Shown here piece by piece: positions 1 to 64,000 of a DNA stretch of 64,000 nucleotides (position 1 is its first letter; each line of letters begins with the position of its first letter). The notes under the pieces were generated by a model. That model had not been told where the DNA came from. It saw only the letters and a program-made list of their open reading frames with translations, and searched no databases. Source of the stretch: Microbacterium oxydans. GTDB taxonomy: Bacteria > Actinomycetota > Actinomycetes > Actinomycetales > Microbacteriaceae. Where the stretch lies: positions 744,001 through 808,000 of the forward strand of contig NZ_JYIW01000026.1 in assembly GCF_000956525.1 (NCBI RefSeq), in the 5' to 3' direction. Position numbers and translations under genes: made by a program.

Positions 1-462
1 GAAGAACGTGGCGGGGATGATCCCGAGGATGAACTCCGTCGTGGTCTTCGCCTCGGTCGTGCCGGTGGGGTCGTACTCCGACGACGCCATGTCGAGCCCA
101 GCACCCGGGTGGATGATGTTGCCGACCACCAGACCGATCGCGAGCGCGAAGGTCGACATCAGCATGAAGTACAGCAGCGCGAGGCCGCCGATCTTGCCGA
201 CGGTCGCGGCCTTGGCGATGGATCCGACCCCCACCACGATCGTGCAGAAGATGATCGGGGCGATCATCATCTTGATCAGGGCCACGAAGCCCTTGCCGAG
301 CGGTTCCATCGCCTGCCCCACCTGGGGCCAGATGAGCCCGACCAGGGCACCGAGCACGACGGCGATGATCACCGACACGTACAGCCAGGTGTGGCGATCC
401 CAGGACTGCTTGTTCCGCCGCCAGTGGAACCCGGGAAGTGTGAACCCCGTCGTGATGGCCAT
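1..462 (-). CDS. dctA: C4-dicarboxylate/cation symporter, DctA family (3' end outside window)
   Basis: Only the N-terminal 154 codons are in the window. The translation begins MAITTGFTLPGFHW and continues into hydrophobic helices with the segment KGFVALIKMMIAPIIFCTIV, typical of dicarboxylate/amino acid:cation symporters (DAACS) that import succinate, fumarate and malate with Na+ or H+. A strong GGAGGAGAC ribosome site ends directly before the ATG. It is divergent from a CitA/DcuS-type kinase and regulator, the usual pairing for a dicarboxylate-sensing system. A long palindrome lies in the shared promoter region. Substrate is inferred from family and neighbours; a glutamate/aspartate transporter of the same family is the alternative. 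Confidence 0.9.
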   Translation of the reverse strand, partial: MAITTGFTLPGFHWRRNKQSWDRHTWLYVSVIIAVVLGALVGLIWPQVGQAMEPLGKGFVALIKMMIAPIIFCTIVVGVGSIAKAATVGKIGGLALLYFMLMSTFALAIGLVVGNIIHPGAGLDMASSEYDPTGTTEAKTTTEFILGIIPATFF

Positions 463-565
463 GTCTCCTCCTTGAATCATGAACGTCTTCGTCTCATGCC
501 CGTCAGCGTCAGCGCTGCCCGGTGCACCCACCGTCGCCGACTTCACATGACGGCACCATTTGTGG

Positions 566-595
566 TCGTATTGGTCACGACCGCGACCAATACGA
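566..595. promoter_or_regulatory. Perfect inverted repeat between dctA and the sensor kinase gene
   Basis: Arms TCGTATTGGTC (566-576) and GACCAATACGA (585-595) are perfect 11-base complements around an 8-base spacer. The site lies 12 bases upstream of the kinase ATG and about 100 bases upstream of dctA. It is probably an operator for the response regulator encoded next door, controlling both directions. Confidence 0.6.
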
Positions 596-606
596 TCGGA
601 GCTGCG

Positions 607-1890
607 ATGGGGTCTGCCACGACGACCCGCAGTGCCGCGTCCCGGGTGTTCCTGGTGCTGCTGCTCGTGTCGCTCCTCATCGGTGCGCTCGTCGCGGTGT
701 TCCTCGTCGTCGAGGCGCAGCGGGCGACGCATGCGGAGGCCGAGCGGGTGACCGCCACCACCGCCGTCACCATCGCGGCATCACCGGCGGTCGCCGCTGC
801 GCTCGGGGATGCGGACACGGATGCCGCGACCCGGGTGCTGGAACCGTACGCGCTCGACGTGATCGACGCAGCTGACCTCGATTTCGTCACGATCATGACC
901 GCGGACGGCATCCGCGTCACGCATCCCGACGTCGACCAGATCGGCGAGCGGTACCTCGGTACGATCCCGAACAGCCCGAGGATGCTCACCGAGGTCTTCA
1001 CCGGGACGCTCGGCCCATCCGTCCGCACCATCGTTCCCGTGACAGACGACCGCGGCGAACTGCTCGGTTGGGTCGCGGCCGGGGTGACCACGGAGACCAT
1101 CTCGGAGACGCTGGCGCGCCGACTGCCGCTCTCGCTCGGCATCACGGTCGGACTCGTCACGGTCGGCGCGCTCGGTGCCTGGGTGGCGAGACGGGTGACC
1201 CGACGCATCGCGGGCGATCTGCCGCCGGGACAGGTGCGCGACGCGGTCTCGTCGTACGAGTCGATCCGCACGCTCGGCGAGGCGCTACGTGCTCAGACGC
1301 ACGAGCACGGCAACAGGATGCACACCGCAGTCGCGCTGCTGGAGCTTGGTCGAACCGGCGAGGCGATCGAGATCCTCACCGAGACGTCACGGCAGAGCCA
1401 GTCGTTGGTCGATCAGGTGACCGCACGGCGGCACGGCGACCCGGTCGTCGGGGCACTCCTGCTCGGCAAGGCATCGCAGGCGAAGGAGCGCGGCATCGAT
1501 TGGCGGGTGCACATCGAACCGGAGACCCCGCGATCCCCGCTCTCGACGGTCGACAGCGTGTCGGTGCTCGGGAACCTGATCGACAACGCGATGGATGCTG
1601 CGGCGGAGTCGTCCGAACGATGGGTCTCGGTGGCTTTGCGTCCTGCCGATGACGGAGGCGTCGTGCTCGAGGTCGCCGACAGCGGCGCCGGCGTGCCGGA
1701 GCACCTGCGCGAGCAGATCTTCGCGTCGGGGTTCTCGACGAAGCCCGCCGGCGGGGATGGACGCGGCGTCGGGCTCGCTCTCGTGCGTTCAGTCGTCACC
1801 GGCGCCGGCGGGTCGGTCACGCTCATGTCAGAGCCCACCATGTTCCGGGTCGTCCTCCCGGCGGCGACCGACCAACGGAGGAAGCCGTGA
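607..1890 (+). CDS. Sensor histidine kinase, CitA/DcuS type
   Basis: A 427-residue membrane kinase. A first transmembrane helix (about 13-36) is followed by an extracytoplasmic sensor domain of about 130 residues with the PDC-like stretch DFVTIMTADGIRVTHPD, then a second helix (about 173-192). The phosphoacceptor box THEHGNRMH is near residue 232, the N-box LIDNAMDAA near 323, and the G-box GRGVGLALV follows. Family knowledge: these kinases sense citrate or C4-dicarboxylates outside the cell. I chose ATG 607 because GGAG precedes it by 5 bases and the first helix starts soon after; the open frame extends much further upstream, but without a ribosome site. The stop overlaps the regulator start by GTGA. 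Confidence 0.9.
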   Translation: MGSATTTRSAASRVFLVLLLVSLLIGALVAVFLVVEAQRATHAEAERVTATTAVTIAASPAVAAALGDADTDAATRVLEPYALDVIDAADLDFVTIMTADGIRVTHPDVDQIGERYLGTIPNSPRMLTEVFTGTLGPSVRTIVPVTDDRGELLGWVAAGVTTETISETLARRLPLSLGITVGLVTVGALGAWVARRVTRRIAGDLPPGQVRDAVSSYESIRTLGEALRAQTHEHGNRMHTAVALLELGRTGEAIEILTETSRQSQSLVDQVTARRHGDPVVGALLLGKASQAKERGIDWRVHIEPETPRSPLSTVDSVSVLGNLIDNAMDAAAESSERWVSVALRPADDGGVVLEVADSGAGVPEHLREQIFASGFSTKPAGGDGRGVGLALVRSVVTGAGGSVTLMSEPTMFRVVLPAATDQRRKP

Positions 1891-2585
1891 TCAGAGTGCT
1901 GCTGGTCGATGACGACGCGCTCACGCTCGAGCTGCACCGCGACTACATCGCACGCCTCGACGGCTTCGAGGTGGCCGGCGAGTGCACCGGTGCACGGGCC
2001 GCCTTGACCGCAGTGCTCGAGAGGCCCGGCGCCGGCGCCTTCGATCTCATGCTGCTCGACATGACGATGCCGGACGGTTCGGGACTCGACGTGCTCCGTG
2101 CCGTGCGCGGACACGCGGCGGCCGTGGATGTGATCGCCATCACCGGGGTGCGCGATGCCGAGACCGTGCGGCAGATGGCGGCCCTCGGCGTGTTCCAGTA
2201 TCTCGTCAAGCCGTTCGCGTACGCGGTGTTCCGAGAGCGCATGGAGCAATACCGTGCGTACCGGAGCCAGGCGAGCTCGACCGACGGTGACGCGACCCAG
2301 GCCGAGATCGATGCCCTGCTCGGACGGAGCACTGGTTCGATCCTGCTGCCCAAAGGGCTCTCCGCCGCATCGCTGGAGCGAGTGACGGCCGAGATCCGCG
2401 CGGCGGGTCCGCTCTCCGCGAGCGAGGCCGCCGTGCGACTCGGCATGTCGCGCGTCTCGGTGCGCCGCTACCTCGAGCACCTCACAGCGGAAGGGCTCCT
2501 CATCCGGACCGCCCGCTACGGGGCGCGTGGCCGCCCCGAGACCGAGTACGACTGGAAACGCGGCGCGGCACCGGGTGTCGGCTGA
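1887..2585 (+). CDS. Response regulator, CitB/DcuR type
   Basis: A 232-residue receiver plus helix-turn-helix protein. The receiver has the acidic pair in LLVDDD and the phosphoacceptor Asp58 in LLDMTMPDG. The C-terminal HTH reads SEAAVRLGMSRVSVRRYLEHL (about 177-197), as in CitB/DcuR regulators. The GTG start overlaps the kinase stop, so the two are translationally coupled. It probably activates dctA in response to external dicarboxylate, perhaps through the palindrome at 566-595. The target is inferred from context. Confidence 0.9.
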   Translation: MIRVLLVDDDALTLELHRDYIARLDGFEVAGECTGARAALTAVLERPGAGAFDLMLLDMTMPDGSGLDVLRAVRGHAAAVDVIAITGVRDAETVRQMAALGVFQYLVKPFAYAVFRERMEQYRAYRSQASSTDGDATQAEIDALLGRSTGSILLPKGLSAASLERVTAEIRAAGPLSASEAAVRLGMSRVSVRRYLEHLTAEGLLIRTARYGARGRPETEYDWKRGAAPGVG

Positions 2586-2602
2586 GACACGAGCTGATCC
2601 CG

Positions 2603-3955
2603 TCAGCGCGGCAGACGCCCCTCATGCAGCAGCCGCTCCGGATCGACCAGCGCACGCAGCGCGCGGAGTCGTTCGACATCGCCGGGCGATGCGCAGAGCT
2701 CGAGCGTCTGGTGCGGCGCGAGGAACGTGGGCAGCGTCGTGCTCGCAGCGAACGGCGAGAGCAGGTCACGGAACGCGGCGAGGCTCGTGTCGCCCGATTT
2801 GACCGGCGCTCCGGGGAAGAGCGGTGCCAGTGCGTGCAGCATCCACGCGGCTGACCGCAACGAGGCGAATCCCGGTCTGCGCGGCGCGTCGAGCGCACCG
2901 CCGAGCATGCGGATGTCGATGCCGATGATCGGCCACTGCTCCGGCCCGGCGTGGAACCGGGTGAGCGAGTCGATGGTCGCGTCGTCGAAGGACGCGAGCG
3001 CGACTGCGGCACCGCGGCTCGGCGATGGATCGGTCGGTTCGTTCGACTGCTCGCCCACGGCCAGCGGCGAAGTCGACCCGGCCTGCGCACGGCGCAGCGC
3101 GGCGGCCCGCCGCACCGGCTCGAGCAGCGCCTCCGCAGCCCCGTCGACCGAGGGCGCCTGTACGGAGAGGAAGCTCTGTCCGCGGATCTCCGTCGGCAGC
3201 TGCGGGGCGTCTGGCAGCCGCATGGAGTTCACGAACACGTTGAGCGTCGCAGGGGCATCGACCGCGAGGTCGCGCACCGCGCGGAGCACCGCGGCGGAGT
3301 CGGCGGCATCGAACACGAGCGACGCTCCCCACAGGTCAGGCGTGCGCACGAGCTCGATCTCGAGAGCGGTCACGATGCCGACCAGTCCGCCAGCGCCGCG
3401 CAGCGCCCACAGCAGATCGGGATCGGAGTCGTCGTCGACGCGGTCGTGCGTGCCATCGGCTCTCAGCACCCACGCTGCCCGGAGATTGTCGGAGCCGAGT
3501 CCGGCGGTGCGGCTGAACCAGGAGTGCCCGCCGCCGAGCGTGTATCCGGTCGCGGACACCACCGGGCTCGTGCCGGCCGGCGCTGCCCACCCGGTGCCTT
3601 CGAGCGCCTCGACGACTCGACCCCACGCGACACCGGCGCCGACCACTGCGACGCCGTCAGTCAGGTCGATGTCGAGCTGGTCGAAGGCCGCCATGCGCAC
3701 GATGATCGCGCCGGCGAGGTCACCCGATGCGCCATGTCCGCTCGGCTGCACCGCGATCGGGGCACCGCTGTCACGCGCGGCCTGCAGCAGCAGACGGAGA
3801 TCAGCGATGTCGGCTGGCGTCGCCACCGCCGCCGGTCGCTGGTCGATCGCCCGGTTCCAGGGCAGCCGGGCCTGGTCGAACGCGTCATCGGAGGAGCGCA
3901 GCAGGGATCCGGTCAGAGAGCTCCGGAGTGCATCGAGAACGGTGTGCTCAGACAT
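2603..3955 (-). CDS. FAD-binding oxidoreductase (PCMH/BBE type)
   Basis: A 450-residue protein of the FAD-linked oxidase family (berberine-bridge/6-hydroxynicotine oxidase-like). The FAD-binding region carries IAVQPSGHGASGD (about 50-62), where the His is the usual site of covalent flavin attachment, and the SATGYTLGGGHSWFSR glycine-rich segment. The end, DPERLLHEGRLPR, resembles a BBE-type tail. Substrate is unknown. The ATG at 3955 lies exactly 6 bases from a TAGGGT hexamer, suggesting a leaderless transcript. It is 76 bases downstream of the FMN reductase gene and could also be reached by read-through. Confidence 0.85.
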   Translation of the reverse strand: MSEHTVLDALRSSLTGSLLRSSDDAFDQARLPWNRAIDQRPAAVATPADIADLRLLLQAARDSGAPIAVQPSGHGASGDLAGAIIVRMAAFDQLDIDLTDGVAVVGAGVAWGRVVEALEGTGWAAPAGTSPVVSATGYTLGGGHSWFSRTAGLGSDNLRAAWVLRADGTHDRVDDDSDPDLLWALRGAGGLVGIVTALEIELVRTPDLWGASLVFDAADSAAVLRAVRDLAVDAPATLNVFVNSMRLPDAPQLPTEIRGQSFLSVQAPSVDGAAEALLEPVRRAAALRRAQAGSTSPLAVGEQSNEPTDPSPSRGAAVALASFDDATIDSLTRFHAGPEQWPIIGIDIRMLGGALDAPRRPGFASLRSAAWMLHALAPLFPGAPVKSGDTSLAAFRDLLSPFAASTTLPTFLAPHQTLELCASPGDVERLRALRALVDPERLLHEGRLPR

Positions 3956-4019
3956 GACGACACCCTACGACTCGCCTCGGACATCGCGCAGGATGCCCAG
4001 GGAATTGCAGGGTGTCGTC
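3956..4019. repeat. 11-base inverted repeat spanning the FAD oxidoreductase promoter
   Basis: GACGACACCCT (3956-3966) and its exact complement AGGGTGTCGTC (4009-4019) are separated by 42 bases. One arm contains the -10 hexamer. If the mRNA is leaderless the arms are not transcribed from this promoter, so they would act as DNA sites. Confidence 0.5.
3962..3967 (-). promoter_or_regulatory. -10 hexamer TAGGGT, leaderless FAD oxidoreductase
   Basis: TAGGGT on the minus strand followed by 6 bases and the ATG. It lies inside one arm of the 11-base inverted repeat at 3956-4019. Confidence 0.5.
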
Positions 4020-4031
4020 AGGGTCTCGCGC

Positions 4032-4676
4032 TCACTCCCCCGCGAGGCCGCCGAGCATGTGGCCGAACGATCGGCCTTCGCCGAGATACGTCGAGGGATC
4101 GTAGGGGTCGGCGACCTCGACCGTGTCGCGCCGTGCGACCGCTTCAGCGAGCTCCTTGGCGCCCTTCTCGACGCGCTTCGCGAGCGGTGCCACGTCGTCG
4201 CCGTTGCCACCCCAGTCGCTGGAGGCCGCGAAGACCCCCGTCGAGACGGCCTCGGCATGCAGGTAGGCGAACAGCGGTCGGATCGCGTAGTCGATCGCGA
4301 GCGAGTGCCGAGCCGTGCCGGCGTTCGCTCCGATCAGCACGGGCTTCCCGGTGAGCGCATCGGGGTCGAGCACGTCGATGAACGACTTGAACAGTCCCGA
4401 GTAGCTCGTGGAGAAGATCGGCGTCACGGCGATCAGCGCATCGGCGGAGACCACGGTGTTGATCGCGGTCTCGAGCGCCGGGGGCGCGAATCCGGTGAGC
4501 AGATTGTTCGTGATGTCATGCGCGTAGTCGCGCAGCTCGATCACGTCGACGCTCGCCTGGATGTCTCGGGCGGCGAGCGCCTTCACGGTCTCCGCTGCCA
4601 ACCGGTCGGCGAGCATGCGCGTGGACGAGGGGTTCGACAGACCTGCGGAGACGACCGCGATGCGACGAGTGGTCAT
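4032..4676 (-). CDS. FMN reductase, CE1759 family (partner of luciferase-like monooxygenase)
   Basis: A 214-residue flavodoxin-fold NAD(P)H:FMN reductase. The N-terminus TTRRIAVVSAGLSNPSSTRM holds the nucleotide-binding loop, and the flavin segment reads ITPIFSTSYSGLFKSFIDVL. The ATG at 4676 begins one base after the stop of the upstream monooxygenase gene, so they form one operon. Family knowledge: CE1759-type reductases occur next to CE1758-type monooxygenases and are thought to supply reduced FMN. The longer open frame upstream overlaps the monooxygenase gene and is not needed. Confidence 0.88.
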   Translation of the reverse strand: MTTRRIAVVSAGLSNPSSTRMLADRLAAETVKALAARDIQASVDVIELRDYAHDITNNLLTGFAPPALETAINTVVSADALIAVTPIFSTSYSGLFKSFIDVLDPDALTGKPVLIGANAGTARHSLAIDYAIRPLFAYLHAEAVSTGVFAASSDWGGNGDDVAPLAKRVEKGAKELAEAVARRDTVEVADPYDPSTYLGEGRSFGHMLGGLAGE

Positions 4677-4677
4677 C

Positions 4678-5904
4678 TCACGCCTCCTTCCGGCTGAGTC
4701 CGAACGCGGCACCGGCGGGAGCCGGCGTGTCCTGGTAGGGCGAGTCGCCGGTCAGGTTGTCACCGCGGTTCGCACCGGGCCGAGCCTGACGGGTGGGTCC
4801 GTCGCCGAACTCGGCCTGCACGCGGGCGGCGTGGGTCGGAGCATCCGGCACGTTCGACGGGCGGTTCTGCGCGAGTTCCTTGCGGAGCACCGGCACGACC
4901 TCGGAGCCCAGGATGTCGAGCTGTTCGAGCACGGTCTTCAGCGGGAGTCCCGCGTGATCGATCAGGAACAGCTGACGCTGGTAGTCGCCGTAGTAGTCGC
5001 GCATCGCGGCGTAGCGATCGATGACCTGCTGCGGCGAGCCGACGGTCAGCGGCGTCATCTCCGTGAAGTCCTCCATGCTCGGACCGTGGCCGTACACCGG
5101 CGCATTGTCGAAGTACGGACGGAACCGGTTCACGGCGTCCTGCGACTTCGCGGCCATGAACACCTGCCCGCCGAGCCCGACGATCGCCTGCTCCGGCGTG
5201 CCGTGCCCGTAGTGCGCGTAGCGCTGACGGTACAGCTCGATCAGACGCTGGTAGTGCTCCTTCGGCCAGAAGATGTTGTTCGCGAAGAAGCCGTCGCCGT
5301 AGTAGGCGGCCTGCTCCGCGATCTCGGGAGTGCGGATGGAGCCGTGCCAGACGAAGGGCGCGATGCCGTCGAGCGGACGAGGTGTGGAGGTGAAGCCCTG
5401 CAGCGGCGTGCGGAACTTGCCCTCCCAGTCGACCACGTCCTCACGCCACAGCTTGTGCAGCAGCGCGTAGTTCTCGATCGCGAGGGGCAGACCCTGACGG
5501 ATGTCCTGGCCGAACCAGGGGTACACCGGTCCGGTGTTGCCGCGGCCGAGCATCAGGTCCATGCGTCCGTCCGAGACGTGCTGCAGCATCGCGTACTCCT
5601 CCGCGATGCGCACCGGGTCGTTGGTGGTGATGAGCGTGGTCGAGGTCGAGACGATCAGTCGCTCGGTCTGCGCCGCGAGGGCGGCGAGGAAGGTCGTGGG
5701 GCTCGAGGACCAGAACGGCGGGTTGTGGTGCTCGCCGATCGCGAAGACGTCGAGGCCGACCTCCTCCGCGTGCGTGGCGATCGCGAGGGTCGCCTTGATC
5801 CGCTCCTGCTCGCTCGGCGTCACGCCGGTGGTCGGATCGCGCGTGATGTCGCTGACCGACATGATGCCGAACTGCATCGCCGGGGTGCCGGACTGCTCGC
5901 TCAT
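4678..5904 (-). CDS. LLM-class FMN-dependent monooxygenase, CE1758 family
   Basis: A 408-residue bacterial-luciferase-like (beta/alpha) barrel. Diagnostic stretches are MQFGIMSVSDITRDP at the start, FAIGEHHNPPFWSSSPTTFL and the flavin-site segment MLGRGNTGPVYPWFGQD. A GGAGGAATC ribosome site sets the ATG at 5904; the open frame runs 12 codons further without one. It is followed at once by the CE1759 reductase. The physiological substrate is unknown. Two ATTC/GAAT palindromes in its promoter suggest control by a dimeric repressor. Confidence 0.88.
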   Translation of the reverse strand: MSEQSGTPAMQFGIMSVSDITRDPTTGVTPSEQERIKATLAIATHAEEVGLDVFAIGEHHNPPFWSSSPTTFLAALAAQTERLIVSTSTTLITTNDPVRIAEEYAMLQHVSDGRMDLMLGRGNTGPVYPWFGQDIRQGLPLAIENYALLHKLWREDVVDWEGKFRTPLQGFTSTPRPLDGIAPFVWHGSIRTPEIAEQAAYYGDGFFANNIFWPKEHYQRLIELYRQRYAHYGHGTPEQAIVGLGGQVFMAAKSQDAVNRFRPYFDNAPVYGHGPSMEDFTEMTPLTVGSPQQVIDRYAAMRDYYGDYQRQLFLIDHAGLPLKTVLEQLDILGSEVVPVLRKELAQNRPSNVPDAPTHAARVQAEFGDGPTRQARPGANRGDNLTGDSPYQDTPAPAGAAFGLSRKEA

Positions 5905-5917
5905 GATTCCTCCGTCT

Positions 5918-5925
5918 ATTCGAAT
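5918..5925. promoter_or_regulatory. Palindrome ATTCGAAT in the LLM 5' region
   Basis: A perfect 8-base palindrome just upstream of the ribosome site. It begins 31 bases from the second palindrome; both are preceded by the same TCT. Confidence 0.4.
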
Positions 5926-5948
5926 CGGATGACTCCGCATCCGTTTCT

Positions 5949-5960
5949 ATTCATTTGAAT
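5949..5960. promoter_or_regulatory. Operator-like palindrome ATTC-N4-GAAT in the LLM promoter
   Basis: ATTCATTTGAAT lies between a good minus-strand -35 (TTGACT, complement of 5968-5973) and a weak -10 near 5945-5950. A bound repressor would block polymerase. Two sites with the same ATTC-N4-GAAT layout precede yceI. Confidence 0.5.
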
Positions 5961-5967
5961 GTATATG

Positions 5968-5973
5968 AGTCAA
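5968..5973 (-). promoter_or_regulatory. -35 element TTGACT of the LLM operon
   Basis: TTGACT on the minus strand. With an 18-base spacer the -10 would be TAGAAA, about 30 bases upstream of the ribosome site. Confidence 0.45.
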
Positions 5974-6002
5974 CGCGATCGCAGCAACTTTATTCCCCGC
6001 GG

Positions 6003-6008
6003 TAGCCT
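6003..6008 (+). promoter_or_regulatory. -10 hexamer TAGCCT, leaderless acyltransferase
   Basis: TAGCCT, 6 bases, then the ATG at 6015. Confidence 0.5.
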
Positions 6009-6014
6009 CACAGT

Positions 6015-7184
6015 ATGAGCAGCGCCGGCGCGGACACCGCAGACCCCCCGACCGGCGCCGCCACGAAGCCTCGGCGCAGAGTTCCGTTCTGGGACAACGC
6101 CCGCTACGCGTGCATCGTGCTCGTCGTCCTGGGGCACGCCATCCAGCGCCTCATCTACGACTCCGACATCGCGTTCGCCTTCTACCTCACGCTGTACGCG
6201 TTCCACATGCCGGCGTTCGCGATCATCTCCGGCTACTTCTCGAAGTCCGGCTCACCGACGAAGACCCAGATGGCGCGGATCATCACCGACATCCTGGTTC
6301 CCTACGTGATCTTCGAGCTGCTCTGGACCCTGACGAAGTGGCTGGTCGAAGGTCAGGCGAACCCGAACATCACCCAGCCGTCCTGGACGCTCTGGTTCCT
6401 GCTCGCACTCGGCATCTTCCGGCTCGTGCTGCCGTACCTGGCACTGCTGCGCTGGCCGCTGCTGTGGACCGTCGTGATCTCGATCGGCGCCGGCTACCTC
6501 CCGAACGTCGACAGCACGTTCTCCCTCTCCCGGACCCTCGGCCTGCTCCCCTTCTTCGCGCTCGGCTGGTGGCTCCGCGAGCACGACATCGTCGCGCGCC
6601 TCCGGCTGCTCGACTTCCGTCCGTGGTGGATCCGCGTCACTGCCGTCGCCATCATCGCCGCGACCGGTTGGGCGGCCTGGAACTGGTTGCCGATCTGGCA
6701 GGCGACCGACCTGCGCAGCTGGCTGTTCTACGAGGATTCCTACGCCGACCTCGGTGGCGAGCAGTGGTGGGCCGGCGGCGTGCGCCTCGCCCTGATGGCC
6801 CTCGCCGTGGTCCTCAGCGCGAGCTTCTTCGTGCTCATCCCCCGCGGCACGTACTGGTGGACCACGTTCGGCCAGTACACGATGTACGTGTATCTGCTGC
6901 ACTCCTTCGTGCTGTACCCGTTCCGCGAGACCGGCGTGCTCCGCGACCTGGAGCCGACCTGGATCTGGCTCCCGCTCGTCACGATCCTCTCGGTCGTCGT
7001 CGCGCTGCTGCTCGCGACCAGGCCGATCCGCCGCGTGTTCCGGCCACTGGTCGAGCCGCGACCCACCTGGCTCTTCGACGATCCGACCCTCGCTTCCCGC
7101 GAGCGCCGTCGGAACGACCCGACCGGCTCCCGCCGCCCACGGGATGCCGAGCACCCGCGCTCACGCCCCGACAGTGCCCGATAG
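6015..7184 (+). CDS. Membrane acyltransferase, acyltransferase-3 family
   Basis: A 389-residue polytopic membrane protein with about ten helices. The family signature is near the N-terminus: FWDNARYACIVLVVLGHAIQ with the catalytic-type His, followed by a second motif region HMPAFAIISGYFSKS. Such enzymes O-acylate extracytoplasmic sugars, wall polymers or lipids. Target is not predictable here. The C-terminal 35 residues are charged and cytoplasmic. ATG 6015 sits 6 bases after TAGCCT, so the mRNA is probably leaderless. The next gene starts 9 bases after its stop. Confidence 0.85.
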   Translation: MSSAGADTADPPTGAATKPRRRVPFWDNARYACIVLVVLGHAIQRLIYDSDIAFAFYLTLYAFHMPAFAIISGYFSKSGSPTKTQMARIITDILVPYVIFELLWTLTKWLVEGQANPNITQPSWTLWFLLALGIFRLVLPYLALLRWPLLWTVVISIGAGYLPNVDSTFSLSRTLGLLPFFALGWWLREHDIVARLRLLDFRPWWIRVTAVAIIAATGWAAWNWLPIWQATDLRSWLFYEDSYADLGGEQWWAGGVRLALMALAVVLSASFFVLIPRGTYWWTTFGQYTMYVYLLHSFVLYPFRETGVLRDLEPTWIWLPLVTILSVVVALLLATRPIRRVFRPLVEPRPTWLFDDPTLASRERRRNDPTGSRRPRDAEHPRSRPDSAR

Positions 7185-7187
7185 CCT
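7182..7187 (+). promoter_or_regulatory. -10 hexamer TAGCCT overlapping a stop codon
   Basis: The hexamer begins with the TAG stop of the acyltransferase gene. Six bases follow, then the GTG at 7194. The serine hydrolase may therefore have its own leaderless transcript. Confidence 0.45.
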
Positions 7188-7193
7188 GGACGG

Positions 7194-8066
7194 GTGAATC
7201 GCGCGCAGCTCATCCGTGACCGCATCGTGCGACAGGTGGACGACACCGGCTTCACCGCCCATGGACTCCACGTGCTCATCGGGGACGATGTGGCCGAGCA
7301 CCGGTGGACTCCCGACATCAGGGAAGACGTGCACTCCGCAGCGAAGGGTGTCTGCGTGCTCGCCGCGGCGCTCGCGTCCGACGACGGAGTGATCTCTCTC
7401 GACGAGCCGATCGCCACCCTGGTGCCGCAGATGCATCTCGGCGCCGGCGTCGAGCAGGTCACACTCCGCCACCTGCTGACCATGTCCAGCGGCATCGACC
7501 TGCCCTGGTCCGAGACCATGATGACCGACTGGCCCGATCTCGCGAGCGAGTTCCTCGGGCGCCCCTCTCGCGGGCGCGTGTTCCAGTACTCGAACGCGAG
7601 CACCTACACGGCGATGCGTGTGCTGGCGGAGCGGGTCGGCGACGTGCAGGACTACCTCGCGACACGCCTCTTCGCCCCGCTCGGCATCGACGAGGTCGTC
7701 TGGGAACGGAGTCCGAACGGCCGCATCATCGCCGGCGGAGGCCTGTTCCTGCGCACCGAGGAGCTGTCGCGCCTCGGCCGACTCATCCGCGACCGCGGCG
7801 CCTGGAAGGATCAGCAGCTCATCTCCCCCGGGTGGATCGACGCGATGCACTCGGAATGGGTCGTCGCCGGTGAGAACCCCGGCTACGACCGGTACGCGCT
7901 GGCAGGCTGGCGCGGTCCCGGGAGCGGCTGGCGCCTGCACGGCGCCCACGGCCAGCTGCTGATCTTCGTGGACGATGCCGTCGTGACGATCACGGCATCA
8001 GACCATTTCGGGGCGGATGCCGTCGCTGCCTTCGTCGTCGAGAGCCTGGAGAACGGTCGGTCCTGA
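7194..8066 (+). CDS. Serine hydrolase, class C beta-lactamase fold
   Basis: A 290-residue protein of the beta-lactamase/DD-peptidase-like (PF00144) family. The catalytic SxxK is SAAK (about residue 46-49, in EDVHSAAKGVCVLAAAL). The Tyr motif is YSNAS, and the third motif is HGAHGQ near the C-terminus. There is no signal peptide, so it is likely a cytoplasmic esterase-like enzyme of unknown substrate rather than an exported beta-lactamase. The start is GTG 7194, set by the TAGCCT-N6-GTG spacing. It converges with efeB with 13 bases between. Confidence 0.85.
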   Translation: MNRAQLIRDRIVRQVDDTGFTAHGLHVLIGDDVAEHRWTPDIREDVHSAAKGVCVLAAALASDDGVISLDEPIATLVPQMHLGAGVEQVTLRHLLTMSSGIDLPWSETMMTDWPDLASEFLGRPSRGRVFQYSNASTYTAMRVLAERVGDVQDYLATRLFAPLGIDEVVWERSPNGRIIAGGGLFLRTEELSRLGRLIRDRGAWKDQQLISPGWIDAMHSEWVVAGENPGYDRYALAGWRGPGSGWRLHGAHGQLLIFVDDAVVTITASDHFGADAVAAFVVESLENGRS

Positions 8067-8079
8067 GCGGCGGGAATCG

Positions 8080-9393
8080 TCAGGCGAACAGCTCGGCGCC
8101 GATGTAGGACCCAGCGGTCACCCCGGCCGGGACCGCCCAGATACCGGACCCGACGTGCCGGATGTACTCGTTCATGCGATCGGTCGCGAGCCGTCGCTGC
8201 AGCGTGATGAACTGCGCTGGATCGCGCTGGTACGACAGGAAGAACAGGCCAGCGTCGAGGCGCCCGAGATCGTTGTTGCCGTCGACGTAGTTGTAGCCGC
8301 GGCGCAGGATGCGGATGCCCTCGTTCTGCTCAGGGTGGGCGAGCCGCACGTGGCTGTTCGCGTCGATCGCGGCGCCGTGGAAGTTCGGCTCCGTGAACTC
8401 GGTCCCACCTGAGAGCGGCGCGCCCTCGCCCTTGTCGCGGCCGATGATCGTGTCCTGCTCACCCAGCCGTACGCGATCCCAGGTCTCGATCAGCATCGCG
8501 ATCTTGCGGGCGACGAGATAGGACCCGCCGGAGAGCCAGGCCGGTTCGTCGTCGGACGCCACCCAGACGTGCTCGTCGAGCGCCCGATGATCATCGGCGA
8601 GGATGTTCGCGGTGCCGTCTTTGAACCCGAACAGGTTGCGCGGCGTCGCCTGCGCAGCGGTCGTGCGCGAGGTCTTCCCGAATCCCAGCTGCGACCAGCG
8701 CAGTCGGGCGCGCCCGAAGGCGATCCGGCTGAGGTTGCGGATCGCGTGCACCGCGACCTGCGGGTCATCCGCACAGGCCTGGATGCAGAGATCGCCGTGC
8801 GAGTTCTGCGGGTCGAGATCATCGCCGAGGAATGCCGGGAGGCGCTCGAGTCCTTTCGGGCGGAGCGCCGCGATGCCGTAGCGATCGCCGTCCTCGTTCT
8901 CGAACAGTCCCGGTCCGAAGCCGAAGGTGATCGTGAGGCCGGCGGCAGGAAGGCCCAGCGCCTCTCCGGTGTCGTCCGGCGGAGCCTCGGTCGCGCCGCC
9001 GACCGCGCCGGTCGCGCTGACCTCGAGGCCCTGACTCATCCGCGATGCCGCGTACGACCAGTCCTGCAGCAGAGAGATCAGATCCTCTCGGTCGGTGCGC
9101 GGCATCATGTCGAACGACGCGAAATGCAGGTGATCCTGCACGGCGGTCGTGATGCCCGCCTGGTGCTCGCCGAAGTAAGCGTAGGGATTCTGCGCATCCT
9201 CGGCGGCTCGCGCTCGTCCGATCGCCACGCCGCCGGTGAGTCCTGCGCCTGCTCCGACGGCGAGACCGGCGACGCTGCCGCCGATCGCCAGCCCGAGGAG
9301 TCCTCGCCGGCTCAGGCCGGTCGGAGCGGATGCCGCGGCGTGTTCTGCGGTCGACGCGTCGTCGGCCGCGGCATCCGTTCCTTGTTCATTCAC
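8080..9393 (-). CDS. efeB: EfeB, Tat-exported Dyp-type haem peroxidase/deferrochelatase
   Basis: A 437-residue Dyp-type peroxidase. An N-terminal twin-arginine signal, SRRGLLGLAIGGSVAGLAVG (about 27-46), is followed by the mature enzyme. The distal haem-pocket motif FGFKDGT and the His-containing segment SHVRLAHPEQNEGIRILRRG are present. It is the last gene of efeU-efeO-efeB, 26 bases after the efeO stop. In EfeUOB the peroxidase is thought to oxidise ferrous iron or release iron from haem outside the membrane. The start is GTG 9393; no clear ribosome site is seen, but TACGAT lies 7 bases upstream, so a second leaderless promoter is possible. Confidence 0.92.
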   Translation of the reverse strand: MNEQGTDAAADDASTAEHAAASAPTGLSRRGLLGLAIGGSVAGLAVGAGAGLTGGVAIGRARAAEDAQNPYAYFGEHQAGITTAVQDHLHFASFDMMPRTDREDLISLLQDWSYAASRMSQGLEVSATGAVGGATEAPPDDTGEALGLPAAGLTITFGFGPGLFENEDGDRYGIAALRPKGLERLPAFLGDDLDPQNSHGDLCIQACADDPQVAVHAIRNLSRIAFGRARLRWSQLGFGKTSRTTAAQATPRNLFGFKDGTANILADDHRALDEHVWVASDDEPAWLSGGSYLVARKIAMLIETWDRVRLGEQDTIIGRDKGEGAPLSGGTEFTEPNFHGAAIDANSHVRLAHPEQNEGIRILRRGYNYVDGNNDLGRLDAGLFFLSYQRDPAQFITLQRRLATDRMNEYIRHVGSGIWAVPAGVTAGSYIGAELFA

Positions 9394-9400
9394 GTCGTGA

Positions 9401-9406
9401 ATCGTA
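9401..9406 (-). promoter_or_regulatory. Possible -10 TACGAT for efeB
   Basis: TACGAT on the minus strand, 7 bases, then GTG 9393. It overlaps a 15-base odd palindrome, ATTCACG-T-CGTGAAT (9388-9402). Confidence 0.3.
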
Positions 9407-9419
9407 CTCGTTCAGGTGA

Positions 9420-10652
9420 TCAGTCCAGCACCGTGCCGGTCAGCTGCGAGAGCGGCTCGGCGAGGGCGTTGATCAGATCGGTGAACTCGCGCTTGTCGTC
9501 CTCCGTGAGCTCGGAGTAGCCGACGAAGCCGTCGGTCAGCGAACCGTGGGCCGCGAGCGACTCCTCGAGCGCCGTGTAGCCGGCCTCGATCTCGGAGACG
9601 AGTGCAGCCCCGTCGTCGCCCTGGGCCGTGGCGAAGTCCTGCACGAGCGAGAAGGCCATCTTCGACCCCTCGACGTTCGCTGCGAAGTCGGAGAGGTCGG
9701 TACCGGACCACCAGTCCTCCTCGCCGGAGATCTTGCCGGTCGCGACCTCGTCGAGCAGCGCGATCGCGCCGTTCGAGATGCCGCCGATGCCCTGGTCTTC
9801 GAGCGCCGTGGTGAAGTCGTCGGAGTGCACGTAGTCGTACAGCTCCTGCACGTCGGCGAGCAGCAGATCACCGTAGTCGGCACGCTGCTCCGGCGTCGAC
9901 GGGGCCCAGTCCTGCCAGGCCGGTGTCTCGCCGTCGGCGTTCAGCGCGTCCTGCGCCGGCACCCAGAGGTCCTTCTCGATGCGGTGGAACCCGGTCCAGT
10001 CGAGCCCCTCGGCGACGGCGTCGACCTCGCGGTAGTCGATGCGCGGGTCGAGGTCTCCCAGCGCCTCGGCGACCGGCTCGATGCGCTCGTAGTAGGCGCG
10101 GGTCTGCGGGAAGAGCGAACGTGCGGTCTCGTCGTCGCCCGACTCGTAGGCCGTGACGAAGTCCTCGACGGCGGGGACGAGCTGACCGACCTGATCCTTG
10201 ACGAATGCAGCGTAGAGATCGACGGCCTGCTTCTTCTGGTCGGAATCGGGGCCGTCGACCGTGACGCGGTCGCCCGTGACGGTGAACGCGGTCTTGCCGA
10301 CGCCCTCGCCGATCATGCCGGGCTTGCAGAGCGTGAAGTACTCGCCGGGCTGCGCGACCACTGTGAGGGTCCGCGACGCGGCCGGGGCGATGTTCTCGAC
10401 CTCGCCGACGATCCGCAGACCGTCCTCGGCGAGCAGATAGAACTCGGACACCTGGTCGGTGTCGTTCTTGACCGCGAACGTGAGGGTGCCGCTGGTGGCG
10501 GTGGATTTCGAGACGGCGCAGTCGCTGTCGGTCGACGAGACGTCGAACGCGGCCGCTGCGTCGACGTCGCTCTTCGCGACGCATCCGCTGAGGATCAGGA
10601 CTGCAGTTCCGGTGGCAGCGAGTGCCCCGAGGATGCGACGAGAGGTGGTCAT
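9420..10652 (-). CDS. efeO: EfeO, iron-uptake lipoprotein with M75 domain
   Basis: A 410-residue exported lipoprotein. The signal ends in the lipobox LSGC (about residue 21-24). A cupredoxin-like N-terminal domain (about 30-125) is followed by the M75 peptidase-like domain with the metal-binding HxxE motif in GFHRIEKDLW. EfeO binds iron outside the membrane and passes it to EfeU. The ATG at 10652 overlaps the efeU stop by ATGA. The open frame continues far upstream through efeU in another frame; the lipoprotein signal fixes the real start. Confidence 0.93.
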   Translation of the reverse strand: MTTSRRILGALAATGTAVLILSGCVAKSDVDAAAAFDVSSTDSDCAVSKSTATSGTLTFAVKNDTDQVSEFYLLAEDGLRIVGEVENIAPAASRTLTVVAQPGEYFTLCKPGMIGEGVGKTAFTVTGDRVTVDGPDSDQKKQAVDLYAAFVKDQVGQLVPAVEDFVTAYESGDDETARSLFPQTRAYYERIEPVAEALGDLDPRIDYREVDAVAEGLDWTGFHRIEKDLWVPAQDALNADGETPAWQDWAPSTPEQRADYGDLLLADVQELYDYVHSDDFTTALEDQGIGGISNGAIALLDEVATGKISGEEDWWSGTDLSDFAANVEGSKMAFSLVQDFATAQGDDGAALVSEIEAGYTALEESLAAHGSLTDGFVGYSELTEDDKREFTDLINALAEPLSQLTGTVLD

Positions 10653-11596
10653 GCTGCTCCTTGTGATGAGAGGGAGGCCGTCGTGTCGCCCTCGACCGCC
10701 GCGGATGTCCGCGACATGGAGGGACGGCGCGAGCGGAGTCCACGGATGTACAACGATCCGACGATGAGGATGTAGAGGGTCCACGCGACCACCTGCAGCC
10801 AGGTCATCGCGGGCATGAAGCCGACGGTCGCCTGCAGGATCGAGGCGAGCGCCTCGCCAGGTGCGATGGTGGCGGAGACGTCGAACGCCCAGCCGAACGG
10901 GAAGGCGGCCCAGCCGACGGCGACACCGCCGGTCACCGCGTCGATGGGCGCTGCGGCGGTGAACGGCCCTGGCAGGGCGCCGGCCTCCTGCAGATCCATG
11001 AGGGCGTATGCCAGCACGCCGGCTGCCACGATCACCAGGAACCCACCGGTCCAGGCGAAGAAGCGGCGCAGATCGAGCTTCACCGCTCCCCGCGCGATCA
11101 GCCAGCCGATGAGGGCGGCCACGACGAGGCCGAGCAGCGCGCCGAGCAATGCGGACGGCGCATCGCCGAAGGACTGCACCATCGACCAGAGCAGCAGCGT
11201 GGTCTCGATGCCCTCGCGTGCCACGGAGACGAACCCGATCGCGACCAGCGCCCAGACGCCGCCGCTGGTGAGTGCTCGATCGATCCCGCCTTCCAGCGTG
11301 GCCTTCATGGTGCGACCGGCGCGCTGCATCCAGAAGATCATCCAGGTGACCATCGCGACCGCGAGCAGCGAGAGTCCGCCGCCGATGAGCTCCTGGGCGG
11401 CGAACGTGAGCTCGTAGGCGCCGAAGGTCAGGATCGCGCCGATGCCGAGGGCGAGCAGGATCGCGAGACCGACGCCGGCCCACATCCGCGGAAGCACATC
11501 GCTGCGGCCGAGCCTGCGGAGGTAGGCGACCAGGATGCCGACGACGAGAGCGGCTTCGAGGCCTTCACGAAGGCCGATCAGGAAGGTGGCGAGCAC
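10649..11596 (-). CDS. efeU: EfeU, FTR1-family iron permease
   Basis: A 315-residue polytopic permease of the FTR1/EfeU family. Both RExxE iron-binding motifs are visible: LREGLEAAL near the N-terminus and AREGIETTL near residue 110-120. The start is placed at GTG 11596, giving VLATFLIGLREGLEAAL, because family members begin there. A TTG at 11647 would add 17 low-complexity residues. The transcript probably starts near 11647, since TAGAGT lies 6 bases before the TTG, giving a 51-base leader that carries an iron-box-like palindrome. First gene of efeUOB. Confidence 0.92.
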   Translation of the reverse strand: MLATFLIGLREGLEAALVVGILVAYLRRLGRSDVLPRMWAGVGLAILLALGIGAILTFGAYELTFAAQELIGGGLSLLAVAMVTWMIFWMQRAGRTMKATLEGGIDRALTSGGVWALVAIGFVSVAREGIETTLLLWSMVQSFGDAPSALLGALLGLVVAALIGWLIARGAVKLDLRRFFAWTGGFLVIVAAGVLAYALMDLQEAGALPGPFTAAAPIDAVTGGVAVGWAAFPFGWAFDVSATIAPGEALASILQATVGFMPAMTWLQVVAWTLYILIVGSLYIRGLRSRRPSMSRTSAAVEGDTTASLSSQGAA

Positions 11597-11658
11597 GGAG
11601 AGACTCTCTGAGAAAGAGGAAGAGGAAGGTAAGGCAGCCCTTACCAAGGAGAGACTCT
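11597..11658. repeat. 11-base direct repeats GGAGAGACTCT flanking the efeU leader
   Basis: Copies at 11597-11607 and 11648-11658 are 51 bases apart. On the coding strand each reads AGAGTCTCTCC and runs directly into a possible start codon, TTG 11647 or GTG 11596. The upstream copy includes the -10 TAGAGT. Confidence 0.6.
11628..11645. promoter_or_regulatory. Iron-box-like palindrome upstream of efeUOB
   Basis: GGTAAGG-CAGC-CCTTACC has perfect 7-base arms resembling DtxR/IdeR half-sites (AGGTNAG). The spacing is wider than in the classic 19-base box. It lies just downstream of the predicted transcription start, where an iron-loaded repressor would block initiation. Confidence 0.55.
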
Positions 11659-11659
11659 A
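11654..11659 (-). promoter_or_regulatory. -10 hexamer TAGAGT for efeUOB
   Basis: Minus-strand TAGAGT, 6 bases, then TTG 11647, which marks the likely transcription start. Confidence 0.45.
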
Positions 11660-11762
11660 ACACCGTGCAGGCGCTCCCGTGAAAACGATCCGCCGAGTCG
11701 TGTGCGACCGAGGCGCTGCGGTAACGCGACGCAACACTCAGCCGCACCGGATCGAGCGGATC

Positions 11763-11768
11763 TACGCT
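11763..11768 (+). promoter_or_regulatory. -10 hexamer TACGCT, leaderless oxygenase gene
   Basis: TACGCT, 6 bases, then ATG 11775. This supports the internal ATG over the longer open frame. Confidence 0.5.
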
Positions 11769-11774
11769 CGGGAC

Positions 11775-12782
11775 ATGGCCGCTGAACTCTCGCTCCCCAT
11801 CCTCGACCTCTCGAAGCTCGACGACGGCCCCGAGGCCGCCGCGCAGTTCCGCGACGACCTCCGGGCCGCGACGCACGACGTCGGGTTCTTCTACCTGACG
11901 GGCACCGGGATCTCCCCCGAGCTCGAGGCCCGCCTGCATCAGGCGGCGCTCGACTTCTTCGCGCTGCCGGAGGAGGACAAGCTCGCGATCGAGAATGTGA
12001 ACAGCCCCCACTTCCGCGGCTACACGCGCATCGGCGGCGAGCGGACGCAGGGCCAGGTCGACTGGCGCGAGCAGATCGACATCGGCCCGGAGCGGGAGGC
12101 CGTCGAAGGCGGACCCGCGTTCAACCGGCTCATCGGCCCGAACCTCTGGCCGGAGGCGCAGCCCGAGCTGCGCGACGTGGTCGCCGAGTGGCACGCCACG
12201 CTGTCCGAGGTCGCGCGCAAGCTGCTCCGCGCATGGGCACAGACGCTCGGCGCGCAGGAGACCTACTTCGACGAGCACTTCGGCGACCCGTCGACGTTGA
12301 TCAAGATCGTCCGCTACCCCGGCACGCACGAACCGGAGCCGCAGCAGGGCGTCGGCGCGCACAAGGACTCCGGCGTGCTGACGCTGCTCTGGGTCGAACC
12401 GGGCAAGGGCGGGCTGCAGGTCGAACGCGACGGCGCCTGGGTCGACGCTCCCCCGGTCTCCGGCGCCTTCGTCGTGAACATCGGCGAGCTCCTGGAGTAC
12501 GCGACCGGCGGCTACCTCAAGGCGACCAACCACCGCGTCGTGTCACCGCAGGCTCCGAACGAGCGCATCTCGATCCCGTTCTTCTTCAACCCCGCACTCG
12601 ACAAGCGCCTGCCGCTGATCGATCTGCCGGCGGAGCTCGCGGCCGAGGCCAAGGGAGTCACGGATGACCCTGGCAACCCGATCCACGCACTGTACGGCGA
12701 GAACGCGCTGAAGTCCCGCTTGCGCGCGCACCCCGACGTCGCCGCGATCCATCACGCCGACCTCGTCGGCGCCTCCGCCTGA
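11775..12782 (+). CDS. 2-oxoglutarate/Fe(II)-dependent oxygenase, isopenicillin-N-synthase-like
   Basis: A 335-residue protein of the IPNS/2OG-Fe(II) superfamily. The DIOX_N part (about 5-120) is followed by the jelly-roll domain with the HxD iron ligands in GAHKDSGVLTLLW, the distal His in ATNHRVVSP, and the RxS 2-oxoglutarate motif in ERISIPFFFNP. Substrate is unknown. ATG 11775 fits the TACGCT-N6 rule; the frame upstream is non-coding in composition. It is divergent from efeUOB. Confidence 0.88.
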   Translation: MAAELSLPILDLSKLDDGPEAAAQFRDDLRAATHDVGFFYLTGTGISPELEARLHQAALDFFALPEEDKLAIENVNSPHFRGYTRIGGERTQGQVDWREQIDIGPEREAVEGGPAFNRLIGPNLWPEAQPELRDVVAEWHATLSEVARKLLRAWAQTLGAQETYFDEHFGDPSTLIKIVRYPGTHEPEPQQGVGAHKDSGVLTLLWVEPGKGGLQVERDGAWVDAPPVSGAFVVNIGELLEYATGGYLKATNHRVVSPQAPNERISIPFFFNPALDKRLPLIDLPAELAAEAKGVTDDPGNPIHALYGENALKSRLRAHPDVAAIHHADLVGASA

Positions 12783-12806
12783 CGTCGCCCGCGGTGGGGC
12801 CGCGCC

Positions 12807-13136
12807 TCAGAGCGCCTGCGTGCCGCTGAGCGAGACGATCTCGCGCAGCGCCTGGAGGTGTCCGGCGAACGCATCGAGCCCTGCCCGTGTCGAACGCACC
12901 CAGGTGCGCTGACGGCTCCCGAACCGCTCCTTGCGCGCGATCGCGTATCCCGCCGCCTCCAGGTGGCTGATCGCCTTGCTCAAGGGCGAGTCCCCGCACT
13001 GCAGGATCTCGCGGAGCGTTGTGAAGTCGAGTTCGATCCCGTCAGTGAGCGACGCCATCAGCGAGAACCGGATCGGTGATGCGAAATGATCGTCGAGCCG
13101 CGTGCGCGGGTGCGGGTTCGGGCTCGCTTCAGTCAC
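12807..13136 (-). CDS. Winged-helix transcriptional regulator
   Basis: A 109-residue DNA-binding protein of the HTH_34 (winged-helix, MarR-like) group. The recognition helix region is LREILQCGDSPLSKAISHLEAAGY, followed by the wing RKERFGSRQRTWVRST. Start GTG 13136 overlaps the stop of the upstream membrane-protein gene (GTGACTGA), so the two are co-translated. Such pairs usually consist of a membrane protein and an autorepressor. The tandem palindromes at 14018-14056 are the likely target. Confidence 0.85.
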   Translation of the reverse strand: MTEASPNPHPRTRLDDHFASPIRFSLMASLTDGIELDFTTLREILQCGDSPLSKAISHLEAAGYAIARKERFGSRQRTWVRSTRAGLDAFAGHLQALREIVSLSGTQAL

Positions 13137-14001
13137 GAGGATCACGCCCGTGCACGAAGGAGACCGCGGAGAACATGCCGACCACCGCAGCACCGATCGA
13201 CGCGGTCACCGGCATGCCCGCATCCGTCCCGGTCGTGCGCACGACCAGCAGCGCGAGCAGCGCGGTCGCCGCGAGCGCGAACGTCAGGACGTGCGGCCAA
13301 CGCCACGCAGCACCGATCACAGGAAGCCCGATCTGCGATCGAGCGGCCAGGATCCAGACGAGCAGGAGCAGCATCATCAGCAGCAGTAAGGTGCTCGTGA
13401 CCACGCCCTCCGGTGCGCCGGCGAGCAGGATCAACGCTCCGAGTGCGATGCCGACCACGATCGTCCCCCAGCGGATGCCGCGTGAGAGCGGCGACCGGCC
13501 GGGGCGAGACGGGCGCGGGTCGTGGGAGGCCCGGACGAGCTGGAACACGCCGTAACCGCCCAGACCGACCAGCATGAGGGTGCCGGGGATCAGCATCGTG
13601 ATCGGCGGAAGCCGCTCATCCCAGATCGCAAGCCAGAAGAACACCAGAGCGACGCCGAGGAGCACGGCACCCGACACGATGATCGGCCACCGGGCGCTCG
13701 ACATCCGCCACTGCATCCCGTTCCGCTGCGCCATGCCGCTCGCGAGCTGGCTCCAGACCAGGAAGGCGAAGAGGACCACCTGCGGCATGAAGGGTGCAGC
13801 GTCCCGGAGGATCCAGGCGAAGGCTGTGATGAACACCGCTCCGATCACGGCGTTGGCGATCTGCAACCAGGCCAGCGCCCGCCGATCGACGGCTCGGTCT
13901 CGACGTTCGGTGACGGCCTGCGCCTCGTCGAGGTATCGACGTGCGATATCGGCGTCCGGCGGCACAAGTGCCTCGTGTCCTGGGACCGGGTGCTGCTCCA
14001 T
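13129..14001 (-). CDS. Polytopic membrane protein of unknown function
   Basis: A 290-residue protein with about eight hydrophobic segments, including AWLQIANAVIGAVFITAFAW and the very hydrophobic TLLLLMMLLLLVWILAA near residue 215. A soluble acidic N-terminal stretch of about 45 residues precedes the first helix. I do not recognise the family. A GGGGAGG ribosome site supports ATG 14001. It is co-transcribed with the winged-helix regulator. Confidence 0.75.
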   Translation of the reverse strand: MEQHPVPGHEALVPPDADIARRYLDEAQAVTERRDRAVDRRALAWLQIANAVIGAVFITAFAWILRDAAPFMPQVVLFAFLVWSQLASGMAQRNGMQWRMSSARWPIIVSGAVLLGVALVFFWLAIWDERLPPITMLIPGTLMLVGLGGYGVFQLVRASHDPRPSRPGRSPLSRGIRWGTIVVGIALGALILLAGAPEGVVTSTLLLLMMLLLLVWILAARSQIGLPVIGAAWRWPHVLTFALAATALLALLVVRTTGTDAGMPVTASIGAAVVGMFSAVSFVHGRDPRD

Positions 14002-14017
14002 GACTCGACCTCCCCTG

Positions 14018-14033
14018 CTTTCCAGATGGAAAG
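14018..14033. promoter_or_regulatory. Operator site 1, CTTTCC-N4-GGAAAG
   Basis: A 16-base palindrome with 7-base arms CTTTCCA/TGGAAAG, immediately upstream of the ribosome site. Confidence 0.6.
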
Positions 14034-14040
14034 CTCACTA

Positions 14041-14056
14041 CTTTCCTACTGGAAAG
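14041..14056. promoter_or_regulatory. Operator site 2, CTTTCC-N4-GGAAAG
   Basis: The second 16-base palindrome, centred 23 bases from site 1. It overlaps a possible -10 (TAGGAA) that lies 17 bases from TTGATC on the minus strand. Confidence 0.6.
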
Positions 14057-14087
14057 CGATGCGGAGATCAACCCCCAACGCAAAACG

Positions 14088-14115
14088 AAGGCCGCCCCAC
14101 ACCAGGGACGGCCTT
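14088..14115 (-). terminator. Terminator of rpsO
   Basis: An 11-pair stem (AAGGCCGTCCC with GGGGCGGCCTT, one G-U) and a 6-base loop, about 40 bases past the rpsO stop. A short TTTT follows. Confidence 0.75.
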
Positions 14116-14151
14116 CCAAGAATGTTTTGCGCGATAGTACGCAGGTTCGCT

Positions 14152-14421
14152 TTATCGGCGAAGACCCAGGCGTTCGATCAGCGAGCGGTAGCGCGCGATA
14201 TCGATGTCCTGGAGGTAGCCGAGCAGACGACGGCGCTGACCCACCATGAGGAACAGACCACGACGCGAGTGGTGGTCGTGCTTGTGCTCCTTGAGGTGTT
14301 CGGTGAGGTCCTTGATGCGCTGCGTCAGCATTGCGACCTGCACCTCGGGGGATCCGGTGTCACCGGGGTGCGTCGCGTACTCTTCCATGATCGCCTTCTT
14401 GGCGTCAGACTCGAGTGGCAT
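14152..14421 (-). CDS. rpsO: 30S ribosomal protein S15
   Basis: An 89-residue protein, the normal S15 length. It contains the conserved [15 protein letters not shown] and the helix-rich [21 protein letters not shown] that binds 16S rRNA. It is monocistronic here: a terminator follows, and pnp, its usual neighbour, is not adjacent. AAAGGGGATC provides the ribosome site. A possible promoter lies about 60-85 bases upstream. Confidence 0.98.
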
Positions 14422-14477
14422 AGATGGGATCCCCTTTCAGTTCGTTGCGCGGCGCCCGACGCCTGATGCGAGGGCTC

Positions 14478-14505
14478 TCTTTATCCGCGGCCGATCAAAC
14501 GGCAA
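14478..14505 (-). promoter_or_regulatory. Putative rpsO promoter
   Basis: Minus-strand -35 TTGCCG (14500-14505), a 16-base spacer and -10 TAAAGA (14478-14483). Confidence 0.4.
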
Positions 14506-14584
14506 CCTGAAGAGTCTATCAGTCATCCCTCCCCTTCGACGACCGCCGCTGTCGCCGCTCGAGCCGCGAGTCCCTGTGCTCCGA

Positions 14585-14590
14585 TACGCT
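14585..14590 (+). promoter_or_regulatory. -10 hexamer TACGCT upstream of the MFS leader ORF
   Basis: TACGCT, exactly 6 bases, then GTG 14597. Transcription should begin on or next to that GTG. Confidence 0.45.
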
Positions 14591-14596
14591 CGAGAC

Positions 14597-14623
14597 GTGC
14601 AGGACATCGGAATCGACGAGTGA
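14597..14623 (+). CDS. Possible leaderless 8-residue upstream ORF
   Basis: GTG CAG GAC ATC GGA ATC GAC GAG TGA would encode MQDIGIDE. The GTG is at the predicted transcription start, and the TGA overlaps the MFS start codon in the arrangement GTGA. It may couple translation of the exporter. The peptide has no obvious regulatory codon run. It could be chance. Confidence 0.35.
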   Translation: MQDIGIDE

Positions 14624-15912
14624 GCGGGACGCGCGGACATCTCATCGATCTCCGGCCGCTGACGCAGAGCCCCGCGTTCGCCCGGATGTGGATCGGTTCA
14701 ACCCTCTCCGGCATCGGCGGCCAACTCACCCTCGTGACCGTGATGCTGCACGTCTTCGCCCTCACCGGCAGCACCTTCGCAGTGTCGATGATCGCCGTCG
14801 CCGGCCTCGTGCCGATGATCCTCGCCGGCCTCTACGGCGGCATGCTCGCCGACGCCTTCGACCGCCGTCGCGTCGCCCTGATCGCTGCAACCATCACGTT
14901 CCTGTCGACCGCGCTGCTGGCAGCCCTCACCTGGACCGGCGGCGAGACCATCTGGTGGTTGTACGTGCTGAGCATGGTGACAGCTGCCGCGAACTCGGTC
15001 GGCATGGCCACCCGCACCGCGATCGTGCCGCGCCTGATCCCGCGCGAGCTCCTCGCCCCGGCATCCGCCTTGAACGGCATCGCCTTCGGCCTCACCGTGA
15101 TGGCGGGTCCTGCGCTCGCGGGGCTCCTCGTCGCGCTCACCGGCTACGGGTGGACCTACACGATCGATGTGATCCTCATGCTGTCCATGTTCCTCGGGCT
15201 CTGGACGCTGCCTGCGCTGCGCCCGGAGGGTGAGATCGTGCGCCCTGGGCTCGCGTCGCTCGTCGACGGCTGGCGCTTCCTGCGACGCGCCGGCAACATC
15301 CGCACGCAGTACGTGATCGACATCATCGCCATGACGTTCGGGCAGCCGCTCGTGCTCTTCCCCGCGCTCGGGACCGTGCTGCTCGGCGGCGGTGCGGTCA
15401 CCACCGGCATCCTCACGGCGGCCGTCGCGGTCGGTACATTCGCCTCGAGCCTGCTCTCCGGTCGCATCGTGCAGTACCGCTGGCACGGCCGAGGCATCGA
15501 ACGCGCCGTCGAGGCGTACGGCGCCGCGATCCTGGTCTTCGGACTCGTGCTCCTTCTCGGCACCTGGGCGGCCCCTGCCACCGAGACCTCGGCGAACGTC
15601 GGGCTCATCGTCGCGGCGTGCATCGCGCTGGCGCTCTCCGGCGCAGCCGACAATGTCAGCTCGATCTACCGCAACACGATGATGCAGTCCGCCGTCCCCG
15701 ACTCCATGCGGGGGCGGCTGCAGGGCGTCTTCGTCGTCGTGGTCGCCGGTGGCCCTCGCATCGGCGCGCTCTACGCCGGTGCGCTCGCGACCGTCACCTC
15801 GCTCTGGTTCCCGCCGATCCTGGGTGGATTCCTGGTGATCGCGCTGGTCGCGATCGTGGCGCGGCGCACCCCGCGCTTCCGCGTCTACGACGCAGAGAAC
15901 CCCGAGCCCTGA
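14620..15912 (+). CDS. MFS transporter, MFS_3 (EntS-like) exporter family
   Basis: A 430-residue major facilitator with twelve predicted helices. The N-terminal motif SPAFARMWIGSTLSGIGGQL and the loop LYGGMLADAFDRRRVAL (motif A, helices 2-3) are typical of the MFS_3 drug/siderophore exporter branch. Start GTG 14620 has only a weak GGA upstream and overlaps the stop of the 8-codon leader ORF. A hairpin overlaps its stop. The substrate is unknown. Confidence 0.85.
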   Translation: MSGTRGHLIDLRPLTQSPAFARMWIGSTLSGIGGQLTLVTVMLHVFALTGSTFAVSMIAVAGLVPMILAGLYGGMLADAFDRRRVALIAATITFLSTALLAALTWTGGETIWWLYVLSMVTAAANSVGMATRTAIVPRLIPRELLAPASALNGIAFGLTVMAGPALAGLLVALTGYGWTYTIDVILMLSMFLGLWTLPALRPEGEIVRPGLASLVDGWRFLRRAGNIRTQYVIDIIAMTFGQPLVLFPALGTVLLGGGAVTTGILTAAVAVGTFASSLLSGRIVQYRWHGRGIERAVEAYGAAILVFGLVLLLGTWAAPATETSANVGLIVAACIALALSGAADNVSSIYRNTMMQSAVPDSMRGRLQGVFVVVVAGGPRIGALYAGALATVTSLWFPPILGGFLVIALVAIVARRTPRFRVYDAENPEP

Positions 15913-15924
15913 GGACTCGGGGTT
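15898..15924 (+). terminator. Terminator hairpin overlapping the MFS stop
   Basis: AACCCCGAG (15898-15906) pairs perfectly with CTCGGGGTT (15916-15924). There is no T-run, which is common in actinobacteria. Confidence 0.55.
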
Positions 15925-15964
15925 CCGCGCAGCCCTGAAGGATCGGGGTCTGCAAGCGCTGCGA

Positions 15965-16519
15965 TCAGTCCTGCTGCAGTGCGCCCTGCAGGTCGAGGCT
16001 GATCGTGACGTCCTTGCCGACCAGCACGCCGCCGGTCTCGAGCGCAGCGTTCCAGGTGAGGCCGAAGTCCTCGCGATTGATGACCGTCTTGGCGGAGGCA
16101 CCGGCCTTGTAGTTGCCCCACGGGTCGCTGCCGAAGCCACCGAAGTCAAGCTCGAAGCTGACCGGCTTCGTGATACCGCGGATCGTCAGGTCGCCGTCCA
16201 CGAACAGCTCGCCGCCCTCAGCGCGGGCGCCGGTGGAAACGAACTCCATCGTGGGGAAGTTCTCGGTGTCGAAGAAGTCGCCGGAGCGGAGGTGCGTGTC
16301 GCGGCCCTCGTCCTTCGTGTCGATCGAGGTGACGTCGACGCTCGCCTCGACCCGGGCCTCGAGGGGGTTCTCCGGAGCGATCAGGGTGGCGCTCTTGACG
16401 CCGAAGGTGCCGCGCACCTTCGAGATCATCATGTGGCGGACGCTGAACGTGACCTCGCTGTGCGACGGGTCAAGCACCCAGGTACCTGCACGGTAACCGG
16501 GGATGTCGATGGTGGTCAT
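15965..16519 (-). CDS. YceI-family polyisoprenoid-binding protein
   Basis: A 184-residue lipocalin-like protein. The YceI hallmark is at the start, WVLDPSHSEVTFSVRHMM, and GDLTIRGITKPVSFEL follows in the middle. There is no signal peptide, so it is probably cytoplasmic, unlike the periplasmic E. coli protein. The family binds long isoprenoid chains, and several members respond to stress. GAGGAGATCCC precedes ATG 16519. The promoter region holds nested palindromes. Confidence 0.9.
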   Translation of the reverse strand: MTTIDIPGYRAGTWVLDPSHSEVTFSVRHMMISKVRGTFGVKSATLIAPENPLEARVEASVDVTSIDTKDEGRDTHLRSGDFFDTENFPTMEFVSTGARAEGGELFVDGDLTIRGITKPVSFELDFGGFGSDPWGNYKAGASAKTVINREDFGLTWNAALETGGVLVGKDVTISLDLQGALQQD

Positions 16520-16570
16520 GGGATCTCCTCACGGGACGGGGGGCCGCAGCTGCGGCATACGAGAGAACAA

Positions 16571-16606
16571 CTCGCATTCAGGAGAATACATTCCCGCGAA
16601 TGCGAG
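16571..16606. promoter_or_regulatory. Nested palindromes upstream of yceI
   Basis: Two tandem ATTC-N4-GAAT sites (16576-16587 and 16590-16601) sit inside a larger inverted repeat with 9-base arms CTCGCATTC (16571-16579) and GAATGCGAG (16598-16606). Likely operators for yceI, about 50-85 bases upstream of the ATG. Confidence 0.6.
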
Positions 16607-16647
16607 ATTGCTGGATCGAGTTCTGAGCAGCTCGGTCCGACAACGCA

Positions 16648-16684
16648 GGACGCGCCCCTCTCCGTGCAGGAGAGAGGCGCGTCC
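16648..16684 (-). terminator. Terminator of the FKBP gene
   Basis: A 16-pair stem (GGACGCGCCCCTCTCC with GGAGAGAGGCGCGTCC, one mismatch) with a 5-base loop, starting 12 bases after the stop. Confidence 0.75.
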
Positions 16685-16696
16685 GGTGTGGTTCGT

Positions 16697-17065
16697 TCAG
16701 CCGACGGCGACCAGATCGATGATGAAGATCAGGCTCTTGCCGGAGAGGAAGTGCCCACCGCCCGCGGGGCCGTAGGCCAGGTGCGGCGGGATGACGAGTT
16801 CACGGCGTCCGCCGACCTTCATGCCTGGGATGCCGTCCTGCCAGCCCTGGATCAGGCCGCGCAGCGGGAACTGGATGGTCTCGCCACGGCCCCACGAGGA
16901 GTCGAACTCCTCGCCGGAGTCGTACTCGACACCGGCGTAGTGCACGGTCACGGTGTCGCCGGGCTTCGCCTCGGTGCCGTCGCCCTCGATGAGGTCGCGG
17001 ATGACGAGCTCCGAAGGAGCGGGGCCGGCTGGTGCGTCGAACTCAGGCTTTGTGCGATCAGTCAT
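16697..17065 (-). CDS. FKBP-type peptidyl-prolyl isomerase (cytoplasmic)
   Basis: A 122-residue single-domain FKBP. Active-site segments are VTVHYAGVEYDSGEEFDSSW, GLIQGWQDGIPGMKVGGRR and HLAYGPAGGG. No signal peptide is present, so it acts in the cytoplasm as a folding helper. ATG 17065 is preferred: the frame upstream reads as non-coding. A second, exported FKBP lipoprotein lies at 55.5 kb. Confidence 0.93.
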   Translation of the reverse strand: MTDRTKPEFDAPAGPAPSELVIRDLIEGDGTEAKPGDTVTVHYAGVEYDSGEEFDSSWGRGETIQFPLRGLIQGWQDGIPGMKVGGRRELVIPPHLAYGPAGGGHFLSGKSLIFIIDLVAVG

Positions 17066-17187
17066 GGTTCCATCCAACCGGAGCCGCGCTGGCTGGTCAA
17101 CGCGAGCGCACCCGCTGACAGCGAACAGTCCAGAGGAAGACCCTCTTGACACCTCGCGCGAGCAGGAGCACCCTGAATACAGATCAG

Positions 17188-17236
17188 CTCAGCGCCCGGG
17201 TGACATGCAGGCATCGCCGCAGCACCGGGCGCTGAG
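17188..17236. repeat. Inverted pair of CTCAGCGCCCGG, possible hairpin after prsW
   Basis: CTCAGCGCCCGG (17188-17199) and its exact complement (17225-17236) flank a 25-base loop. The gap between prsW and the FKBP gene (17066-17296) holds little else. The same 12-mer occurs at 33750 and 57407. Confidence 0.5.
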
Positions 17237-17296
17237 TCTGTCTCCGGCAGTCGTGCAGGCGGCGACCGCCGCGTCGACGTCGAGGTCGGCGGGACG

Positions 17297-18625
17297 TCAG
17301 TACGCCAGCAGCGCCGCCCTGGTCGCACGCGTGCGGATCAGCAGTGCCCGCTCGTCGTCCGCGGCGAGCGGGTCGCGGCCGGTGACCGCGCGCTGGCGCA
17401 CCGAAGCGAGCGCGGTCGCATCCTTGATGAACTCGCGCATGAGCGGTCGTCTGTCTCCGCGCAGCTGCGCGGCCCATGCGAGACCGACCTTGCGTCCAGC
17501 GGGTGTCGCCAGCATCGTGACCTCCTCCGGCGTGAACCAGCCGGCGGCGGCATACTCCCCCAGACGGGTCCGCGTGAGACGAGCCTCCTCGCGCTTGAGC
17601 GCGATGATCCCGAGGATGAATCCGATGAACAGGGGCACCTGCAGCGTCACGTACAGCACGAAGAAGTCGGCGAAGGTCGCGGAGCCGTTCCACAGCGCGT
17701 GCAGCAGGATCGCGCCGAGCAGACCGAGCAGTCCGACGCCCACTGCCGAGCCCGCCGACGCGTGACGCCGGGCCGCGAGGCCGATCGCGAACCCGGTGAG
17801 CGCGGTGAACATGGCGTGTGCGAACGGCGAGAGCAGGGCACGGACCACGAAGGTGACGGTGAGCTGCGCTCCGCCGCCCTCGATCAGGCTGATCGCGAAG
17901 TACTGGATGTTCTCCGTGAATGCGAAGCCCGCACCCACCAGCGCGCCGTAGACGACGCCGTCGACGGGCCCGTCGAACGCCCGCCGCGCGACGAGGAAGA
18001 CGAGGAAGACCCCGAATCCCTTCCAGAACTCCTCCACGATGGGCGCTTGGACGACCGCAGTCAGCGCGTCGTCGCGGATGCCCACCAGCAGCGTGATCGC
18101 GAGATCCGTCAGGAGCGTGAGCCCGACCGCGGCGACAGCACCCCAGGCGATCGCGAAGATGACGAGCCGCTTCGGCTCCGGCTCCCAGCGGTCGACCATG
18201 CGGATGCCGAGGAAGACGATCGTGAGCGGGATGAGCGCGAGCACGAGGCCGATCACCGACGCGAGCGGACCGAGCGCCCACACGAAGTATCCGATCAGGG
18301 CCAGCAGCAGGAAACCGAGGAATCCGAACAGCCAGAGCGAGACCGAGCGGCCCTTCCTGGTCGGGACGGGCAGGGCCGGCAGCGCTTCGGCCGGTGATGG
18401 GGCGACCGGCGCAGGCGGTGTGTATGCGGTCGGCTGCGCGAGCGGCGAGGCGTAGGCCGGTTGCTGCGTGAACTGCGGCGGTGTGTACCGGGACTGGGAG
18501 TACTGCTGGGCGGAGTACTCCGGCGCCGGCTGCCCCGACTGCTGCCCCTGCTGCGGAGCGGGCTGTGCGGGCGGCGGCGTGTACGGCGACGGCTGCTGCG
18601 GCTGAGGCGGTCCTCCGAAGGTCAT
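17297..18625 (-). CDS. PrsW-family intramembrane metalloprotease
   Basis: A 442-residue protein. A cytoplasmic Pro/Gln/Ala-rich tail (about 1-90) precedes at least eight helices. The glutamate pair is in PIVEEFWKGFG, then GAGFAFTENIQYF and the His motif FAHAMFTALTGFAIG, matching PrsW proteases. Family knowledge: Bacillus PrsW cleaves an anti-sigma factor at site 1. The target here is unknown. ATG 18625 lies 6 bases after TAGGCT, implying a leaderless mRNA. Confidence 0.88.
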   Translation of the reverse strand: MTFGGPPQPQQPSPYTPPPAQPAPQQGQQSGQPAPEYSAQQYSQSRYTPPQFTQQPAYASPLAQPTAYTPPAPVAPSPAEALPALPVPTRKGRSVSLWLFGFLGFLLLALIGYFVWALGPLASVIGLVLALIPLTIVFLGIRMVDRWEPEPKRLVIFAIAWGAVAAVGLTLLTDLAITLLVGIRDDALTAVVQAPIVEEFWKGFGVFLVFLVARRAFDGPVDGVVYGALVGAGFAFTENIQYFAISLIEGGGAQLTVTFVVRALLSPFAHAMFTALTGFAIGLAARRHASAGSAVGVGLLGLLGAILLHALWNGSATFADFFVLYVTLQVPLFIGFILGIIALKREEARLTRTRLGEYAAAGWFTPEEVTMLATPAGRKVGLAWAAQLRGDRRPLMREFIKDATALASVRQRAVTGRDPLAADDERALLIRTRATRAALLAY

Positions 18626-18631
18626 GGAGAC

Positions 18632-18637
18632 AGCCTA
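18632..18637 (-). promoter_or_regulatory. -10 hexamer TAGGCT, leaderless prsW
   Basis: Minus-strand TAGGCT, 6 bases, then ATG 18625. Confidence 0.5.
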
Positions 18638-18705
18638 TGGGTCCGCAGTGCTGCTGATCCGGCGATCCGACGATCACTCCCAAGCGCTCTCCGCCCCGCA
18701 CCCGG

Positions 18706-18711
18706 TAGCGT
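18706..18711 (+). promoter_or_regulatory. -10 hexamer TAGCGT, leaderless FAH gene
   Basis: TAGCGT, 6 bases, then ATG 18718. Confidence 0.5.
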
Positions 18712-18717
18712 AGAGGC

Positions 18718-19587
18718 ATGCGGTTCGCTCATCTGCGCCGTGCCGACTCCCCCCGCGCGGTCCTCGCCGTGGTGGAGGACGCCGATGCCATCCTCGTCTC
18801 AGACCTCCTGCCCGACGCTCCTGCCACCCTGCAGCAGCTCATCGAGGGAGGAGACGAGACCCTCGACGCACTGCGCGCGGCTCTGTCGCTCGGCACTGCG
18901 CCGCGGCATCCGCTCGATGGCTGGACGTACGACTCAGCGGTGCTCGCTCCCCCTGCCGTGCTCGCGGTGGGCCTCAACTACGCCGCGCACTCCAGCGAGC
19001 TGGGGCTCAAGACCGACACGGCACCGACCGTGTTCACCCTGTGGCCGAACTCGCTCACCGGTCACGAGCAGACCACCTCGTGGCCGCGTGCGCTCAGCGA
19101 GGCAGTGGACTACGAGGCTGAGCTCGGCGTGCTGATCGGCACCCCGGCGAAGAACGTGTCGGAGGGCGACGCCCTCTCACACGTGTGGGGCTACACGGTG
19201 GTCAACGACATCACGGCTCGGAACATCCAGTTCGCGGAGGCGCAGTGGTCGCGCTGCAAGTCCTTCGACGGCTTCACACCGACCGGCCCCTACGCGGTCA
19301 CGGCCGACGAGGTCGCCGACCCGCAGGACCTCCACATCTGGACCATCGTCGACGGCAACACCGTGCAGGATGCCTCGACGGACCAGATGGTGCGCTCGGT
19401 CGCGAAGCTCATCGCGCACCTGTCGCAGTCGCTGACCCTGCTGCCAGGCACGCTGATCTCGACCGGCAGCCCCGGCGGCGCCGGCTATTCGCGCGACCCG
19501 CAGATCTTCCTGCGTGACCGCTCGACGGTCACCGTGGGGATCGACGGCCTGGGCGCGCTGACGACGCACTGCCGCATCCTCGACTGA
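18718..19587 (+). CDS. Fumarylacetoacetate hydrolase family protein
   Basis: A 289-residue FAH-fold enzyme. Metal-site and catalytic segments include VDYEAELGVLIG, WGYTVVNDITARNIQ and the glycine-rich GTLISTGSPGGAGYSRDP. Members hydrolyse or decarboxylate acylpyruvates and hydroxy-dienoates in aromatic degradation. No pathway genes lie nearby, so the exact substrate is open. It ends at a bidirectional terminator shared with aspA. Confidence 0.88.
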   Translation: MRFAHLRRADSPRAVLAVVEDADAILVSDLLPDAPATLQQLIEGGDETLDALRAALSLGTAPRHPLDGWTYDSAVLAPPAVLAVGLNYAAHSSELGLKTDTAPTVFTLWPNSLTGHEQTTSWPRALSEAVDYEAELGVLIGTPAKNVSEGDALSHVWGYTVVNDITARNIQFAEAQWSRCKSFDGFTPTGPYAVTADEVADPQDLHIWTIVDGNTVQDASTDQMVRSVAKLIAHLSQSLTLLPGTLISTGSPGGAGYSRDPQIFLRDRSTVTVGIDGLGALTTHCRILD

Positions 19588-19619
19588 CGCCGTCGACCAG
19601 CGGACATCCCGTTCGACAA

Positions 19620-19659
19620 CACGAGAGGCCCCGGTGGAATTCCACCGGGGCCTCTCGTG
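19620..19659. terminator. 40-base perfect palindrome, bidirectional terminator
   Basis: Two 20-base arms with no mismatch, centred on GAATTC, between the convergent FAH and aspA genes. It should terminate both strands. Confidence 0.85.
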
Positions 19660-19668
19660 CATGTGGGA

Positions 19669-21129
19669 TCAGATCTCGATGAGATCCTCCGGCGAGATGA
19701 TCGGGATTGCTGCCGTCACTGCCTCGAGGCCGGAGAGCCGTGCGGGCGAGAGCTGCTTCATGACCTCGTCACGCGACATGAGTCCGGCCTCGACGACCAG
19801 GTCGGCGACGTTGCGGTTCGTGAGCAACGCGGTCTTCGCGAGCGCTGCAGCGGCGGCGTAGCCGATGAACGGGGTGAGCGCGGTGATGACACCGACCGAT
19901 GCACCCACCATCGCGCCGAGACGGTCGCGGTTGGCCGTGATGCCGTCGATGCAGTTGACGCGAAGCGTCCACATCGCCTGACGCATCCACGTGATCGACT
20001 GGAAGATCGAGTGCGCGATCACCGGCTCGAAGGCGTTGAGCTGCAACTGGCCGCCCTCGACCGCCATGGTGACGGTCATGTCGGCGCCGACGACCGCGAA
20101 CGCGACCTGGTTCACGACCTCGGGGATCACCGGGTTGACCTTGCCTGGCATGATGCTCGAACCCGCCTGCATCGCCGGCAGGTTGATCTCGCCGAAACCG
20201 GCCTGCGGTCCGGATGCGAGCAGTCGGAGGTCGTTGCAGATCTTCGAGAGCTTGATGGCGTTGCGCTTGAGCGTCGAGGAGAACGACATGAACGCACCGG
20301 TGTCGCTGGTGGACTCCACGAGGTCGGTCGCGGTCTCGAGATCCAGCGACGTGATCTCGCGGAGGTGCTTGAGCACAGCCGGCGCGTAATCGACGTGGGT
20401 CGTGATGCCGGTGCCGATCGCGGTCGCGCCCATGTTGATCTCGAACATGAGCGACGCGTTCTCGCTGATCCGGCTGTGATCCTCGCCGAGCGTCGTCGCG
20501 AAGCCGTGGAACTCCTGGCCGAGGGTCATCGGCACGGCATCCTGCAGCTGCGTTCGTCCGACCTTGAGGATGTCGTGGAACTCGACCGCCTTGCCCAGGA
20601 ACGACCGACGAAGCAGATCCAGCTCCTCGAGCAGCGAGCGAAGGGTCAGCGAGAGGCCGATCTTGACCGCGGTCGGGTACACGTCGTTCGTGGACTGGCT
20701 GCGGTTGGTGTGGTCGATCGGCGACAGGAACGCGTAGTCGCCCTTCTCCCTGCCGGCCATCTCGAGCGCGATGTTGGTGATGACCTCGTTCGCGTTCATG
20801 TTCGTCGAGGTACCGGCGCCGCCCTGGATCACGCCGACCGTGAACTGGTCGTGGAACTCGCCGTCGATGACGCGCTGCGCCGCCCGGTCGATCAGGTCGG
20901 CCCGCTCCGGGTCCAGCACGCCGATCTCGCGGTTCGCGCGGGCGCTGGCCTGCTTGACCATCGCGAGTGCTCGAACGAGATCCGGGTAGACCGAGATGGG
21001 TCGTTTCGTGATCGGGAAGTTCGCGTCGGCGCGGGCGGTGTGGATCCCCCAGTACGCGTCGGCAGGAATCTCCATGCTTCCGAGCGAATCGGTCTCGGTA
21101 CGGGTCAGGGTAGGCGCGGCAGAAGCCAT
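19669..21129 (-). CDS. aspA: Aspartate ammonia-lyase
   Basis: A 486-residue member of the aspartase/fumarase family, converting L-aspartate to fumarate and ammonia. The signature GSSIMPGKVNP is intact. The N-terminal DSLGSMEIPADAYWGIHTARA and the NRSQSTNDVYPTA active-site region are typical of aspartase. ATG 21129 has a GAGGATGTGAC ribosome site; the 17 extra upstream codons are not needed. Class II fumarase is the alternative, but the Trp-Gly-Ile-His-Thr start favours aspartase. Confidence 0.93.
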   Translation of the reverse strand: MASAAPTLTRTETDSLGSMEIPADAYWGIHTARADANFPITKRPISVYPDLVRALAMVKQASARANREIGVLDPERADLIDRAAQRVIDGEFHDQFTVGVIQGGAGTSTNMNANEVITNIALEMAGREKGDYAFLSPIDHTNRSQSTNDVYPTAVKIGLSLTLRSLLEELDLLRRSFLGKAVEFHDILKVGRTQLQDAVPMTLGQEFHGFATTLGEDHSRISENASLMFEINMGATAIGTGITTHVDYAPAVLKHLREITSLDLETATDLVESTSDTGAFMSFSSTLKRNAIKLSKICNDLRLLASGPQAGFGEINLPAMQAGSSIMPGKVNPVIPEVVNQVAFAVVGADMTVTMAVEGGQLQLNAFEPVIAHSIFQSITWMRQAMWTLRVNCIDGITANRDRLGAMVGASVGVITALTPFIGYAAAAALAKTALLTNRNVADLVVEAGLMSRDEVMKQLSPARLSGLEAVTAAIPIISPEDLIEI

Positions 21130-21255
21130 GTCACATCCTCGTGGGTCGTGGCGGGTGAGAAGGGTGGGGGATGCGACCATCCTACGCGGGTGAGACCCTG
21201 CGCCCCCTGAGTCCCACAGCGATTCAAGGATGCGGCCGGCGCCGAGCGGGAGCGC

Positions 21256-21828
21256 TCAGCTTGCGCGGACGTACTCGCTCAGCACGACACCCGAGCCGAA
21301 CGCGGTGGTGGCGACCTCATCGAAGCGCTCCGGCGCGTACGCTCGCGGCGCGAAGAGCGGAATGCCTGCGCCGAACACGATGGGACTGCGCTTCAGGACG
21401 AGGCGATCGATCTCGCCGAGGAGACTCGATGCGAGTGCGCCACCGCCGCAGAGCCAGATCGCGTCGCCCGGTTCGCGCTTCAACCGTCGCACGAGCGCGA
21501 CCGGATCCTCATCGGTCGTCTGCACGTCGTCCGCCTCGGCGCGCTTCGACCGCGAGAACACGATCTGGCGGAGGTGGCGGTACGGGCTCGACACGCCCAT
21601 CGGCAGCCCGACCGCATAGGTGTTCCAGCCCATCAGCACGGCGTCGAACATCGGGGTGGTGCGTTCGATGCCGAGCGCGAGCGCGAGATCGGTCGGAATC
21701 GTGTCGGCGTAGCGCTCGTTGATCGCATCCATGTGGTCGCCCTCGATCGGGAAGGCGTCGAACTCACCGGCAGGACCGGCGATGAAGCCGTCCAGGCTCA
21801 CTGCGACGTAGTAGACGAGTTCTCGCAT
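21256..21828 (-). CDS. Dihydrofolate reductase family protein (RibD C-terminal domain)
   Basis: A 190-residue RibD-C/DHFR-like reductase. It begins MRELVYYVAVSLDGFIAGP, continues with LMGWNTYAVGLPMG, and has the NADPH-loop IWLCGGGALASSLL. The true biosynthetic DHFR and RibD are not implied; these stand-alone proteins are reductases of unknown substrate. GGAG supports ATG 21828. It is divergent from a TetR gene, with paired operator-like sites between, so TetR control is likely. Confidence 0.85.
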   Translation of the reverse strand: MRELVYYVAVSLDGFIAGPAGEFDAFPIEGDHMDAINERYADTIPTDLALALGIERTTPMFDAVLMGWNTYAVGLPMGVSSPYRHLRQIVFSRSKRAEADDVQTTDEDPVALVRRLKREPGDAIWLCGGGALASSLLGEIDRLVLKRSPIVFGAGIPLFAPRAYAPERFDEVATTAFGSGVVLSEYVRAS

Positions 21829-21841
21829 GATGACTCCAATC

Positions 21842-21880
21842 ACAACACTTGTCGTGGTTCGAGAGTACAACAGCTGTAGT
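21842..21880. promoter_or_regulatory. Two TetR-type operator-like sites
   Basis: ACAACACTTGTCGT (21842-21855) and ACAACAGCTGTAGT (21867-21880) are imperfect palindromes with the same ACAACA/TGTNGT pattern, 25 bases apart. The second overlaps the promoter region of the TetR gene. Confidence 0.5.
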
Positions 21881-21888
21881 GCTCGCGC

Positions 21889-21894
21889 TAGAGT
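21889..21894 (+). promoter_or_regulatory. -10 hexamer TAGAGT, leaderless tetR
   Basis: TAGAGT, 6 bases, then ATG 21901. Confidence 0.5.
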
Positions 21895-21900
21895 CGACGC

Positions 21901-22467
21901 ATGGCCAAGAACGACATCAGGCGGCGCGCGATCGCGGACGCTGGGCTGCGCGTCCTCGCCCAGGACGGATCCCGAGGTCTCACGCACCGCGCCGTCGACG
22001 AGGCTGCAGCTGTGCCGACCGGCACCACATCGAACTACTTCCGCTCCCGCGATGCGCTCATCGCCGGGCTCGTCGATCGGATCGGAGAGCGGCTCTCCCC
22101 CACTCCTGAGGATCTGGAAGCCCGCACGAACGGCTCGACGGGCCGGGAGCTCTTCGCCGACTACATCCGCGACATCGTGCGGCGTCTCACGGATGACCGC
22201 GAAGTCACGCTGGCACTCTTCGAGCTTCGACTCGAGAGCAGCCGGCGCCCCGAGCTGGCCGCGATCCTCGGCGCGTGGCAACGCGCCGGATTCGAGGGCG
22301 ATGTGGCGTTCAACGCCGCAGCCGGACTCCCCGGCGGGCCGCGGGAGATCGCACTGTTCCACTACGCGATCGACGGCCTCCTGCTCGACCGACTCACCAC
22401 CTCGATCGACCCCGACACGTCGACCGATGCGGTGATCGACGACCTCGTCGCCGGACTCCTGCGCTGA
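21901..22467 (+). CDS. TetR-family transcriptional regulator
   Basis: A 188-residue repressor. The N-terminal HTH is in RRAIADAGLRVLAQDGSRGLTHRAVDEAA followed by VPTGTTSNYFRSRDAL (residues 5-50). The C-terminal ligand domain is helical with no recognisable specificity. It is divergent from the DHFR-like reductase gene and probably represses both through the twin sites between them. Confidence 0.92.
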   Translation: MAKNDIRRRAIADAGLRVLAQDGSRGLTHRAVDEAAAVPTGTTSNYFRSRDALIAGLVDRIGERLSPTPEDLEARTNGSTGRELFADYIRDIVRRLTDDREVTLALFELRLESSRRPELAAILGAWQRAGFEGDVAFNAAAGLPGGPREIALFHYAIDGLLLDRLTTSIDPDTSTDAVIDDLVAGLLR

Positions 22468-22487
22468 CGCCGACCGGTCACCCCGTC

Positions 22488-23408
22488 TCAGCGGGCAGGC
22501 TTGCGGGAGAACGCCTCGAGCCGCTGCTCCGGCGTCAACGCTGCCATCCGCTCCAGCCACGCCTCTGAGAAGAACTCGCCGGTGGGAGCCTCCGTCACCG
22601 GAACGACCGTGTGCGTGATCGTGTCCGGATGCACGTGGACGAGCTGGAATGCCTGCGCGGCATCCATCCCGTTGACCTCCGCGGCAGGGAGAGACACGTT
22701 CATCGTGTAACAGGTGGCGGACGACACGCTCACCGGCACCCCGGCGAAGGTGCCGTGCGCCGAGTAGTGCAGATGGCCGGCCAGGATGCCTCGAACGTCA
22801 CTGCCGCGGATGACCTCGGCGAGTTCGTCCTGGTGGCGCAGCTCGAGGATGTCGAACAGCGGCAGGTGGCTCGGCAACGGAGGGTGATGCATCGCGAGCA
22901 GCGTGCCGTGGGGCGCGGGCTCGGCGAGCACGTCGCGCAGCCAGGCCAGCTGGGCGTCATCGAGATCGCCGTGGTGCCAGCCCGGCACGCTCGTGTCGAG
23001 TGCGATCAGCCGGAGTCCGTCGAGATCCCAGACCCCGGTCACCGGCTCCTCTGTCGGCGCGAGGTCGAGCAGCGCCTCCCGGAGCGCCGGGCGCTCGTCG
23101 TGATTTCCCGCGACCCAGACGACGACCGTGCCGAGCTCGGCAGCCACAGGTTCGAGTGCAGCACGCAGACGTCGGTAGGCGTCCGGCTCCCCCAGGTCGG
23201 TCAGGTCGCCCGTCACGACGATCGCGGCAGGATGCGGATGCACCTGCCGGATGGCCTCGAGCGTCCTCGCGAAGTTCGACTCCACGTCGTAGCGTCCGCC
23301 CAGACGGGCGCCGCCGGCGAGGAAGTGCGGGTCGCTGACGTGGATCAGCACATGCGAGGCCGGCTGGTGACGACCGAACACGTACTCAGTGCTGACGGGG
23401 GCTGTCAT
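22488..23408 (-). CDS. Metallophosphoesterase, CpdA-like
   Basis: A 306-residue calcineurin-like phosphoesterase. Metal-binding motifs appear in order: ISDPHF (Asp/His), VTGDLTD, AGNHDE, MHHPPLP and AGHLHYSAHG. This order matches the class III cAMP phosphodiesterase CpdA, but cyclic-nucleotide activity is not proven from sequence. ATG 23408 lies 6 bases after TAGGCT, so the mRNA is likely leaderless. Confidence 0.88.
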   Translation of the reverse strand: MTAPVSTEYVFGRHQPASHVLIHVSDPHFLAGGARLGGRYDVESNFARTLEAIRQVHPHPAAIVVTGDLTDLGEPDAYRRLRAALEPVAAELGTVVVWVAGNHDERPALREALLDLAPTEEPVTGVWDLDGLRLIALDTSVPGWHHGDLDDAQLAWLRDVLAEPAPHGTLLAMHHPPLPSHLPLFDILELRHQDELAEVIRGSDVRGILAGHLHYSAHGTFAGVPVSVSSATCYTMNVSLPAAEVNGMDAAQAFQLVHVHPDTITHTVVPVTEAPTGEFFSEAWLERMAALTPEQRLEAFSRKPAR

Positions 23409-23414
23409 GCCACC

Positions 23415-23420
23415 AGCCTA
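23415..23420 (-). promoter_or_regulatory. -10 hexamer TAGGCT, leaderless phosphoesterase gene
   Basis: Minus-strand TAGGCT, 6 bases, then ATG 23408. Confidence 0.5.
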
Positions 23421-23478
23421 GAGCGGGTCTCCGACTCGGGTCCGCTGCCTCCCGGCGCTCCCGCTGCGCAGTTCCGGC

Positions 23479-23814
23479 TCAGTGCCCGACGACGATGATC
23501 AGGATGCCGGCGATGACCGCGCAGGCGCACAGCGCGAAGCAGGCGTAGGCGCCGACGAGGGAGAGCCGTTTCTGGCCCTCGGTGAGCGGACTCTTGCGCG
23601 CCTGCTTGGCGGCCTGCTTCGCCGCCCGCTTGAGTTCCTTCTCGGAGATCACGGTGATGGCGTCGGTGAACTCGGCCGGGCTGACCACCGGCGCGCGACC
23701 GCTGCGGACCAGCAGGCGCAGGCCCACCGCGTAGAACGTGACGATCGCCGATGCACCGATCAGTGCGGCGGCGAACACCAGGAGGAAGGCGTTCCAGTCG
23801 ATCACGACGTTCAC
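23479..23814 (-). CDS. Small membrane protein co-translated with pit
   Basis: A 111-residue protein with one helix at the N-terminus (about 8-32) and one at the C-terminus (about 85-108). A basic cytoplasmic loop lies between, EKELKRAAKQAAKQARK. Its ATG overlaps the Pit stop by ATGA, so it is coupled to phosphate transport. No named family is recognised; a Pit accessory role is only a guess from context. Confidence 0.75.
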   Translation of the reverse strand: MNVVIDWNAFLLVFAAALIGASAIVTFYAVGLRLLVRSGRAPVVSPAEFTDAITVISEKELKRAAKQAAKQARKSPLTEGQKRLSLVGAYACFALCACAVIAGILIIVVGH

Positions 23815-25073
23815 TTCGGCTCCTCATTCGACTCGGCAGGCGCCGTCGGGGCTGCGTTCCGCTTGGCTTTCGCCAAGGCGACGCGCTGCTGGCGACGCGT
23901 CGGCGGCGGCGAGTCGGGCAGCTCGATCGCCAGACCGGACTCGGCGACGTCGCTCATGGCGTTGGCTGGGGTCACCGCGTCGCGGCGCGACCGCAGGAAC
24001 AGTCCGATGATCACGAGCAGCGCCAGGACCGCGTCGATCGCGATGCCCCAGGTGCCGAGCCAGTTGATCATGAGGGCGGCGACAGCACCCACAGCGCCGG
24101 CGGCCGGCAGGGTGAGCAGCCATCCGATCGCGATGCGTCCGGCAGTCCGCCAGCGCACCGTGGAGCCGCGGCGACCGAGGCCGGAGCCGATCACCGAGCC
24201 TGATGCGACCTGCGTCGTCGAGAGCGCGAAGCCGAAGGCGCTCGAGGCGAGGATCGTGGCGGCGGTCGAGCTCTCAGCCGCGAAGCCCTGGGCGGGCTTG
24301 ACCTCGGTCAGGCCCTTGCCGAGCGTGCGGATGATGCGCCACCCGCCGAGGTAGGTGCCGAGCGCGATCGTGACCGCGCAGGCGATGATGACCCACAGGT
24401 GCGGCTCCGCCTGGTCCTGACTCTGCCAGCCGACCGTGATCAGTGCGAGCGTGATGACACCCATCGTCTTCTGCGCGTCATTCGTGCCGTGCGCGAGCGC
24501 GACCAGCGACGAGGTGAAGATCTGGCCCCATCGGAAGCCGTCTCGCCCGTCGGGCTTGCCGTCGTACCGTCGCGTGATCGAGTACGCGATCTTCGTGGCG
24601 ATGAAGGCGATCACCAGCGCCGTCACCGGAGCGATCAGCGCCGGAAGGATGATCTTCGAGAGCACCATGCCGAAGTCGATGCCACCGACGCCCACGCCGA
24701 CGAGCGTCGCGCCGATCAGGCCTCCGAAGAGCGCGTGCGAGGAACTCGACGGCAGGCCGAGCAGCCAGGTGAGCATGTTCCAGGTGATCGCGCCGATCAA
24801 GCCGGCGAAGATCATCGGCAGGAAGAGATCCGCCTGTTGCTGGATGCTCTCCTCACGGATGATGCCGTGCGAGACGGTCTGCGAGACCTCGGTCGACAGG
24901 AAGGCGCCGACCAGATTGAGGACGGCCGCGAGGAGCACGGCGGTCTTGGGCTTCAGCGCACCGGTGGCGATGGGCGTCGCCATCGCGTTCGCGGTGTCGT
25001 GAAACCCGTTCGTGAAGTCGAAGAAGAGTGCCAGCAGGATCACCAGCACGACGATGAGGGCTGCGGTTTCCAC
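23811..25073 (-). CDS. pit: Low-affinity inorganic phosphate transporter, PiT family
   Basis: A 420-residue PiT/PHO4 permease. Both duplicated signatures are visible: FFDFTNGFHDTANAMATPIATGA near the start and LVALAHGTNDAQKTMG in the second half, with GLPSSSSHALFGGLIGA between. It imports phosphate with a cation. The start is placed at GTG 25073 directly before the first helix; the ribosome site is weak. A PHO-box-like triple repeat lies about 63 bases upstream. A tail of about 40 charged residues is unique. Confidence 0.92.
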   Translation of the reverse strand: METAALIVVLVILLALFFDFTNGFHDTANAMATPIATGALKPKTAVLLAAVLNLVGAFLSTEVSQTVSHGIIREESIQQQADLFLPMIFAGLIGAITWNMLTWLLGLPSSSSHALFGGLIGATLVGVGVGGIDFGMVLSKIILPALIAPVTALVIAFIATKIAYSITRRYDGKPDGRDGFRWGQIFTSSLVALAHGTNDAQKTMGVITLALITVGWQSQDQAEPHLWVIIACAVTIALGTYLGGWRIIRTLGKGLTEVKPAQGFAAESSTAATILASSAFGFALSTTQVASGSVIGSGLGRRGSTVRWRTAGRIAIGWLLTLPAAGAVGAVAALMINWLGTWGIAIDAVLALLVIIGLFLRSRRDAVTPANAMSDVAESGLAIELPDSPPPTRRQQRVALAKAKRNAAPTAPAESNEEPK

Positions 25074-25135
25074 CGTTCGCTTTCGGTCGTTGAGGAAGAG
25101 GGAGGTGTCGACGTGATCGACGTGATGAACGAAGA

Positions 25136-25168
25136 GTTCACCGTGGGTTTGACTTCCGTTAACCGGCC
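25136..25168. promoter_or_regulatory. PHO-box-like 11-base direct repeats
   Basis: Three units in 11-base phase: GTTCACCGTGG, GTTTGACTTCC and GTTAACCGGCC. Actinobacterial PhoP binds tandem 11-base repeats built on GTTCACC. The site lies midway between pit and ptrB. Confidence 0.6.
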
Positions 25169-25216
25169 CCGTTGAATCCTCCCACCCTGCTCGGTGCCGG
25201 TCAACTTGACCTGGGA

Positions 25217-25222
25217 TAGCGT
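25217..25222 (+). promoter_or_regulatory. -10 hexamer TAGCGT, leaderless ptrB
   Basis: TAGCGT, 6 bases, then GTG 25229. Confidence 0.5.
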
Positions 25223-25228
25223 GGAGCG

Positions 25229-27328
25229 GTGACTCACGCACCGACCGCCGATCGCCGTCCGACCGCCCGCACTCATCACGGTGACACCGTCGAAGACCCC
25301 TACGAATGGCTGCGAGCCAAAGATGCCGCCGATGTGATCGGCCATCTCGAGGCCGAGAACGCCCACACCGAAGCGTCGACCGCCCACCTCGCCGAGCTCC
25401 GCGAGCGCCTGTTCCAGGAGATCAAGGGCCGCGTGCAGGAGACGGATCTCTCCGTGCCGACCCGTCGTGGCGACTGGTGGTACTACAGCCGCACCGAGGA
25501 GGGCGCGCAGTACGGCATCCACTGCCGCGCGGCTGCCGCACCGGATGACTGGACTCCCCCTGTGCTGGAGCCCGGCGTGCCGGTTCCGGGCGAGGTCGTG
25601 CTGCTCGACGGCAACGCCGAAGCCGAGGGTCATGAGTTCTTCTCGCTCGGAGCCTTCGACACGACCGACGACTCGACGAAGCTGCTCTGGTCGACGGACT
25701 TCGAGGGCGACGAGGTCTACACCGTGCACGTGCGCGACCTCGCGACCGGCGAGACGCTCGACGACGAGATCCCCGACACCGGCAGCGCCTTCTTCACCCC
25801 CGACGGCACCTCGATCATCTACACGACGCGCGACGAGGCCTGGCGTCCGGACACTCTCTGGCTGCACCGGCTCGGTACGCCACTCAGCGACGACGTGCAG
25901 CTGTTCCACGAGCCGGATGAGAAGTACTGGTTGGGCGCCGGCATCACGCGCAGCCGCCGGTACCTCGTGATCGGCGTCGGCTCCAGCATCACCAGCGAGG
26001 AGTACCTGGTCGACCTGACCGACGATCTGACCGCGACGCCGCAGATCGTGTGGCCGCGCGTCGAAGGCGTCGAGTACTCGGTCGACCACGCGGTCGTCGA
26101 CGGCGAAGACCGCCTGTTGATCCTGCACAACGACGGCGCGCTCGACTTCGAGCTCGTGTCGGTCTCGGCATCCGATCCGAACGGCGAGCGTCACGTGGTC
26201 GTGCCGCACGTCGCAGGACGGCGGCTGCTCGGGATGGACGCGTTCCGCGACTTCGCGACACTCGAGTACCGCAGCGAGGGACTCGAACGCGTCGGGCTGC
26301 TCGACTACTCGACGGATGCCGTCGACGAGCTCGCATTCGACGAGCCGCTGTACTCGGCCGGCGTGAGCGGGAACCCGGAGTGGCACTCCCCCTATCTGCG
26401 GCTCGGCTACACGTCATTCGTGACGCCTGGGACCGTGTACGACCTCGATCTCACGACCAGGGAACTGCTGCTTCGCAAGCGCGCCACCGTGCTCGGTGGA
26501 TACGACCCGAGCGACTACGGGCAGCAGCGCGCGTGGGCGACTGCGGATGACGGCACCCGCGTGCCGATCTCGCTGGTCTGGAAGCGCTCGTTCGGGACGC
26601 CCGGCGACGAGCCGCGCCCGCTGCACCTGTACGGTTACGGTTCGTACGAGCACTCCATCGACCCTGGCTTCTCGGTCGCCCGACTCTCGGAGCTCGATCG
26701 CGGCGTCGTCTTCGCGGTCGCCCACGTGCGCGGGGGCGGCGAGATGGGACGCCAGTGGTACGAAGACGGCAAGCTGCTCCAGAAGAAGAACACCTTCACC
26801 GACTTCGTGGCGTGCGCGCGGCACCTCGTCGACAGCGGCGTCACCGCACCGGATCGCCTCGTCGCGGAGGGCGGCAGCGCCGGCGGCCTGCTGATGGGCG
26901 CCGTCGCGAACCTCGCCCCCGAGCTGTTCGCCGGAATCCTCGCGGCGGTGCCGTTCGTCGACGCGCTCACCACCATCCTCGATCCCTCACTGCCGCTCAC
27001 GGTGATCGAGTGGGACGAGTGGGGCGACCCGCTGCACGACGCCGACGTCTACGCGTACATGAAGTCGTACTCGCCGTACGAGAACGTGCGCGATGGGGTC
27101 AGGTACCCGAGGATCCTCGCTGTCACGTCCCTCAATGACACGCGCGTGCTCTACGTCGAGCCCGCGAAGTGGGTCGCCCGCCTGCGTGAGGCCGGGGCCG
27201 AGGACGTACTGCTGAAGTGCGAGATGGTCGCAGGGCACGGCGGCGTCAGCGGGCGGTACAACTCCTGGCGCGAGCGTGCGTTCGAGCTCGCCTGGCTGCT
27301 CGACACCCTGGGTCTCGCAGCCGCCTGA
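25229..27328 (+). CDS. ptrB: Oligopeptidase B (S9A serine peptidase)
   Basis: A 699-residue prolyl-oligopeptidase-family enzyme that cleaves short peptides after Arg or Lys. A beta-propeller domain (about 70-400) precedes the alpha/beta hydrolase. The nucleophile Ser is in EGGSAGGLLMG, the catalytic His in GHGGVSGRYNSW, and the family stretch AHVRGGGEMGRQWYEDGK is intact. There is no signal peptide, so it is cytoplasmic. The GTG start follows the TAGCGT-N6 rule. Confidence 0.92.
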   Translation: MTHAPTADRRPTARTHHGDTVEDPYEWLRAKDAADVIGHLEAENAHTEASTAHLAELRERLFQEIKGRVQETDLSVPTRRGDWWYYSRTEEGAQYGIHCRAAAAPDDWTPPVLEPGVPVPGEVVLLDGNAEAEGHEFFSLGAFDTTDDSTKLLWSTDFEGDEVYTVHVRDLATGETLDDEIPDTGSAFFTPDGTSIIYTTRDEAWRPDTLWLHRLGTPLSDDVQLFHEPDEKYWLGAGITRSRRYLVIGVGSSITSEEYLVDLTDDLTATPQIVWPRVEGVEYSVDHAVVDGEDRLLILHNDGALDFELVSVSASDPNGERHVVVPHVAGRRLLGMDAFRDFATLEYRSEGLERVGLLDYSTDAVDELAFDEPLYSAGVSGNPEWHSPYLRLGYTSFVTPGTVYDLDLTTRELLLRKRATVLGGYDPSDYGQQRAWATADDGTRVPISLVWKRSFGTPGDEPRPLHLYGYGSYEHSIDPGFSVARLSELDRGVVFAVAHVRGGGEMGRQWYEDGKLLQKKNTFTDFVACARHLVDSGVTAPDRLVAEGGSAGGLLMGAVANLAPELFAGILAAVPFVDALTTILDPSLPLTVIEWDEWGDPLHDADVYAYMKSYSPYENVRDGVRYPRILAVTSLNDTRVLYVEPAKWVARLREAGAEDVLLKCEMVAGHGGVSGRYNSWRERAFELAWLLDTLGLAAA

Positions 27329-27331
27329 TAC

Positions 27332-27371
27332 ACGACACCGCTGCGCGCCTCAGGGCTCGCAGCGGTGTCGT
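27332..27371. terminator. Bidirectional terminator between ptrB and pfkA
   Basis: A 14-pair perfect stem (ACGACACCGCTGCG with CGCAGCGGTGTCGT) and a 12-base loop between convergent genes. Confidence 0.8.
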
Positions 27372-27384
27372 CGAAGCAGAGTAC

Positions 27385-28413
27385 TCAGCCGAACAGTGCG
27401 GCTGCCTCGTCGTAGCGACTGCGCGGCACGGTGTTCAGCTCGCCCAGCGCCTCGGCGAAGGGGACCCGGACGATGTCGGTGCCGCGGAGCGAGACCATCT
27501 TGCCCCAGGCCTCTTCGACGAGCGCATCGGCCGCGTGGAGCCCGAGCCGGGTCGCGAGGACGCGGTCGAAGCCAGAGGGCGATCCGCCGCGCTGGATATG
27601 GCCGAGGACGGTCGAGCGGGTCTCGATGCCCGTGATGCGCTCGATCTCCGGTGCGAGCACCTCGCTGATGCCGCCGAGCCGGGGGCGGTTGAAGGCGTCG
27701 AGGCCCTTGTCGCTGTAGGCCTCGTCCATGCCGGTGAGCGTGAAGCCCTCGGAGACGACGACGAGCGGCGCACGACCGCGATCGTGCGCGCTGCTGACGA
27801 GGGCGGTGACCTCGTCGATCGACATCGGCACCTCAGGGATGCAGATCACATGAGCGCCGGCCGCCATACCGGCGTGCAGAGCGATCCAGCCGACGTGGCG
27901 GCCCATGACCTCTGCGACCATGCATCGCTGGTGCGAGTCGCCGGTGGTGCGCAGACGGTCCATCGCGTCGGTCGCGATGTTGACCGCGGTGTCGAAGCCG
28001 AAGGAGTAGTCGGTCGCGCGGAGATCGTTGTCGATCGTCTTGGGGACGCCGATCACGTTGATGCCGTCCTTCGCAAGACGGTCGGCCGCAGCGAGCGTGC
28101 CCTCGCCGCCGATCGCGACGATGCCGTCGATGTGGTGCCCGTAGAGCGTCTTCGCGATGTTCTCCGCGCCACCGCGCGGGCCCTCGTAGGGGTTCGTCCG
28201 GCTGGTGCCGAGGATCGTCCCGCCGACCTTCGACAGGCCCTTCACCTCGTGACGCGTCAGGGGGAAGAAGTCGCCGTCGACCACGCCGCGCCATCCGTCA
28301 CGGATGCCGACGAACTCGATGTCGTAGGTCGTGGTGCCCTTCAGGACGATGCCGCGGATGACCGCGTTCAGACCGGGGCAGTCGCCGCCGCTCGTGAGGA
28401 TGCCGATCTTCAT
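27385..28413 (-). CDS. pfkA: 6-phosphofructokinase, group III (probably ATP-dependent)
   Basis: A 342-residue phosphofructokinase, committing fructose 6-phosphate to glycolysis. The N-terminal loop GGDCPGLNAVIRG, the GGEG motif (102-105) and PKTIDND (124-130) are clear. Gly105 is the residue linked to ATP use; pyrophosphate enzymes have Asp there. Lys125 is the group III variant seen in actinobacteria. ATG 28413 has an AAGG ribosome site. A TAGGGT hexamer at 28471-28476 would give a 51-base leader. Confidence 0.93.
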   Translation of the reverse strand: MKIGILTSGGDCPGLNAVIRGIVLKGTTTYDIEFVGIRDGWRGVVDGDFFPLTRHEVKGLSKVGGTILGTSRTNPYEGPRGGAENIAKTLYGHHIDGIVAIGGEGTLAAADRLAKDGINVIGVPKTIDNDLRATDYSFGFDTAVNIATDAMDRLRTTGDSHQRCMVAEVMGRHVGWIALHAGMAAGAHVICIPEVPMSIDEVTALVSSAHDRGRAPLVVVSEGFTLTGMDEAYSDKGLDAFNRPRLGGISEVLAPEIERITGIETRSTVLGHIQRGGSPSGFDRVLATRLGLHAADALVEEAWGKMVSLRGTDIVRVPFAEALGELNTVPRSRYDEAAALFG

Positions 28414-28470
28414 GCTGCCGCCTTCAGACGTTCGGGAGTGTGGGGGAAAGAGGCGACGTTGCCTCGATCG

Positions 28471-28476
28471 ACCCTA
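28471..28476 (-). promoter_or_regulatory. Putative pfkA -10 TAGGGT
   Basis: Minus-strand TAGGGT about 58 bases upstream of the ATG, in a leadered arrangement. Confidence 0.35.
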
Positions 28477-28589
28477 GCGCCCCGACGCCGCCGAGCGCCA
28501 TTCGAGGGACGCGAAAACCCGCGATCTTGACGTCGGGATCCGCGCGAAACCTCGAACTTGGCAGCACCCGACGATCAGGCCCCGAGAAC

Positions 28590-28618
28590 GGGTGCAAGAA
28601 CCGCAGTTCTTAACACCC
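28590..28618 (-). terminator. Terminator-like hairpin after the SNF2 gene
   Basis: Nested stems GGGTG/CACCC and AGAAC/GTTCT with a TGCG loop, starting 4 bases after the stop. Confidence 0.5.
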
Positions 28619-28621
28619 TCC

Positions 28622-30766
28622 TCAGGCCTCGCCGAGAGCCTGTCGCAACAGGTGCATGAGCGCCGCGAGCTGGATCGGCTCCGCAGCCGCCTCGTCCGCA
28701 GCCTCACCGTCGAGCGCCCGAGCCGCGAGACCCTGCTTCTGGTCGATCAGCTCGGCGATCTTCGTGTCGATCGTGTGCGCCGCGATGATACGCCACGCCG
28801 TGACCGGCTCGCCCTGTCCGATGCGGTGCACACGGTCGATCGCCTGCGTCTGCTCTGCGGCCGTCCACGACAGCTCAGCGAGCACCACGTTGGATGCCGC
28901 CTGCAGGTTCAGACCGACGCCGGCAGCCGTGAGCGAGCAGACCGCGATGCCGACATCGGGGTCACCGTTGAAGTCGTCGATCGCCTGCTGGCGGGCCGTC
29001 GTGCTCTGGTCTCCTCGGATGGACACCGAACGGATGCCGACCGAAGCGAAGTGCGCCTCCGCCCGATCCATGACATCGATGTGCTTCGCGAAGAAGACGA
29101 CCTTGCCAACCGAGCGCTGCAGCTGGGCCGCGTAGTCCGCAGCGAGCTGCGCCTTCGCCTGACCGATGCGACGCACCATCGTGAAGACGTTGTCGCCTCC
29201 AGTGCCTGATGCCTTGGACTCCTCGAGCTCATTGTGCGCGACCATGCGGACGATGTCCTCGTCGATCTCGCCCGGCGCGAGACCGCGGTCTCCACGTGCC
29301 TCGATGATGCGGCGGTACTTCGCAGCCAGCCGCTCCCCCAGCTCGCGTTCGGCCTGACGGATGCTGCGGCCGAACTCGTCGTCCAGCTGCACCGGCAGAT
29401 CTGCGACGAGCTTGTCCGGCAGGTCCGCGGCGACGTCCTTCTTCTTGCGACGGACGATGCCCATCGAGATCACGGCGTCGCGAGCCTCCGGGTAGAAGGC
29501 CTTGTCCGCTGGCGTGTAGCCGGTGGCGTCGAGCTTCTCCATGAGCTCGGGCCCAGGCTTCTCGCCCGTCGTCCAGCCGAGGAATCGCCAGATGGCATCG
29601 AAGTCCTCGACGTCGTTGATCAACGGGGTGCCGGTGAGGGCGAGCATGAGCGGGTTGCCGCCCGGGGTGCGCTCGCGCACACGCGAGGCGAGCGACAGCA
29701 CATTCTGCGACCGCTGCGAGGAGAGGTTCTTGATGAAGTGCGCCTCATCGACGACCATGCCGCCCAGACCGATCGACGACAGCCAGGAGAGGTGCCGGTC
29801 GAGGATCTCGTAGTTCACGATGAAGATGTCGGCGAAGGCGTCGATGTCGGCGCCATCACCCTGGATGACGGTCGCTCGGCGCTGCGGCGTCCACCGCTCG
29901 ACCTCGCGCGCCCAGTTCATCTTCACGACGTTGGGGACGACGACCAGCAGCGGATAGGCGCCGGCGACGGATGCCGCGAGCAGCGACTGGGCCGTCTTGC
30001 CGAGGCCGGGCTCATCGGCCAGCAGGAAGCTGCGGTGCCCCGCGCGCACAGCCTCGAGGAAGCGTGACTGATGCACCATCACCTCGAGGCCCTTGGGCGA
30101 CAGGTGGTCGTATTCGGGAGCCGGCGGCAGCTCCATGCTGGCCGCCGCTCCGCCCGCTCCGGTCTCGAAGGACTTGTAGAGCGGTCCCATCAGCTCCCAG
30201 CCGTCGAGACGCCGACGCGGAGTCGTGGTCGCGCGGGGCGTGAGGTCCGGTGCGAGGAACGGGTTCGCGAGCTGGCGTGACTCCACCGACGGCGGGGTGA
30301 CCTGACGCTCGGCGATCGCGGCCGAGACGACCGGCATCTGCACCGGCGCGATGTCGGCGATGATCAGCTCTTCCGGCGCGAGCTCGGCACCTGACTCGAG
30401 CAGCCAGTCGCGACGCATGCGCTTCGCGACGGGTGAGGTCGCCTGGTCGGCTTCGAGGAGCTGGATCAGGGAGGTGTCGCGGGCTGCCGTCTTGGCGAGG
30501 ATCGTCGCGACGCCGTCGAGCCGCTTGAGCAGCTCGGCGCGGGCAGGGTCACCGATCTCGGCATCCGCCTTCACCCGTGCGCGTTCCTCGCGCACCAGGA
30601 ACGCGATCACCTGGAACTTGACCCTGTTCGTCGGGCCGAGCTTGCCGCGCTGCGACTTCGCCTCGATCTCGCGCACCTTGCGCGCGAGGATCGGGATCAG
30701 CGGTGCCTCGTCGTCGCGACGGGACGTCTTCTTTCGCCGCGTGGCGGCGGTTGCCGTGGTCGGCAT
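28622..30766 (-). CDS. SNF2-family DEAD/DEAH-box helicase/ATPase
   Basis: A 714-residue SWI2/SNF2 ATPase. A basic, Arg/Lys-rich N-terminal region of about 190 residues precedes the helicase core. Walker A is ADEPGLGKTAQSLLAA, the DEAH box is VVDEAHFIKN, motif III is LALTGTPLIND and motif VI is QAIDRVHRIGQ. It remodels DNA-protein complexes; the specific role is unknown. AGGAGGAGC sets ATG 30766. A long structured leader precedes it. Confidence 0.9.
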   Translation of the reverse strand: MPTTATAATRRKKTSRRDDEAPLIPILARKVREIEAKSQRGKLGPTNRVKFQVIAFLVREERARVKADAEIGDPARAELLKRLDGVATILAKTAARDTSLIQLLEADQATSPVAKRMRRDWLLESGAELAPEELIIADIAPVQMPVVSAAIAERQVTPPSVESRQLANPFLAPDLTPRATTTPRRRLDGWELMGPLYKSFETGAGGAAASMELPPAPEYDHLSPKGLEVMVHQSRFLEAVRAGHRSFLLADEPGLGKTAQSLLAASVAGAYPLLVVVPNVVKMNWAREVERWTPQRRATVIQGDGADIDAFADIFIVNYEILDRHLSWLSSIGLGGMVVDEAHFIKNLSSQRSQNVLSLASRVRERTPGGNPLMLALTGTPLINDVEDFDAIWRFLGWTTGEKPGPELMEKLDATGYTPADKAFYPEARDAVISMGIVRRKKKDVAADLPDKLVADLPVQLDDEFGRSIRQAERELGERLAAKYRRIIEARGDRGLAPGEIDEDIVRMVAHNELEESKASGTGGDNVFTMVRRIGQAKAQLAADYAAQLQRSVGKVVFFAKHIDVMDRAEAHFASVGIRSVSIRGDQSTTARQQAIDDFNGDPDVGIAVCSLTAAGVGLNLQAASNVVLAELSWTAAEQTQAIDRVHRIGQGEPVTAWRIIAAHTIDTKIAELIDQKQGLAARALDGEAADEAAAEPIQLAALMHLLRQALGEA

Positions 30767-30863
30767 GCTCCTCCTGAGCGTGAAGGCTTTCGCATCCTCA
30801 GACGCGGGAGCCGTTCTCGATGTCCGCGTGTGGCGTGGGCCATGACCGTACGAACAGTAGATC

Positions 30864-30908
30864 CGTTCCCTCCGATGCACGCATCATGCGTGAGGATCGG
30901 TCGGAACG
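30864..30908 (-). promoter_or_regulatory. Structured 5' leader of the SNF2 gene
   Basis: Three nested stems: CGTTCC/GGAACG (30864-30869, 30903-30908), CCGAT/ATCGG, and CACGCAT/ATGCGTG around 30885. They lie at the very start of the predicted transcript, about 100 bases before the ATG. Confidence 0.45.
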
Positions 30909-30914
30909 ATGCCC

Positions 30915-30920
30915 AGTCTA
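30915..30920 (-). promoter_or_regulatory. Putative SNF2-gene -10 TAGACT
   Basis: Minus-strand TAGACT. Transcription would start near 30908, giving a leader of about 142 bases. Confidence 0.4.
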
Positions 30921-30967
30921 CGCCATCAGGGCCTCGGGGCGAAGAATCGACCCCAGAAGCACCTGTG

Positions 30968-31933
30968 TCAGGACGCGACGCCGAGGACGCGGGCCGCGTC
31001 TGTGACGTCGTCGCCCATCTGCGCCGCGAGCTTCTCCATGCCCTCGAACGCCACCATGCCGCGCAGGCGCTCCACGAACTCGACCGTGACGTCGTGACCG
31101 TAGAGGTCGAGTCCGTCGAGGTCGAGTCCGATCCTGCCGATCACGTGCGCCTCGACCTGGCGCACCAGCACGTCGTCGAAGGTCGGGTTGGTCCCGACGG
31201 AGATCGCCGAGGGATGCCGGAGCCCGGTGTCATGATCGACGAGCCACCCCGCGTACACCCCGTCCGCCGGGACGAACGCGTCGGTGATGGTCGAGAGGTT
31301 GGCGGTCGGGAACCCGAGCTCGCGTCCGCGCTTGAGGCCGTGGACGACCTCACCGCGCACATCCGGATAGCGACCGAGCACGCGAGCCGCCGCGGTCACG
31401 TCGCCCTGGATCAGGAGTTCGCGGATCCACGTCGACGACACCCTGCGCGAGTACTCGGGCAGGTACACGTCATCGACGACCTCGACCGTGAAACCGTTGG
31501 CTGGACCGAGTGCGCGTAGCAGTTCCGGAGTGCCGGCCCCGCCGTGCCCGAAGCGGAAGTCCTCGCCGACGAGCACGGTCGACACCTTCAGCGCCCGCAC
31601 CAGGATCTCGATGACGAAGTCCTCCGCGCTGCGCGACGCCATCTCGTGGTCGAAGGTGAGCAGCAGGGTGGCATCCAGGCCGAGCTCTCCGAGGAGCTCG
31701 AGCTTGCGGTCGACCGACACCACGTTCTCGGGGCAGCGATCAGGGCGCAGCACGGCAAGCGGGTTGCGGTCGAAGGTCACGGCCACGGCGCGGGCGCCGG
31801 TCTCGGCAGCACGCTCGTTCAGGCGCGCGATGACGGCGCGGTGTCCTGCGTGCACACCGTCGAACTTGCCGATCGCCACGACGCTGGGGCCGAAGTCACT
31901 CGGCACCGCTGCGATGTCGCGGAAGACGATCAC
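30968..31933 (-). CDS. ribF: Bifunctional riboflavin kinase/FAD synthetase
   Basis: A 321-residue RibF that makes FMN and then FAD. The N-terminal FAD synthetase domain begins VVAIGKFDGVHAGHRAVI (nucleotidyltransferase GxFDGxHxGH). The C-terminal kinase domain carries GRELGFPTANLS. GTG 31933 overlaps the preceding stop by GTGA, which fixes the start. It is the last gene of truB-orf122-orf146-ribF, a variant of the widespread truB-ribF link. Confidence 0.95.
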   Translation of the reverse strand: MIVFRDIAAVPSDFGPSVVAIGKFDGVHAGHRAVIARLNERAAETGARAVAVTFDRNPLAVLRPDRCPENVVSVDRKLELLGELGLDATLLLTFDHEMASRSAEDFVIEILVRALKVSTVLVGEDFRFGHGGAGTPELLRALGPANGFTVEVVDDVYLPEYSRRVSSTWIRELLIQGDVTAAARVLGRYPDVRGEVVHGLKRGRELGFPTANLSTITDAFVPADGVYAGWLVDHDTGLRHPSAISVGTNPTFDDVLVRQVEAHVIGRIGLDLDGLDLYGHDVTVEFVERLRGMVAFEGMEKLAAQMGDDVTDAARVLGVAS

Positions 31934-32370
31934 GCGGAGACCTCGGCGCGCGAACGCTCGAGAGCCGCCGGGTTGTGCGTCCGCAACCACCAGATGCCGA
32001 AGATCGGGAGCACGAGCGGGATGAAGAGATAGCCGCGTCCGAACAGCGACCAGACTGTCTCGTGCTGGAAGAGTTCAGGCAGCAGGATGCTCAGCAGACC
32101 GACCACCAGAACGCCGGTGAGCTCGAACACGATCGCCGCCCAGGCAACGGTGTACCACCCTCGGCGCCTGGCCAGCACGAGCGCGAGCGTCGCGAGGATG
32201 TAGACCACCGCTGCCAGTGCCGACAGCGAGTACGCCAGGGGCGCCTCGTCGAATCGACGGACGATCTGGACGAAGCTGCGGCCGGTCGCGGCGAGGGCCA
32301 TGACGGCATAGACGATCACCAGGACGCGACCGATTCCGGTCATCCGAGTGGAGGGGGCGGTGGAGCTCAT
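31930..32370 (-). CDS. Membrane protein of unknown function (146 aa)
   Basis: Four predicted helices (about 12-32, 45-67, 75-97, 108-127) and a charged C-terminal tail. The stop overlaps the ribF start by GTGA. No family is recognised. It lies between truB and ribF in one operon. A TAGACT hexamer 10 bases upstream of the ATG could give an extra promoter. Confidence 0.75.
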   Translation of the reverse strand: MSSTAPSTRMTGIGRVLVIVYAVMALAATGRSFVQIVRRFDEAPLAYSLSALAAVVYILATLALVLARRRGWYTVAWAAIVFELTGVLVVGLLSILLPELFQHETVWSLFGRGYLFIPLVLPIFGIWWLRTHNPAALERSRAEVSA

Positions 32371-32445
32371 AGCGCATACCAGTCTAGAGCCGCCGGCTGA
32401 GGCGGGAGCCCGCTGGTCGCCGTGTGACGCGATGGACGCTGCGGC

Positions 32446-32814
32446 TCACGCGATCTGGATGGTCCAGATCACCTGCATCCGCCACAGCATGACGGCGACC
32501 GCGAATGCCGCGACGCCGAGGATCACGGTGCTCCATCGGCTGCGCTCCATCAATGCCCACAGCACGCCGCCGATCGGCAGGAGGGCGGCGGACACCAGGT
32601 ACACCCAGTACTCGAGCAGATCGCCGGTCGGGGGGTTGCCGGCGAGCGGCGCGACGATCGCCACGACTACCTGGGCGATGAGCAGCACCTCGACGAGCGC
32701 CAGCGATCCGACACTGATGTCGCTCGGTCTGCGCCCAGCGAGTCCGGCGACGAGACAGAAGAGCCCTGCCCCGACGGCCACCGCGATCTGCGCGATCGTG
32801 AACCAGAGGATCAT
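32446..32814 (-). CDS. Membrane protein of unknown function (122 aa)
   Basis: Four predicted helices covering most of the protein, starting MILWFTIAQIAVAVGAGLF. The ATG overlaps the truB stop by ATGA, so it is translationally coupled to truB. I do not recognise the family; function unknown. Confidence 0.75.
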   Translation of the reverse strand: MILWFTIAQIAVAVGAGLFCLVAGLAGRRPSDISVGSLALVEVLLIAQVVVAIVAPLAGNPPTGDLLEYWVYLVSAALLPIGGVLWALMERSRWSTVILGVAAFAVAVMLWRMQVIWTIQIA

Positions 32815-33704
32815 CCGGCTGCCTCCGGCATGTTCATCGCGCTCTTGAGATCGGCTCCGCGCTTCTCGACGATCCCGACCAGGTCGCCGTGCTCGTCGAT
32901 CGCGGCGGCGATGGCTCCGTCGAGACGATCCGCCTGGCCCGCGAGGCGCTTGCCGTGCCGCAGGTCACGCGCCTCCTCGGCCGAGACAGGCAGGGCTTGC
33001 AGGATCCGTGCGGCTGCAGCGCCGGCGGTGAGCGTCTCAGCGCCATCGAGGGCGTCGATCGAGACGGCATCCGTCACCTCGAAGGGACCGACGCGCGTGC
33101 GACGGAGGGCAGTCAGGTGTCCCCCGACGCCCAGCCCGGCTCCGAGGTCGCGGGCGAGTGAGCGGATGTAGGTCCCGGACGAGCAGTCCACGATCACGTC
33201 GAGGTCGATGTATCCCTCGCCTGAGCGCTCGGCCAGCAGGTCGAATCGCGAGACCACGACATCGCGCGCGGCGAGCACGACCTCCTCGCCGGCACGCACG
33301 CGGTCGTAGGCTCGGCGGCCGTCGACCTTGATGGCCGACACCGAGCTCGGCACCTGCGAGATCGGGCCGCTCAGGGCGGTGATCCCGGCGGCGATGCGCT
33401 CAGGCGACACGTGCTTCCAGGCATCCGAGGGTGCGGTCGTGACGATGTCGCCTTCGGCGTCATCCGTGCTCGTGCTCTGTCCGAGCCGGATCGTCGCCGC
33501 ATAGGTCTTGTCAGCACCGACGACATAGGTGAGCAGTCGGGTCGCTCCTTCGATGCCGATCACCAGCAGGCCGGTCGCCATCGGGTCGAGCGTCCCGGCA
33601 TGGCCGACCTTCCTGGTGCCGAACGCGCGGCGGGTACGAGCCACCACGTCATGGCTGGTGAGCCCAGCGGGTTTGTCGACGAGGAGGATGCCGGGCGAGA
33701 CCAT
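32811..33704 (-). CDS. truB: tRNA pseudouridine-55 synthase
   Basis: A 297-residue TruB that makes pseudouridine 55 in the T-loop of tRNAs. The N-terminal GILLVDKPAGLTSHDVVAR and the catalytic-Asp motif GHAGTLDPMATGLL (Asp near residue 41) are intact. ATG 33704 lies 6 bases after TAGGCT, so this operon appears to have its own leaderless promoter, separate from the rbfA/infB genes 3 kb away. Confidence 0.97.
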   Translation of the reverse strand: MVSPGILLVDKPAGLTSHDVVARTRRAFGTRKVGHAGTLDPMATGLLVIGIEGATRLLTYVVGADKTYAATIRLGQSTSTDDAEGDIVTTAPSDAWKHVSPERIAAGITALSGPISQVPSSVSAIKVDGRRAYDRVRAGEEVVLAARDVVVSRFDLLAERSGEGYIDLDVIVDCSSGTYIRSLARDLGAGLGVGGHLTALRRTRVGPFEVTDAVSIDALDGAETLTAGAAAARILQALPVSAEEARDLRHGKRLAGQADRLDGAIAAAIDEHGDLVGIVEKRGADLKSAMNMPEAAG

Positions 33705-33710
33705 CCATCC

Positions 33711-33716
33711 AGCCTA
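33711..33716 (-). promoter_or_regulatory. -10 hexamer TAGGCT, leaderless truB operon
   Basis: Minus-strand TAGGCT, 6 bases, then ATG 33704. Confidence 0.5.
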
Positions 33717-33749
33717 CCCACGCGTCGACCCTCGCTCAGCCGCGCAGGG

Positions 33750-33761
33750 CCGGGCGCTGAG
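33750..33761 (-). repeat. Copy of intergenic repeat CTCAGCGCCCGG
   Basis: Complement-strand copy between the divergent truB and mutY promoters. It is followed directly by a GAGCTCG-N5-CGAGCTC palindrome (33761-33779). Confidence 0.5.
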
Positions 33762-33782
33762 AGCTCGCACGGCGAGCTCGAA

Positions 33783-33788
33783 TAGGCT
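33783..33788 (+). promoter_or_regulatory. -10 hexamer TAGGCT, leaderless mutY
   Basis: TAGGCT, 6 bases, then ATG 33795. Confidence 0.5.
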
Positions 33789-33794
33789 GTCAGG

Positions 33795-34697
33795 ATGCTC
33801 CCGACCGCGTCCCCGGTACCTCAGGGCAGAACGCTGCCACTCGCCGACTGGTACCGCGCGAACGCACGAGACCTGCCATGGCGGCGAGCCGCATTCCATG
33901 AGCAGTTCGGAGCATGGGGTGTGCTCGTGAGCGAGTTCATGCTGCAGCAGACCCAGGTCTCCCGGGTGATCCCCCGGCTGGACGCCTGGCTCGAACGCTG
34001 GCCGACCCCGACCGCGATGGCCGCAGCGACCCCGGCCGAGGTCGTGCAGCAGTGGGCGAACCTCGGCTACCCGCGTCGCGCGTTGTGGCTGCACCGCGCT
34101 GCGGTCGAGGTGGTCGAACGGCACGGCGGAGTGGTGCCGCGAGATGTCGAAGCGCTGCTCGCGCTCTCCGGCATCGGCGACTACACCGCGCGCGCCGTCT
34201 CGGTGTTCGCCTACGGCGACCGGCATCCGGTCGTCGACACCAACACCCGCCGGGTGCTCGCCAGGGCTGTCGAAGGGCGATCCCATCCGGCATCGCCGTC
34301 ACGACGGGATCTGCTGCTGATGGAGTCGCTGCTGCCGTCGAGCGACGCCGAGTCAGCAGTCTTCAACGCCGCGGCGATGGAGCTGGGAGCGACGGTCTGC
34401 ACCGCGCGCTCACCGCAGTGCGAGATCTGCCCGCTGCTCGGCGAGTGCGCCTGGGTCGCCGATGGCCGACCGGACACGGGCGATGCGCGACGGCGTCAGG
34501 CAGCGTTCGAAGGCTCCGATCGGCAAGCTCGCGGCGCTGTGCTCCGGGTGCTCCGCGGCGCCGGCGAAGACGGTGTCGCCCTGGAGACCGTGCTCCCGGA
34601 CTGGCCTGACCCGGTGCAGCGCGACCGCGCGATCGACTCGCTGATCGCCGACGGACTGGCGGAAGCGGCGGAGGGCTCGCTCTCGCTCCCCCGCTGA
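33795..34697 (+). CDS. mutY: A/G-specific adenine DNA glycosylase
   Basis: A 300-residue MutY that removes adenine mispaired with 8-oxoguanine. Catalytic Glu47 is in SEFMLQQTQVSRV, the helix-hairpin-helix is LLALSGIGDYTARAV and the catalytic Asp is in HPVVDTNTRRVL (about 148). The 4Fe-4S cysteines are at about 202, 209, 212 and 218 (C-x6-C-x2-C-x5-C). The C-terminal MutT-like recognition domain of E. coli MutY is missing, as in many actinobacteria; a short 80-residue tail replaces it. Confidence 0.95.
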   Translation: MLPTASPVPQGRTLPLADWYRANARDLPWRRAAFHEQFGAWGVLVSEFMLQQTQVSRVIPRLDAWLERWPTPTAMAAATPAEVVQQWANLGYPRRALWLHRAAVEVVERHGGVVPRDVEALLALSGIGDYTARAVSVFAYGDRHPVVDTNTRRVLARAVEGRSHPASPSRRDLLLMESLLPSSDAESAVFNAAAMELGATVCTARSPQCEICPLLGECAWVADGRPDTGDARRRQAAFEGSDRQARGAVLRVLRGAGEDGVALETVLPDWPDPVQRDRAIDSLIADGLAEAAEGSLSLPR

Positions 34698-34719
34698 CTC
34701 CGGTGCAGGCGACGCGGCC

Positions 34720-36855
34720 TCAGCTGTGCCGATTCGTCCGGTGCGCCAGCACGGTGAGTTCCACCCGACTGCGGACGTCCAGCTTGGCGAACACGCGTCC
34801 GAGGTGCACCTCCACCGTGCGCACCGACACCCGGAACGTCTCCGATATCTCACGGTTGGTCGCCCCGCCGACCGCCAGCATCGCCACCTCGAGCTCGCGG
34901 GTCGTGAGCAGCTCAGACCACGCTCTGCGACATGCCGACATGTCGTCGGACGGCTGCGCATCCGGGTCACCCAGACGGTCCCAGCTCTCCAAGCGATCCC
35001 GGACGGACCTCACCCAGGCGCTCGCGCCCGATATCTCGAACAGACCGATGGCCGCGCGCAGATGACTTCTCCCTGCCTCGTGATCGTCCCTGATCGCACA
35101 CTGGACACCGAGGGTCGTCTCCACCGTCGCGCGCTCGAACGCGGACTGCACCCCACGCAGCCCCTCACGGATCTCCTGACGCTGGACCCGCCAGCCTGAT
35201 TCCGTCATCGAGGCAGCGCGCCGCCGCAGGTCAGCCGCGAGCACCATCCCGGGTGGACGCAGCACGCGCCTGCGTCTCCCATCGATCCGTGTCGATGGTC
35301 CTTCATCGATCCCCGGCACTGCGAACCCCGATTGCGGCGCCCCCAGGTCGAGCCAGAGTCGCCGCGCGGATTCAGCGTCGTCGAAGGCTCCGGCCAGCGA
35401 CGAGCGGATGCTCCGGTCGACAAGGAGATCGATCCTGACCTGCGTGGGAAGCGCAGCCGAGAGCGCGCGTGACACCGGACCGAGTTCACCCAGGACCGCC
35501 ATATCGAGTCGGCGTGCGAGGACGACCCCGAGCCCGGCGAACGGGATCGCGACGGGCAGGTGGAATGATGCCGCGATCATCCGGTCACGGGCGAGGTCGA
35601 CGTCACCGCGCCAGAACAGCAGCAACACCTCGGTGACCGCAAGATAGGCACGGACCACCGGGCTGTGCTCGAATCCGGCGAGGAGAGGGTCGGGAGCCGC
35701 TGGCGCACCTGGCCCGTCTGCTGCGAGCACCCGCAGCGCACCGTCGATGTCATCCTCCAGCGCGGCTCTGAGGGCGCGGACGATCCGGTCACTCGGCGGC
35801 TCGGCGCCGCGGGCTTCGTCGGGATCGGCCTGCGGATCGCCGATGAGCAGCCAGCTGAGCTCGACCGCCGAGTCGCGCAGCGCACCTCCGGCGCCGACAC
35901 GGGCGCACCCCTCGTGCAGGGCATCGAGCCAGAGTCGCATCCTTCGCCGGTCGCCGCGCTCGGCACTCAAGATCGCAGCGAACGCCGCCGCACGGGACCA
36001 GGCGAACCAGCCGTCGCCGTCGTCGGTCCGAGGCGCGAACGCAGCTGGAGCCGGATCAGGCACGGTTCCCTGCTGGAGCGCCTGCGCGCAGATGAGGGCG
36101 GAGAGCGCCTGCACCCGGAACCGTTCTGCGCCGGCGGGGAACAGTCCGCCGAGGCGCGCTGACGCGTCCTCCGACAGTCCGGCGGCAGCAGCAGCGACAC
36201 CCGCCGTCAACTCGGCCATGTCCAGTTCAGCCCCCGTCGCGTGCACAGCCGCTTCGCCCGCAAGCCGCAGTGCTCGGAGCGGACGCCCGGCCCCAGTGAG
36301 CTCCCGCGCGCTCCTGATGAGTGCCGGCGCGCTTTCGGGTCCTCGCTGGAGCGAGGCCCTCGCCCGATGCCAATCCCGATGCATCCGATCGCCGTACGCG
36401 TCGAAGACCGCGCTGAGCCGCCGGTGCGCCGCAGCCTGCTGGCCTGCGGTCGTGGTCGATTGCACCCAGATCGCCAGCCGGGGGTCGGCGAACCGGATGC
36501 TGCCGGCACGAATCACGGTATGAACGCCGAGTGGGCCAGCGGCGACCTCTGCTGCAGAGCGGCCGTCGAACTCGAGGATCGGCGCCAGTCGATCATCCAG
36601 GCTCAACGCCAGGGCCAGCAGCAACTCACGATCCTTCGGAGCGAGCTTCAGCGTTCGGAACGCATCCGAGATCGCGGGAACGCCGGGAAGCGGCACGGGG
36701 AGGGCGCCGATCCCATGGCGCTGTGCCGCAGTGAGCGTTCCCGCGACCTGCACGATCGCACTGCAGTCATCGTTCAGCTGCCGCGCGAGTGCGCTCAGCA
36801 CGTGCGGTGCGCAGCTCAACCTCGCAGTGAGGAGCTCGTCGAGCAACGGCTCCAT
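34720..36855 (-). CDS. Large LuxR-family transcriptional regulator
   Basis: About 711 residues ending in a LuxR HTH, TTRELEVAMLAVGGATNREI followed by SVRTVEVHLGRVFAKL. The long N-terminal part is helical and resembles LAL/MalT-type regulators without an obvious Walker A. Start uncertain: ATG 36855, GTG 36867 and ATG 37008 are all in frame. The last would overlap rbfA, and codon use is poor before 36870. A TAGCCT at 36947-36952 just past the rbfA stop could be its -10. Target unknown; two-component-type phosphorylation is not expected. Confidence 0.8.
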   Translation of the reverse strand: MEPLLDELLTARLSCAPHVLSALARQLNDDCSAIVQVAGTLTAAQRHGIGALPVPLPGVPAISDAFRTLKLAPKDRELLLALALSLDDRLAPILEFDGRSAAEVAAGPLGVHTVIRAGSIRFADPRLAIWVQSTTTAGQQAAAHRRLSAVFDAYGDRMHRDWHRARASLQRGPESAPALIRSARELTGAGRPLRALRLAGEAAVHATGAELDMAELTAGVAAAAAGLSEDASARLGGLFPAGAERFRVQALSALICAQALQQGTVPDPAPAAFAPRTDDGDGWFAWSRAAAFAAILSAERGDRRRMRLWLDALHEGCARVGAGGALRDSAVELSWLLIGDPQADPDEARGAEPPSDRIVRALRAALEDDIDGALRVLAADGPGAPAAPDPLLAGFEHSPVVRAYLAVTEVLLLFWRGDVDLARDRMIAASFHLPVAIPFAGLGVVLARRLDMAVLGELGPVSRALSAALPTQVRIDLLVDRSIRSSLAGAFDDAESARRLWLDLGAPQSGFAVPGIDEGPSTRIDGRRRRVLRPPGMVLAADLRRRAASMTESGWRVQRQEIREGLRGVQSAFERATVETTLGVQCAIRDDHEAGRSHLRAAIGLFEISGASAWVRSVRDRLESWDRLGDPDAQPSDDMSACRRAWSELLTTRELEVAMLAVGGATNREISETFRVSVRTVEVHLGRVFAKLDVRSRVELTVLAHRTNRHS

Positions 36856-36964
36856 GGCCGGACGCACGACGAATCGTTCTGGGTGGGTACGCGAAGCGTC
36901 GATGCTGATCCCCTTCAGCTCCGCGAGCCACCATCTCGCACCGCCGAGGCTATCAGGATCTGCG

Positions 36965-37396
36965 TCAGTCCTCTTCGGAGTCCTCGGCGCGTCGGTAAGG
37001 ATCCGCATCGCCGGCATGGGACGACGAGGATGCGAGCCTCGCGACCTCCGAGTCACGCTCCCGCGCCTCGCGCAGGAGCGCCGAGATGTGGTCCGCGTTC
37101 TCCGGGAGCGCATCGGGAATGAACTCCAGGGTCGGCACGAGACGCGTGCTGAGCTGACGTCCGACCTCGCTGCGCAGCATCCCCGTCGCCGATGCGAGAG
37201 CAGCGCCGCTGGCGATGCGCTCCTCCTCGGTGCCGAGGACGGTGTAGAACACCGAAGCGTGCTGGAGGTCGCCGCTGACGCGGCAGTCGGTCAGCGTCAC
37301 GAAACCGAGCCGCGGGTCGCGCAGGCCCTTCTCGAGGCGTTCAGCGAGGATCACACGGATGCGATCCGCGAGACGTGCCTGTCGTTCACCAGCCAT
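36965..37396 (-). CDS. rbfA: 30S ribosome-binding factor A
   Basis: A 143-residue RbfA with the KH-like core: ADRIRVILAERLEKGLRDPR, FVTLTDCRVSGDLQHASVFY and LRSEVGRQLSTRLVPTLEFI. It matures the 16S rRNA 5' end. GGAGAGAACA supports ATG 37396. An acidic tail ends the protein. It follows infB, separated by a strong intercistronic hairpin. Confidence 0.95.
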   Translation of the reverse strand: MAGERQARLADRIRVILAERLEKGLRDPRLGFVTLTDCRVSGDLQHASVFYTVLGTEEERIASGAALASATGMLRSEVGRQLSTRLVPTLEFIPDALPENADHISALLREARERDSEVARLASSSSHAGDADPYRRAEDSEED

Positions 37397-37419
37397 TGTT
37401 CTCTCCTTCTCCACGAAGC

Positions 37420-37477
37420 CTTCGGGCGCCCTTCCTCGCTGTGCTCCCGAAGGAGCCAGCGCGAAGAGCGCCCGAAG
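37420..37477 (-). promoter_or_regulatory. Intercistronic hairpin between infB and rbfA
   Basis: Outer stem CTTCGGGCGC (37420-37429) with GCGCCCGAAG (37468-37477), an imperfect middle, and inner GCTCC-CGAA-GGAGC (37443-37456). It may attenuate or process the mRNA between the genes. Confidence 0.55.
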
Positions 37478-37492
37478 ATCTCGATCTGACTA

Positions 37493-40267
37493 CTAGCCTC
37501 GCGGCTTCTCGATGAGCTCGGTGGTTTCGATCTCATCGCCGATCTGGATGTCGTTGTACTTGCCGAGGCCGATACCGGCCTCGTAGTCCGTGCGGACCTC
37601 GGTGACATCGTCCTTGAAGCGACGCAGCGACTCGATGGCGAGGCCATCGGCCAGCACGACGCCGTCGCGGATGACGCGAGCCTTGGCGTTTCGCGTGATC
37701 GTTCCCGATCGCACGATGACACCGGCGATGTTGCCGAACTTGGAGGACCGGAAGACCTCGCGGATCTCCGCGACGCCCGACTGGATCTCTTCGTACTCCG
37801 GCTTGAGCATGCCCTTGAGCGAGCTCTCGATCTCGTCGATCGCGTTGTAGATGACCGAGTAGAACCGGATGTCGACGCCCTCGCGCTGAGCACGCTCGCG
37901 CGCCTTCGTGTCGGGTCGGACGTTGAAGCCGACGATGATCGCGTTGTCGATCGTCGCCAGGTTCACATCGGACTCGGTGATCGCACCGACACCGCGGTGG
38001 ATGATGCGCAGCTGCACCGAGTCATCGACCTCGATCTTGAGGAGCGACTCCTCCAGCGCCTCGACGGCACCGGAGACGTCACCCTTGATGATGAGGTTGA
38101 GCGACTCGACCTTGCCGTCCTCGAGAGCACGGGTGAAGTCCTCGAGCGAGATGCGCTTGCGGGCCTTGGCCAGCTGGGCGTTGCGCTCGACCGCTTCACG
38201 CTTCTCAGCGATCTGACGGGCCATGCGGTCCTCTTCGGTGACGATGAAGACGTCACCGGCACGAGGCACCGAGTTCAGACCCTGCACCTGCACCGGACGC
38301 GACGGGTAGGCCTCGAGGACCTGCTCGCCGTTCTCGTCGGCCATGGCACGCACGCGGCCATAGGCGGTGCCCGCCACGATCGCGTCACCGATCCGGAGCG
38401 TTCCGGACTGGATCAGCACGGTGGCGACAGAACCGCGACCCTTGTCGAGCTTCGCCTCGATCGCGACACCGCGGGCACCCTTGTTCGGGTTGGCGGTGAG
38501 GTCGAGACCAGCGTCGGCCGTGAGCAGCACAGCGTCCAGGAGGTCCTGGATGCCGGTGTTGGCACGAGCGGAGACGTCGACGAACATGACGTCGCCACCG
38601 AACTCCTCAGCGACCAGGCCGTACTCGGTGAGCTGCTGACGAACCTTCGACGGGTTGGCGTCGGGCTTGTCGACCTTGTTCACCGCGACCACGATCGGCA
38701 CGTTCGCCGCCTGGGCGTGGTTCAGCGCCTCGACCGTCTGCGGCATGATGCCGTCGTCGGCTGCGACCACGAGGATCGCGAGGTCGGTGACCTGCGCACC
38801 ACGAGCACGCATGGCGGTGAACGCCTCGTGACCCGGGGTGTCGATGAACGTGATCGCACGCTCGATGCCCTCGTGCTCGGTCCAGACCTGGTAGGCACCG
38901 ATGTGCTGGGTGATGCCACCGGCTTCACCCTCGATGACGTTGGTCTGACGGATGGCGTCGAGGAGTCGGGTCTTACCGTGGTCGACGTGACCCATGACGG
39001 TGACGACCGGCGGACGGATCTCGAGGTCGTCCTCGCTCTCCTCCTCCAGCTCCTGCTCGAGGTTGAGACCGAAGCCCTCGAGGAGCTCCTTGTCCTCGTC
39101 CTCGGGCGAGACCATCTGGATCTTGTAGCCGAGCTCGGCGCCGAGAACCTCGAACGTCGCCTCATCCAGCGACTCGGTGGCCGTGGCCATCTCGCCGAGG
39201 TTGAAGAGGATCGTCACGAGCGTTCCGGGCTGCACCGTGTAACCGGTCAGCGTCTCGATCTTGTCCGCGAAGTCCGCGATGGACGCGCCGCGGCGCATGC
39301 GGATGATCTCCCCGTTACCGCGGGTGACGTTGACGCCACCGACGACCGGGGCGCTCCGCATCTCGAATTCCTGCCGCTTCGCCCGCCGCGACTTGCGCTG
39401 CTTGCTCTTGCCGCCGCCCTTGCCGAAGGCACCAGCGGTACCTCCACCCGGGCCACGGCCACGACCGCCGCCGCCACCGGGACGGCCTGCGAAGCCTCCA
39501 CCGGGACGTGCGCCGGGGCCGCCTGCACCACCACCGGGTCCACCGGCACCGCCGGGACGGCCGGGGCCGCCTGGACGCTGCTGGAACGGTGCACCACCGG
39601 GACGACCACCCTGACCGCCGCGCGGAGCGCCGGGACGGGGAGAGCCGGGACGGGGTGCGCCCGGGCGCGGGGCGCCGGGACGAGGCGCCTGCGGGCGCGG
39701 GATGTTGCCGGGCGTCGGGCTCGGGCGCTGGCCCATGCCCTGCGCCGAGGCGAAGGGGTTGTTCCCCGGACGCGGGCCGGCGGGACGCTGTCCCATGCCC
39801 TGCGCGGAGGAGAACGGGTTGTTCCCCGGACGCGGTGCGCCGGGCTTCGGAGCGCCGCCGTCAGCGGGCTTCGACTCGGCGGGGGCCACTGCGGCCTCTG
39901 CTACGGGAGCTGCAGGTGCAGCGGGCGCCGCAGGAGCGGGTGCAGCCTCGGCCGGAGCCGGTTCTGCCGGTGCCGGGGCAGGCTTCGGACCCGGCTTGGG
40001 ACCGGGGGTCGGTGCCGAGGAGGCACCGGGCTTGGGTGAAGAGGCACTCGACTTCGACGCCGGCTTCGCAGCGGGCGTCGCTTCGGGGGCGGCCTTCAGT
40101 GAGCCGTCGGCCTCGATCGCCGCGCGCAGCTTGCGCGCCACCGGCGGTTCGATGGTCGATGAGGGGCTCTTCACGAACTCGCCGAGCTCCTTGAGCTTCG
40201 CGAGTGCGATCTTGCTGTCGACGCCGAGTTCGGCGGCGATCTCGTGTACGCGTGGTTTACCAGCCAC
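37493..40267 (-). CDS. infB: Translation initiation factor IF-2
   Basis: A 924-residue IF-2. The IF2_N domain ([20 protein letters not shown]) is followed by about 270 residues of Pro/Ala/Gly-rich linker with a 20-residue tandem repeat. The GTPase domain begins [12 protein letters not shown] (about 425), with DTPGHE (G3) and NKVDK (G4). Domains II-IV bind the ribosome and fMet-tRNA. The start is GTG 40267 with an AGGAG site, part of which lies in a hairpin stem. Part of the nusA-ylxR-infB-rbfA gene set. Confidence 0.97.
39721..39840 (-). repeat. 60-base tandem repeat in the IF-2 linker
   Basis: Two adjacent 60-base units (39721-39780 and 39781-39840) encode PRPGNNPF(S/A)SAQGMGQRP. They keep the reading frame and vary mostly at synonymous positions. 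Confidence 0.8.
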
Positions 40268-40273
40268 AATTCT

Positions 40274-40301
40274 CCTGTCTGAGTTGGTCCACCCAGACAG
40301 G
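40274..40301 (-). promoter_or_regulatory. Hairpin at the infB ribosome-binding site
   Basis: CCTGTCTG pairs with CAGACAGG (8 bases, 12-base loop). The 3' arm ends within the AGGAG ribosome site (40272-40276), so folding could modulate initiation. Confidence 0.45.
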
Positions 40302-40361
40302 GCAGACCACTAGTCGCGGACGGGTCTCATTTCGAGCCGTTCACTTTGTTTCCATAGCTGT

Positions 40362-40616
40362 TCAGCCTTTGTTTCTCGGTGGGTGCTGTTCGAAGGTCCG
40401 TGTGTCCAACTGAGTGGACGCACGCAGTGCTCGTCCGAATGCCCGACGCCGCAGTGCGGCATCCATGCATTCAGCCGTCGGATGCACCCACGCGCCGCGC
40501 CCCGGCAGAACCGCATGCTCGTCGACGACGAGGATGTTGTTCTGGTTCACCACCCTGAGCAGAGTGGAGCGGGAAGCACGCGTGCGGCAACCGACGCACG
40601 TTCGTACGGGTTCCAT
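40362..40616 (-). CDS. ylxR: YlxR-family RNA-binding protein (DUF448)
   Basis: An 84-residue YlxR with MEPVRTCVGCRTRASRSTLL at the start and PGRGAWVHPTAECM in the middle, the family landmarks. It lies between nusA and infB, its conserved place. The family is a nucleoid/RNA-binding regulator in some Firmicutes. ATG 40616 is set by the conserved N-terminus; the longer open frame overlaps nusA. Confidence 0.92.
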   Translation of the reverse strand: MEPVRTCVGCRTRASRSTLLRVVNQNNILVVDEHAVLPGRGAWVHPTAECMDAALRRRAFGRALRASTQLDTRTFEQHPPRNKG

Positions 40617-40680
40617 CTTACACCTGCGTTTCGTCTCGCTCTGTGCGAGCTGCCACCGAGTCGGCGGAAATGACCGCGGA

Positions 40681-41664
40681 TCAGTCGAGCACGCTGTCCG
40701 GCTGGATGTCGATCTTGGCACCGGTGAGCTTGGCCGCCAGGCGGGCGTTCTGGCCCTCCTTGCCGATCGCCAACGACAGCTGGTAGTCGGGGACGAGAGC
40801 TCGGACGGCCTTGGTGCTGGCGTCGAGGATGAAGGCGCTCGTGACCTTGGCCGGCGAGAGCGCATTCGCGACGAACGGCGCGAGCTCCGGGTCGTAGTCG
40901 ACGATGTCGATCTTCTCGCCGGAAAGCTCCTCGGTGACCGCGCGGACGCGGCGTCCCATCTCGCCGATGCAGGCACCCTTGGCGTTGATCGCCGGGTCCT
41001 TCGCGACGACGGCGATCTTGGTGCGGTGGCCAGCCTCACGGGCGAGCGCGACGATCTCGACGAGACCGGCCGCGATCTCCGGCACCTCGAGCGCGAAGAG
41101 CTTGCGGACCAGGCCGGGGTGGGTCCGCGACACGGTGATCTGCGGCCCCTTCATGCCCTTGGAGACGCTCGTGACGTAGACGCGCAGGCGCGACCCATGC
41201 GTGTACTGCTCGCTGGGCACCTGCTCCTCAGGAGGCAGGATCGCCTCGACCGAACCGAGGTCGACGTGGATCATCCGGGGGTTGGGGCCCTGCTGGATCA
41301 CGCCGGCGACGATGTCGCCTTCCTTGTCCTTGAAGTCGCCGAGCACGACGTCATCCGCGATGTCGCGCAGACGCTGGCTGATGACCTGCTTGGCCGCGAA
41401 GGCGGCGATGCGACCGAAGTCGTCAGGAGTCGCGTCCTCTTCACCGATGATCGCGTCCTCTTCATCGCGCACGACCTGGAGCACGGCGACATGGCCGGTC
41501 TTGCGGTCGAGATGCACGCGCACGCCCTCGACGGGAGCGCCGTCGAACGAGACGTGCTTGGAGTACGCCGTCAGGATGGCCTGTTCGATGATCGAGACGA
41601 GTTCATCGAAGGGAATCGCCTTCTCCTTCTCGATCCCTCGCAGCAGACTCAGTTCGATGTCCAT
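40681..41664 (-). CDS. nusA: Transcription termination/antitermination factor NusA
   Basis: A 327-residue NusA of the short actinobacterial type. It has the N-terminal RNA-polymerase domain (MDIELSLLRGIEKEKAIPFD), the S1 domain (GDIVAGVIQQGPNPRMIHVD) and two KH domains (GACIGEMGRRVRAV, AIGKEGQNARLAAKLTG). It lacks the C-terminal acidic repeats of E. coli. GGAGG precedes ATG 41664. rimP, its usual upstream neighbour, is absent. Confidence 0.96.
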   Translation of the reverse strand: MDIELSLLRGIEKEKAIPFDELVSIIEQAILTAYSKHVSFDGAPVEGVRVHLDRKTGHVAVLQVVRDEEDAIIGEEDATPDDFGRIAAFAAKQVISQRLRDIADDVVLGDFKDKEGDIVAGVIQQGPNPRMIHVDLGSVEAILPPEEQVPSEQYTHGSRLRVYVTSVSKGMKGPQITVSRTHPGLVRKLFALEVPEIAAGLVEIVALAREAGHRTKIAVVAKDPAINAKGACIGEMGRRVRAVTEELSGEKIDIVDYDPELAPFVANALSPAKVTSAFILDASTKAVRALVPDYQLSLAIGKEGQNARLAAKLTGAKIDIQPDSVLD

Positions 41665-41688
41665 GACGGCCTCCTCTATTCAGCTCTC

Positions 41689-41750
41689 GTCGCGTCTGTG
41701 TGCACACGCGACATCCGTACAACGATACCGTGTGCGCGGCACTGCTGCCA
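41689..41750 (-). promoter_or_regulatory. Putative nusA promoter and leader hairpin
   Basis: Minus-strand -35 TGGCAG (41745-41750), a 17-base spacer and -10 TATCGT (41722-41727). A GTCGCG/CGCGAC hairpin (41689-41712) follows in the leader. Confidence 0.35.
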
Positions 41751-41778
41751 CGACGCGACCGTGGATGCCGCTGTTCGG

Positions 41779-42819
41779 TCAGGCCGCGGGCGCCGACGGC
41801 AGCGTGTTGATCGCGCCGATCAGCCGGAACAGATTGCCCACCTGACGCTGATCGAGATGCAGGGCGAGCCGAGGCAGATGCAGCAGATCGTCGTCGGCGA
41901 CCTCGACGCGGTTCGGCTCGACGCGCTCGATCGCACCGCCGGCGAGCATGGCGGCGAACTCCTGGTTCAGCCCCGCGATCTCCGCATCCGTCGGCTCGGC
42001 ACGCAATCGCAGCACCAGCGTGTCGCCGATCCAGCGGAGCGAGTCGTAGTTGCGCCAGAACCCGGCGATCTGCCGTCGAGCCTCCTCGACGGAGTCGGTG
42101 ATCACGACCCGGTCGAAGTCTCCTTCGGAGATCACGCCGGTCGGCGCGAGATCCTCGTCGATGAACCGGCGGAGCCCTTGCCAGAAGGTTCCACCCTTCT
42201 CGTCGAGCAGCACGATCGGGGTCGGCTCGGCCTTCCCGGTCTGCTGCAGCGTGAGCAGCTCGAACATCTCGTCGAGCGTGCCGAAGCCGCCGGGCAGGCA
42301 GATGAAGCCCTGGGACTCCTTGATGAGCATGAGCTTGCGCGTGAAGAAGTACTTCATCGCGACGACGTGATCCCGGCCTGCGACCAGACTGTTCGGCTTC
42401 TCCTCGAACGGCAGACGGATCGACACGCCGAGCGAGAGCTCTGGCCCTGCTCCCTCGGCTGCCGCCTGCATGATGCCGGGGCCTGCGCCGGTGACGACCA
42501 TCCAGCCGTCGTTCGCGAGTGCGGCTGCCACGTCGCGCGCCTGCAGATAGAGCGGATCATCCTGCAGGGTGCGCGCCGAGCCGAAGACGGTGACCTTCGG
42601 GATCCCCCGGTACGGCGCGAACAGACGGAACGCGTCGCGCATCTCCGCCAGCGCTGCCGAGGCGATCTTCAGGTCGAGCCGCTCTGTGTCGTCCTCGCCG
42701 AGCAGGATCGATGTGCGCATCAGCCGCATCACCAAGCGGCGATCAGCGGTCACGCCTGCCGCATCAAGCACGGCGTTGACCTCGGCGCTCAACGCCTCCG
42801 GCAGAGCCTCGTCGGTCAT
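41779..42819 (-). CDS. LOG-family Rossmann-fold protein (TIGR00730 type)
   Basis: A 346-residue protein with the LOG signature LPGGFGTLDEMFE and the nucleotide segment VTGAGPGIMQAAAEGA. The family hydrolyses cytokinin riboside monophosphates or other nucleotides to free the base. N- and C-terminal extensions of about 80 residues each make it longer than plant-type LOGs. It starts 4 bases after the proS stop, so the two are co-transcribed. Confidence 0.85.
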   Translation of the reverse strand: MTDEALPEALSAEVNAVLDAAGVTADRRLVMRLMRTSILLGEDDTERLDLKIASAALAEMRDAFRLFAPYRGIPKVTVFGSARTLQDDPLYLQARDVAAALANDGWMVVTGAGPGIMQAAAEGAGPELSLGVSIRLPFEEKPNSLVAGRDHVVAMKYFFTRKLMLIKESQGFICLPGGFGTLDEMFELLTLQQTGKAEPTPIVLLDEKGGTFWQGLRRFIDEDLAPTGVISEGDFDRVVITDSVEEARRQIAGFWRNYDSLRWIGDTLVLRLRAEPTDAEIAGLNQEFAAMLAGGAIERVEPNRVEVADDDLLHLPRLALHLDQRQVGNLFRLIGAINTLPSAPAA

Positions 42820-42823
42820 GACA

Positions 42824-44581
42824 TCAACCGGCGACGAGTCGCGCGACCGCCTCTGCGACGGTCACGGCGTCACGATCACCGCTGCGACGGTCCCACAACT
42901 CGACCTGCCCGTCGGCCGCACCGCGTCCGACGATCACGATCTTCGGCACGCCGACGAGTTCGGCATCACCGAACTTCACGCCGGGCGAGACCTTGGGGCG
43001 GTTGTCGTAGAGCACGTCCAGGCCTGCGGATTCGAGCTGCGCCGAGATGTCCTCAGCCACGTCGAATGCGATCTGGTCACGACCGGCCGCGACCACCTGC
43101 ACATCGAACGGCGCGACGGATGCCGGCCAGATCAGACCCTTGTCGTCGTTGTTCAGCTCAGCGATGATCGCGAGGATGCGGGTGACGCCGATGCCGTACG
43201 AGCCCATCGTGACCGTGACGAGCTTGCCGTTCTCGTTGAGCACCTTGAGGCCGAGCGCTTCCGCATACTTGCGACCGAGCTGGAACACGTGACCGATCTC
43301 CATGCCGCGGGCGAGCTCGACCGGGCCGGATCCGTCGGGGGCGGGGTCTCCCGCTCGCACATTCGCGATCTCGACGATGCCGTCTGCCGTGAAGTCACGG
43401 CCGGCGACCACCGAGTGCGCGTGCTTCTCGTCGATGTTGGCGCCGGTGATCCAGCTCGTGCCCTCGCTGACGCGGGGGTCGACGAGGTAGCGGATGTCCG
43501 TGGCCGACTCCTCGCCGAGGATCGCGCCGGTCGCGGACCAGGGGCCGATGTATCCCTTCACCAGCAGCGGATGCTTCGCGAAGTCCTCGGGCGTCGCGGT
43601 CTCGACCTCTGCCGGAGCGAAGGCCACCTCGGCGCGCTTCTGGTCGACCTCGCGGTCACCGGGGATTCCGACCACGACGAGCTCGCGCGAGCCGTCGAGG
43701 TGGGTCAACGCGAGCACGACGTTCTTGAGCGTGTCGGCAGCGGTGTACTCGCCGTCGAGCACTGCGTTCGCGTGCGCGACGAGGGTCTCGATGGTCGGAG
43801 TGTCGGGCGAGTCGAAGACGACGGGCTCCGCGTCGGCGTCGAAGGGGATCGCGTCGGGAACCGCGGTGGTGAATGCTTCGACGTTCGCCGCGTATCCACC
43901 CGCGCTGCGCACGAACGTGTCCTCGCCGACCGGGGTCGGGTGCAGGAACTCCTCGCTGCGCGAGCCGCCCATCGCACCGGCATCCGCCTGCACGATGACG
44001 TATTCGAGACCGAGGCGCTGGAAGATGCGCTCGTACGCATCCCGCTGCGCCTGATAGCTCGCGTCGAGTCCCTCGTCGGACGCGTCGAAGGAGTACGCGT
44101 CCTTCATCGTGAACTCGCGGCCGCGGAGCAGACCTGCGCGAGGGCGTGCCTCGTCGCGGTACTTGTCCTGGATCTGATAGATCGTGAGGGGCAGGTCCTT
44201 GTACGAGGAGTACAGGTCCTTCACGAGCAGCGTGAAGGCCTCTTCGTGCGTCGGCGCGAGCAGATAGTCGCCGCCCTTGCGGTCCTGCAGGCGGAACAGC
44301 AGATCGCCGTACTCCTCCCAGCGGCCGGTGGCCTCATAGGCCTCGCGCGGCATCAGCGCCGGGAAATGGACCTCCTGAGCGCCCGCCGAGGCCATCTCCT
44401 CGCGGACGACCGTCTCGATCTTCGACTTCACGCGAAGCCCGAGCGGCAACCAGGCGAAGATGCCCGCGGCCTGCGGTCGGATGTACCCGGCGCGGATCAG
44501 CAGCCGGTGGCTGGCGACCTCGGCACCTGCGGGGTCTTCACGGAGCGTACGGAGGAAGAAATTCGAAAGACGAGTGACCAC
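42824..44581 (-). CDS. proS: Prolyl-tRNA synthetase
   Basis: A 585-residue bacterial-type ProRS. Class II motifs are visible: [20 protein letters not shown] (motif 1 region), [25 protein letters not shown] (motif 2, shown in part by RDEARPRAG) and [11 protein letters not shown] (motif 3). The central editing insertion (about 230-400) is present. GTG 44581 is the start: TAGACT lies exactly 6 bases before it, and the N-terminus [16 protein letters not shown] is conserved. Confidence 0.97.
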
Positions 44582-44587
44582 GGAGCA

Positions 44588-44593
44588 AGTCTA
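44588..44593 (-). promoter_or_regulatory. -10 hexamer TAGACT, leaderless proS
   Basis: Minus-strand TAGACT, 6 bases, then GTG 44581. Confidence 0.5.
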
Positions 44594-44627
44594 CTGATCC
44601 GCGGTCACTCGTCTCGGTCGACGCTCG

Positions 44628-45401
44628 TCAGTTGAGCGCGGGAAGCCCTGACGGCACCACGCCACCCTTGTACAGGCTCGCCGCGAGCTCCTGGAGTGCG
44701 GTCAGCGCAACGCGCTGCGGGAGCGGGCCGTAGGAGATGCGGGCGACGCCGATCTTCTCGTACTCGGATGCCGCGAGCGCACCGGGAACACCGATCACGC
44801 TCACCTTGCGCTCGCCGATGCCCTCGACGAGCTGACGCGTGATGCTCGCGTCGAGAAGCCCCGGCACGAAGACCGCGGTCGCGCCCGCGTCGATGTAGGC
44901 ACGGCCGCGGTGGATCGCGTCGGCGACGCTCTCCTGGGCCGGGCGACCGCCGGCCCGCACGAACGCGTCGGTGCGTGCGTTGAGGGCGAAGGGCACGCCC
45001 TCGGCTTCTGCGGCCTTCACGATCGCCTCGACGGCGGCGACGGATTCGTCGAAGGGCTTGAGGCGGTCCTCGACGTTGGCGCCGACGACGCCGGCGGCGA
45101 TCGCGAGTCGGGTGGTCTCCCCCGCGTCGCCGTACCCGTCATCCAGGTCGGCCGTCACCGGTACGCTCACGGACGCGGCGATGCGCCCGACCATGTCGAG
45201 CATCAGGTCGCGCGGGATCGCGCCGTCGTCGTAGCCGAACGAGGCAGCGATGGCGTGTCCTGCGGTTGCGATTGCATGCGTTTCGGGAAGCGTGGCAACG
45301 GCGCGAGCCGACACCACATCCCACACGTTGACGACGCGGAGGATCTCCGGAGCGTCATAGAGTCCGATCAGAGTCTGGGCCTTGGCAGCTGGAGTGGTCA
45401 T
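44628..45401 (-). CDS. Isocitrate lyase/PEP mutase family protein
   Basis: A 257-residue TIM-barrel of the ICL/PEPM superfamily. The metal/substrate motif DLDDGYGDAGETTRLAIAAG is followed by GANVEDRL. The KKCGH loop of true isocitrate lyase is absent, so a lyase or oxaloacetate-decarboxylase-like activity is more likely. Substrate unknown. ATG 45401 lies 6 bases after TAGCGT. Confidence 0.88.
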   Translation of the reverse strand: MTTPAAKAQTLIGLYDAPEILRVVNVWDVVSARAVATLPETHAIATAGHAIAASFGYDDGAIPRDLMLDMVGRIAASVSVPVTADLDDGYGDAGETTRLAIAAGVVGANVEDRLKPFDESVAAVEAIVKAAEAEGVPFALNARTDAFVRAGGRPAQESVADAIHRGRAYIDAGATAVFVPGLLDASITRQLVEGIGERKVSVIGVPGALAASEYEKIGVARISYGPLPQRVALTALQELAASLYKGGVVPSGLPALN

Positions 45402-45402
45402 G

Positions 45403-45570
45403 TCACCACGCTAACGCGGGTGATCGACATCGGGGCCGGCGCGGACGATCTCCCTCAATCTTCAGCTGTCGAGCAATGTACTGGTCTGGGTCGTTGAGCC
45501 GCCGCGCTGTGCGGCCGACGCGCTGCTCGCGAGATGCTCCCGCTGCGCCGTGCTGAGTCCCGCTGCTCAT
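45403..45570 (-). CDS. Possible small protein (55 aa)
   Basis: Begins MSSGTQHGAAGASREQRVGR and ends CRSPALAW, one base before the next gene. It is basic and soluble. A TAGGTC hexamer lies 5 bases upstream, back to back with the RNB promoter. Codon use weakens in the second half, and no homologue is recognised. It may be spurious. Confidence 0.3.
   Translation of the reverse strand: MSSGTQHGAAGASREQRVGRTARRLNDPDQYIARQLKIEGDRPRRPRCRSPALAW
45408..45413 (-). promoter_or_regulatory. -10 hexamer TAGCGT, leaderless ICL/PEPM gene
   Basis: Minus-strand TAGCGT, 6 bases, then ATG 45401. Confidence 0.5.
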
Positions 45571-45579
45571 GTCTCGACC

Positions 45580-45585
45580 TAGGGT
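45580..45585 (+). promoter_or_regulatory. -10 hexamer TAGGGT, leaderless RNB gene
   Basis: TAGGGT, 6 bases, then ATG 45592. Confidence 0.5.
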
Positions 45586-45591
45586 GGGGAC

Positions 45592-47007
45592 ATGCCTCAG
45601 CGCCGATCGCACGTCGCCCCGTCAGCCGCGCAGACCGAACTCGCCACGGCGCTCACAGCCCTGCGCGGAGCATTGGATGCCCCGGTGGAGTTCCCCGCCG
45701 GGGTGATCGCGGAGGCCGAAGCAGCGAAGGCGAGCGAACCCGACCTCGATCTGCGCGATGTGCCGTTCGCGACGCTCGACCCCGAAGGCTCGCGAGACCT
45801 CGATCAGGCCTTCCATCTCGAGCGATCGGGATCGGGCTTCACCGTCCGCTACGCGATCGCCGATGTGCCCGGCTTCGTGACACCGGGCGGTGCCGTCGAC
45901 GCCGAGGCGCGCCGTCGAGGGCAGACGCTCTACGCCGCCGACGGATCGATCCCGCTGCATCCCCGTGTGCTGAGCGAAGACCGCGCCTCGCTGCTCGCCG
46001 CTGTCGATCGGCCAGCGCTGGTCTGGACCTTCGCACTCGACAGCGACGGCACGGTCTCGGACCACCGACTCGAGCGGGCGCTCATCCGCTCGCGCGCCCA
46101 GCTCGACTACGTGTCCGCCCAGCAGTCGCTCGAGCGCGGTGAGGACGGGCCCTGGTCGCTGCTGCCGGAGATCGGCGGGCTTCGGATCGCGCTGGAGCAG
46201 CAGCGCGGCGGCGCGAGCCTGAACCTGCCAGACGAAGAGGTCGTCCAAACGGCAGACGGAAGCTACGGGATCGAGCGGCGGCATCCGCTCCCGATCGAGG
46301 AATGGAACGCGCAGCTGTCGCTGATGACCGGCATGGCCGCCGCCGAGATGATGCTCGACGCACGGATCGGCGTGCTCCGCACCATGCCACAGCCGGACGA
46401 ACCCTCGTTCGACGCGTTCCGCCACCAGACCGAGGCACTCGGACGACCATGGACCGCGGGACGGTACGGGGACTATCTGCGGGAACTCGATCGCACCGAT
46501 CCGATGACGCTGCCGATTCTCGAGGCTGCAGCGACGCTGTTCCGCGGCGCCGGGTACGTCGTCTTCGACGGCGCCGCGCCGACGGACGCCGAGCAGGCCG
46601 CGATCGGCGCGCCGTACGCACACACGACCGCTCCCCTGCGCCGCCTCGTCGACCGCTGGTCCCTCGCGATCTGTCTCGCCGTGTCGAACGGCGAGGACGC
46701 CCCGGCATGGGCGCGCGATTCGCTCGCCGAGCTGCCAGCCCTGATGCAGGAGTCAGGCCAGCGCGCCTCCCGACTCAACTCGGCGACGATCAACGCCGTC
46801 GAGGCAGCACTCCTCACGCCGCTGGTCGGTTCGGTCGTGAACGCGACGGTCGTGGAGCTCCGCGGAGAACGTGCGACGATCCAGATCGCGGAGCCGGCGG
46901 TCACCGCATCCGCACCGATCCCGTCCGGAGCCACGCCCGGCGACGTCGTCGCGCTGCATGTGGTGCGCGCCGACATCGCGCGTGGCGAGGTCGAGTTCGC
47001 ACTCTGA
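45592..47007 (+). CDS. RNB-domain ribonuclease (RNase II/R-like)
   Basis: A 471-residue protein made almost only of an RNB domain. The catalytic Asp cluster is in DPEGSRDLDQAF and RYAIADVPGFV, followed by HPRVLSEDRASLL and the subunit-like PYAHTTAPLRRLVDRW. N-terminal cold-shock domains are missing and only a short S1-like tail remains (TVVELRGERATIQI). It probably degrades single-stranded RNA 3' to 5'. Confidence 0.9.
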   Translation: MPQRRSHVAPSAAQTELATALTALRGALDAPVEFPAGVIAEAEAAKASEPDLDLRDVPFATLDPEGSRDLDQAFHLERSGSGFTVRYAIADVPGFVTPGGAVDAEARRRGQTLYAADGSIPLHPRVLSEDRASLLAAVDRPALVWTFALDSDGTVSDHRLERALIRSRAQLDYVSAQQSLERGEDGPWSLLPEIGGLRIALEQQRGGASLNLPDEEVVQTADGSYGIERRHPLPIEEWNAQLSLMTGMAAAEMMLDARIGVLRTMPQPDEPSFDAFRHQTEALGRPWTAGRYGDYLRELDRTDPMTLPILEAAATLFRGAGYVVFDGAAPTDAEQAAIGAPYAHTTAPLRRLVDRWSLAICLAVSNGEDAPAWARDSLAELPALMQESGQRASRLNSATINAVEAALLTPLVGSVVNATVVELRGERATIQIAEPAVTASAPIPSGATPGDVVALHVVRADIARGEVEFAL

Positions 47008-47047
47008 TCGCGGGGGCACTCACCGGCCCCGGCGAGCACGGGACGCC

Positions 47048-47911
47048 TCAGGCTGCAGGCACGACCGTGGTCGTCATCACGAGCAGCTGGGGATCGCTCA
47101 GGTCGAGATCGACGGTGATCGACGCGAACTCAGCGAGGGATGCCACATGCGTGCCTCCGCACAGGATGAGGGCCTCGCCCTCCGGCAGCTCGCACTGCCA
47201 GCGTCGACGATCGACGATCGTCGGCCCCTCCGTCACGATGTGGCTCTGCGCTGCAGATGCCACCCACGCCGAAAGCTGCGCGTTGATGCTGGACACGCGA
47301 TCGGCGAGCGTCGCGGCGAACGTCTCGGTATCGAAGCCCGCACGACGCAGGCTCTTCCCGAGCCGGTACTCGTCGACGCTGCCGTCTCCATGGATGCGGC
47401 TCGACTGATTCGCCCGTCCCTCGAAGTCCGGGTTGCCGAGTGCATCCGCGCCAGGATCCTTGCGCCAGAGATCCGCGACCGCGAGGTCGAGTGCCAGCGA
47501 CGCGAGGTGGCAGGCGGTGTGGCCGCGACTGAGACCTGCGCGCTGCGCGGCGTCCACGTCGAGACGCACCGGTGCGCCATCGACGAATGCTGCAGGAGCC
47601 GCGCCATCGAGCAGATGCCCGACCAGCCACGTCCAACCCTCAGTTCCGCGCTTGACGGGGATGTCGACGCCGACCGCGAACTCGCCCTCGTCGCTGACGG
47701 CGGCCATGAGGGCTTCCGCGACGACGACTCGTTCGTCGCCGACCACGAGCGTGCCCGAGTCCCCCGGCTGGTCGGGCCAGGTGTGATCGACCGGGTGGAA
47801 CGGCGTCGCGTCTGCGACGATCACCGTTCCCCGCGATGACGCTTCAACACGGGTGATGATCCCCTCGCCGGATGTCGAGCCGTCGGCGAAGGAGACGAGG
47901 GTGGCAGGCAT
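47048..47911 (-). CDS. AlaX-like alanyl-tRNA editing protein
   Basis: A 287-residue protein with the zinc-binding pair of AlaRS editing domains: SRGHTACHLASLAL (HxxxH) and ILCGGTHVASLAEF (CxxxH). Family knowledge: free-standing AlaX proteins clear Ser or Gly mischarged on tRNA-Ala. ATG 47911 is directly preceded by a palindrome containing the ribosome site GGAGAACC. It converges with the RNB gene. Confidence 0.85.
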   Translation of the reverse strand: MPATLVSFADGSTSGEGIITRVEASSRGTVIVADATPFHPVDHTWPDQPGDSGTLVVGDERVVVAEALMAAVSDEGEFAVGVDIPVKRGTEGWTWLVGHLLDGAAPAAFVDGAPVRLDVDAAQRAGLSRGHTACHLASLALDLAVADLWRKDPGADALGNPDFEGRANQSSRIHGDGSVDEYRLGKSLRRAGFDTETFAATLADRVSSINAQLSAWVASAAQSHIVTEGPTIVDRRRWQCELPEGEALILCGGTHVASLAEFASITVDLDLSDPQLLVMTTTVVPAA

Positions 47912-47912
47912 G

Positions 47913-47926
47913 GTTCTCCGGAGAAC
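47913..47926. promoter_or_regulatory. Palindrome GTTCTCCGGAGAAC over the alaX-like ribosome site
   Basis: A perfect 14-base palindrome one base upstream of the ATG that includes GGAG. It could hide the ribosome site or be a protein site. Confidence 0.4.
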
Positions 47927-47984
47927 GGGCGCACCGGGTGCGGCCGAAAGGATCAGGGTCAGACCGGGGTGGTCGGACGAAGTG

Positions 47985-49136
47985 TCAGACGGTGATGACC
48001 TGAGCGGTGCCGACGGACGCGTCCGGGCCCATCTCGGCTGCGATGCGGTTCGCCTCTTCGATGAGCGTCGCGACGATCTCCGCCTCGGGCACGGTCTTGA
48101 TGACCTCGCCCTTGACGAAGATCTGGCCCTTGCCGTTGCCGGAAGCGACACCGAGGTCGGCCTCGCGTGCCTCGCCCGGTCCGTTCACGACGCAGCCCAT
48201 GACGGCGACGCGGAGCGGCACGGTCATGTCCTTGAGCCCCTCGGTCACGTCTTCGGCGAGCGTGTAGACGTCGACCTGCGCCCGACCGCACGAGGGGCAC
48301 GACACGATCTCGAGCTTGCGCTCGCGCAGATTCAGCGACTGCAGGATCTGGTGGCCGACCTTGACCTCTTCAGCTGGCGGTGCGGACAGCGAGACGCGAA
48401 TGGTGTCTCCGATGCCCTCGCCGAGCAGGATGCCGAAGGCGGTCGCGCTCTTGATCGTGCCCTGGAACGCCGGACCTGCCTCGGTGACGCCGAGGTGCAG
48501 GGGCCAGTCGCCCCGCTCGGCGAGCTGACGGTACGCCTTGACCATGACGATCGGGTCGTTGTGCTTGACCGAGATCTTGAAGTCGTGGAAGTCGTGCTCC
48601 TCGAACAGCGACGCCTCCCAGACGGCACTCTCGACGAGCGCCTCGGCGGTGGCCTTGCCGTGCTTCTCGAGGATGCGGCGGTCGAGCGATCCTGCGTTCA
48701 CGCCGATGCGGAGCGAGACGCCGGCGGCCTTCGCGGCCTCGGCGATCTTGCCGACGTTGCCGTCGAACTCGCGGATGTTGCCAGGGTTCACTCGCACGGC
48801 GCCGCATCCGGCATCGATCGCGGTGTAGATGTAGCGCGGCTGGAAGTGGATGTCGGCGATCACGGGGATCTGGCTCTTCATCGCGATGATCTTGAGCGCG
48901 TCTGCGTCGTCCTGGTGCGGGACGGCGACGCGGACGATCTCGCAGCCGGAGGCCGTGAGTTCGGCGATCTGCTGCAGCGTCCCGTTGATATCGGTGGTCT
49001 TCGTCGTCGTCATCGACTGCACGCTCACGGGAGCGTTGCCGCCGACGAGCACCTTGCCCACCTTGATCTGGCGAGACTTCCGGCGCGGGGCGAGGACTTC
49101 GGGGATCTTCGGCATCCCGAGATTGACTGCTGGCAC
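47985..49136 (-). CDS. ispG: 4-hydroxy-3-methylbut-2-enyl diphosphate synthase (flavodoxin)
   Basis: A 383-residue IspG/GcpE of the MEP isoprenoid pathway, acting after dxr. It has the N-terminal barrel ([13 protein letters not shown]-type: [17 protein letters not shown]) and the 4Fe-4S domain with [13 protein letters not shown] and the third Cys in [13 protein letters not shown] 49136 is the start because TAGAAT lies exactly 6 bases before it. Confidence 0.97.
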
Positions 49137-49142
49137 ACGTCG

Positions 49143-49148
49143 ATTCTA
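49143..49148 (-). promoter_or_regulatory. -10 hexamer TAGAAT, leaderless ispG
   Basis: Minus-strand TAGAAT, 6 bases, then GTG 49136. Confidence 0.5.
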
Positions 49149-49229
49149 CGTCGCCCGGATGCACGGAGGCTGGATGCCGAGAGGTTCGAGCGGGCTGTCA
49201 TGCGCCGTGGGCGAACGCCGCCGGTGTGG

Positions 49230-49235
49230 TAGTTT
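49230..49235 (+). promoter_or_regulatory. -10 hexamer TAGTTT, leaderless trpL
   Basis: TAGTTT, 6 bases, then the leader-peptide ATG 49242. Confidence 0.45.
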
Positions 49236-49241
49236 CGGCCC

Positions 49242-49277
49242 ATGCTCGCGAACTTCACCTGGTGGCCCGCCTCCTAG
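49242..49277 (+). CDS. trpL: trp leader peptide
   Basis: An 11-residue peptide, MLANFTWWPAS, with two adjacent Trp codons. It sits at the 5' end of the predicted transcript. Its last codons form the first arm of a pause hairpin, CCGCC-TCCTA-GGCGG (49267-49281). Ribosome stalling at the Trp codons would favour the antiterminator. Confidence 0.85.
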   Translation: MLANFTWWPAS

Positions 49278-49304
49278 GCGGTGTGTTCGCGTTCCCACGA
49301 ATCC

Positions 49305-49328
49305 AGACCGCCTCCGGGGCGGTCTTTT
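49305..49328 (+). terminator. trp attenuator terminator
   Basis: AGACCGCC pairs with GGCGGTCT (loop TCCGG), followed by TTT. The alternative antiterminator pairs GGCGGT (49277-49282) with ACCGCC (49307-49312). Confidence 0.85.
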
Positions 49329-49365
49329 CGTTGAGCCGAGCCGGAGCCCTGCACAGGAGACATCG

Positions 49366-51258
49366 ATGACCCCCTCACGACTCGCCGAGCTCAGCCATGA
49401 CCCGGACGCCTCGTTCGTCCTGATCGCGCGCGACGGCGCAGACACCGTCGAGCTGCTCACCGGCGACGTCATCGACGTCGACCTGCTCGCCGACATCCCG
49501 CTGACGATCGACGGAACCCCGCGCGAGGTCTTCTCCCTCGTCCCCTACCGACAGGTGCGCGAACGCGGATTCGTGGCGCAGGACGACGGCGCACCGCTGC
49601 GCTGCTTGGTCGTCGACGAACACCTCCATCTGCCCACAGGCGAACTGCTCGCCGAGCTGCCGACCGCGTCGGTCCCGCTCCGCGACGCCGGCTTCGACAT
49701 CGCCGACGAGGAGTACGCCTCGATCGTCGAGACCGTGATCGCCGATGAGATCGGGCGCGGCGAGGGCGCGAACTTCGTGATCCGCCGCGATTTCACCGCG
49801 AACATCGATGTCGACGACCGCACGGCTGCGCTCACCTGGTTCCGAGCGCTGTTGACGCACGAGCGCGGCGCGTACTGGACGTTCGCAGTCTTCACGCCCG
49901 GTCACATCGCCGTCGGCGCGAGCCCGGAGGCGCACGTCGTGGCGCGCGAGGGCATCGTCACGATGAATCCGATCTCCGGTACGTTCCGGCATCCGGCCGG
50001 CGGGTCGACGCGCGAGACACTGGTCGACTTCCTCTCCTCCACCAAGGAGACCGAGGAGCTCTTCATGGTGGTCGACGAGGAGCTCAAGATGATGAGCGCC
50101 GTGTGCTCGGACGGCGGGCGCATCACCGGCCCGCATCTGAAGGAGATGTCCCGGCTCACGCACACCGAGTACATGCTGCGGGGCCGCAGCAAGCTCGATC
50201 CGCGCGACATCCTCCGCGAGACCATGTTCGCCCCCACGGTGACGGGCTCACCGATGCAGAACGCCTGCGCCGTCATCCGCCGCCATGAACGCGAACCTCG
50301 CGGCTACTACTCCGGCGTCGCCGCGCTGTTCACCCCGAACGCCGACGGCGGCCACGACCTCGACGCCCCGATCCTCATCCGCACCGTGTATCTCGTGGAC
50401 GGCGCACTGCGCGTGCCGGTCGGCGCGACGCTCGTGCGGCACTCCGACCCCCATGGCGAGGTCAGCGAGACGCACGGCAAGGCGGCGGGCGTGCTCGGCG
50501 CCATCGGAGCGATCGACCGAGACCGCGCAGCCGAAGCCCGCAGCGAGGCGGATGATCCGGACGCGCCGCGTGCCGCAGTCAGCCTCGCTGACGACCCCGT
50601 GGTCGCCGAACTGCTCGCATCGCGCAATTCCCGGCTGGCCGAGTTCTGGCTCAACCCACAGGGCGACGACGCCGCCGGTCGATTCGCCGGACGAACCGCG
50701 GTGGTCGTCGATGCCGAGGACCGGTTCACGACCATGCTGGCGCACCAGCTCCGACACCTCGGTCTCGCCGTCTCGATCGTCCCGTGGGATGCGGCGACGG
50801 ATGCCGAACTGGATGCTGCCGACCTCGTCGTGACCGGCCCCGGCCCCGGCGACCCGCGTGATCCGGAGAGCCCGCGCATCGCCCGCATGCGAGAGGCCGT
50901 CGCACGGCGGCTGGAGGCAGACGCCCCGCTGCTCGCGGTGTGCCTGAGCCATCAGATCCTCGCCGACCGGCTCGGCATCACGCTCACACCGCTCGACGCT
51001 CCGCACCAGGGCCTGCAGAAGTCGGTGCCGGTGTTCGGTGAGGATGCTTCGATCGGCTTCTACAACACCTTCACTGCCCGCGTCACCCCGGGGACCACGG
51101 CAGTCGACGGCGTCGAGATCTCAGCGGATCCGCTCACGGGAGACGTCTACGCACTCCGAGGGACGCACTTCGCATCAGTGCAGGGACACCTCGAGTCGAT
51201 CCTGTCGCGTGACGGCATCCGCACCCTCGAGCGGCTCGTCGAGCACGCGCTGCGCTGA
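49366..51258 (+). CDS. trpEG: Fused anthranilate synthase TrpE-TrpG (PhzE-like type)
   Basis: A 630-residue fusion. The chorismate-binding part (about 1-410) has MNPISGTFRHP, EELFMVVDEELKMM and LFAPTVTGSP-like ETMFAPTVTGSPMQ. The C-terminal glutamine amidotransferase (about 440-630) has nucleophile Cys526 in AVCLSHQ and His608/Glu610 in QGHLES. It makes anthranilate from chorismate and glutamine. The sequence is of the PhzE-like branch, but the Trp-codon attenuator upstream argues for tryptophan synthesis. AGGAG precedes ATG 49366. No other trp genes are nearby. Confidence 0.9.
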   Translation: MTPSRLAELSHDPDASFVLIARDGADTVELLTGDVIDVDLLADIPLTIDGTPREVFSLVPYRQVRERGFVAQDDGAPLRCLVVDEHLHLPTGELLAELPTASVPLRDAGFDIADEEYASIVETVIADEIGRGEGANFVIRRDFTANIDVDDRTAALTWFRALLTHERGAYWTFAVFTPGHIAVGASPEAHVVAREGIVTMNPISGTFRHPAGGSTRETLVDFLSSTKETEELFMVVDEELKMMSAVCSDGGRITGPHLKEMSRLTHTEYMLRGRSKLDPRDILRETMFAPTVTGSPMQNACAVIRRHEREPRGYYSGVAALFTPNADGGHDLDAPILIRTVYLVDGALRVPVGATLVRHSDPHGEVSETHGKAAGVLGAIGAIDRDRAAEARSEADDPDAPRAAVSLADDPVVAELLASRNSRLAEFWLNPQGDDAAGRFAGRTAVVVDAEDRFTTMLAHQLRHLGLAVSIVPWDAATDAELDAADLVVTGPGPGDPRDPESPRIARMREAVARRLEADAPLLAVCLSHQILADRLGITLTPLDAPHQGLQKSVPVFGEDASIGFYNTFTARVTPGTTAVDGVEISADPLTGDVYALRGTHFASVQGHLESILSRDGIRTLERLVEHALR

Positions 51259-51284
51259 GCCGGGCAGGCTGCGGGAAGACTGAC

Positions 51285-52598
51285 TCAGCCGAGGATGTCG
51301 ATCGGCTTGAACAGGTCGGCGATGATCAGCAGGGCGCCCATCGCGATCAGCAACGTCGCGACGACCACCGTCAGCGGCACGAGGCGCGTGGCGTCGACCG
51401 GCGCGGGTGGGGGGCGACGGAACAGCTTCGCCCAGACCCGCTTGATCCCCTCCCACAGCGCGACCACGATGTGACCGCCGTCGAGCGGCAGCAGCGGGAT
51501 CAGGTTGAAGACGAACAGCGCGACGTTCAGCGAGCCGAGCAGGCCGAGCAGCACCGAGATCCGGTTCAGCACGGGAGCGTCGGTCGCTGCGACCTCGCCG
51601 GCGAGCCGGCCGACCCCGACGACGCTGAGCGGACCGTTCGGGTCGCGCTCCCCGCCCGTGACGAGGGCGACACCGACGTCCCACAGACGCACCGGCAACG
51701 TCACGATGAGCGTCCCGACCCTGGCGACGGTATCGCCGGTCATCTCGACGCCTGCGTTCAGCGGCTGTTGGACGAATCCCATCTGCGACGCCATGCCGAC
51801 GTAGCCGACCTTCTTGACGATCTGCGCGCCGGTGTCGTCGAGCAACGGCTGCCCGCTGGCATCCGTCAGGGTGCGCTCGGCCGAGATCGGCGTGATGCGC
51901 AGCGTCTGCTTCGCGCCGTCGCGCTGGATGACGACATCGAGCGACTGACCCGGAGACGCCTGCACGATCGCAGTGGCCTCGGCGAAGGTCGAGACCGGGG
52001 TGCCGTCGATCGACAGCAGCACGTCGCCCGGCATGATGCCGGCTTCCGCTGCCGGCGTCGCCTGATCGCCCGGCTGGCATTCGGTCTGGGTGGAACCAGC
52101 GGGCACGACGCACTCGTTGACCGAGGCGATCGTGGTGGTGCCCTGCTGCATCCCGATGCCGGAGAGCAGCACGGTGAAGATGACGACGGCCAGGACGAGG
52201 TTCATGAGCGGCCCGCCGAGCATGACGATCACGCGCTTCCAGACCGGAAGCCGGTAGAAGACACGGTCCTCCGCGCCCGCAGCGATCGTCTCGTCATTCG
52301 CCGAGCGAGCATCCTGGATCAGCGCCCGGAAGGCGCCTCTGGCGGGTCCTGCCGTGGACGAGGCCGGGTACATGCCCGACATCGAGATGAATCCGCCGAC
52401 GGGCAGCAGCTTGAAGCCGTACTCGGTCTCGCCGATCCTCTTCGACCAGAGACGCGGCCCGAACCCGATCATGTACTGCCCGACGCGCACGCCGAAGAGC
52501 TTCGCGGGAACGAGGTGTCCGACCTCGTGCAGACCGATCGACAACCCGAGGCCGATCAGCATGAAGAGGATGCCGGCCAGATACAGGAGGATTTCCAC
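51285..52598 (-). CDS. M50 site-2 protease with PDZ domain (RseP/Rip1 type)
   Basis: A 437-residue intramembrane zinc protease. The first helix carries HEVGH (GLSIGLHEVGHLVPAKLFGV), a PDZ domain lies in the middle (about 190-270), and the last helices hold the third ligand in IPLLPLDGGHIV. Such proteases cleave anti-sigma factors and other membrane proteins. GTG 52598 is chosen because TACCGT lies 6 bases before it and homologues start at this helix; an upstream GTG (52637) lacks signals. Confidence 0.92.
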   Translation of the reverse strand: MEILLYLAGILFMLIGLGLSIGLHEVGHLVPAKLFGVRVGQYMIGFGPRLWSKRIGETEYGFKLLPVGGFISMSGMYPASSTAGPARGAFRALIQDARSANDETIAAGAEDRVFYRLPVWKRVIVMLGGPLMNLVLAVVIFTVLLSGIGMQQGTTTIASVNECVVPAGSTQTECQPGDQATPAAEAGIMPGDVLLSIDGTPVSTFAEATAIVQASPGQSLDVVIQRDGAKQTLRITPISAERTLTDASGQPLLDDTGAQIVKKVGYVGMASQMGFVQQPLNAGVEMTGDTVARVGTLIVTLPVRLWDVGVALVTGGERDPNGPLSVVGVGRLAGEVAATDAPVLNRISVLLGLLGSLNVALFVFNLIPLLPLDGGHIVVALWEGIKRVWAKLFRRPPPAPVDATRLVPLTVVVATLLIAMGALLIIADLFKPIDILG

Positions 52599-52604
52599 CT
52601 GCTC

Positions 52605-52610
52605 ACGGTA
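52605..52610 (-). promoter_or_regulatory. -10 hexamer TACCGT, leaderless M50 protease gene
   Basis: Minus-strand TACCGT, 6 bases, then GTG 52598. Confidence 0.45.
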
Positions 52611-52713
52611 CAGGGCTGCATCTAGGAATCCGCCCACACGTGCCGAGGCTCGCCGCCGGCCCAGGTCGCGCCGACGAGGAATCCCGGCTGCGCCATGAGA
52701 TCATTGACCCGAC

Positions 52714-54336
52714 ATGTCGATTGAACAACAACCGAGCCTGCCTCCCGTGCTCCGCCCCGCGAACCCGCCCCGGCGTGAGCTGTCCGAACTCGCTTCTCGA
52801 TTCGCCCGCAGTGTGCGCGGCGATGTGGGCGGAGTCGTCGTCTCCGGCATCACGCTGGCGACCGCCGACCTCCGAGCCGGAGAGGCGTTCGTCGCGATCC
52901 AGGGGGTGAATCGTCACGGAGCCGAGTTCTCGGTGGCCGCCGCCGAGAAGGGCGCGGTCGCGATCATCACCGACGAAGCCGGCGCGACCATCGCCGAATC
53001 GGTCGGCCTGCCGATCATCGTGGTCGACAACCCCCGCAGCATCCTGGGCGACCTGAGCGCCTGGGTGTACGGCACCGGGGCCGGCGACCCGCTCCCGCTC
53101 CTGTTCGCGACGACCGGCACCAACGGCAAGACCAGCGTCTCGCATCTGCTGGAAGGCATCCTCGAGCAGCTCGGCGTCGTCGCCGGGCTGTCCTCGACCG
53201 CGGAACGGCACATCGCGGGCGAAGTCATCGTCTCGCGGCTGACCACGCCTGAGGCATCCGAGATGCACGCCCTCCTCGCGCTCATGCGCGAGCGGCAGGT
53301 CGAAGCCGTCGCCGTCGAGGTCAGCGCACAGGCGCTCTCCCGGCATCGCGTCGACGGCCTCGTGTTCGACGTCGCCGGCTTCACGAACCTCAGCCACGAT
53401 CACCTCGACGACTACGCCGACATGGAGGAGTACTTCGAGGCGAAGCTGCCGCTGTTCCGCCCCGACCGGGCACGCCGCGCAGTCATCTGCCTCGACTCGC
53501 CGTCCGGCGCCATCGTCGTCGAGCGCGCCGAGATCCCCACGGTCACAGTGGGCACGCCGTCGATCGCTGCGGATCCGGATGCTGCCGCGAAGGCAGACTG
53601 GGTCGTCGTGATCGACGACGAGCGCGCCTCCGGCACCACGTTCACGATGACCGGTCCCGCCGGCTCGCTGACGACCACCGTCCCGGTGATCGGACCGCAC
53701 ATGGCCGCGAACGCCGCGCTGGCGATCGTGATGCTGCTCGAGGGTGGCTACAGCTGGGAGCGGATCGCCGCGGCGCTCGATCGCGACGGCGGGATCCGCG
53801 CATACCTGCCCGGTCGCACGCAGCTGGTGTCGGGCGACCGCGGCCCCGCCGTGTTCGTCGACTTCGGCCACTCCCCCGATGCCTTCGAGAAGACCCTCGC
53901 TGCCGTTCGCCGGGTCACGCCCGGCCGTGTCGTGATGCTGTTCGGCGCAGATGGCGATCGCGACGCCAGCAAACGGTTCGACATGGCGCGCACCGCCGTC
54001 GAAGGCAGCGACATCCTGGTCGTCACGGATCACCACCCGCGGTTCGAGGATCCCGAATCGATCAGGAAGACCCTCGTCGACGGCGCCCGCAGGGCACGCC
54101 CGGATGCCGAGATCCACGAGTATTCACCGCCCGAGCGCGCGATCGTGGCGGCGGTCGCACTGGTCGGCGACGGCGACGCGATCCTCTGGGCAGGCCCTGG
54201 GCACCAGGACTATCGCGACATCCGCGGCGTCCGGACGCCGTACTCCGCTCGGGAGCTCGCACGCCGCGCGCTGAAGTCGGCGGGATGGCCGGTTCCCGAC
54301 TCGCACTGGCCGGTGCCGTACTCCGACGAGGACTGA
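52714..54336 (+). CDS. Mur ligase family protein, MurE-like
   Basis: A 540-residue three-domain ligase. The ATP loop is TTGTNGKTSVSHLLEG (about 132-147), followed by STAERHIAGEVIVSRLTTPE, as in MurE, which adds the third residue to the peptidoglycan peptide. The central VDFGHSPDAFEKTL and the C-terminal TDHHPRFEDPESIR follow. The amino-acid-binding DNPR of diaminopimelate-type MurE is replaced by HHPR (440-443). It lies outside any division/cell-wall cluster, so it may be the main MurE with another specificity, or a second enzyme. Confidence 0.85.
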   Translation: MSIEQQPSLPPVLRPANPPRRELSELASRFARSVRGDVGGVVVSGITLATADLRAGEAFVAIQGVNRHGAEFSVAAAEKGAVAIITDEAGATIAESVGLPIIVVDNPRSILGDLSAWVYGTGAGDPLPLLFATTGTNGKTSVSHLLEGILEQLGVVAGLSSTAERHIAGEVIVSRLTTPEASEMHALLALMRERQVEAVAVEVSAQALSRHRVDGLVFDVAGFTNLSHDHLDDYADMEEYFEAKLPLFRPDRARRAVICLDSPSGAIVVERAEIPTVTVGTPSIAADPDAAAKADWVVVIDDERASGTTFTMTGPAGSLTTTVPVIGPHMAANAALAIVMLLEGGYSWERIAAALDRDGGIRAYLPGRTQLVSGDRGPAVFVDFGHSPDAFEKTLAAVRRVTPGRVVMLFGADGDRDASKRFDMARTAVEGSDILVVTDHHPRFEDPESIRKTLVDGARRARPDAEIHEYSPPERAIVAAVALVGDGDAILWAGPGHQDYRDIRGVRTPYSARELARRALKSAGWPVPDSHWPVPYSDED

Positions 54337-54359
54337 GCAGCGCCGAGCGAAGTTCGGGA

Positions 54360-55445
54360 TCAGATCGCGGCGGCGATCAGACGATCTGCCTTCTCGCGCG
54401 CCCAGCGCTCGGCCTCGGCGAGCGATTCGACCGTGAGCGCATCAGGCGGCTCATGCGCGTCGACGACCCGTGCGATCGTGTCGACGATACCGAGGAAGGG
54501 CAGACGCCCCTCGTGGAAGGCGTCGACAGCCTGCTCGTTCGCGGCGTTGTACACGGCGGGGAAGGTCGCGCCGGCGCGTCCGACGGCCTTCGCGAGCGAC
54601 ACCGCGGGGAACGCCGTGTGGTCGAGCGGCTCGAAGGTCCACGAGGTCGCGGCCGTCCAGTCGATCGGCGTCCCCACGCCGCCGACGCGATGCGGCCAGT
54701 CGAGCCCGAGCGAGATCGGCAGACGCATGTCGGGCGGTGAAGCCTGCGCGATCGTGGATCCGTCGATGAACTCGACCATCGAATGCACGACCGACTGGGG
54801 GTGCACCACCACCTCGATGTCGTCGTAGGCGACGTCGAACAGCAGATGGGCCTCGATCACCTCAAGACCCTTGTTGACGAGGGTGGCCGAGTTCGTGGTG
54901 ACCATGCGCCCCATATCCCAGGTCGGATGCGCGAGCGCCTCCGCCGGAGTCACCGACGCCATCCCGTCGCGGCTGCGACCACGGAACGGACCACCGGATG
55001 CCGTCACGACCAGGCGCCGTACCTCAGCATGGGTGCCGCTGCGCAGCGCCTGCGCGATGGCCGAGTGCTCGGAGTCGACGGGCACGATCTGATCGGGGGC
55101 GGCAGCGGCCTGCACCAGAGCGCCGCCCACGATCAGCGACTCCTTGTTCGCGAGCGCAAGCGTGCGGCCGGCCTTCAGCGCGGCGAGCGTCGAGCCGAGC
55201 CCGATCGAACCGGTGATCGCGTTGAGCACGACATCCGCCTCGACATCGCGGACCAACTGCTCAGCCTCGACAGCACCCAGCGCCGTGTGCTCGACCTGGA
55301 ACTGCTCGGCCTGCGTCGCCATCAGCTCGGCATTCGTGCCGGCGGCAAGCCCGACCAGTTCGAAGCGCCTGGGGTTCGCGCGGATCACATCCAGCGCCTG
55401 CGTGCCGATGGAACCGGTGGAGCCGAGGACGATGATGCGACGCAT
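54360..55445 (-). CDS. dxr: 1-deoxy-D-xylulose-5-phosphate reductoisomerase
   Basis: A 361-residue DXR, the second step of the MEP pathway. It starts [20 protein letters not shown] (NADPH loop). The metal-binding acidic segment is PVDSEHSAI, and the catalytic loop TASGGPFRG precedes HPTWDMG. TAGGCT lies 7 bases before ATG 55445. With ispG and the M50 protease it belongs to a cluster conserved in actinobacteria. Confidence 0.97.
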
Positions 55446-55452
55446 GCCGCCC

Positions 55453-55458
55453 AGCCTA
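55453..55458 (-). promoter_or_regulatory. -10 hexamer TAGGCT, near-leaderless dxr
   Basis: Minus-strand TAGGCT, 7 bases, then ATG 55445. Confidence 0.45.
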
Positions 55459-55492
55459 TGTCACGCAGCTACTCGTGCTGCGTGGGCGATGC

Positions 55493-56449
55493 CTACTGCT
55501 GGACCGGCGTCGTCGCGAGGATGTCGACCACGAAGACGAGGCTCTCCTTCTGGAGTTCGTTGCCCTCGACCGCGCCGTATCCGTCTGCCGGAGGCATCTC
55601 GACGATCACCTGGGAGCCGACCTTCTGACCCTCGAGCGCGGTCCGGAAGCCGGTCACGACACCGGTGGTCTGGAACTGCGCGGGAACAGCGTCGCGGCCC
55701 CAGCTGGAGTCGAACTCCTTGCCGTCCGACCACTTGACGCCGCGGTACTGCACGACCACGAGGTCGCCGGAAGCGACGGTCGCGCCGTCACCCTGCTTGA
55801 GGACGGCGACCTTCGTCTCGGTGGGCTCGTCGGCGTCCGGGATCGTGATCGTCGGGGATCCCTTGTCGTCGAGCTTGACCGTGGGCATGCCGGGAGTCGG
55901 GTCCACCGGGGTACCTGTGGCGACCTCGGGGAGGTGCTCGACGGCCTCGGCGTACACGATGACGTTGCCCGCGCCTTCGCCCAGCACGCTGCTCGGCAGC
56001 GCCAGAGCGATCTGCGATCCGACGGGCTCGCACTCGAGCGCGGCGACGAAGAGCGACGACTGGTTCGTGTCGAGCAACACCGGGAGGAGGCCGTCTACAC
56101 CGCGGGCGGAGGAATCGAGCACCTCACCGGTCGCGGCATCCACAATCTGGTAGCGCACCGACACGAGGTCGTTCACGAAGATCTCCTCGCCGTCACCCGG
56201 CTTCACGACGGTGCGCTCGACGCCCGCGAAGGCGGCATCCGCCGGAACCGTCACCTTGGCGTCCGCACCATCGCCTTCGACGACGACCGAGTCGGACGTC
56301 GCACCCGGCTGCGCGTCCAGCGCGCATTCGCTCGACGCCGTCGGTTCCGGCGTGCTCGAGCTCTCGGGCGCAGCACTACCGGCACAGCCTGCCAGCATCA
56401 GGGTCGCCGCGGCGACGGTGGACAGGAAGACGAGCGGACGCGTGCGCAC
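55493..56449 (-). CDS. FKBP-type peptidyl-prolyl isomerase lipoprotein
   Basis: A 318-residue exported protein. The signal ends in lipobox LAGC (about 20-23), followed by a Ser/Pro/Glu linker. Two FKBP-like modules follow: a degenerate one (about 50-180) and a good one with VVVQYRGVKWSDGKEFDSSW and GFRTALEGQKVGSQV (about 210-318). It assists folding outside the membrane. GTG 56449 has GAGG upstream. Confidence 0.9.
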   Translation of the reverse strand: MRTRPLVFLSTVAAATLMLAGCAGSAAPESSSTPEPTASSECALDAQPGATSDSVVVEGDGADAKVTVPADAAFAGVERTVVKPGDGEEIFVNDLVSVRYQIVDAATGEVLDSSARGVDGLLPVLLDTNQSSLFVAALECEPVGSQIALALPSSVLGEGAGNVIVYAEAVEHLPEVATGTPVDPTPGMPTVKLDDKGSPTITIPDADEPTETKVAVLKQGDGATVASGDLVVVQYRGVKWSDGKEFDSSWGRDAVPAQFQTTGVVTGFRTALEGQKVGSQVIVEMPPADGYGAVEGNELQKESLVFVVDILATTPVQQ

Positions 56450-56565
56450 AGTGAGACCTCAGGTTCGCGGGCAGAGCAGGACACTCCATCCTCTCCCATC
56501 CCCCTTTGCTCGCGCTGAGAGACGCGGCGCGATTCTTCATTCCAGCGATGGCATGAATCCGGGAG

Positions 56566-56571
56566 TAACCT
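56566..56571 (+). promoter_or_regulatory. -10 hexamer TAACCT, leaderless acyltransferase gene
   Basis: TAACCT, 6 bases, then ATG 56578. Confidence 0.5.
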
Positions 56572-56577
56572 GCTCTG

Positions 56578-57393
56578 ATGACCTCTGAGCAGTTCGTCGA
56601 GCCCGAATCCTCGCCAGAGGACACGTCTTCGCCAGAGCCGACCTCATCGCCGGAGGATGCATCCAAGCCACGGCACGCCGGATTCGCGTACCGACTCGGT
56701 CGCGGCCTCATCACCCCGCTGGCCCGACTCGTCTATCGTCCGAAGATCGAAGGTCGTGAGAAGGTGCCGCAGAGCGGTGCGGTGATCTTCGCGAGCAACC
56801 ACCTCTCGTTCATCGACTCGATCGCGATCCCGGTGGCGGCTCCCCGCCCGGTGCACTTCCTCGCGAAGTCGAGTTACTTCGAGGGCACCGGCTTCAAGGG
56901 CTGGGTGAGCAGGACGTTCTTCCAGTCCATCGGCGCGATCCCGGTGCGCCGCGGCGCAGGACAGGCCGCGCTCGACGCACTCGACCTGCAACGCCAGCTG
57001 CTCGACGAGGGACTCGCGGTCGCGCTGTACCCGGAGGGCACGCGCTCCACCGACGGCCGGCTCTACAAGGGCCGAACCGGTGTCGCGTTCCTCGCGCTGC
57101 AGACCGGCGCGCCGGTCGTCCCTGTCGGCCTCGTCGGTACCAACAAGGTGATGCCGGTCGGCGCGAAGGTGCCCACCTTGTCCGAGCGCATCACGGTGCG
57201 CTTCGGTGATCCGCTCGACCTCTCCCCGCACGGTCCGGCGACGAGCGGGCGTGCCCGCCGGCTCGCGACCGACGAGATCATGGCAGCGATCCACGCGCTC
57301 TCCGGTCAGGAGCTCGCCGGCGCGTACAACGAAGCCCCGGCACAGGGCGCCATCGAGAAGATCAAGCAGGCTCTGCCGCACGAACGTCGCTGA
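56578..57393 (+). CDS. 1-acyl-sn-glycerol-3-phosphate acyltransferase (PlsC family)
   Basis: A 271-residue acyltransferase with the NHxxxxD motif in ASNHLSFIDS, GAIPVRRGAG and the substrate motif YPEGTRS. It acylates lysophosphatidate or a similar lipid at the membrane. Residues 1-25 are an acidic SSPED/SSPEP repeat, likely disordered. ATG 56578 fits TAACCT-N6. A copy of CTCAGCGCCCGG follows its stop. Confidence 0.92.
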   Translation: MTSEQFVEPESSPEDTSSPEPTSSPEDASKPRHAGFAYRLGRGLITPLARLVYRPKIEGREKVPQSGAVIFASNHLSFIDSIAIPVAAPRPVHFLAKSSYFEGTGFKGWVSRTFFQSIGAIPVRRGAGQAALDALDLQRQLLDEGLAVALYPEGTRSTDGRLYKGRTGVAFLALQTGAPVVPVGLVGTNKVMPVGAKVPTLSERITVRFGDPLDLSPHGPATSGRARRLATDEIMAAIHALSGQELAGAYNEAPAQGAIEKIKQALPHERR

Positions 57394-57406
57394 CAGACGC
57401 GTCCAA

Positions 57407-57418
57407 CTCAGCGCCCGG
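57407..57418 (+). repeat. Copy of intergenic repeat CTCAGCGCCCGG
   Basis: Exact 12-mer 13 bases after the acyltransferase stop, in the gap before the convergent OsmC gene. Confidence 0.5.
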
Positions 57419-57452
57419 CCGTATGCCGCGGCGCGGCACTCGATTGACGGTC

Positions 57453-57950
57453 TCAGCTCTGCGCGGTGACCGTGGCCTCGTGATGCACCGGGAAGTTCAC
57501 CGAGTTCGCGATGAAGCACCACTCGTTCGCCTGACGATGCGCCCGCTCGGCGGCGTCGATCATCGAAGCCTGAGCGACGACGACCTCCGGATGCAGCGTG
57601 ACCTCGACGAACGCACCTCCGCCTGAACCGTTCTCGCGCATCATGCCCGTCGCCTGATCGCGATACGAGATCACGACGACGCCCGCCGTCACGCAGGCGT
57701 GCAGATACGAGAGGAGGTGGCACTCGGAGAGCGAGGCCAGCAACATGTCCTCCGGGTTCCATCGGCCCGGATCACCGCGGAACGGCTTGTCCGCAGACGC
57801 GAGCAGCTCGGGCTTGCCCTCGGCGTCGATGGTCACATCGCGGCGGTAGTCGCGATACCCGCTGGTGCCGGTGCCGCTGTTCCCGGTCCACGTCGAGGTC
57901 AGGGCGTATCGATGCTCGCCGAGCACGTGAGGAGTCGAGTTCGCTGCCAT
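57453..57950 (-). CDS. OsmC-family protein
   Basis: A 165-residue OsmC/Ohr-fold protein. The redox Cys is in ASLSECHLLSYLH, with a second Cys close by (HACVTAGV) and the FRGDPGRWNPEDML loop. OsmC proteins reduce organic peroxides with thiols; here the second Cys is close to the first, as in the YhfA/OsmC-like group, so the peroxidase role is probable but not certain. It is divergent from ansA. Confidence 0.88.
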   Translation of the reverse strand: MAANSTPHVLGEHRYALTSTWTGNSGTGTSGYRDYRRDVTIDAEGKPELLASADKPFRGDPGRWNPEDMLLASLSECHLLSYLHACVTAGVVVISYRDQATGMMRENGSGGGAFVEVTLHPEVVVAQASMIDAAERAHRQANEWCFIANSVNFPVHHEATVTAQS

Positions 57951-57970
57951 GCGTCCAAGTCTGCCACCGG

Positions 57971-57976
57971 TAGGCT
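57971..57976 (+). promoter_or_regulatory. -10 hexamer TAGGCT, leaderless asparaginase gene
   Basis: TAGGCT, 6 bases, then GTG 57983. Confidence 0.5.
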
Positions 57977-57982
57977 TGCCTG

Positions 57983-58978
57983 GTGCTGGAGACTCTCACT
58001 GTTCAGGATGCCGTAGAGCTCGCTGTCGTCGAACGCAGCGGCTTCGTCGAATCCCGCCATGCGGGCGCGGCGGTGGTGCTGTCACCGGATGGCGAGGTCA
58101 TCGCCCGGCACGGCAACCCCGATGCGCTGATCCTGCCGCGGTCGAGCCTGAAGCCGCTGCAGGCCGTGGCGTGCATCACTGCCGGGGCGGTGCTGGAGGG
58201 CGAGCAGCTCGCCCTGTCCACCGCGAGCCATGTCGGCACCGACCGGCACGCAGCGACCGTTCGCGACATGCTCACCGAAGGCGGCCTCACCGAGGACCAC
58301 CTCGCCTGTCCCCCTGCCTGGCCGACCGACACTGCAACCCGCGACGAGATGGTGCGCGAGCACGGCGCGCCGGAACGTATCCGCATGAACTGCTCGGGCA
58401 AGCACGCAGCCATGCTTCGCGCCTGTGTCGCGACCGGTTGGTCGACCGAGGGCTACCTCGACCCGGCGCACCCGCTGCAGGCGCATATCCGCGATGTCAT
58501 CGAGCGGCTGACCGGCGAGAAGATCGCGCACACTGCCATCGACGGCTGCGGTGCCCCGGTGCACGCCATCACGCTCACCGGGCTCACCCGTGCGATCCAC
58601 CGCATCGGCACGGCATCCGACCGTTCCCCCTTCGCCCTGCACCGCGTCGCCGGCTCGCTGGTCCGCGCCGTCCGCGAGAACCCCTGGACGATCGAGGGCC
58701 CCGGCCGTCCCGACACGGTCGCGATCGAGAAGCTCGGTGTCTTCACGAAGGGCGGCGCCGAGGGTGTCATGGTGATGGTCGCTCCGAACGGCACGACGGT
58801 CGGTCTGAAGATGCTCGACGGCTCCGCTCGCGCATCGACCCTCGTCGCTGCGACACTCCTCGCCCGCGCCGGCGCACTGAGCGATGCCGATGTCGCAGCG
58901 CTCGCCGAGGCGCTGCCGCTGTCGGTGCTCGGCGCCGGTGTCGAGGTCGGTCGTATCCGTCCGGGCAGCGGGATCTGA
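57983..58978 (+). CDS. L-asparaginase II family protein (PF06089)
   Basis: A 331-residue protein of the asparaginase II family (Rhizobium-type, not the classic E. coli fold). Landmarks are VERSGFVESRHAGAAVVL, SSLKPLQAVACI, NCSGKHAAMLRACV and DGCGAPVHAITL. It hydrolyses asparagine to aspartate, which aspA in this window could convert to fumarate. GTG 57983 is fixed by TAGGCT-N6. Confidence 0.9.
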   Translation: MLETLTVQDAVELAVVERSGFVESRHAGAAVVLSPDGEVIARHGNPDALILPRSSLKPLQAVACITAGAVLEGEQLALSTASHVGTDRHAATVRDMLTEGGLTEDHLACPPAWPTDTATRDEMVREHGAPERIRMNCSGKHAAMLRACVATGWSTEGYLDPAHPLQAHIRDVIERLTGEKIAHTAIDGCGAPVHAITLTGLTRAIHRIGTASDRSPFALHRVAGSLVRAVRENPWTIEGPGRPDTVAIEKLGVFTKGGAEGVMVMVAPNGTTVGLKMLDGSARASTLVAATLLARAGALSDADVAALAEALPLSVLGAGVEVGRIRPGSGI

Positions 58979-59023
58979 CCACAGGAACTGCCGGTCGGCG
59001 GATGACCGCCTGCTGACAGCACA

Positions 59024-61891
59024 TCATCTCGACTCGGTCCGCGAGGTGCGCTGACGCAGTTCACGCCTGGATCGAGCCGGGTGTGCGTGGTCGGCTCCTC
59101 GCGGGTCCGGCTGGGCAGGGTACGACTGCGTCGGAGCGAATGCGGGCAGGAAGACGCGCTGCGGGCTGTGATCCGCGCGCACAGCCCAGGCTCTGCCGGC
59201 GTGCGGAAGCGCGTAGGGAGGAAGTTCGCGCACGCCCGCGAGCTGCCGCAGATCGGTCGGGCTCTCCGCTCGGAACAGCAGGGACCCGTCCGCACGTGTG
59301 CGCTGCAGCATGGCGGGGTTCCTCTGCCAGCTCTCGACGTCGCCCACGATCAGTGTCGGCTCGTCGGAAGCCCGCGGCGTCTCACCGTTGACTGGGATCA
59401 CCGCGCACCGGGGGTACTCGGCTCGCAGTCGCAGCGCAACAGCGGCAGGACTCGCCGTCACGATGCCCGACGCACCGCTCGGTGGCTCCCACCGCAGCGC
59501 GACGTGCTCCGAGGCCTGCGCTGGCGCGGAATCCTCGATCCAGGCGATCTGCACCTCCCGCTCGCCGATCCGTGCGCGTCCGGGCGGGCGATCACGGAGG
59601 AATCCGGTCGCCTCACCGCCCGCCGCGAGATGCTCGACACGACTCGAGAACCGGAGCAGTGCGCGGCTCGGCAACGCGTCCAAGACTCGCCCGACCGGAC
59701 CTGACGCTTTCGCCGCGGTCACCACGAATGTCGTGCCTGTCGCCGATCGCAGCACCTGTTCGCAGCGCTGCAGGAAGGTCTGGGCGTAGTCCACGGGGAA
59801 GCCGGACACCAGCAGATCGAGGTCGTCGCACAAGACGAGAGGCTGTGGCGAATCGGCGCCCGCCGCCCAATTGGACAGGAGATCCCATGCGGCCTCTCGA
59901 TCCCCCGGCACCCACTGCGCGTCAGGGTACTGCGCCGCGAGCACCCGCAGCGCCGTCGTCCGCCCTGACGCCGACGCTCCCAGGATTCCGAGGCCACGGT
60001 CGACACCCAGTCGCAGCGTCTGGTCGGGTTGCCGCTGTTGCTCCGGCTCGTCCGCGCGCCCGAGGACGAGCGCATCCCCTGCAGCAGAGGCCCCGGAGAA
60101 CTCGTGCAACGGAAGCAGCACCGGCAGCGCAGGGAGCCAGGGACTGTGCGGCGCCTCCGCGTCCGCCCAGCGCCTCGCTGCATCGCGCAGAACCGCGTCA
60201 TCCGCTCTGGCCACTCTGATCGGTTGCGGGTCCGAATCCCGGGGGCGGCGGAGGAACCCGAGTCCGCGGGACTCGGCTCCGCCGGGGATCTCCGCCGCTG
60301 CGGTCGACCCGATCATGAGCCGGCTGTCCGGCGCATCCACCACGCGCAATGCGATCCGCAACGGGCAGTTGGCAGCGAGCGCGTCACGGATCACGCCGGA
60401 GGCGCGTTGGGTACCGAGGATCAGATGCAGACCGAGTGCACGCCCTCGCGCTGCGATATCGGTGAAGACGGACCCGAGGTCCGGATGCTCCTGCAGCAGC
60501 GCAGCGAACTCGTCGACCACGATGACGAGCCGCGGCATGGAGACCTCGCTCACGTCGCGCGCGCCAGCACTCGCGAGTACCGCTTCCCTTCTCCGGAGCT
60601 CTGCCCGCAGGCTGGACACACCCCGCCGAGCGCTCTCCTCATCGAGATCGGTGATCACGGCAGCAACCTGTCGCAGCGAACGCAATGGCTCGAAGGCCGT
60701 GCCGCCCTTGAAGTCGGCGAGCACGAAGTTCACGCGATCCGGTCCGTATGCCCGCGCGATCGCCGTCACCCAGGTCACGAGAAGTTCGCTCTTGCCCGCG
60801 CCCGTCATCCCGGTGACGATCGCGTGCGGACCGTCTCCGACGATGTCGACCACCGCATCCGCACGCGCACCCCTGCCGATCGCCACAGGCAATCCGTGTG
60901 CCACGGTTTCCTGCGCCAACTCGTCGAGCCTCACGGACGACGGGACACCGTCGTCCTCCTGGCCACGATGCATCCGGTCGAGCGCGATCGTCTCGAACTG
61001 CGCGCGCGACACCCCCTCCACGGCGACCGTGACAACCTCATCAGCGGTCCTGAGAGACGCAGCGCTCGGCTCGACGACGTCGATGACGGTGGCGACACCT
61101 GCCGGCACCTCGGACGCAGGAGGCAGCAGCCAGATCACCGCGTCGGCCTCGTACTCAGGGAGGTTCGCAGTCGCCGGAGACTCGGCATGCACGACGCCGA
61201 TCCGGAACGTGCCAGGACGCGCGCGAGCGGTGTGAGGGATCTGCGAGCTCAGGCCCGCGGCGGCAAGGTCACCGACGAGGGCCACCTGCGAGGGATCGAA
61301 CCGCAGACACAGCTGCACGAGTAACCCTCGAGCGACCGCGGCGGCGACAGGCAGCGGGCCCCGAATGCACACGCCGCCTCCGAGCGTGACGCGCACCGGC
61401 GCGTCTGCGATCGACCTGCACCGCCTCTCGAATCTCCGCTCACGCTCGCCGTCTCCCCCGCCGCTGCGGATGCCGCTGGGCACCGAGCCCCGCCCTATCA
61501 CGAGCTCGGTGTCGGCGTCCGGTGGTCGCAGTCCTCGAAGCGGCGGTTGAGCGATGCAGGTGGCGGCGTCCGGATATCGATGCCACATCCGGGCTCGGAG
61601 CCCCCGCTGTCTCCGGGCGAGCTCTTCTTCGGCGCGCACCCATGCGGCCTCGGTGTCAGCCTCGTTCGCTCGGCGTTCACGGCGTCTGACGCGCACGCCG
61701 TCGATCAACGACGCCGCGATCATCACCGGTCCGAGCACGGCGAAGCACAACGCGTACAGCGATCCCGTGACGAGCCACAGCACGACACCGGCCGCGACCG
61801 GGACGATTGCAGCGATGAACGGCAGCGGCGGTCGGCGAGTGGGTGCAGGAGCCGCTGGAAGCGGGATCGGCGAGGAGTCCATGCCGACCAT
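59024..61891 (-). CDS. FtsK/SpoIIIE-type ATPase, EccC-like
   Basis: About 955 residues. Two N-terminal helices (about 24-64) are followed by a basic coiled region and an N-terminal module, then two ATPase domains. The first has GMTGAGKSELLVTW (Walker A, about 365) and RLVIVVDEF (Walker B), with GTQRASGVI. The second is degenerate: GASASGRTTALRVL and PLVLCDDLD. This is the plan of type VII secretion motor EccC, but no WXG100 or other Ecc gene is visible. Start ATG 61891 or 61882; neither has a ribosome site. Confidence 0.85.
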   Translation of the reverse strand: MVGMDSSPIPLPAAPAPTRRPPLPFIAAIVPVAAGVVLWLVTGSLYALCFAVLGPVMIAASLIDGVRVRRRERRANEADTEAAWVRAEEELARRQRGLRARMWHRYPDAATCIAQPPLRGLRPPDADTELVIGRGSVPSGIRSGGGDGERERRFERRCRSIADAPVRVTLGGGVCIRGPLPVAAAVARGLLVQLCLRFDPSQVALVGDLAAAGLSSQIPHTARARPGTFRIGVVHAESPATANLPEYEADAVIWLLPPASEVPAGVATVIDVVEPSAASLRTADEVVTVAVEGVSRAQFETIALDRMHRGQEDDGVPSSVRLDELAQETVAHGLPVAIGRGARADAVVDIVGDGPHAIVTGMTGAGKSELLVTWVTAIARAYGPDRVNFVLADFKGGTAFEPLRSLRQVAAVITDLDEESARRGVSSLRAELRRREAVLASAGARDVSEVSMPRLVIVVDEFAALLQEHPDLGSVFTDIAARGRALGLHLILGTQRASGVIRDALAANCPLRIALRVVDAPDSRLMIGSTAAAEIPGGAESRGLGFLRRPRDSDPQPIRVARADDAVLRDAARRWADAEAPHSPWLPALPVLLPLHEFSGASAAGDALVLGRADEPEQQRQPDQTLRLGVDRGLGILGASASGRTTALRVLAAQYPDAQWVPGDREAAWDLLSNWAAGADSPQPLVLCDDLDLLVSGFPVDYAQTFLQRCEQVLRSATGTTFVVTAAKASGPVGRVLDALPSRALLRFSSRVEHLAAGGEATGFLRDRPPGRARIGEREVQIAWIEDSAPAQASEHVALRWEPPSGASGIVTASPAAVALRLRAEYPRCAVIPVNGETPRASDEPTLIVGDVESWQRNPAMLQRTRADGSLLFRAESPTDLRQLAGVRELPPYALPHAGRAWAVRADHSPQRVFLPAFAPTQSYPAQPDPRGADHAHPARSRRELRQRTSRTESR

Positions 61892-61941
61892 TCGACATGA
61901 CCGGTGGCGCTCCCGAGGGGAGCTTCCACAGGCCTCAGCTG

Positions 61942-62745
61942 TTATTCGGCGGTATCGGAGTCCGGGGAGGACGAGTCATCTGCGCCATCGACCTGCACGA
62001 TGATGAGGGTCACGTTGTCGCGGCCCCCGTTCTCGAGCGCCGCGGCGAGCATGGCGTCGACCGCCGGCCCCGGCTCGGCGTGCTCACGCAGGAAATGCTG
62101 GATGCCGTAGTCCGTGAGTTCTTTCGTCAGACCGTCGGAGCAGATGACGAAGCGGTCCCCCTGCTGGACGTCGATCGTCAGGTAGTCCGGCGGCGTCAGC
62201 TCGCTCGCCCCGACTGCCCGCGTGATCACGTTGCTGTAGGGGTGTCCCTCGGCCTCTTCCGGGCTCAGTTTCCCGGCGGCGATCAGCTCCTGCACGACCG
62301 AATGGTCGGTGGTGACCTGTACGAGGCGATCGTCACGCAGGAGATACACGCGCGAGTCGCCGATGTTCAACGACACCCACTGCGGCTGCTCCGCCTCGAG
62401 ATCGAGGAAGACGCCGGTGAGCGTGGTGCCGGTGCCCTCGTCGGTGGTCTCGGGGTGATCGGCGATGTCGGCCACCGCACGCTCGAGCGCATGCTCGATG
62501 GCCGGTCGCGTGACCGCACCGTCCGTGACGACGCCCTGCAGCCGGGTGACAGTGCTCTGACTGGCGATCTCGCCGCCGGCGTGCCCGCCCATGCCATCAG
62601 CGACGACGAACAAGGGATAGTCCGCGAGGAACGCGTCCTGGTTGTTGTCGCGCCGGCGCCCCTGATCGGTGACCCCCGCCCAGGACAGCAGCAGATGACG
62701 CTGCGCAACCGTGACGCTTCGCGTCGTCGTCGTCGTTTCAGCCAC
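61942..62745 (-). CDS. PP2C-family Ser/Thr protein phosphatase
   Basis: A 267-residue soluble PP2C. Metal-binding motifs are intact: RRRDNNQDAF, VADGMGGHAGG, SLNIGDSRVYLLR, CSDGLTKEL and GRDNVTLIIV. It probably reverses Ser/Thr kinase phosphorylation. Unlike mycobacterial PstP it has no membrane helix. GTG 62745 has GGAGG upstream. It is followed by the EccC-like gene, probably in one operon. Confidence 0.92.
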   Translation of the reverse strand: MAETTTTTRSVTVAQRHLLLSWAGVTDQGRRRDNNQDAFLADYPLFVVADGMGGHAGGEIASQSTVTRLQGVVTDGAVTRPAIEHALERAVADIADHPETTDEGTGTTLTGVFLDLEAEQPQWVSLNIGDSRVYLLRDDRLVQVTTDHSVVQELIAAGKLSPEEAEGHPYSNVITRAVGASELTPPDYLTIDVQQGDRFVICSDGLTKELTDYGIQHFLREHAEPGPAVDAMLAAALENGGRDNVTLIIVQVDGADDSSSPDSDTAE

Positions 62746-62820
62746 GTGCTGCCTCCGATGGGACTGCGGCCAGTCGGACGGACGCAGCATACTCACACAT
62801 CGTACTGGAACCCATCGGTC

Positions 62821-63804
62821 TCATACGCGAGCGCCCGGGTCCTCCGGCAACGGGAAAAGGGCATCGATCACGCGGAGATCGGAGGCGTCCGGCGTCCAGG
62901 CGGTTCCAGCCTCGGCGTTCGCCTCGACCTGCGCGGCCGAGGTCGCCCCGGCGATCACGCTGGAAACGAGGGGGTTCGCGAGCAGCCAGCCGAACGCCGC
63001 CTGCAGCATCGTGATGCCGCGCTCGTCGCAGAATCGCTGGAAGTCCTCGAGCGCCGCCCAGGGCGCGTCCTCCCACACGTGCCGACGGCTGGACATGATC
63101 CGACTCCCGGAGGGCCCGCCCTCACGGGTGAACTTTCCGGTCAGCAAGCCGTTGTGCAACGGGAAGAACGGGAAGAAGCCGAGGCCGTAGCGCTCGACCG
63201 CCGGGAGCACCTCACGCTCGGCGGCGCGCGCCAGGAGCGAGTAGTGGTTCTGCGCCGAGATGAATCGTCCGGTCGAACGCTGTCGCGAGACGAACTCGGC
63301 TTCGGCGATCTGCCAGCCGGAGAAGTTCGAGTGTCCGTAGTAGCGGATCTTGCCCTCGCGGACGAGTTCATCGAGCGCATCCGTCGTCTCAGCGATCGGC
63401 GTCTCCTGGTCGGGCAGGTGCAGCTGGTAGAGGTCGATCCAGTCGGTGCGCAGACGGCGTAGCGACTCCTCGACCGCACGACGGACGTAGCGCCGGGATC
63501 CGCGACCGGCGGGGAAGTCGTAGCCCATGTCACGCTCATGGCCGAACTTCGTCGCGAGGATCACTCGGTCACGCCGCCCCTCCAGCGCCTCCCCCATCAG
63601 GGTCTCGCTGGTGCCGGCGATCGCGCCGTACATGTCGGCGGTGTCCAGCAGCGTGATGCCGTTCGCGATCGCGGCGTCGATCACCTCGCGGGTGCCGTCG
63701 AGCGTCTCGGTGACGGTGCCCGCACGACCGAAGTTGTTGCAGCCGAGACCAGTGGGCGACACGAGGAGACCTGACGCGCCGACGCGGCGCTGCGACATGA
63801 CCAT
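62821..63804 (-). CDS. Aldo/keto reductase
   Basis: A 327-residue AKR barrel, NADPH-dependent. The active-site Asp/Tyr are in LDTADMYG, Lys in ILATKFGHERDM, and His in YQLHLPD. The cofactor region near the end reads SSVIAGATSAAQVEANAEA. Substrate unknown. ATG 63804 lies 7 bases after TAACGT. Confidence 0.9.
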   Translation of the reverse strand: MVMSQRRVGASGLLVSPTGLGCNNFGRAGTVTETLDGTREVIDAAIANGITLLDTADMYGAIAGTSETLMGEALEGRRDRVILATKFGHERDMGYDFPAGRGSRRYVRRAVEESLRRLRTDWIDLYQLHLPDQETPIAETTDALDELVREGKIRYYGHSNFSGWQIAEAEFVSRQRSTGRFISAQNHYSLLARAAEREVLPAVERYGLGFFPFFPLHNGLLTGKFTREGGPSGSRIMSSRRHVWEDAPWAALEDFQRFCDERGITMLQAAFGWLLANPLVSSVIAGATSAAQVEANAEAGTAWTPDASDLRVIDALFPLPEDPGARV

Positions 63805-63811
63805 GCGTTCC

Positions 63812-63817
63812 ACGTTA
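63812..63817 (-). promoter_or_regulatory. -10 hexamer TAACGT, near-leaderless AKR gene
   Basis: Minus-strand TAACGT, 7 bases, then ATG 63804. Confidence 0.4.
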
Positions 63818-63856
63818 GCCCAGCCGGGGCCTGCGTCGATGCCGCCGAGAACGCGA

Positions 63857-63886
63857 CAGGGCCCCCGACCGGAGTCGAGGGCCCTG
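63857..63886 (-). terminator. Terminator of the gene entering from the right edge
   Basis: CAGGGCCC (63857-63864) pairs with GGGCCCTG (63879-63886), with an inner CGAC/GTCG, 10 bases past the stop. Confidence 0.7.
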
Positions 63887-63896
63887 CTCACATCTC

Positions 63897-64000
63897 TCAG
63901 GCCGGAGGCTGAGTGGGGTTGGTCGGCGGTGCCGGCGGAGCAGCCGGAGGAGCCGGCGGCGTCGTGGGCGGTGCCGGCGGGGCTGCCGGCGGAACCGGAG
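63897..64000 (-). CDS. C-terminal Pro/Ala-rich tail of a protein (partial)
   Basis: Only the last 34 residues lie in the window: alternating PPAAPPAPP and PPTTPPAPP blocks, ending TNPTQPPA before TGA. Such tails occur on FHA, von Willebrand or secreted proteins near PP2C genes in actinobacteria, but the identity cannot be told from this fragment. Confidence 0.6.
   Translation of the reverse strand, partial: PVPPAAPPAPPTTPPAPPAAPPAPPTNPTQPPA

Follow-up and report, generated by a model that had tools for sequence, protein, structure and literature searches.

The window, by which we mean the whole stretch of 64,000 nucleotides from Microbacterium oxydans that was analysed, carries a compact arrangement in which a promoter-like hexamer, a reading frame of eight codons and the start of an exporter-like MFS transporter gene follow each other within 39 nucleotides, with the ribosomal protein gene rpsO on the opposite strand upstream (table 1). 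Six bases (14591-14596) separate the hexamer TACGCT from the GTG at 14597-14599, and the codons CAG GAC ATC GGA ATC GAC GAG lead from there to the TGA at 14621-14623, the stop being shared with the MFS start in a GTGA overlap. In this respect the letters confirm the earlier note, which had taken the TACGCT-N6 rule to point to GTG 14597 and had described the 8-codon ORF and its overlap with the transporter. The protein encoded downstream also matches, weakly, the model NF007792 of the enterobactin exporter EntS (E 1.5e-54, 185.7 bits), under the curated cut-off of 324 bits.

Table 1. Features of the rpsO-MFS region in the window, with the evidence for each
Feature	Position	Strand	Evidence or remark
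rpsO (ribosomal protein S15), divergent synteny anchor	14152-14421	-	PF00312, E 3.8e-38
-10 element TACGCT	14585-14590	+	TANNNT in 68/68 window-clade loci; T, A and final T invariant
Predicted transcription start and first base of the leaderless start codon	14597	+	N6 spacing rule
GTG CAG, as at the beginning of most DUF167 genes in this slot	14597-14602	+	
Leaderless 8-codon mini-ORF (VQDIGIDE and stop), proposed DUF167 stub and ribosome loader	14597-14623	+	Comparable in 68/68 clade loci
ATCGACGAG, possible remnant of a DUF167 3' end	14612-14620	+	Modal form GTCGACGCG
GTGA stop/start overlap of mini-ORF and MFS gene	14620-14623	+	
MFS exporter-like transporter (MFS_3 / EntS-like), 430 aa	14620-15912	+	PF05977, E 5.5e-35

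The spacing on which this reading depends is a regular feature of the window, where TANNNT-N6-RTG is found 20 times against 4.7 expected from shuffles. Since 18 of these 20 sites open ORFs of at least 188 codons, the N6 spacing can be taken to mark gene starts here, and we infer that transcription at the locus begins at G14597. The two sites without a long ORF are that of the MFS mini-ORF and that of an 11-codon ORF at 49242, and coupled leaderless mini-ORFs account for one of the 20. Two places among these deserve a record in their own right. The 11-codon ORF (49230-49400, plus strand) is opened by TAGTTT-N6-ATG and encodes MLANFTWWPAS, with two adjacent Trp codons; on its 3' side lies a G+C-rich hairpin plus UUUU, ahead of a TrpE/TrpG-like fused synthase, so that the whole resembles a leaderless trp leader with an attenuator. 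At 11763-12782 (plus strand), TACGCT-N6-ATG gives a leaderless-spaced start (MAAELSLPILDL) inside a longer, mechanically called ORF for a 2-oxoglutarate/Fe(II) oxygenase-like gene, and the start of the longer ORF is probably unused.

At E up to 1e-60 the MFS protein was matched in 38 of 58 relatives, and at E up to 1e-100 in 287 of 366 Microbacterium genomes. From among the matches listed we obtained 265 distinct loci, drawn from L001-L321 and representing part of the 287 genomes that have the transporter; identical loci were merged, and those with an MFS match not above 200 bits or with less than 100 nt upstream were excluded. All were classed by one script, according to which 71 loci have a DUF167 match upstream, 116 have a stub (a leaderless-spaced mini-ORF whose TGA overlaps the in-frame MFS start as RTGA), 73 are direct (a leaderless-spaced RTG in frame with MFS; the class includes L028-L030, from other genera) and 5 are none of these. 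The last group comprises L122, with a frameshift inside MFS, L299, with a TGATG overlap, L304, the mini-ORF of which ends on CTGA where relatives carry RTGA, and L317 and L321, which are without the motif. In L304 a coupled CTG start is possible. Where at least 900 nt of upstream sequence are present, a divergent rpsO precedes the locus in 41 of 43 cases of the DUF class, in all 38 stub loci and in 13 of 16 direct loci, the three exceptions among the latter being the loci from other genera. A Brachybacterium alimentarium contig (L375) bears an MFS copy that is 75% identical, which may reflect transfer or contamination.

Considering all the loci outside the DUF class, there are 192 TANNNT-N6/7-RTG sites at no more than 130 nt from MFS, of which 116 are RTGA-coupled, 73 direct, one of the TGATG kind and two different, namely L122, a direct start followed by the MFS frameshift, and L304 with its CTGA end. 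The presence of the overlap in 116 of 116 stubs is no test, because stubs were defined by it; the test is that only 2 of the 192 sites are neither coupled nor direct. Put in another way, 190 of the 192 promoter-spaced starts (191 if L122 is counted as direct) stand in a frame relation able to serve the transporter. The absence of internal stops is weak evidence, for an earlier stop occurs in each of the two other frames in only 16 of the 116 stub loci.

On a tree of the MFS proteins the window falls in a clade of 68 tips (support 85), all of Microbacterium and not independent of each other. In every one of these loci the promoter-spaced RTG opens an ORF of 7 (60 loci) or 8 codons (8 loci) that ends in the RTGA overlap. 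The spacer is N6 in 66 loci and N7 in two (L008 and L052), the one-base insertions of which fall outside the ORF, while lengths within the ORF vary by whole codons; the TG of the start is as invariant as the three promoter bases listed in table 1. The encoded peptides vary, for instance VQDIGIDE, VQKKFDE, MHDRHAA and VTERSVE, and share little past the first codons. This variation bears upon the idea that the ORF encodes a regulatory leader peptide, an attenuator or stalling uORF that would sense an amino acid or a drug and thereby control the output of MFS. A short ORF before an exporter-like gene invites such a thought, and uORFs sensing ribosome-targeting antibiotics are known in E. coli, according to the accessible part of one account (PMC12121999). 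Besides the 68 divergent peptides, what speaks against it is the window leader itself, the first 84 nt of which have no unusual folding stability (z 0.88), since 163 of 200 shuffled versions equal or exceed it. With no common regulatory codons and an ordinary folding of the window leader, we rejected an attenuator peptide at this locus and consider regulation by the peptide very improbable.

A different kind of upstream neighbour is found in other members of the genus. Nine of the 138 first loci are without a promoter-spaced start within 200 nt of MFS, and all nine have a gene of the DUF167/YggU family just upstream of the transporter (TIGR00251 for L013), frameshifted in L116. Two of the 71 DUF-class loci are in fact remnants (L236 and L297), leaving 69 of 265 with DUF167. 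In 63 of these 69 the gene is predicted to be leaderless and overlaps the MFS start (60 as RTGA, 3 as TGATG), its length being 73 codons in 53 loci, 74 in five, 76 in two, 77 in two and 89 in one. The other six are the frameshifted L116, L237, which runs off the edge of its contig, and four loci in which the coupling has been lost (L133, L166, L287 and L295): DUF167 is kept, complete or (in one) partial, without overlapping MFS, and a new, separate coupled leaderless ORF of 9-11 codons (e.g., VRRAFRMPR) lies between the two genes. Within the genus, DUF167 (PF02594) is present in 74 of 366 genomes. No match to it was found in the window genome, and a relocation of the gene elsewhere in that genome was discarded on this ground. 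Outside the genus, one family record (L184) also has DUF167 divergent from and adjoining rpsO. Two draft genomes combine the forms: G273 (79% complete) has a stub (L064) together with DUF167 on another contig, and in G023 (83% complete, 500 contigs) the transporter gene is duplicated, the first copy following a stub (L006) and the second a DUF167 gene (L142). Both are suspected to be mixed assemblies.

The distribution of these forms was followed on a FastTree tree of one gene, built from 263 MFS proteins (L165 and L168 were omitted for their short MFS reading frames). Loci with DUF167 are scattered over this tree and define 37 loss clades if the gene was never regained, or 35 when nodes with support under 70 are merged; unordered parsimony gives at least 26 state changes. 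Pairwise distances of DUF167 and MFS agree over 63 loci (Mantel r 0.587, reached in 0 of 999 permutations), which argues against frequent re-acquisition of the gene. The coupled mini-ORF is present in 24 of the loss clades. In the group of 110 tips that includes the window (support 100), the first branch is that of L116, the DUF167 of which starts with VQYTVRV; with L116 removed, the resulting loss clade of 109 tips has a support of 38, and this value slightly lowers our confidence in the best explanation.

How would ribosomes reach the MFS start? The best anti-SD duplex there has an energy of -3.6 kcal/mol in the window, against -9.3 to -13.1 kcal/mol at three neighbouring starts that we took as leadered. 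Over the 116 stub loci the mean is -4.03 kcal/mol, as compared with -4.28 kcal/mol for shuffles, so that no SD signal rises above shuffles in this class, which suggests that stub MFS starts would have little independent initiation. The DUF-class loci are intermediate (mean -7.03 versus -6.04 kcal/mol for shuffles, 66 loci), and in these a weak ribosome site may add to the coupling. Such values are relevant to the most ordinary reading of the locus, according to which transcription begins near 14597, the ribosome binds a short leader of 23 nt and GTG 14620 is used without any prior translation; the mini-ORF would then be incidental, RTGA being a common start context. A leader of 20-23 nt suffices for a ribosome site, and GGA lies eight bases before GTG 14620. 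An incidental ORF, however, is unlikely to keep its RTG at the predicted transcription start and its overlap frame in 68 of 68 loci, or to recur in 24 loss clades, while the energies of the stub loci are just those of shuffles. We rejected SD-driven direct initiation as the main route for this last reason, and regard the short-leader reading as a whole as improbable.

The architecture put forward in the earlier note, a leaderless mini-ORF joined by RTGA to a transporter with a weak ribosome site of its own, to which it would deliver ribosomes by termination and reinitiation, is instead in keeping with what the relatives show. Conservation extends to the start, the frame, the length class and the overlap but spares the peptide, the stub loci have no SD signal above shuffles, and the arrangement recurs in 24 loss clades; the weakness of the site is borne out by the energies in the window and in the stub class, and the conservation of length and overlap, which that note had offered as a check, is what the window clade displays. 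The delivery of ribosomes would then be the most plausible function of the ORF. The further conjecture of the note is that such an exporter could respond to drugs or to initiation-factor levels.

Where did the mini-ORF come from? The relatives contain a graded series of DUF167 remnants, in which both the leaderless spacing and the RTGA overlap have persisted. Their lengths are 31 codons in L272 (VQHSPRLRPSSRVGPL...), 26 in L236 (VQITVRVTPGARRGP...), 24 in L297, 21 in L258, L112 and L118, 11 in L288 (VKCTVRVGIVE) and 8 in L283. The nine remnant loci that were scored resemble the DUF167 start over codons 2-6 with p 0.0066 or less. For the window stub the same comparison gives p 0.0085 over codons 2-3 and p 0.0409 over codons 2-6. 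The second codon CAG, moreover, is found in 51 of 58 scored DUF167 loci of the tree, as opposed to none of 22 leaderless-spaced ORFs of at least 150 codons in the window. At the other end of the ORF, the score of ATCGACGAG against the DUF167 tail is attained by 1 in 970 of the 9-mers that precede RTGA in the window, the site itself being included in this count. Parsimony reconstruction at the root of the window clade gives ATGCAG[GT]AC for the first nine bases, which matches GTGCAGTAC, the start of the DUF167 relative L116, and GCT[CG][AC]G[CG]AG for the tail, which has no clear DUF167 match; tail homology as proof of descent is weakened by this second result. On the branch of L010 and L093 a DUF167-like start is in frame with MFS itself (VQFSRGHLID). 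A derivation of the stub from this direct form was considered and disfavoured, as a matter of argument only, for the stub clade is longer by some 20 bases and has its MFS start coupled, neither of which is seen in the direct form.

The other possible source is a loader created anew, from a promoter and a chance RTG, with no contribution of DUF167. The coupled ORFs that stand beside a retained DUF167 in L133, L166, L287 and L295 are of the kind that such an origin would produce. Across the 191 scored loci (116 stub, 73 direct and 2 short remnants), codons 2-3 are DUF167-like at p < 0.01 in only 35 and codons 2-6 in only 23, and only 6 of 35 loss clades have CAG or CAA as the second codon in half or more of their members. 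Against a new origin in the case of the window stand the reconstructed start of its clade, with its match to DUF167, and the 21-codon remnants L112 and L118, belonging to the same weakly supported loss clade, which keep the VQY/VQC start and the VEVDA tail. The element AGTCTAYC adds to this, for it lies upstream at similar median distances from the leaderless start in the DUF class (53 of 66 loci, median 75), among the stubs (109 of 116, median 73) and in the direct class (54 of 73, median 68). Hence we judge a new origin of the window stub to be unlikely, although less so than the short-leader reading, and we infer its descent from DUF167. Both the decay of DUF167 and the new origin of mini-ORFs would seem, from the comparison of these loci, to occur in the genus, and the existence of the latter route makes it more credible that selection acts on the coupling itself.

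The stubs have a lower limit in length. Among the 116 loci, 66 have 7 codons, 14 have 8, six have 9, one has 10, nine have 11, five have 12 and two have 13, and longer stubs are those of 15 (two loci), 16 (one), 18 (two), 21 (six), 22 (one) and 31 codons (one). None of the 116 is shorter than 7 codons, even though the script is able to list shorter ones, as it did in L030, where an ORF of a single codon stands at N5 spacing. These overall counts are dominated by the big clade, but the shortest stub has at least 7 codons in each of the 24 loss clades. The stop of a 7-codon ORF would lie about where the upstream mRNA track of the ribosome reaches the 5' terminus, and a floor at this length might perhaps mean that at termination the mRNA between the 5' end and the stop is exactly long enough to occupy that track. 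It could be, then, although we hold this to be somewhat short of an even case, that a coupled leaderless gene, once its protein is no longer required, shrinks to about 7 codons and no less, selection for the neighbour maintaining its start codon, frame and stop.

Taking the evidence together, we think it probable that the mini-ORF is a leaderless ribosome loader for MFS, most likely the collapsed remnant of a lost DUF167/YggU gene. The mRNA would start at G14597, and a ribosome would begin on the 5'-terminal GTG, translate the eight codons, terminate on the TGA at 14621-14623 and restart on the overlapping GTG 14620 of the transporter. What would matter is the start, the frame and the stop/start overlap, and not the peptide. 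The ancestral gene, of about 73 codons, would have lain between rpsO and MFS, leaderless and GTGA-coupled as it still is predicted to be in many relatives, before being lost in the lineage of the window.

If this is correct, the locus amounts to a natural experiment, in which one transporter gene behind rpsO is preceded by a full upstream gene, by graded stubs or by none. It would lend evolutionary support to leaderless short ORFs as ribosome loaders, would explain why the peptides of such loaders need not be conserved, and sets a lower limit, open to experiment, for the length of a leaderless ORF from which reinitiation can occur. It also carries a warning, namely that vanishing genes can leave behind parts of the expression machinery of their neighbours.

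The class of mechanism, a coupled leaderless ORF that delivers ribosomes, is already known. Mycobacterial small ORFs of this type were reported to start on RTG, to encode 5-50 residues and to overlap the next gene as TGA/RTG (RTGA), the coupling being over-represented (p < 0.0003) and one case retaining its architecture while the peptide is not conserved, as presented in the portion of the paper available to us (Shell et al. 2015, PMC4633059). The mini-ORF of the window has the length and overlap of that class, with eight codons (7-31 over the 116 stubs) and a GTGA overlap. The evidence differs, since for the mycobacterial cases, in the available portion, 5' ends had been mapped and ribosomes profiled in two species, whereas ours is a prediction from promoter spacing. 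Many leaderless short ORFs are translated in the tuberculosis bacterium, and most of them are without purifying selection on codons, according to the accessible text of Smith et al. (2022, PMC9094748); here, too, the codons are not conserved, but start, frame and overlap are. With regard to termination-reinitiation, NTGA is the commonest overlap, and a short upstream ORF has been proposed to deliver the ribosome to its neighbour, in the accessible sections of a recent review (Brown and Wade 2025, PMC12548453); the GTGA of our locus is an overlap of this type, while those sections connect the process neither to gene decay nor to a first start that is leaderless. Short leader ORFs with no product of their own have likewise been suggested to increase, through reinitiation, the expression of the gene that follows (Korolev et al. 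2016, PMC4833913), but the leader genes in the available part of that study do not overlap the structural gene, have a peak at 10-11 bp and are not leaderless starts. In a literature search conducted largely without subscription papers and preprints we found no paper in which a gene decays until a coupled leaderless ORF is left, nor one in which a full gene, a stub and a direct leaderless start alternate at a single locus. It is in these two aspects that our results depart from the mycobacterial precedent, the accessible part of which describes no origin by gene decay: in another genus and over 265 loci, a full gene, a stub and a direct leaderless start replace each other before the same transporter, and the origin of the loader that this suggests, from DUF167, is new.
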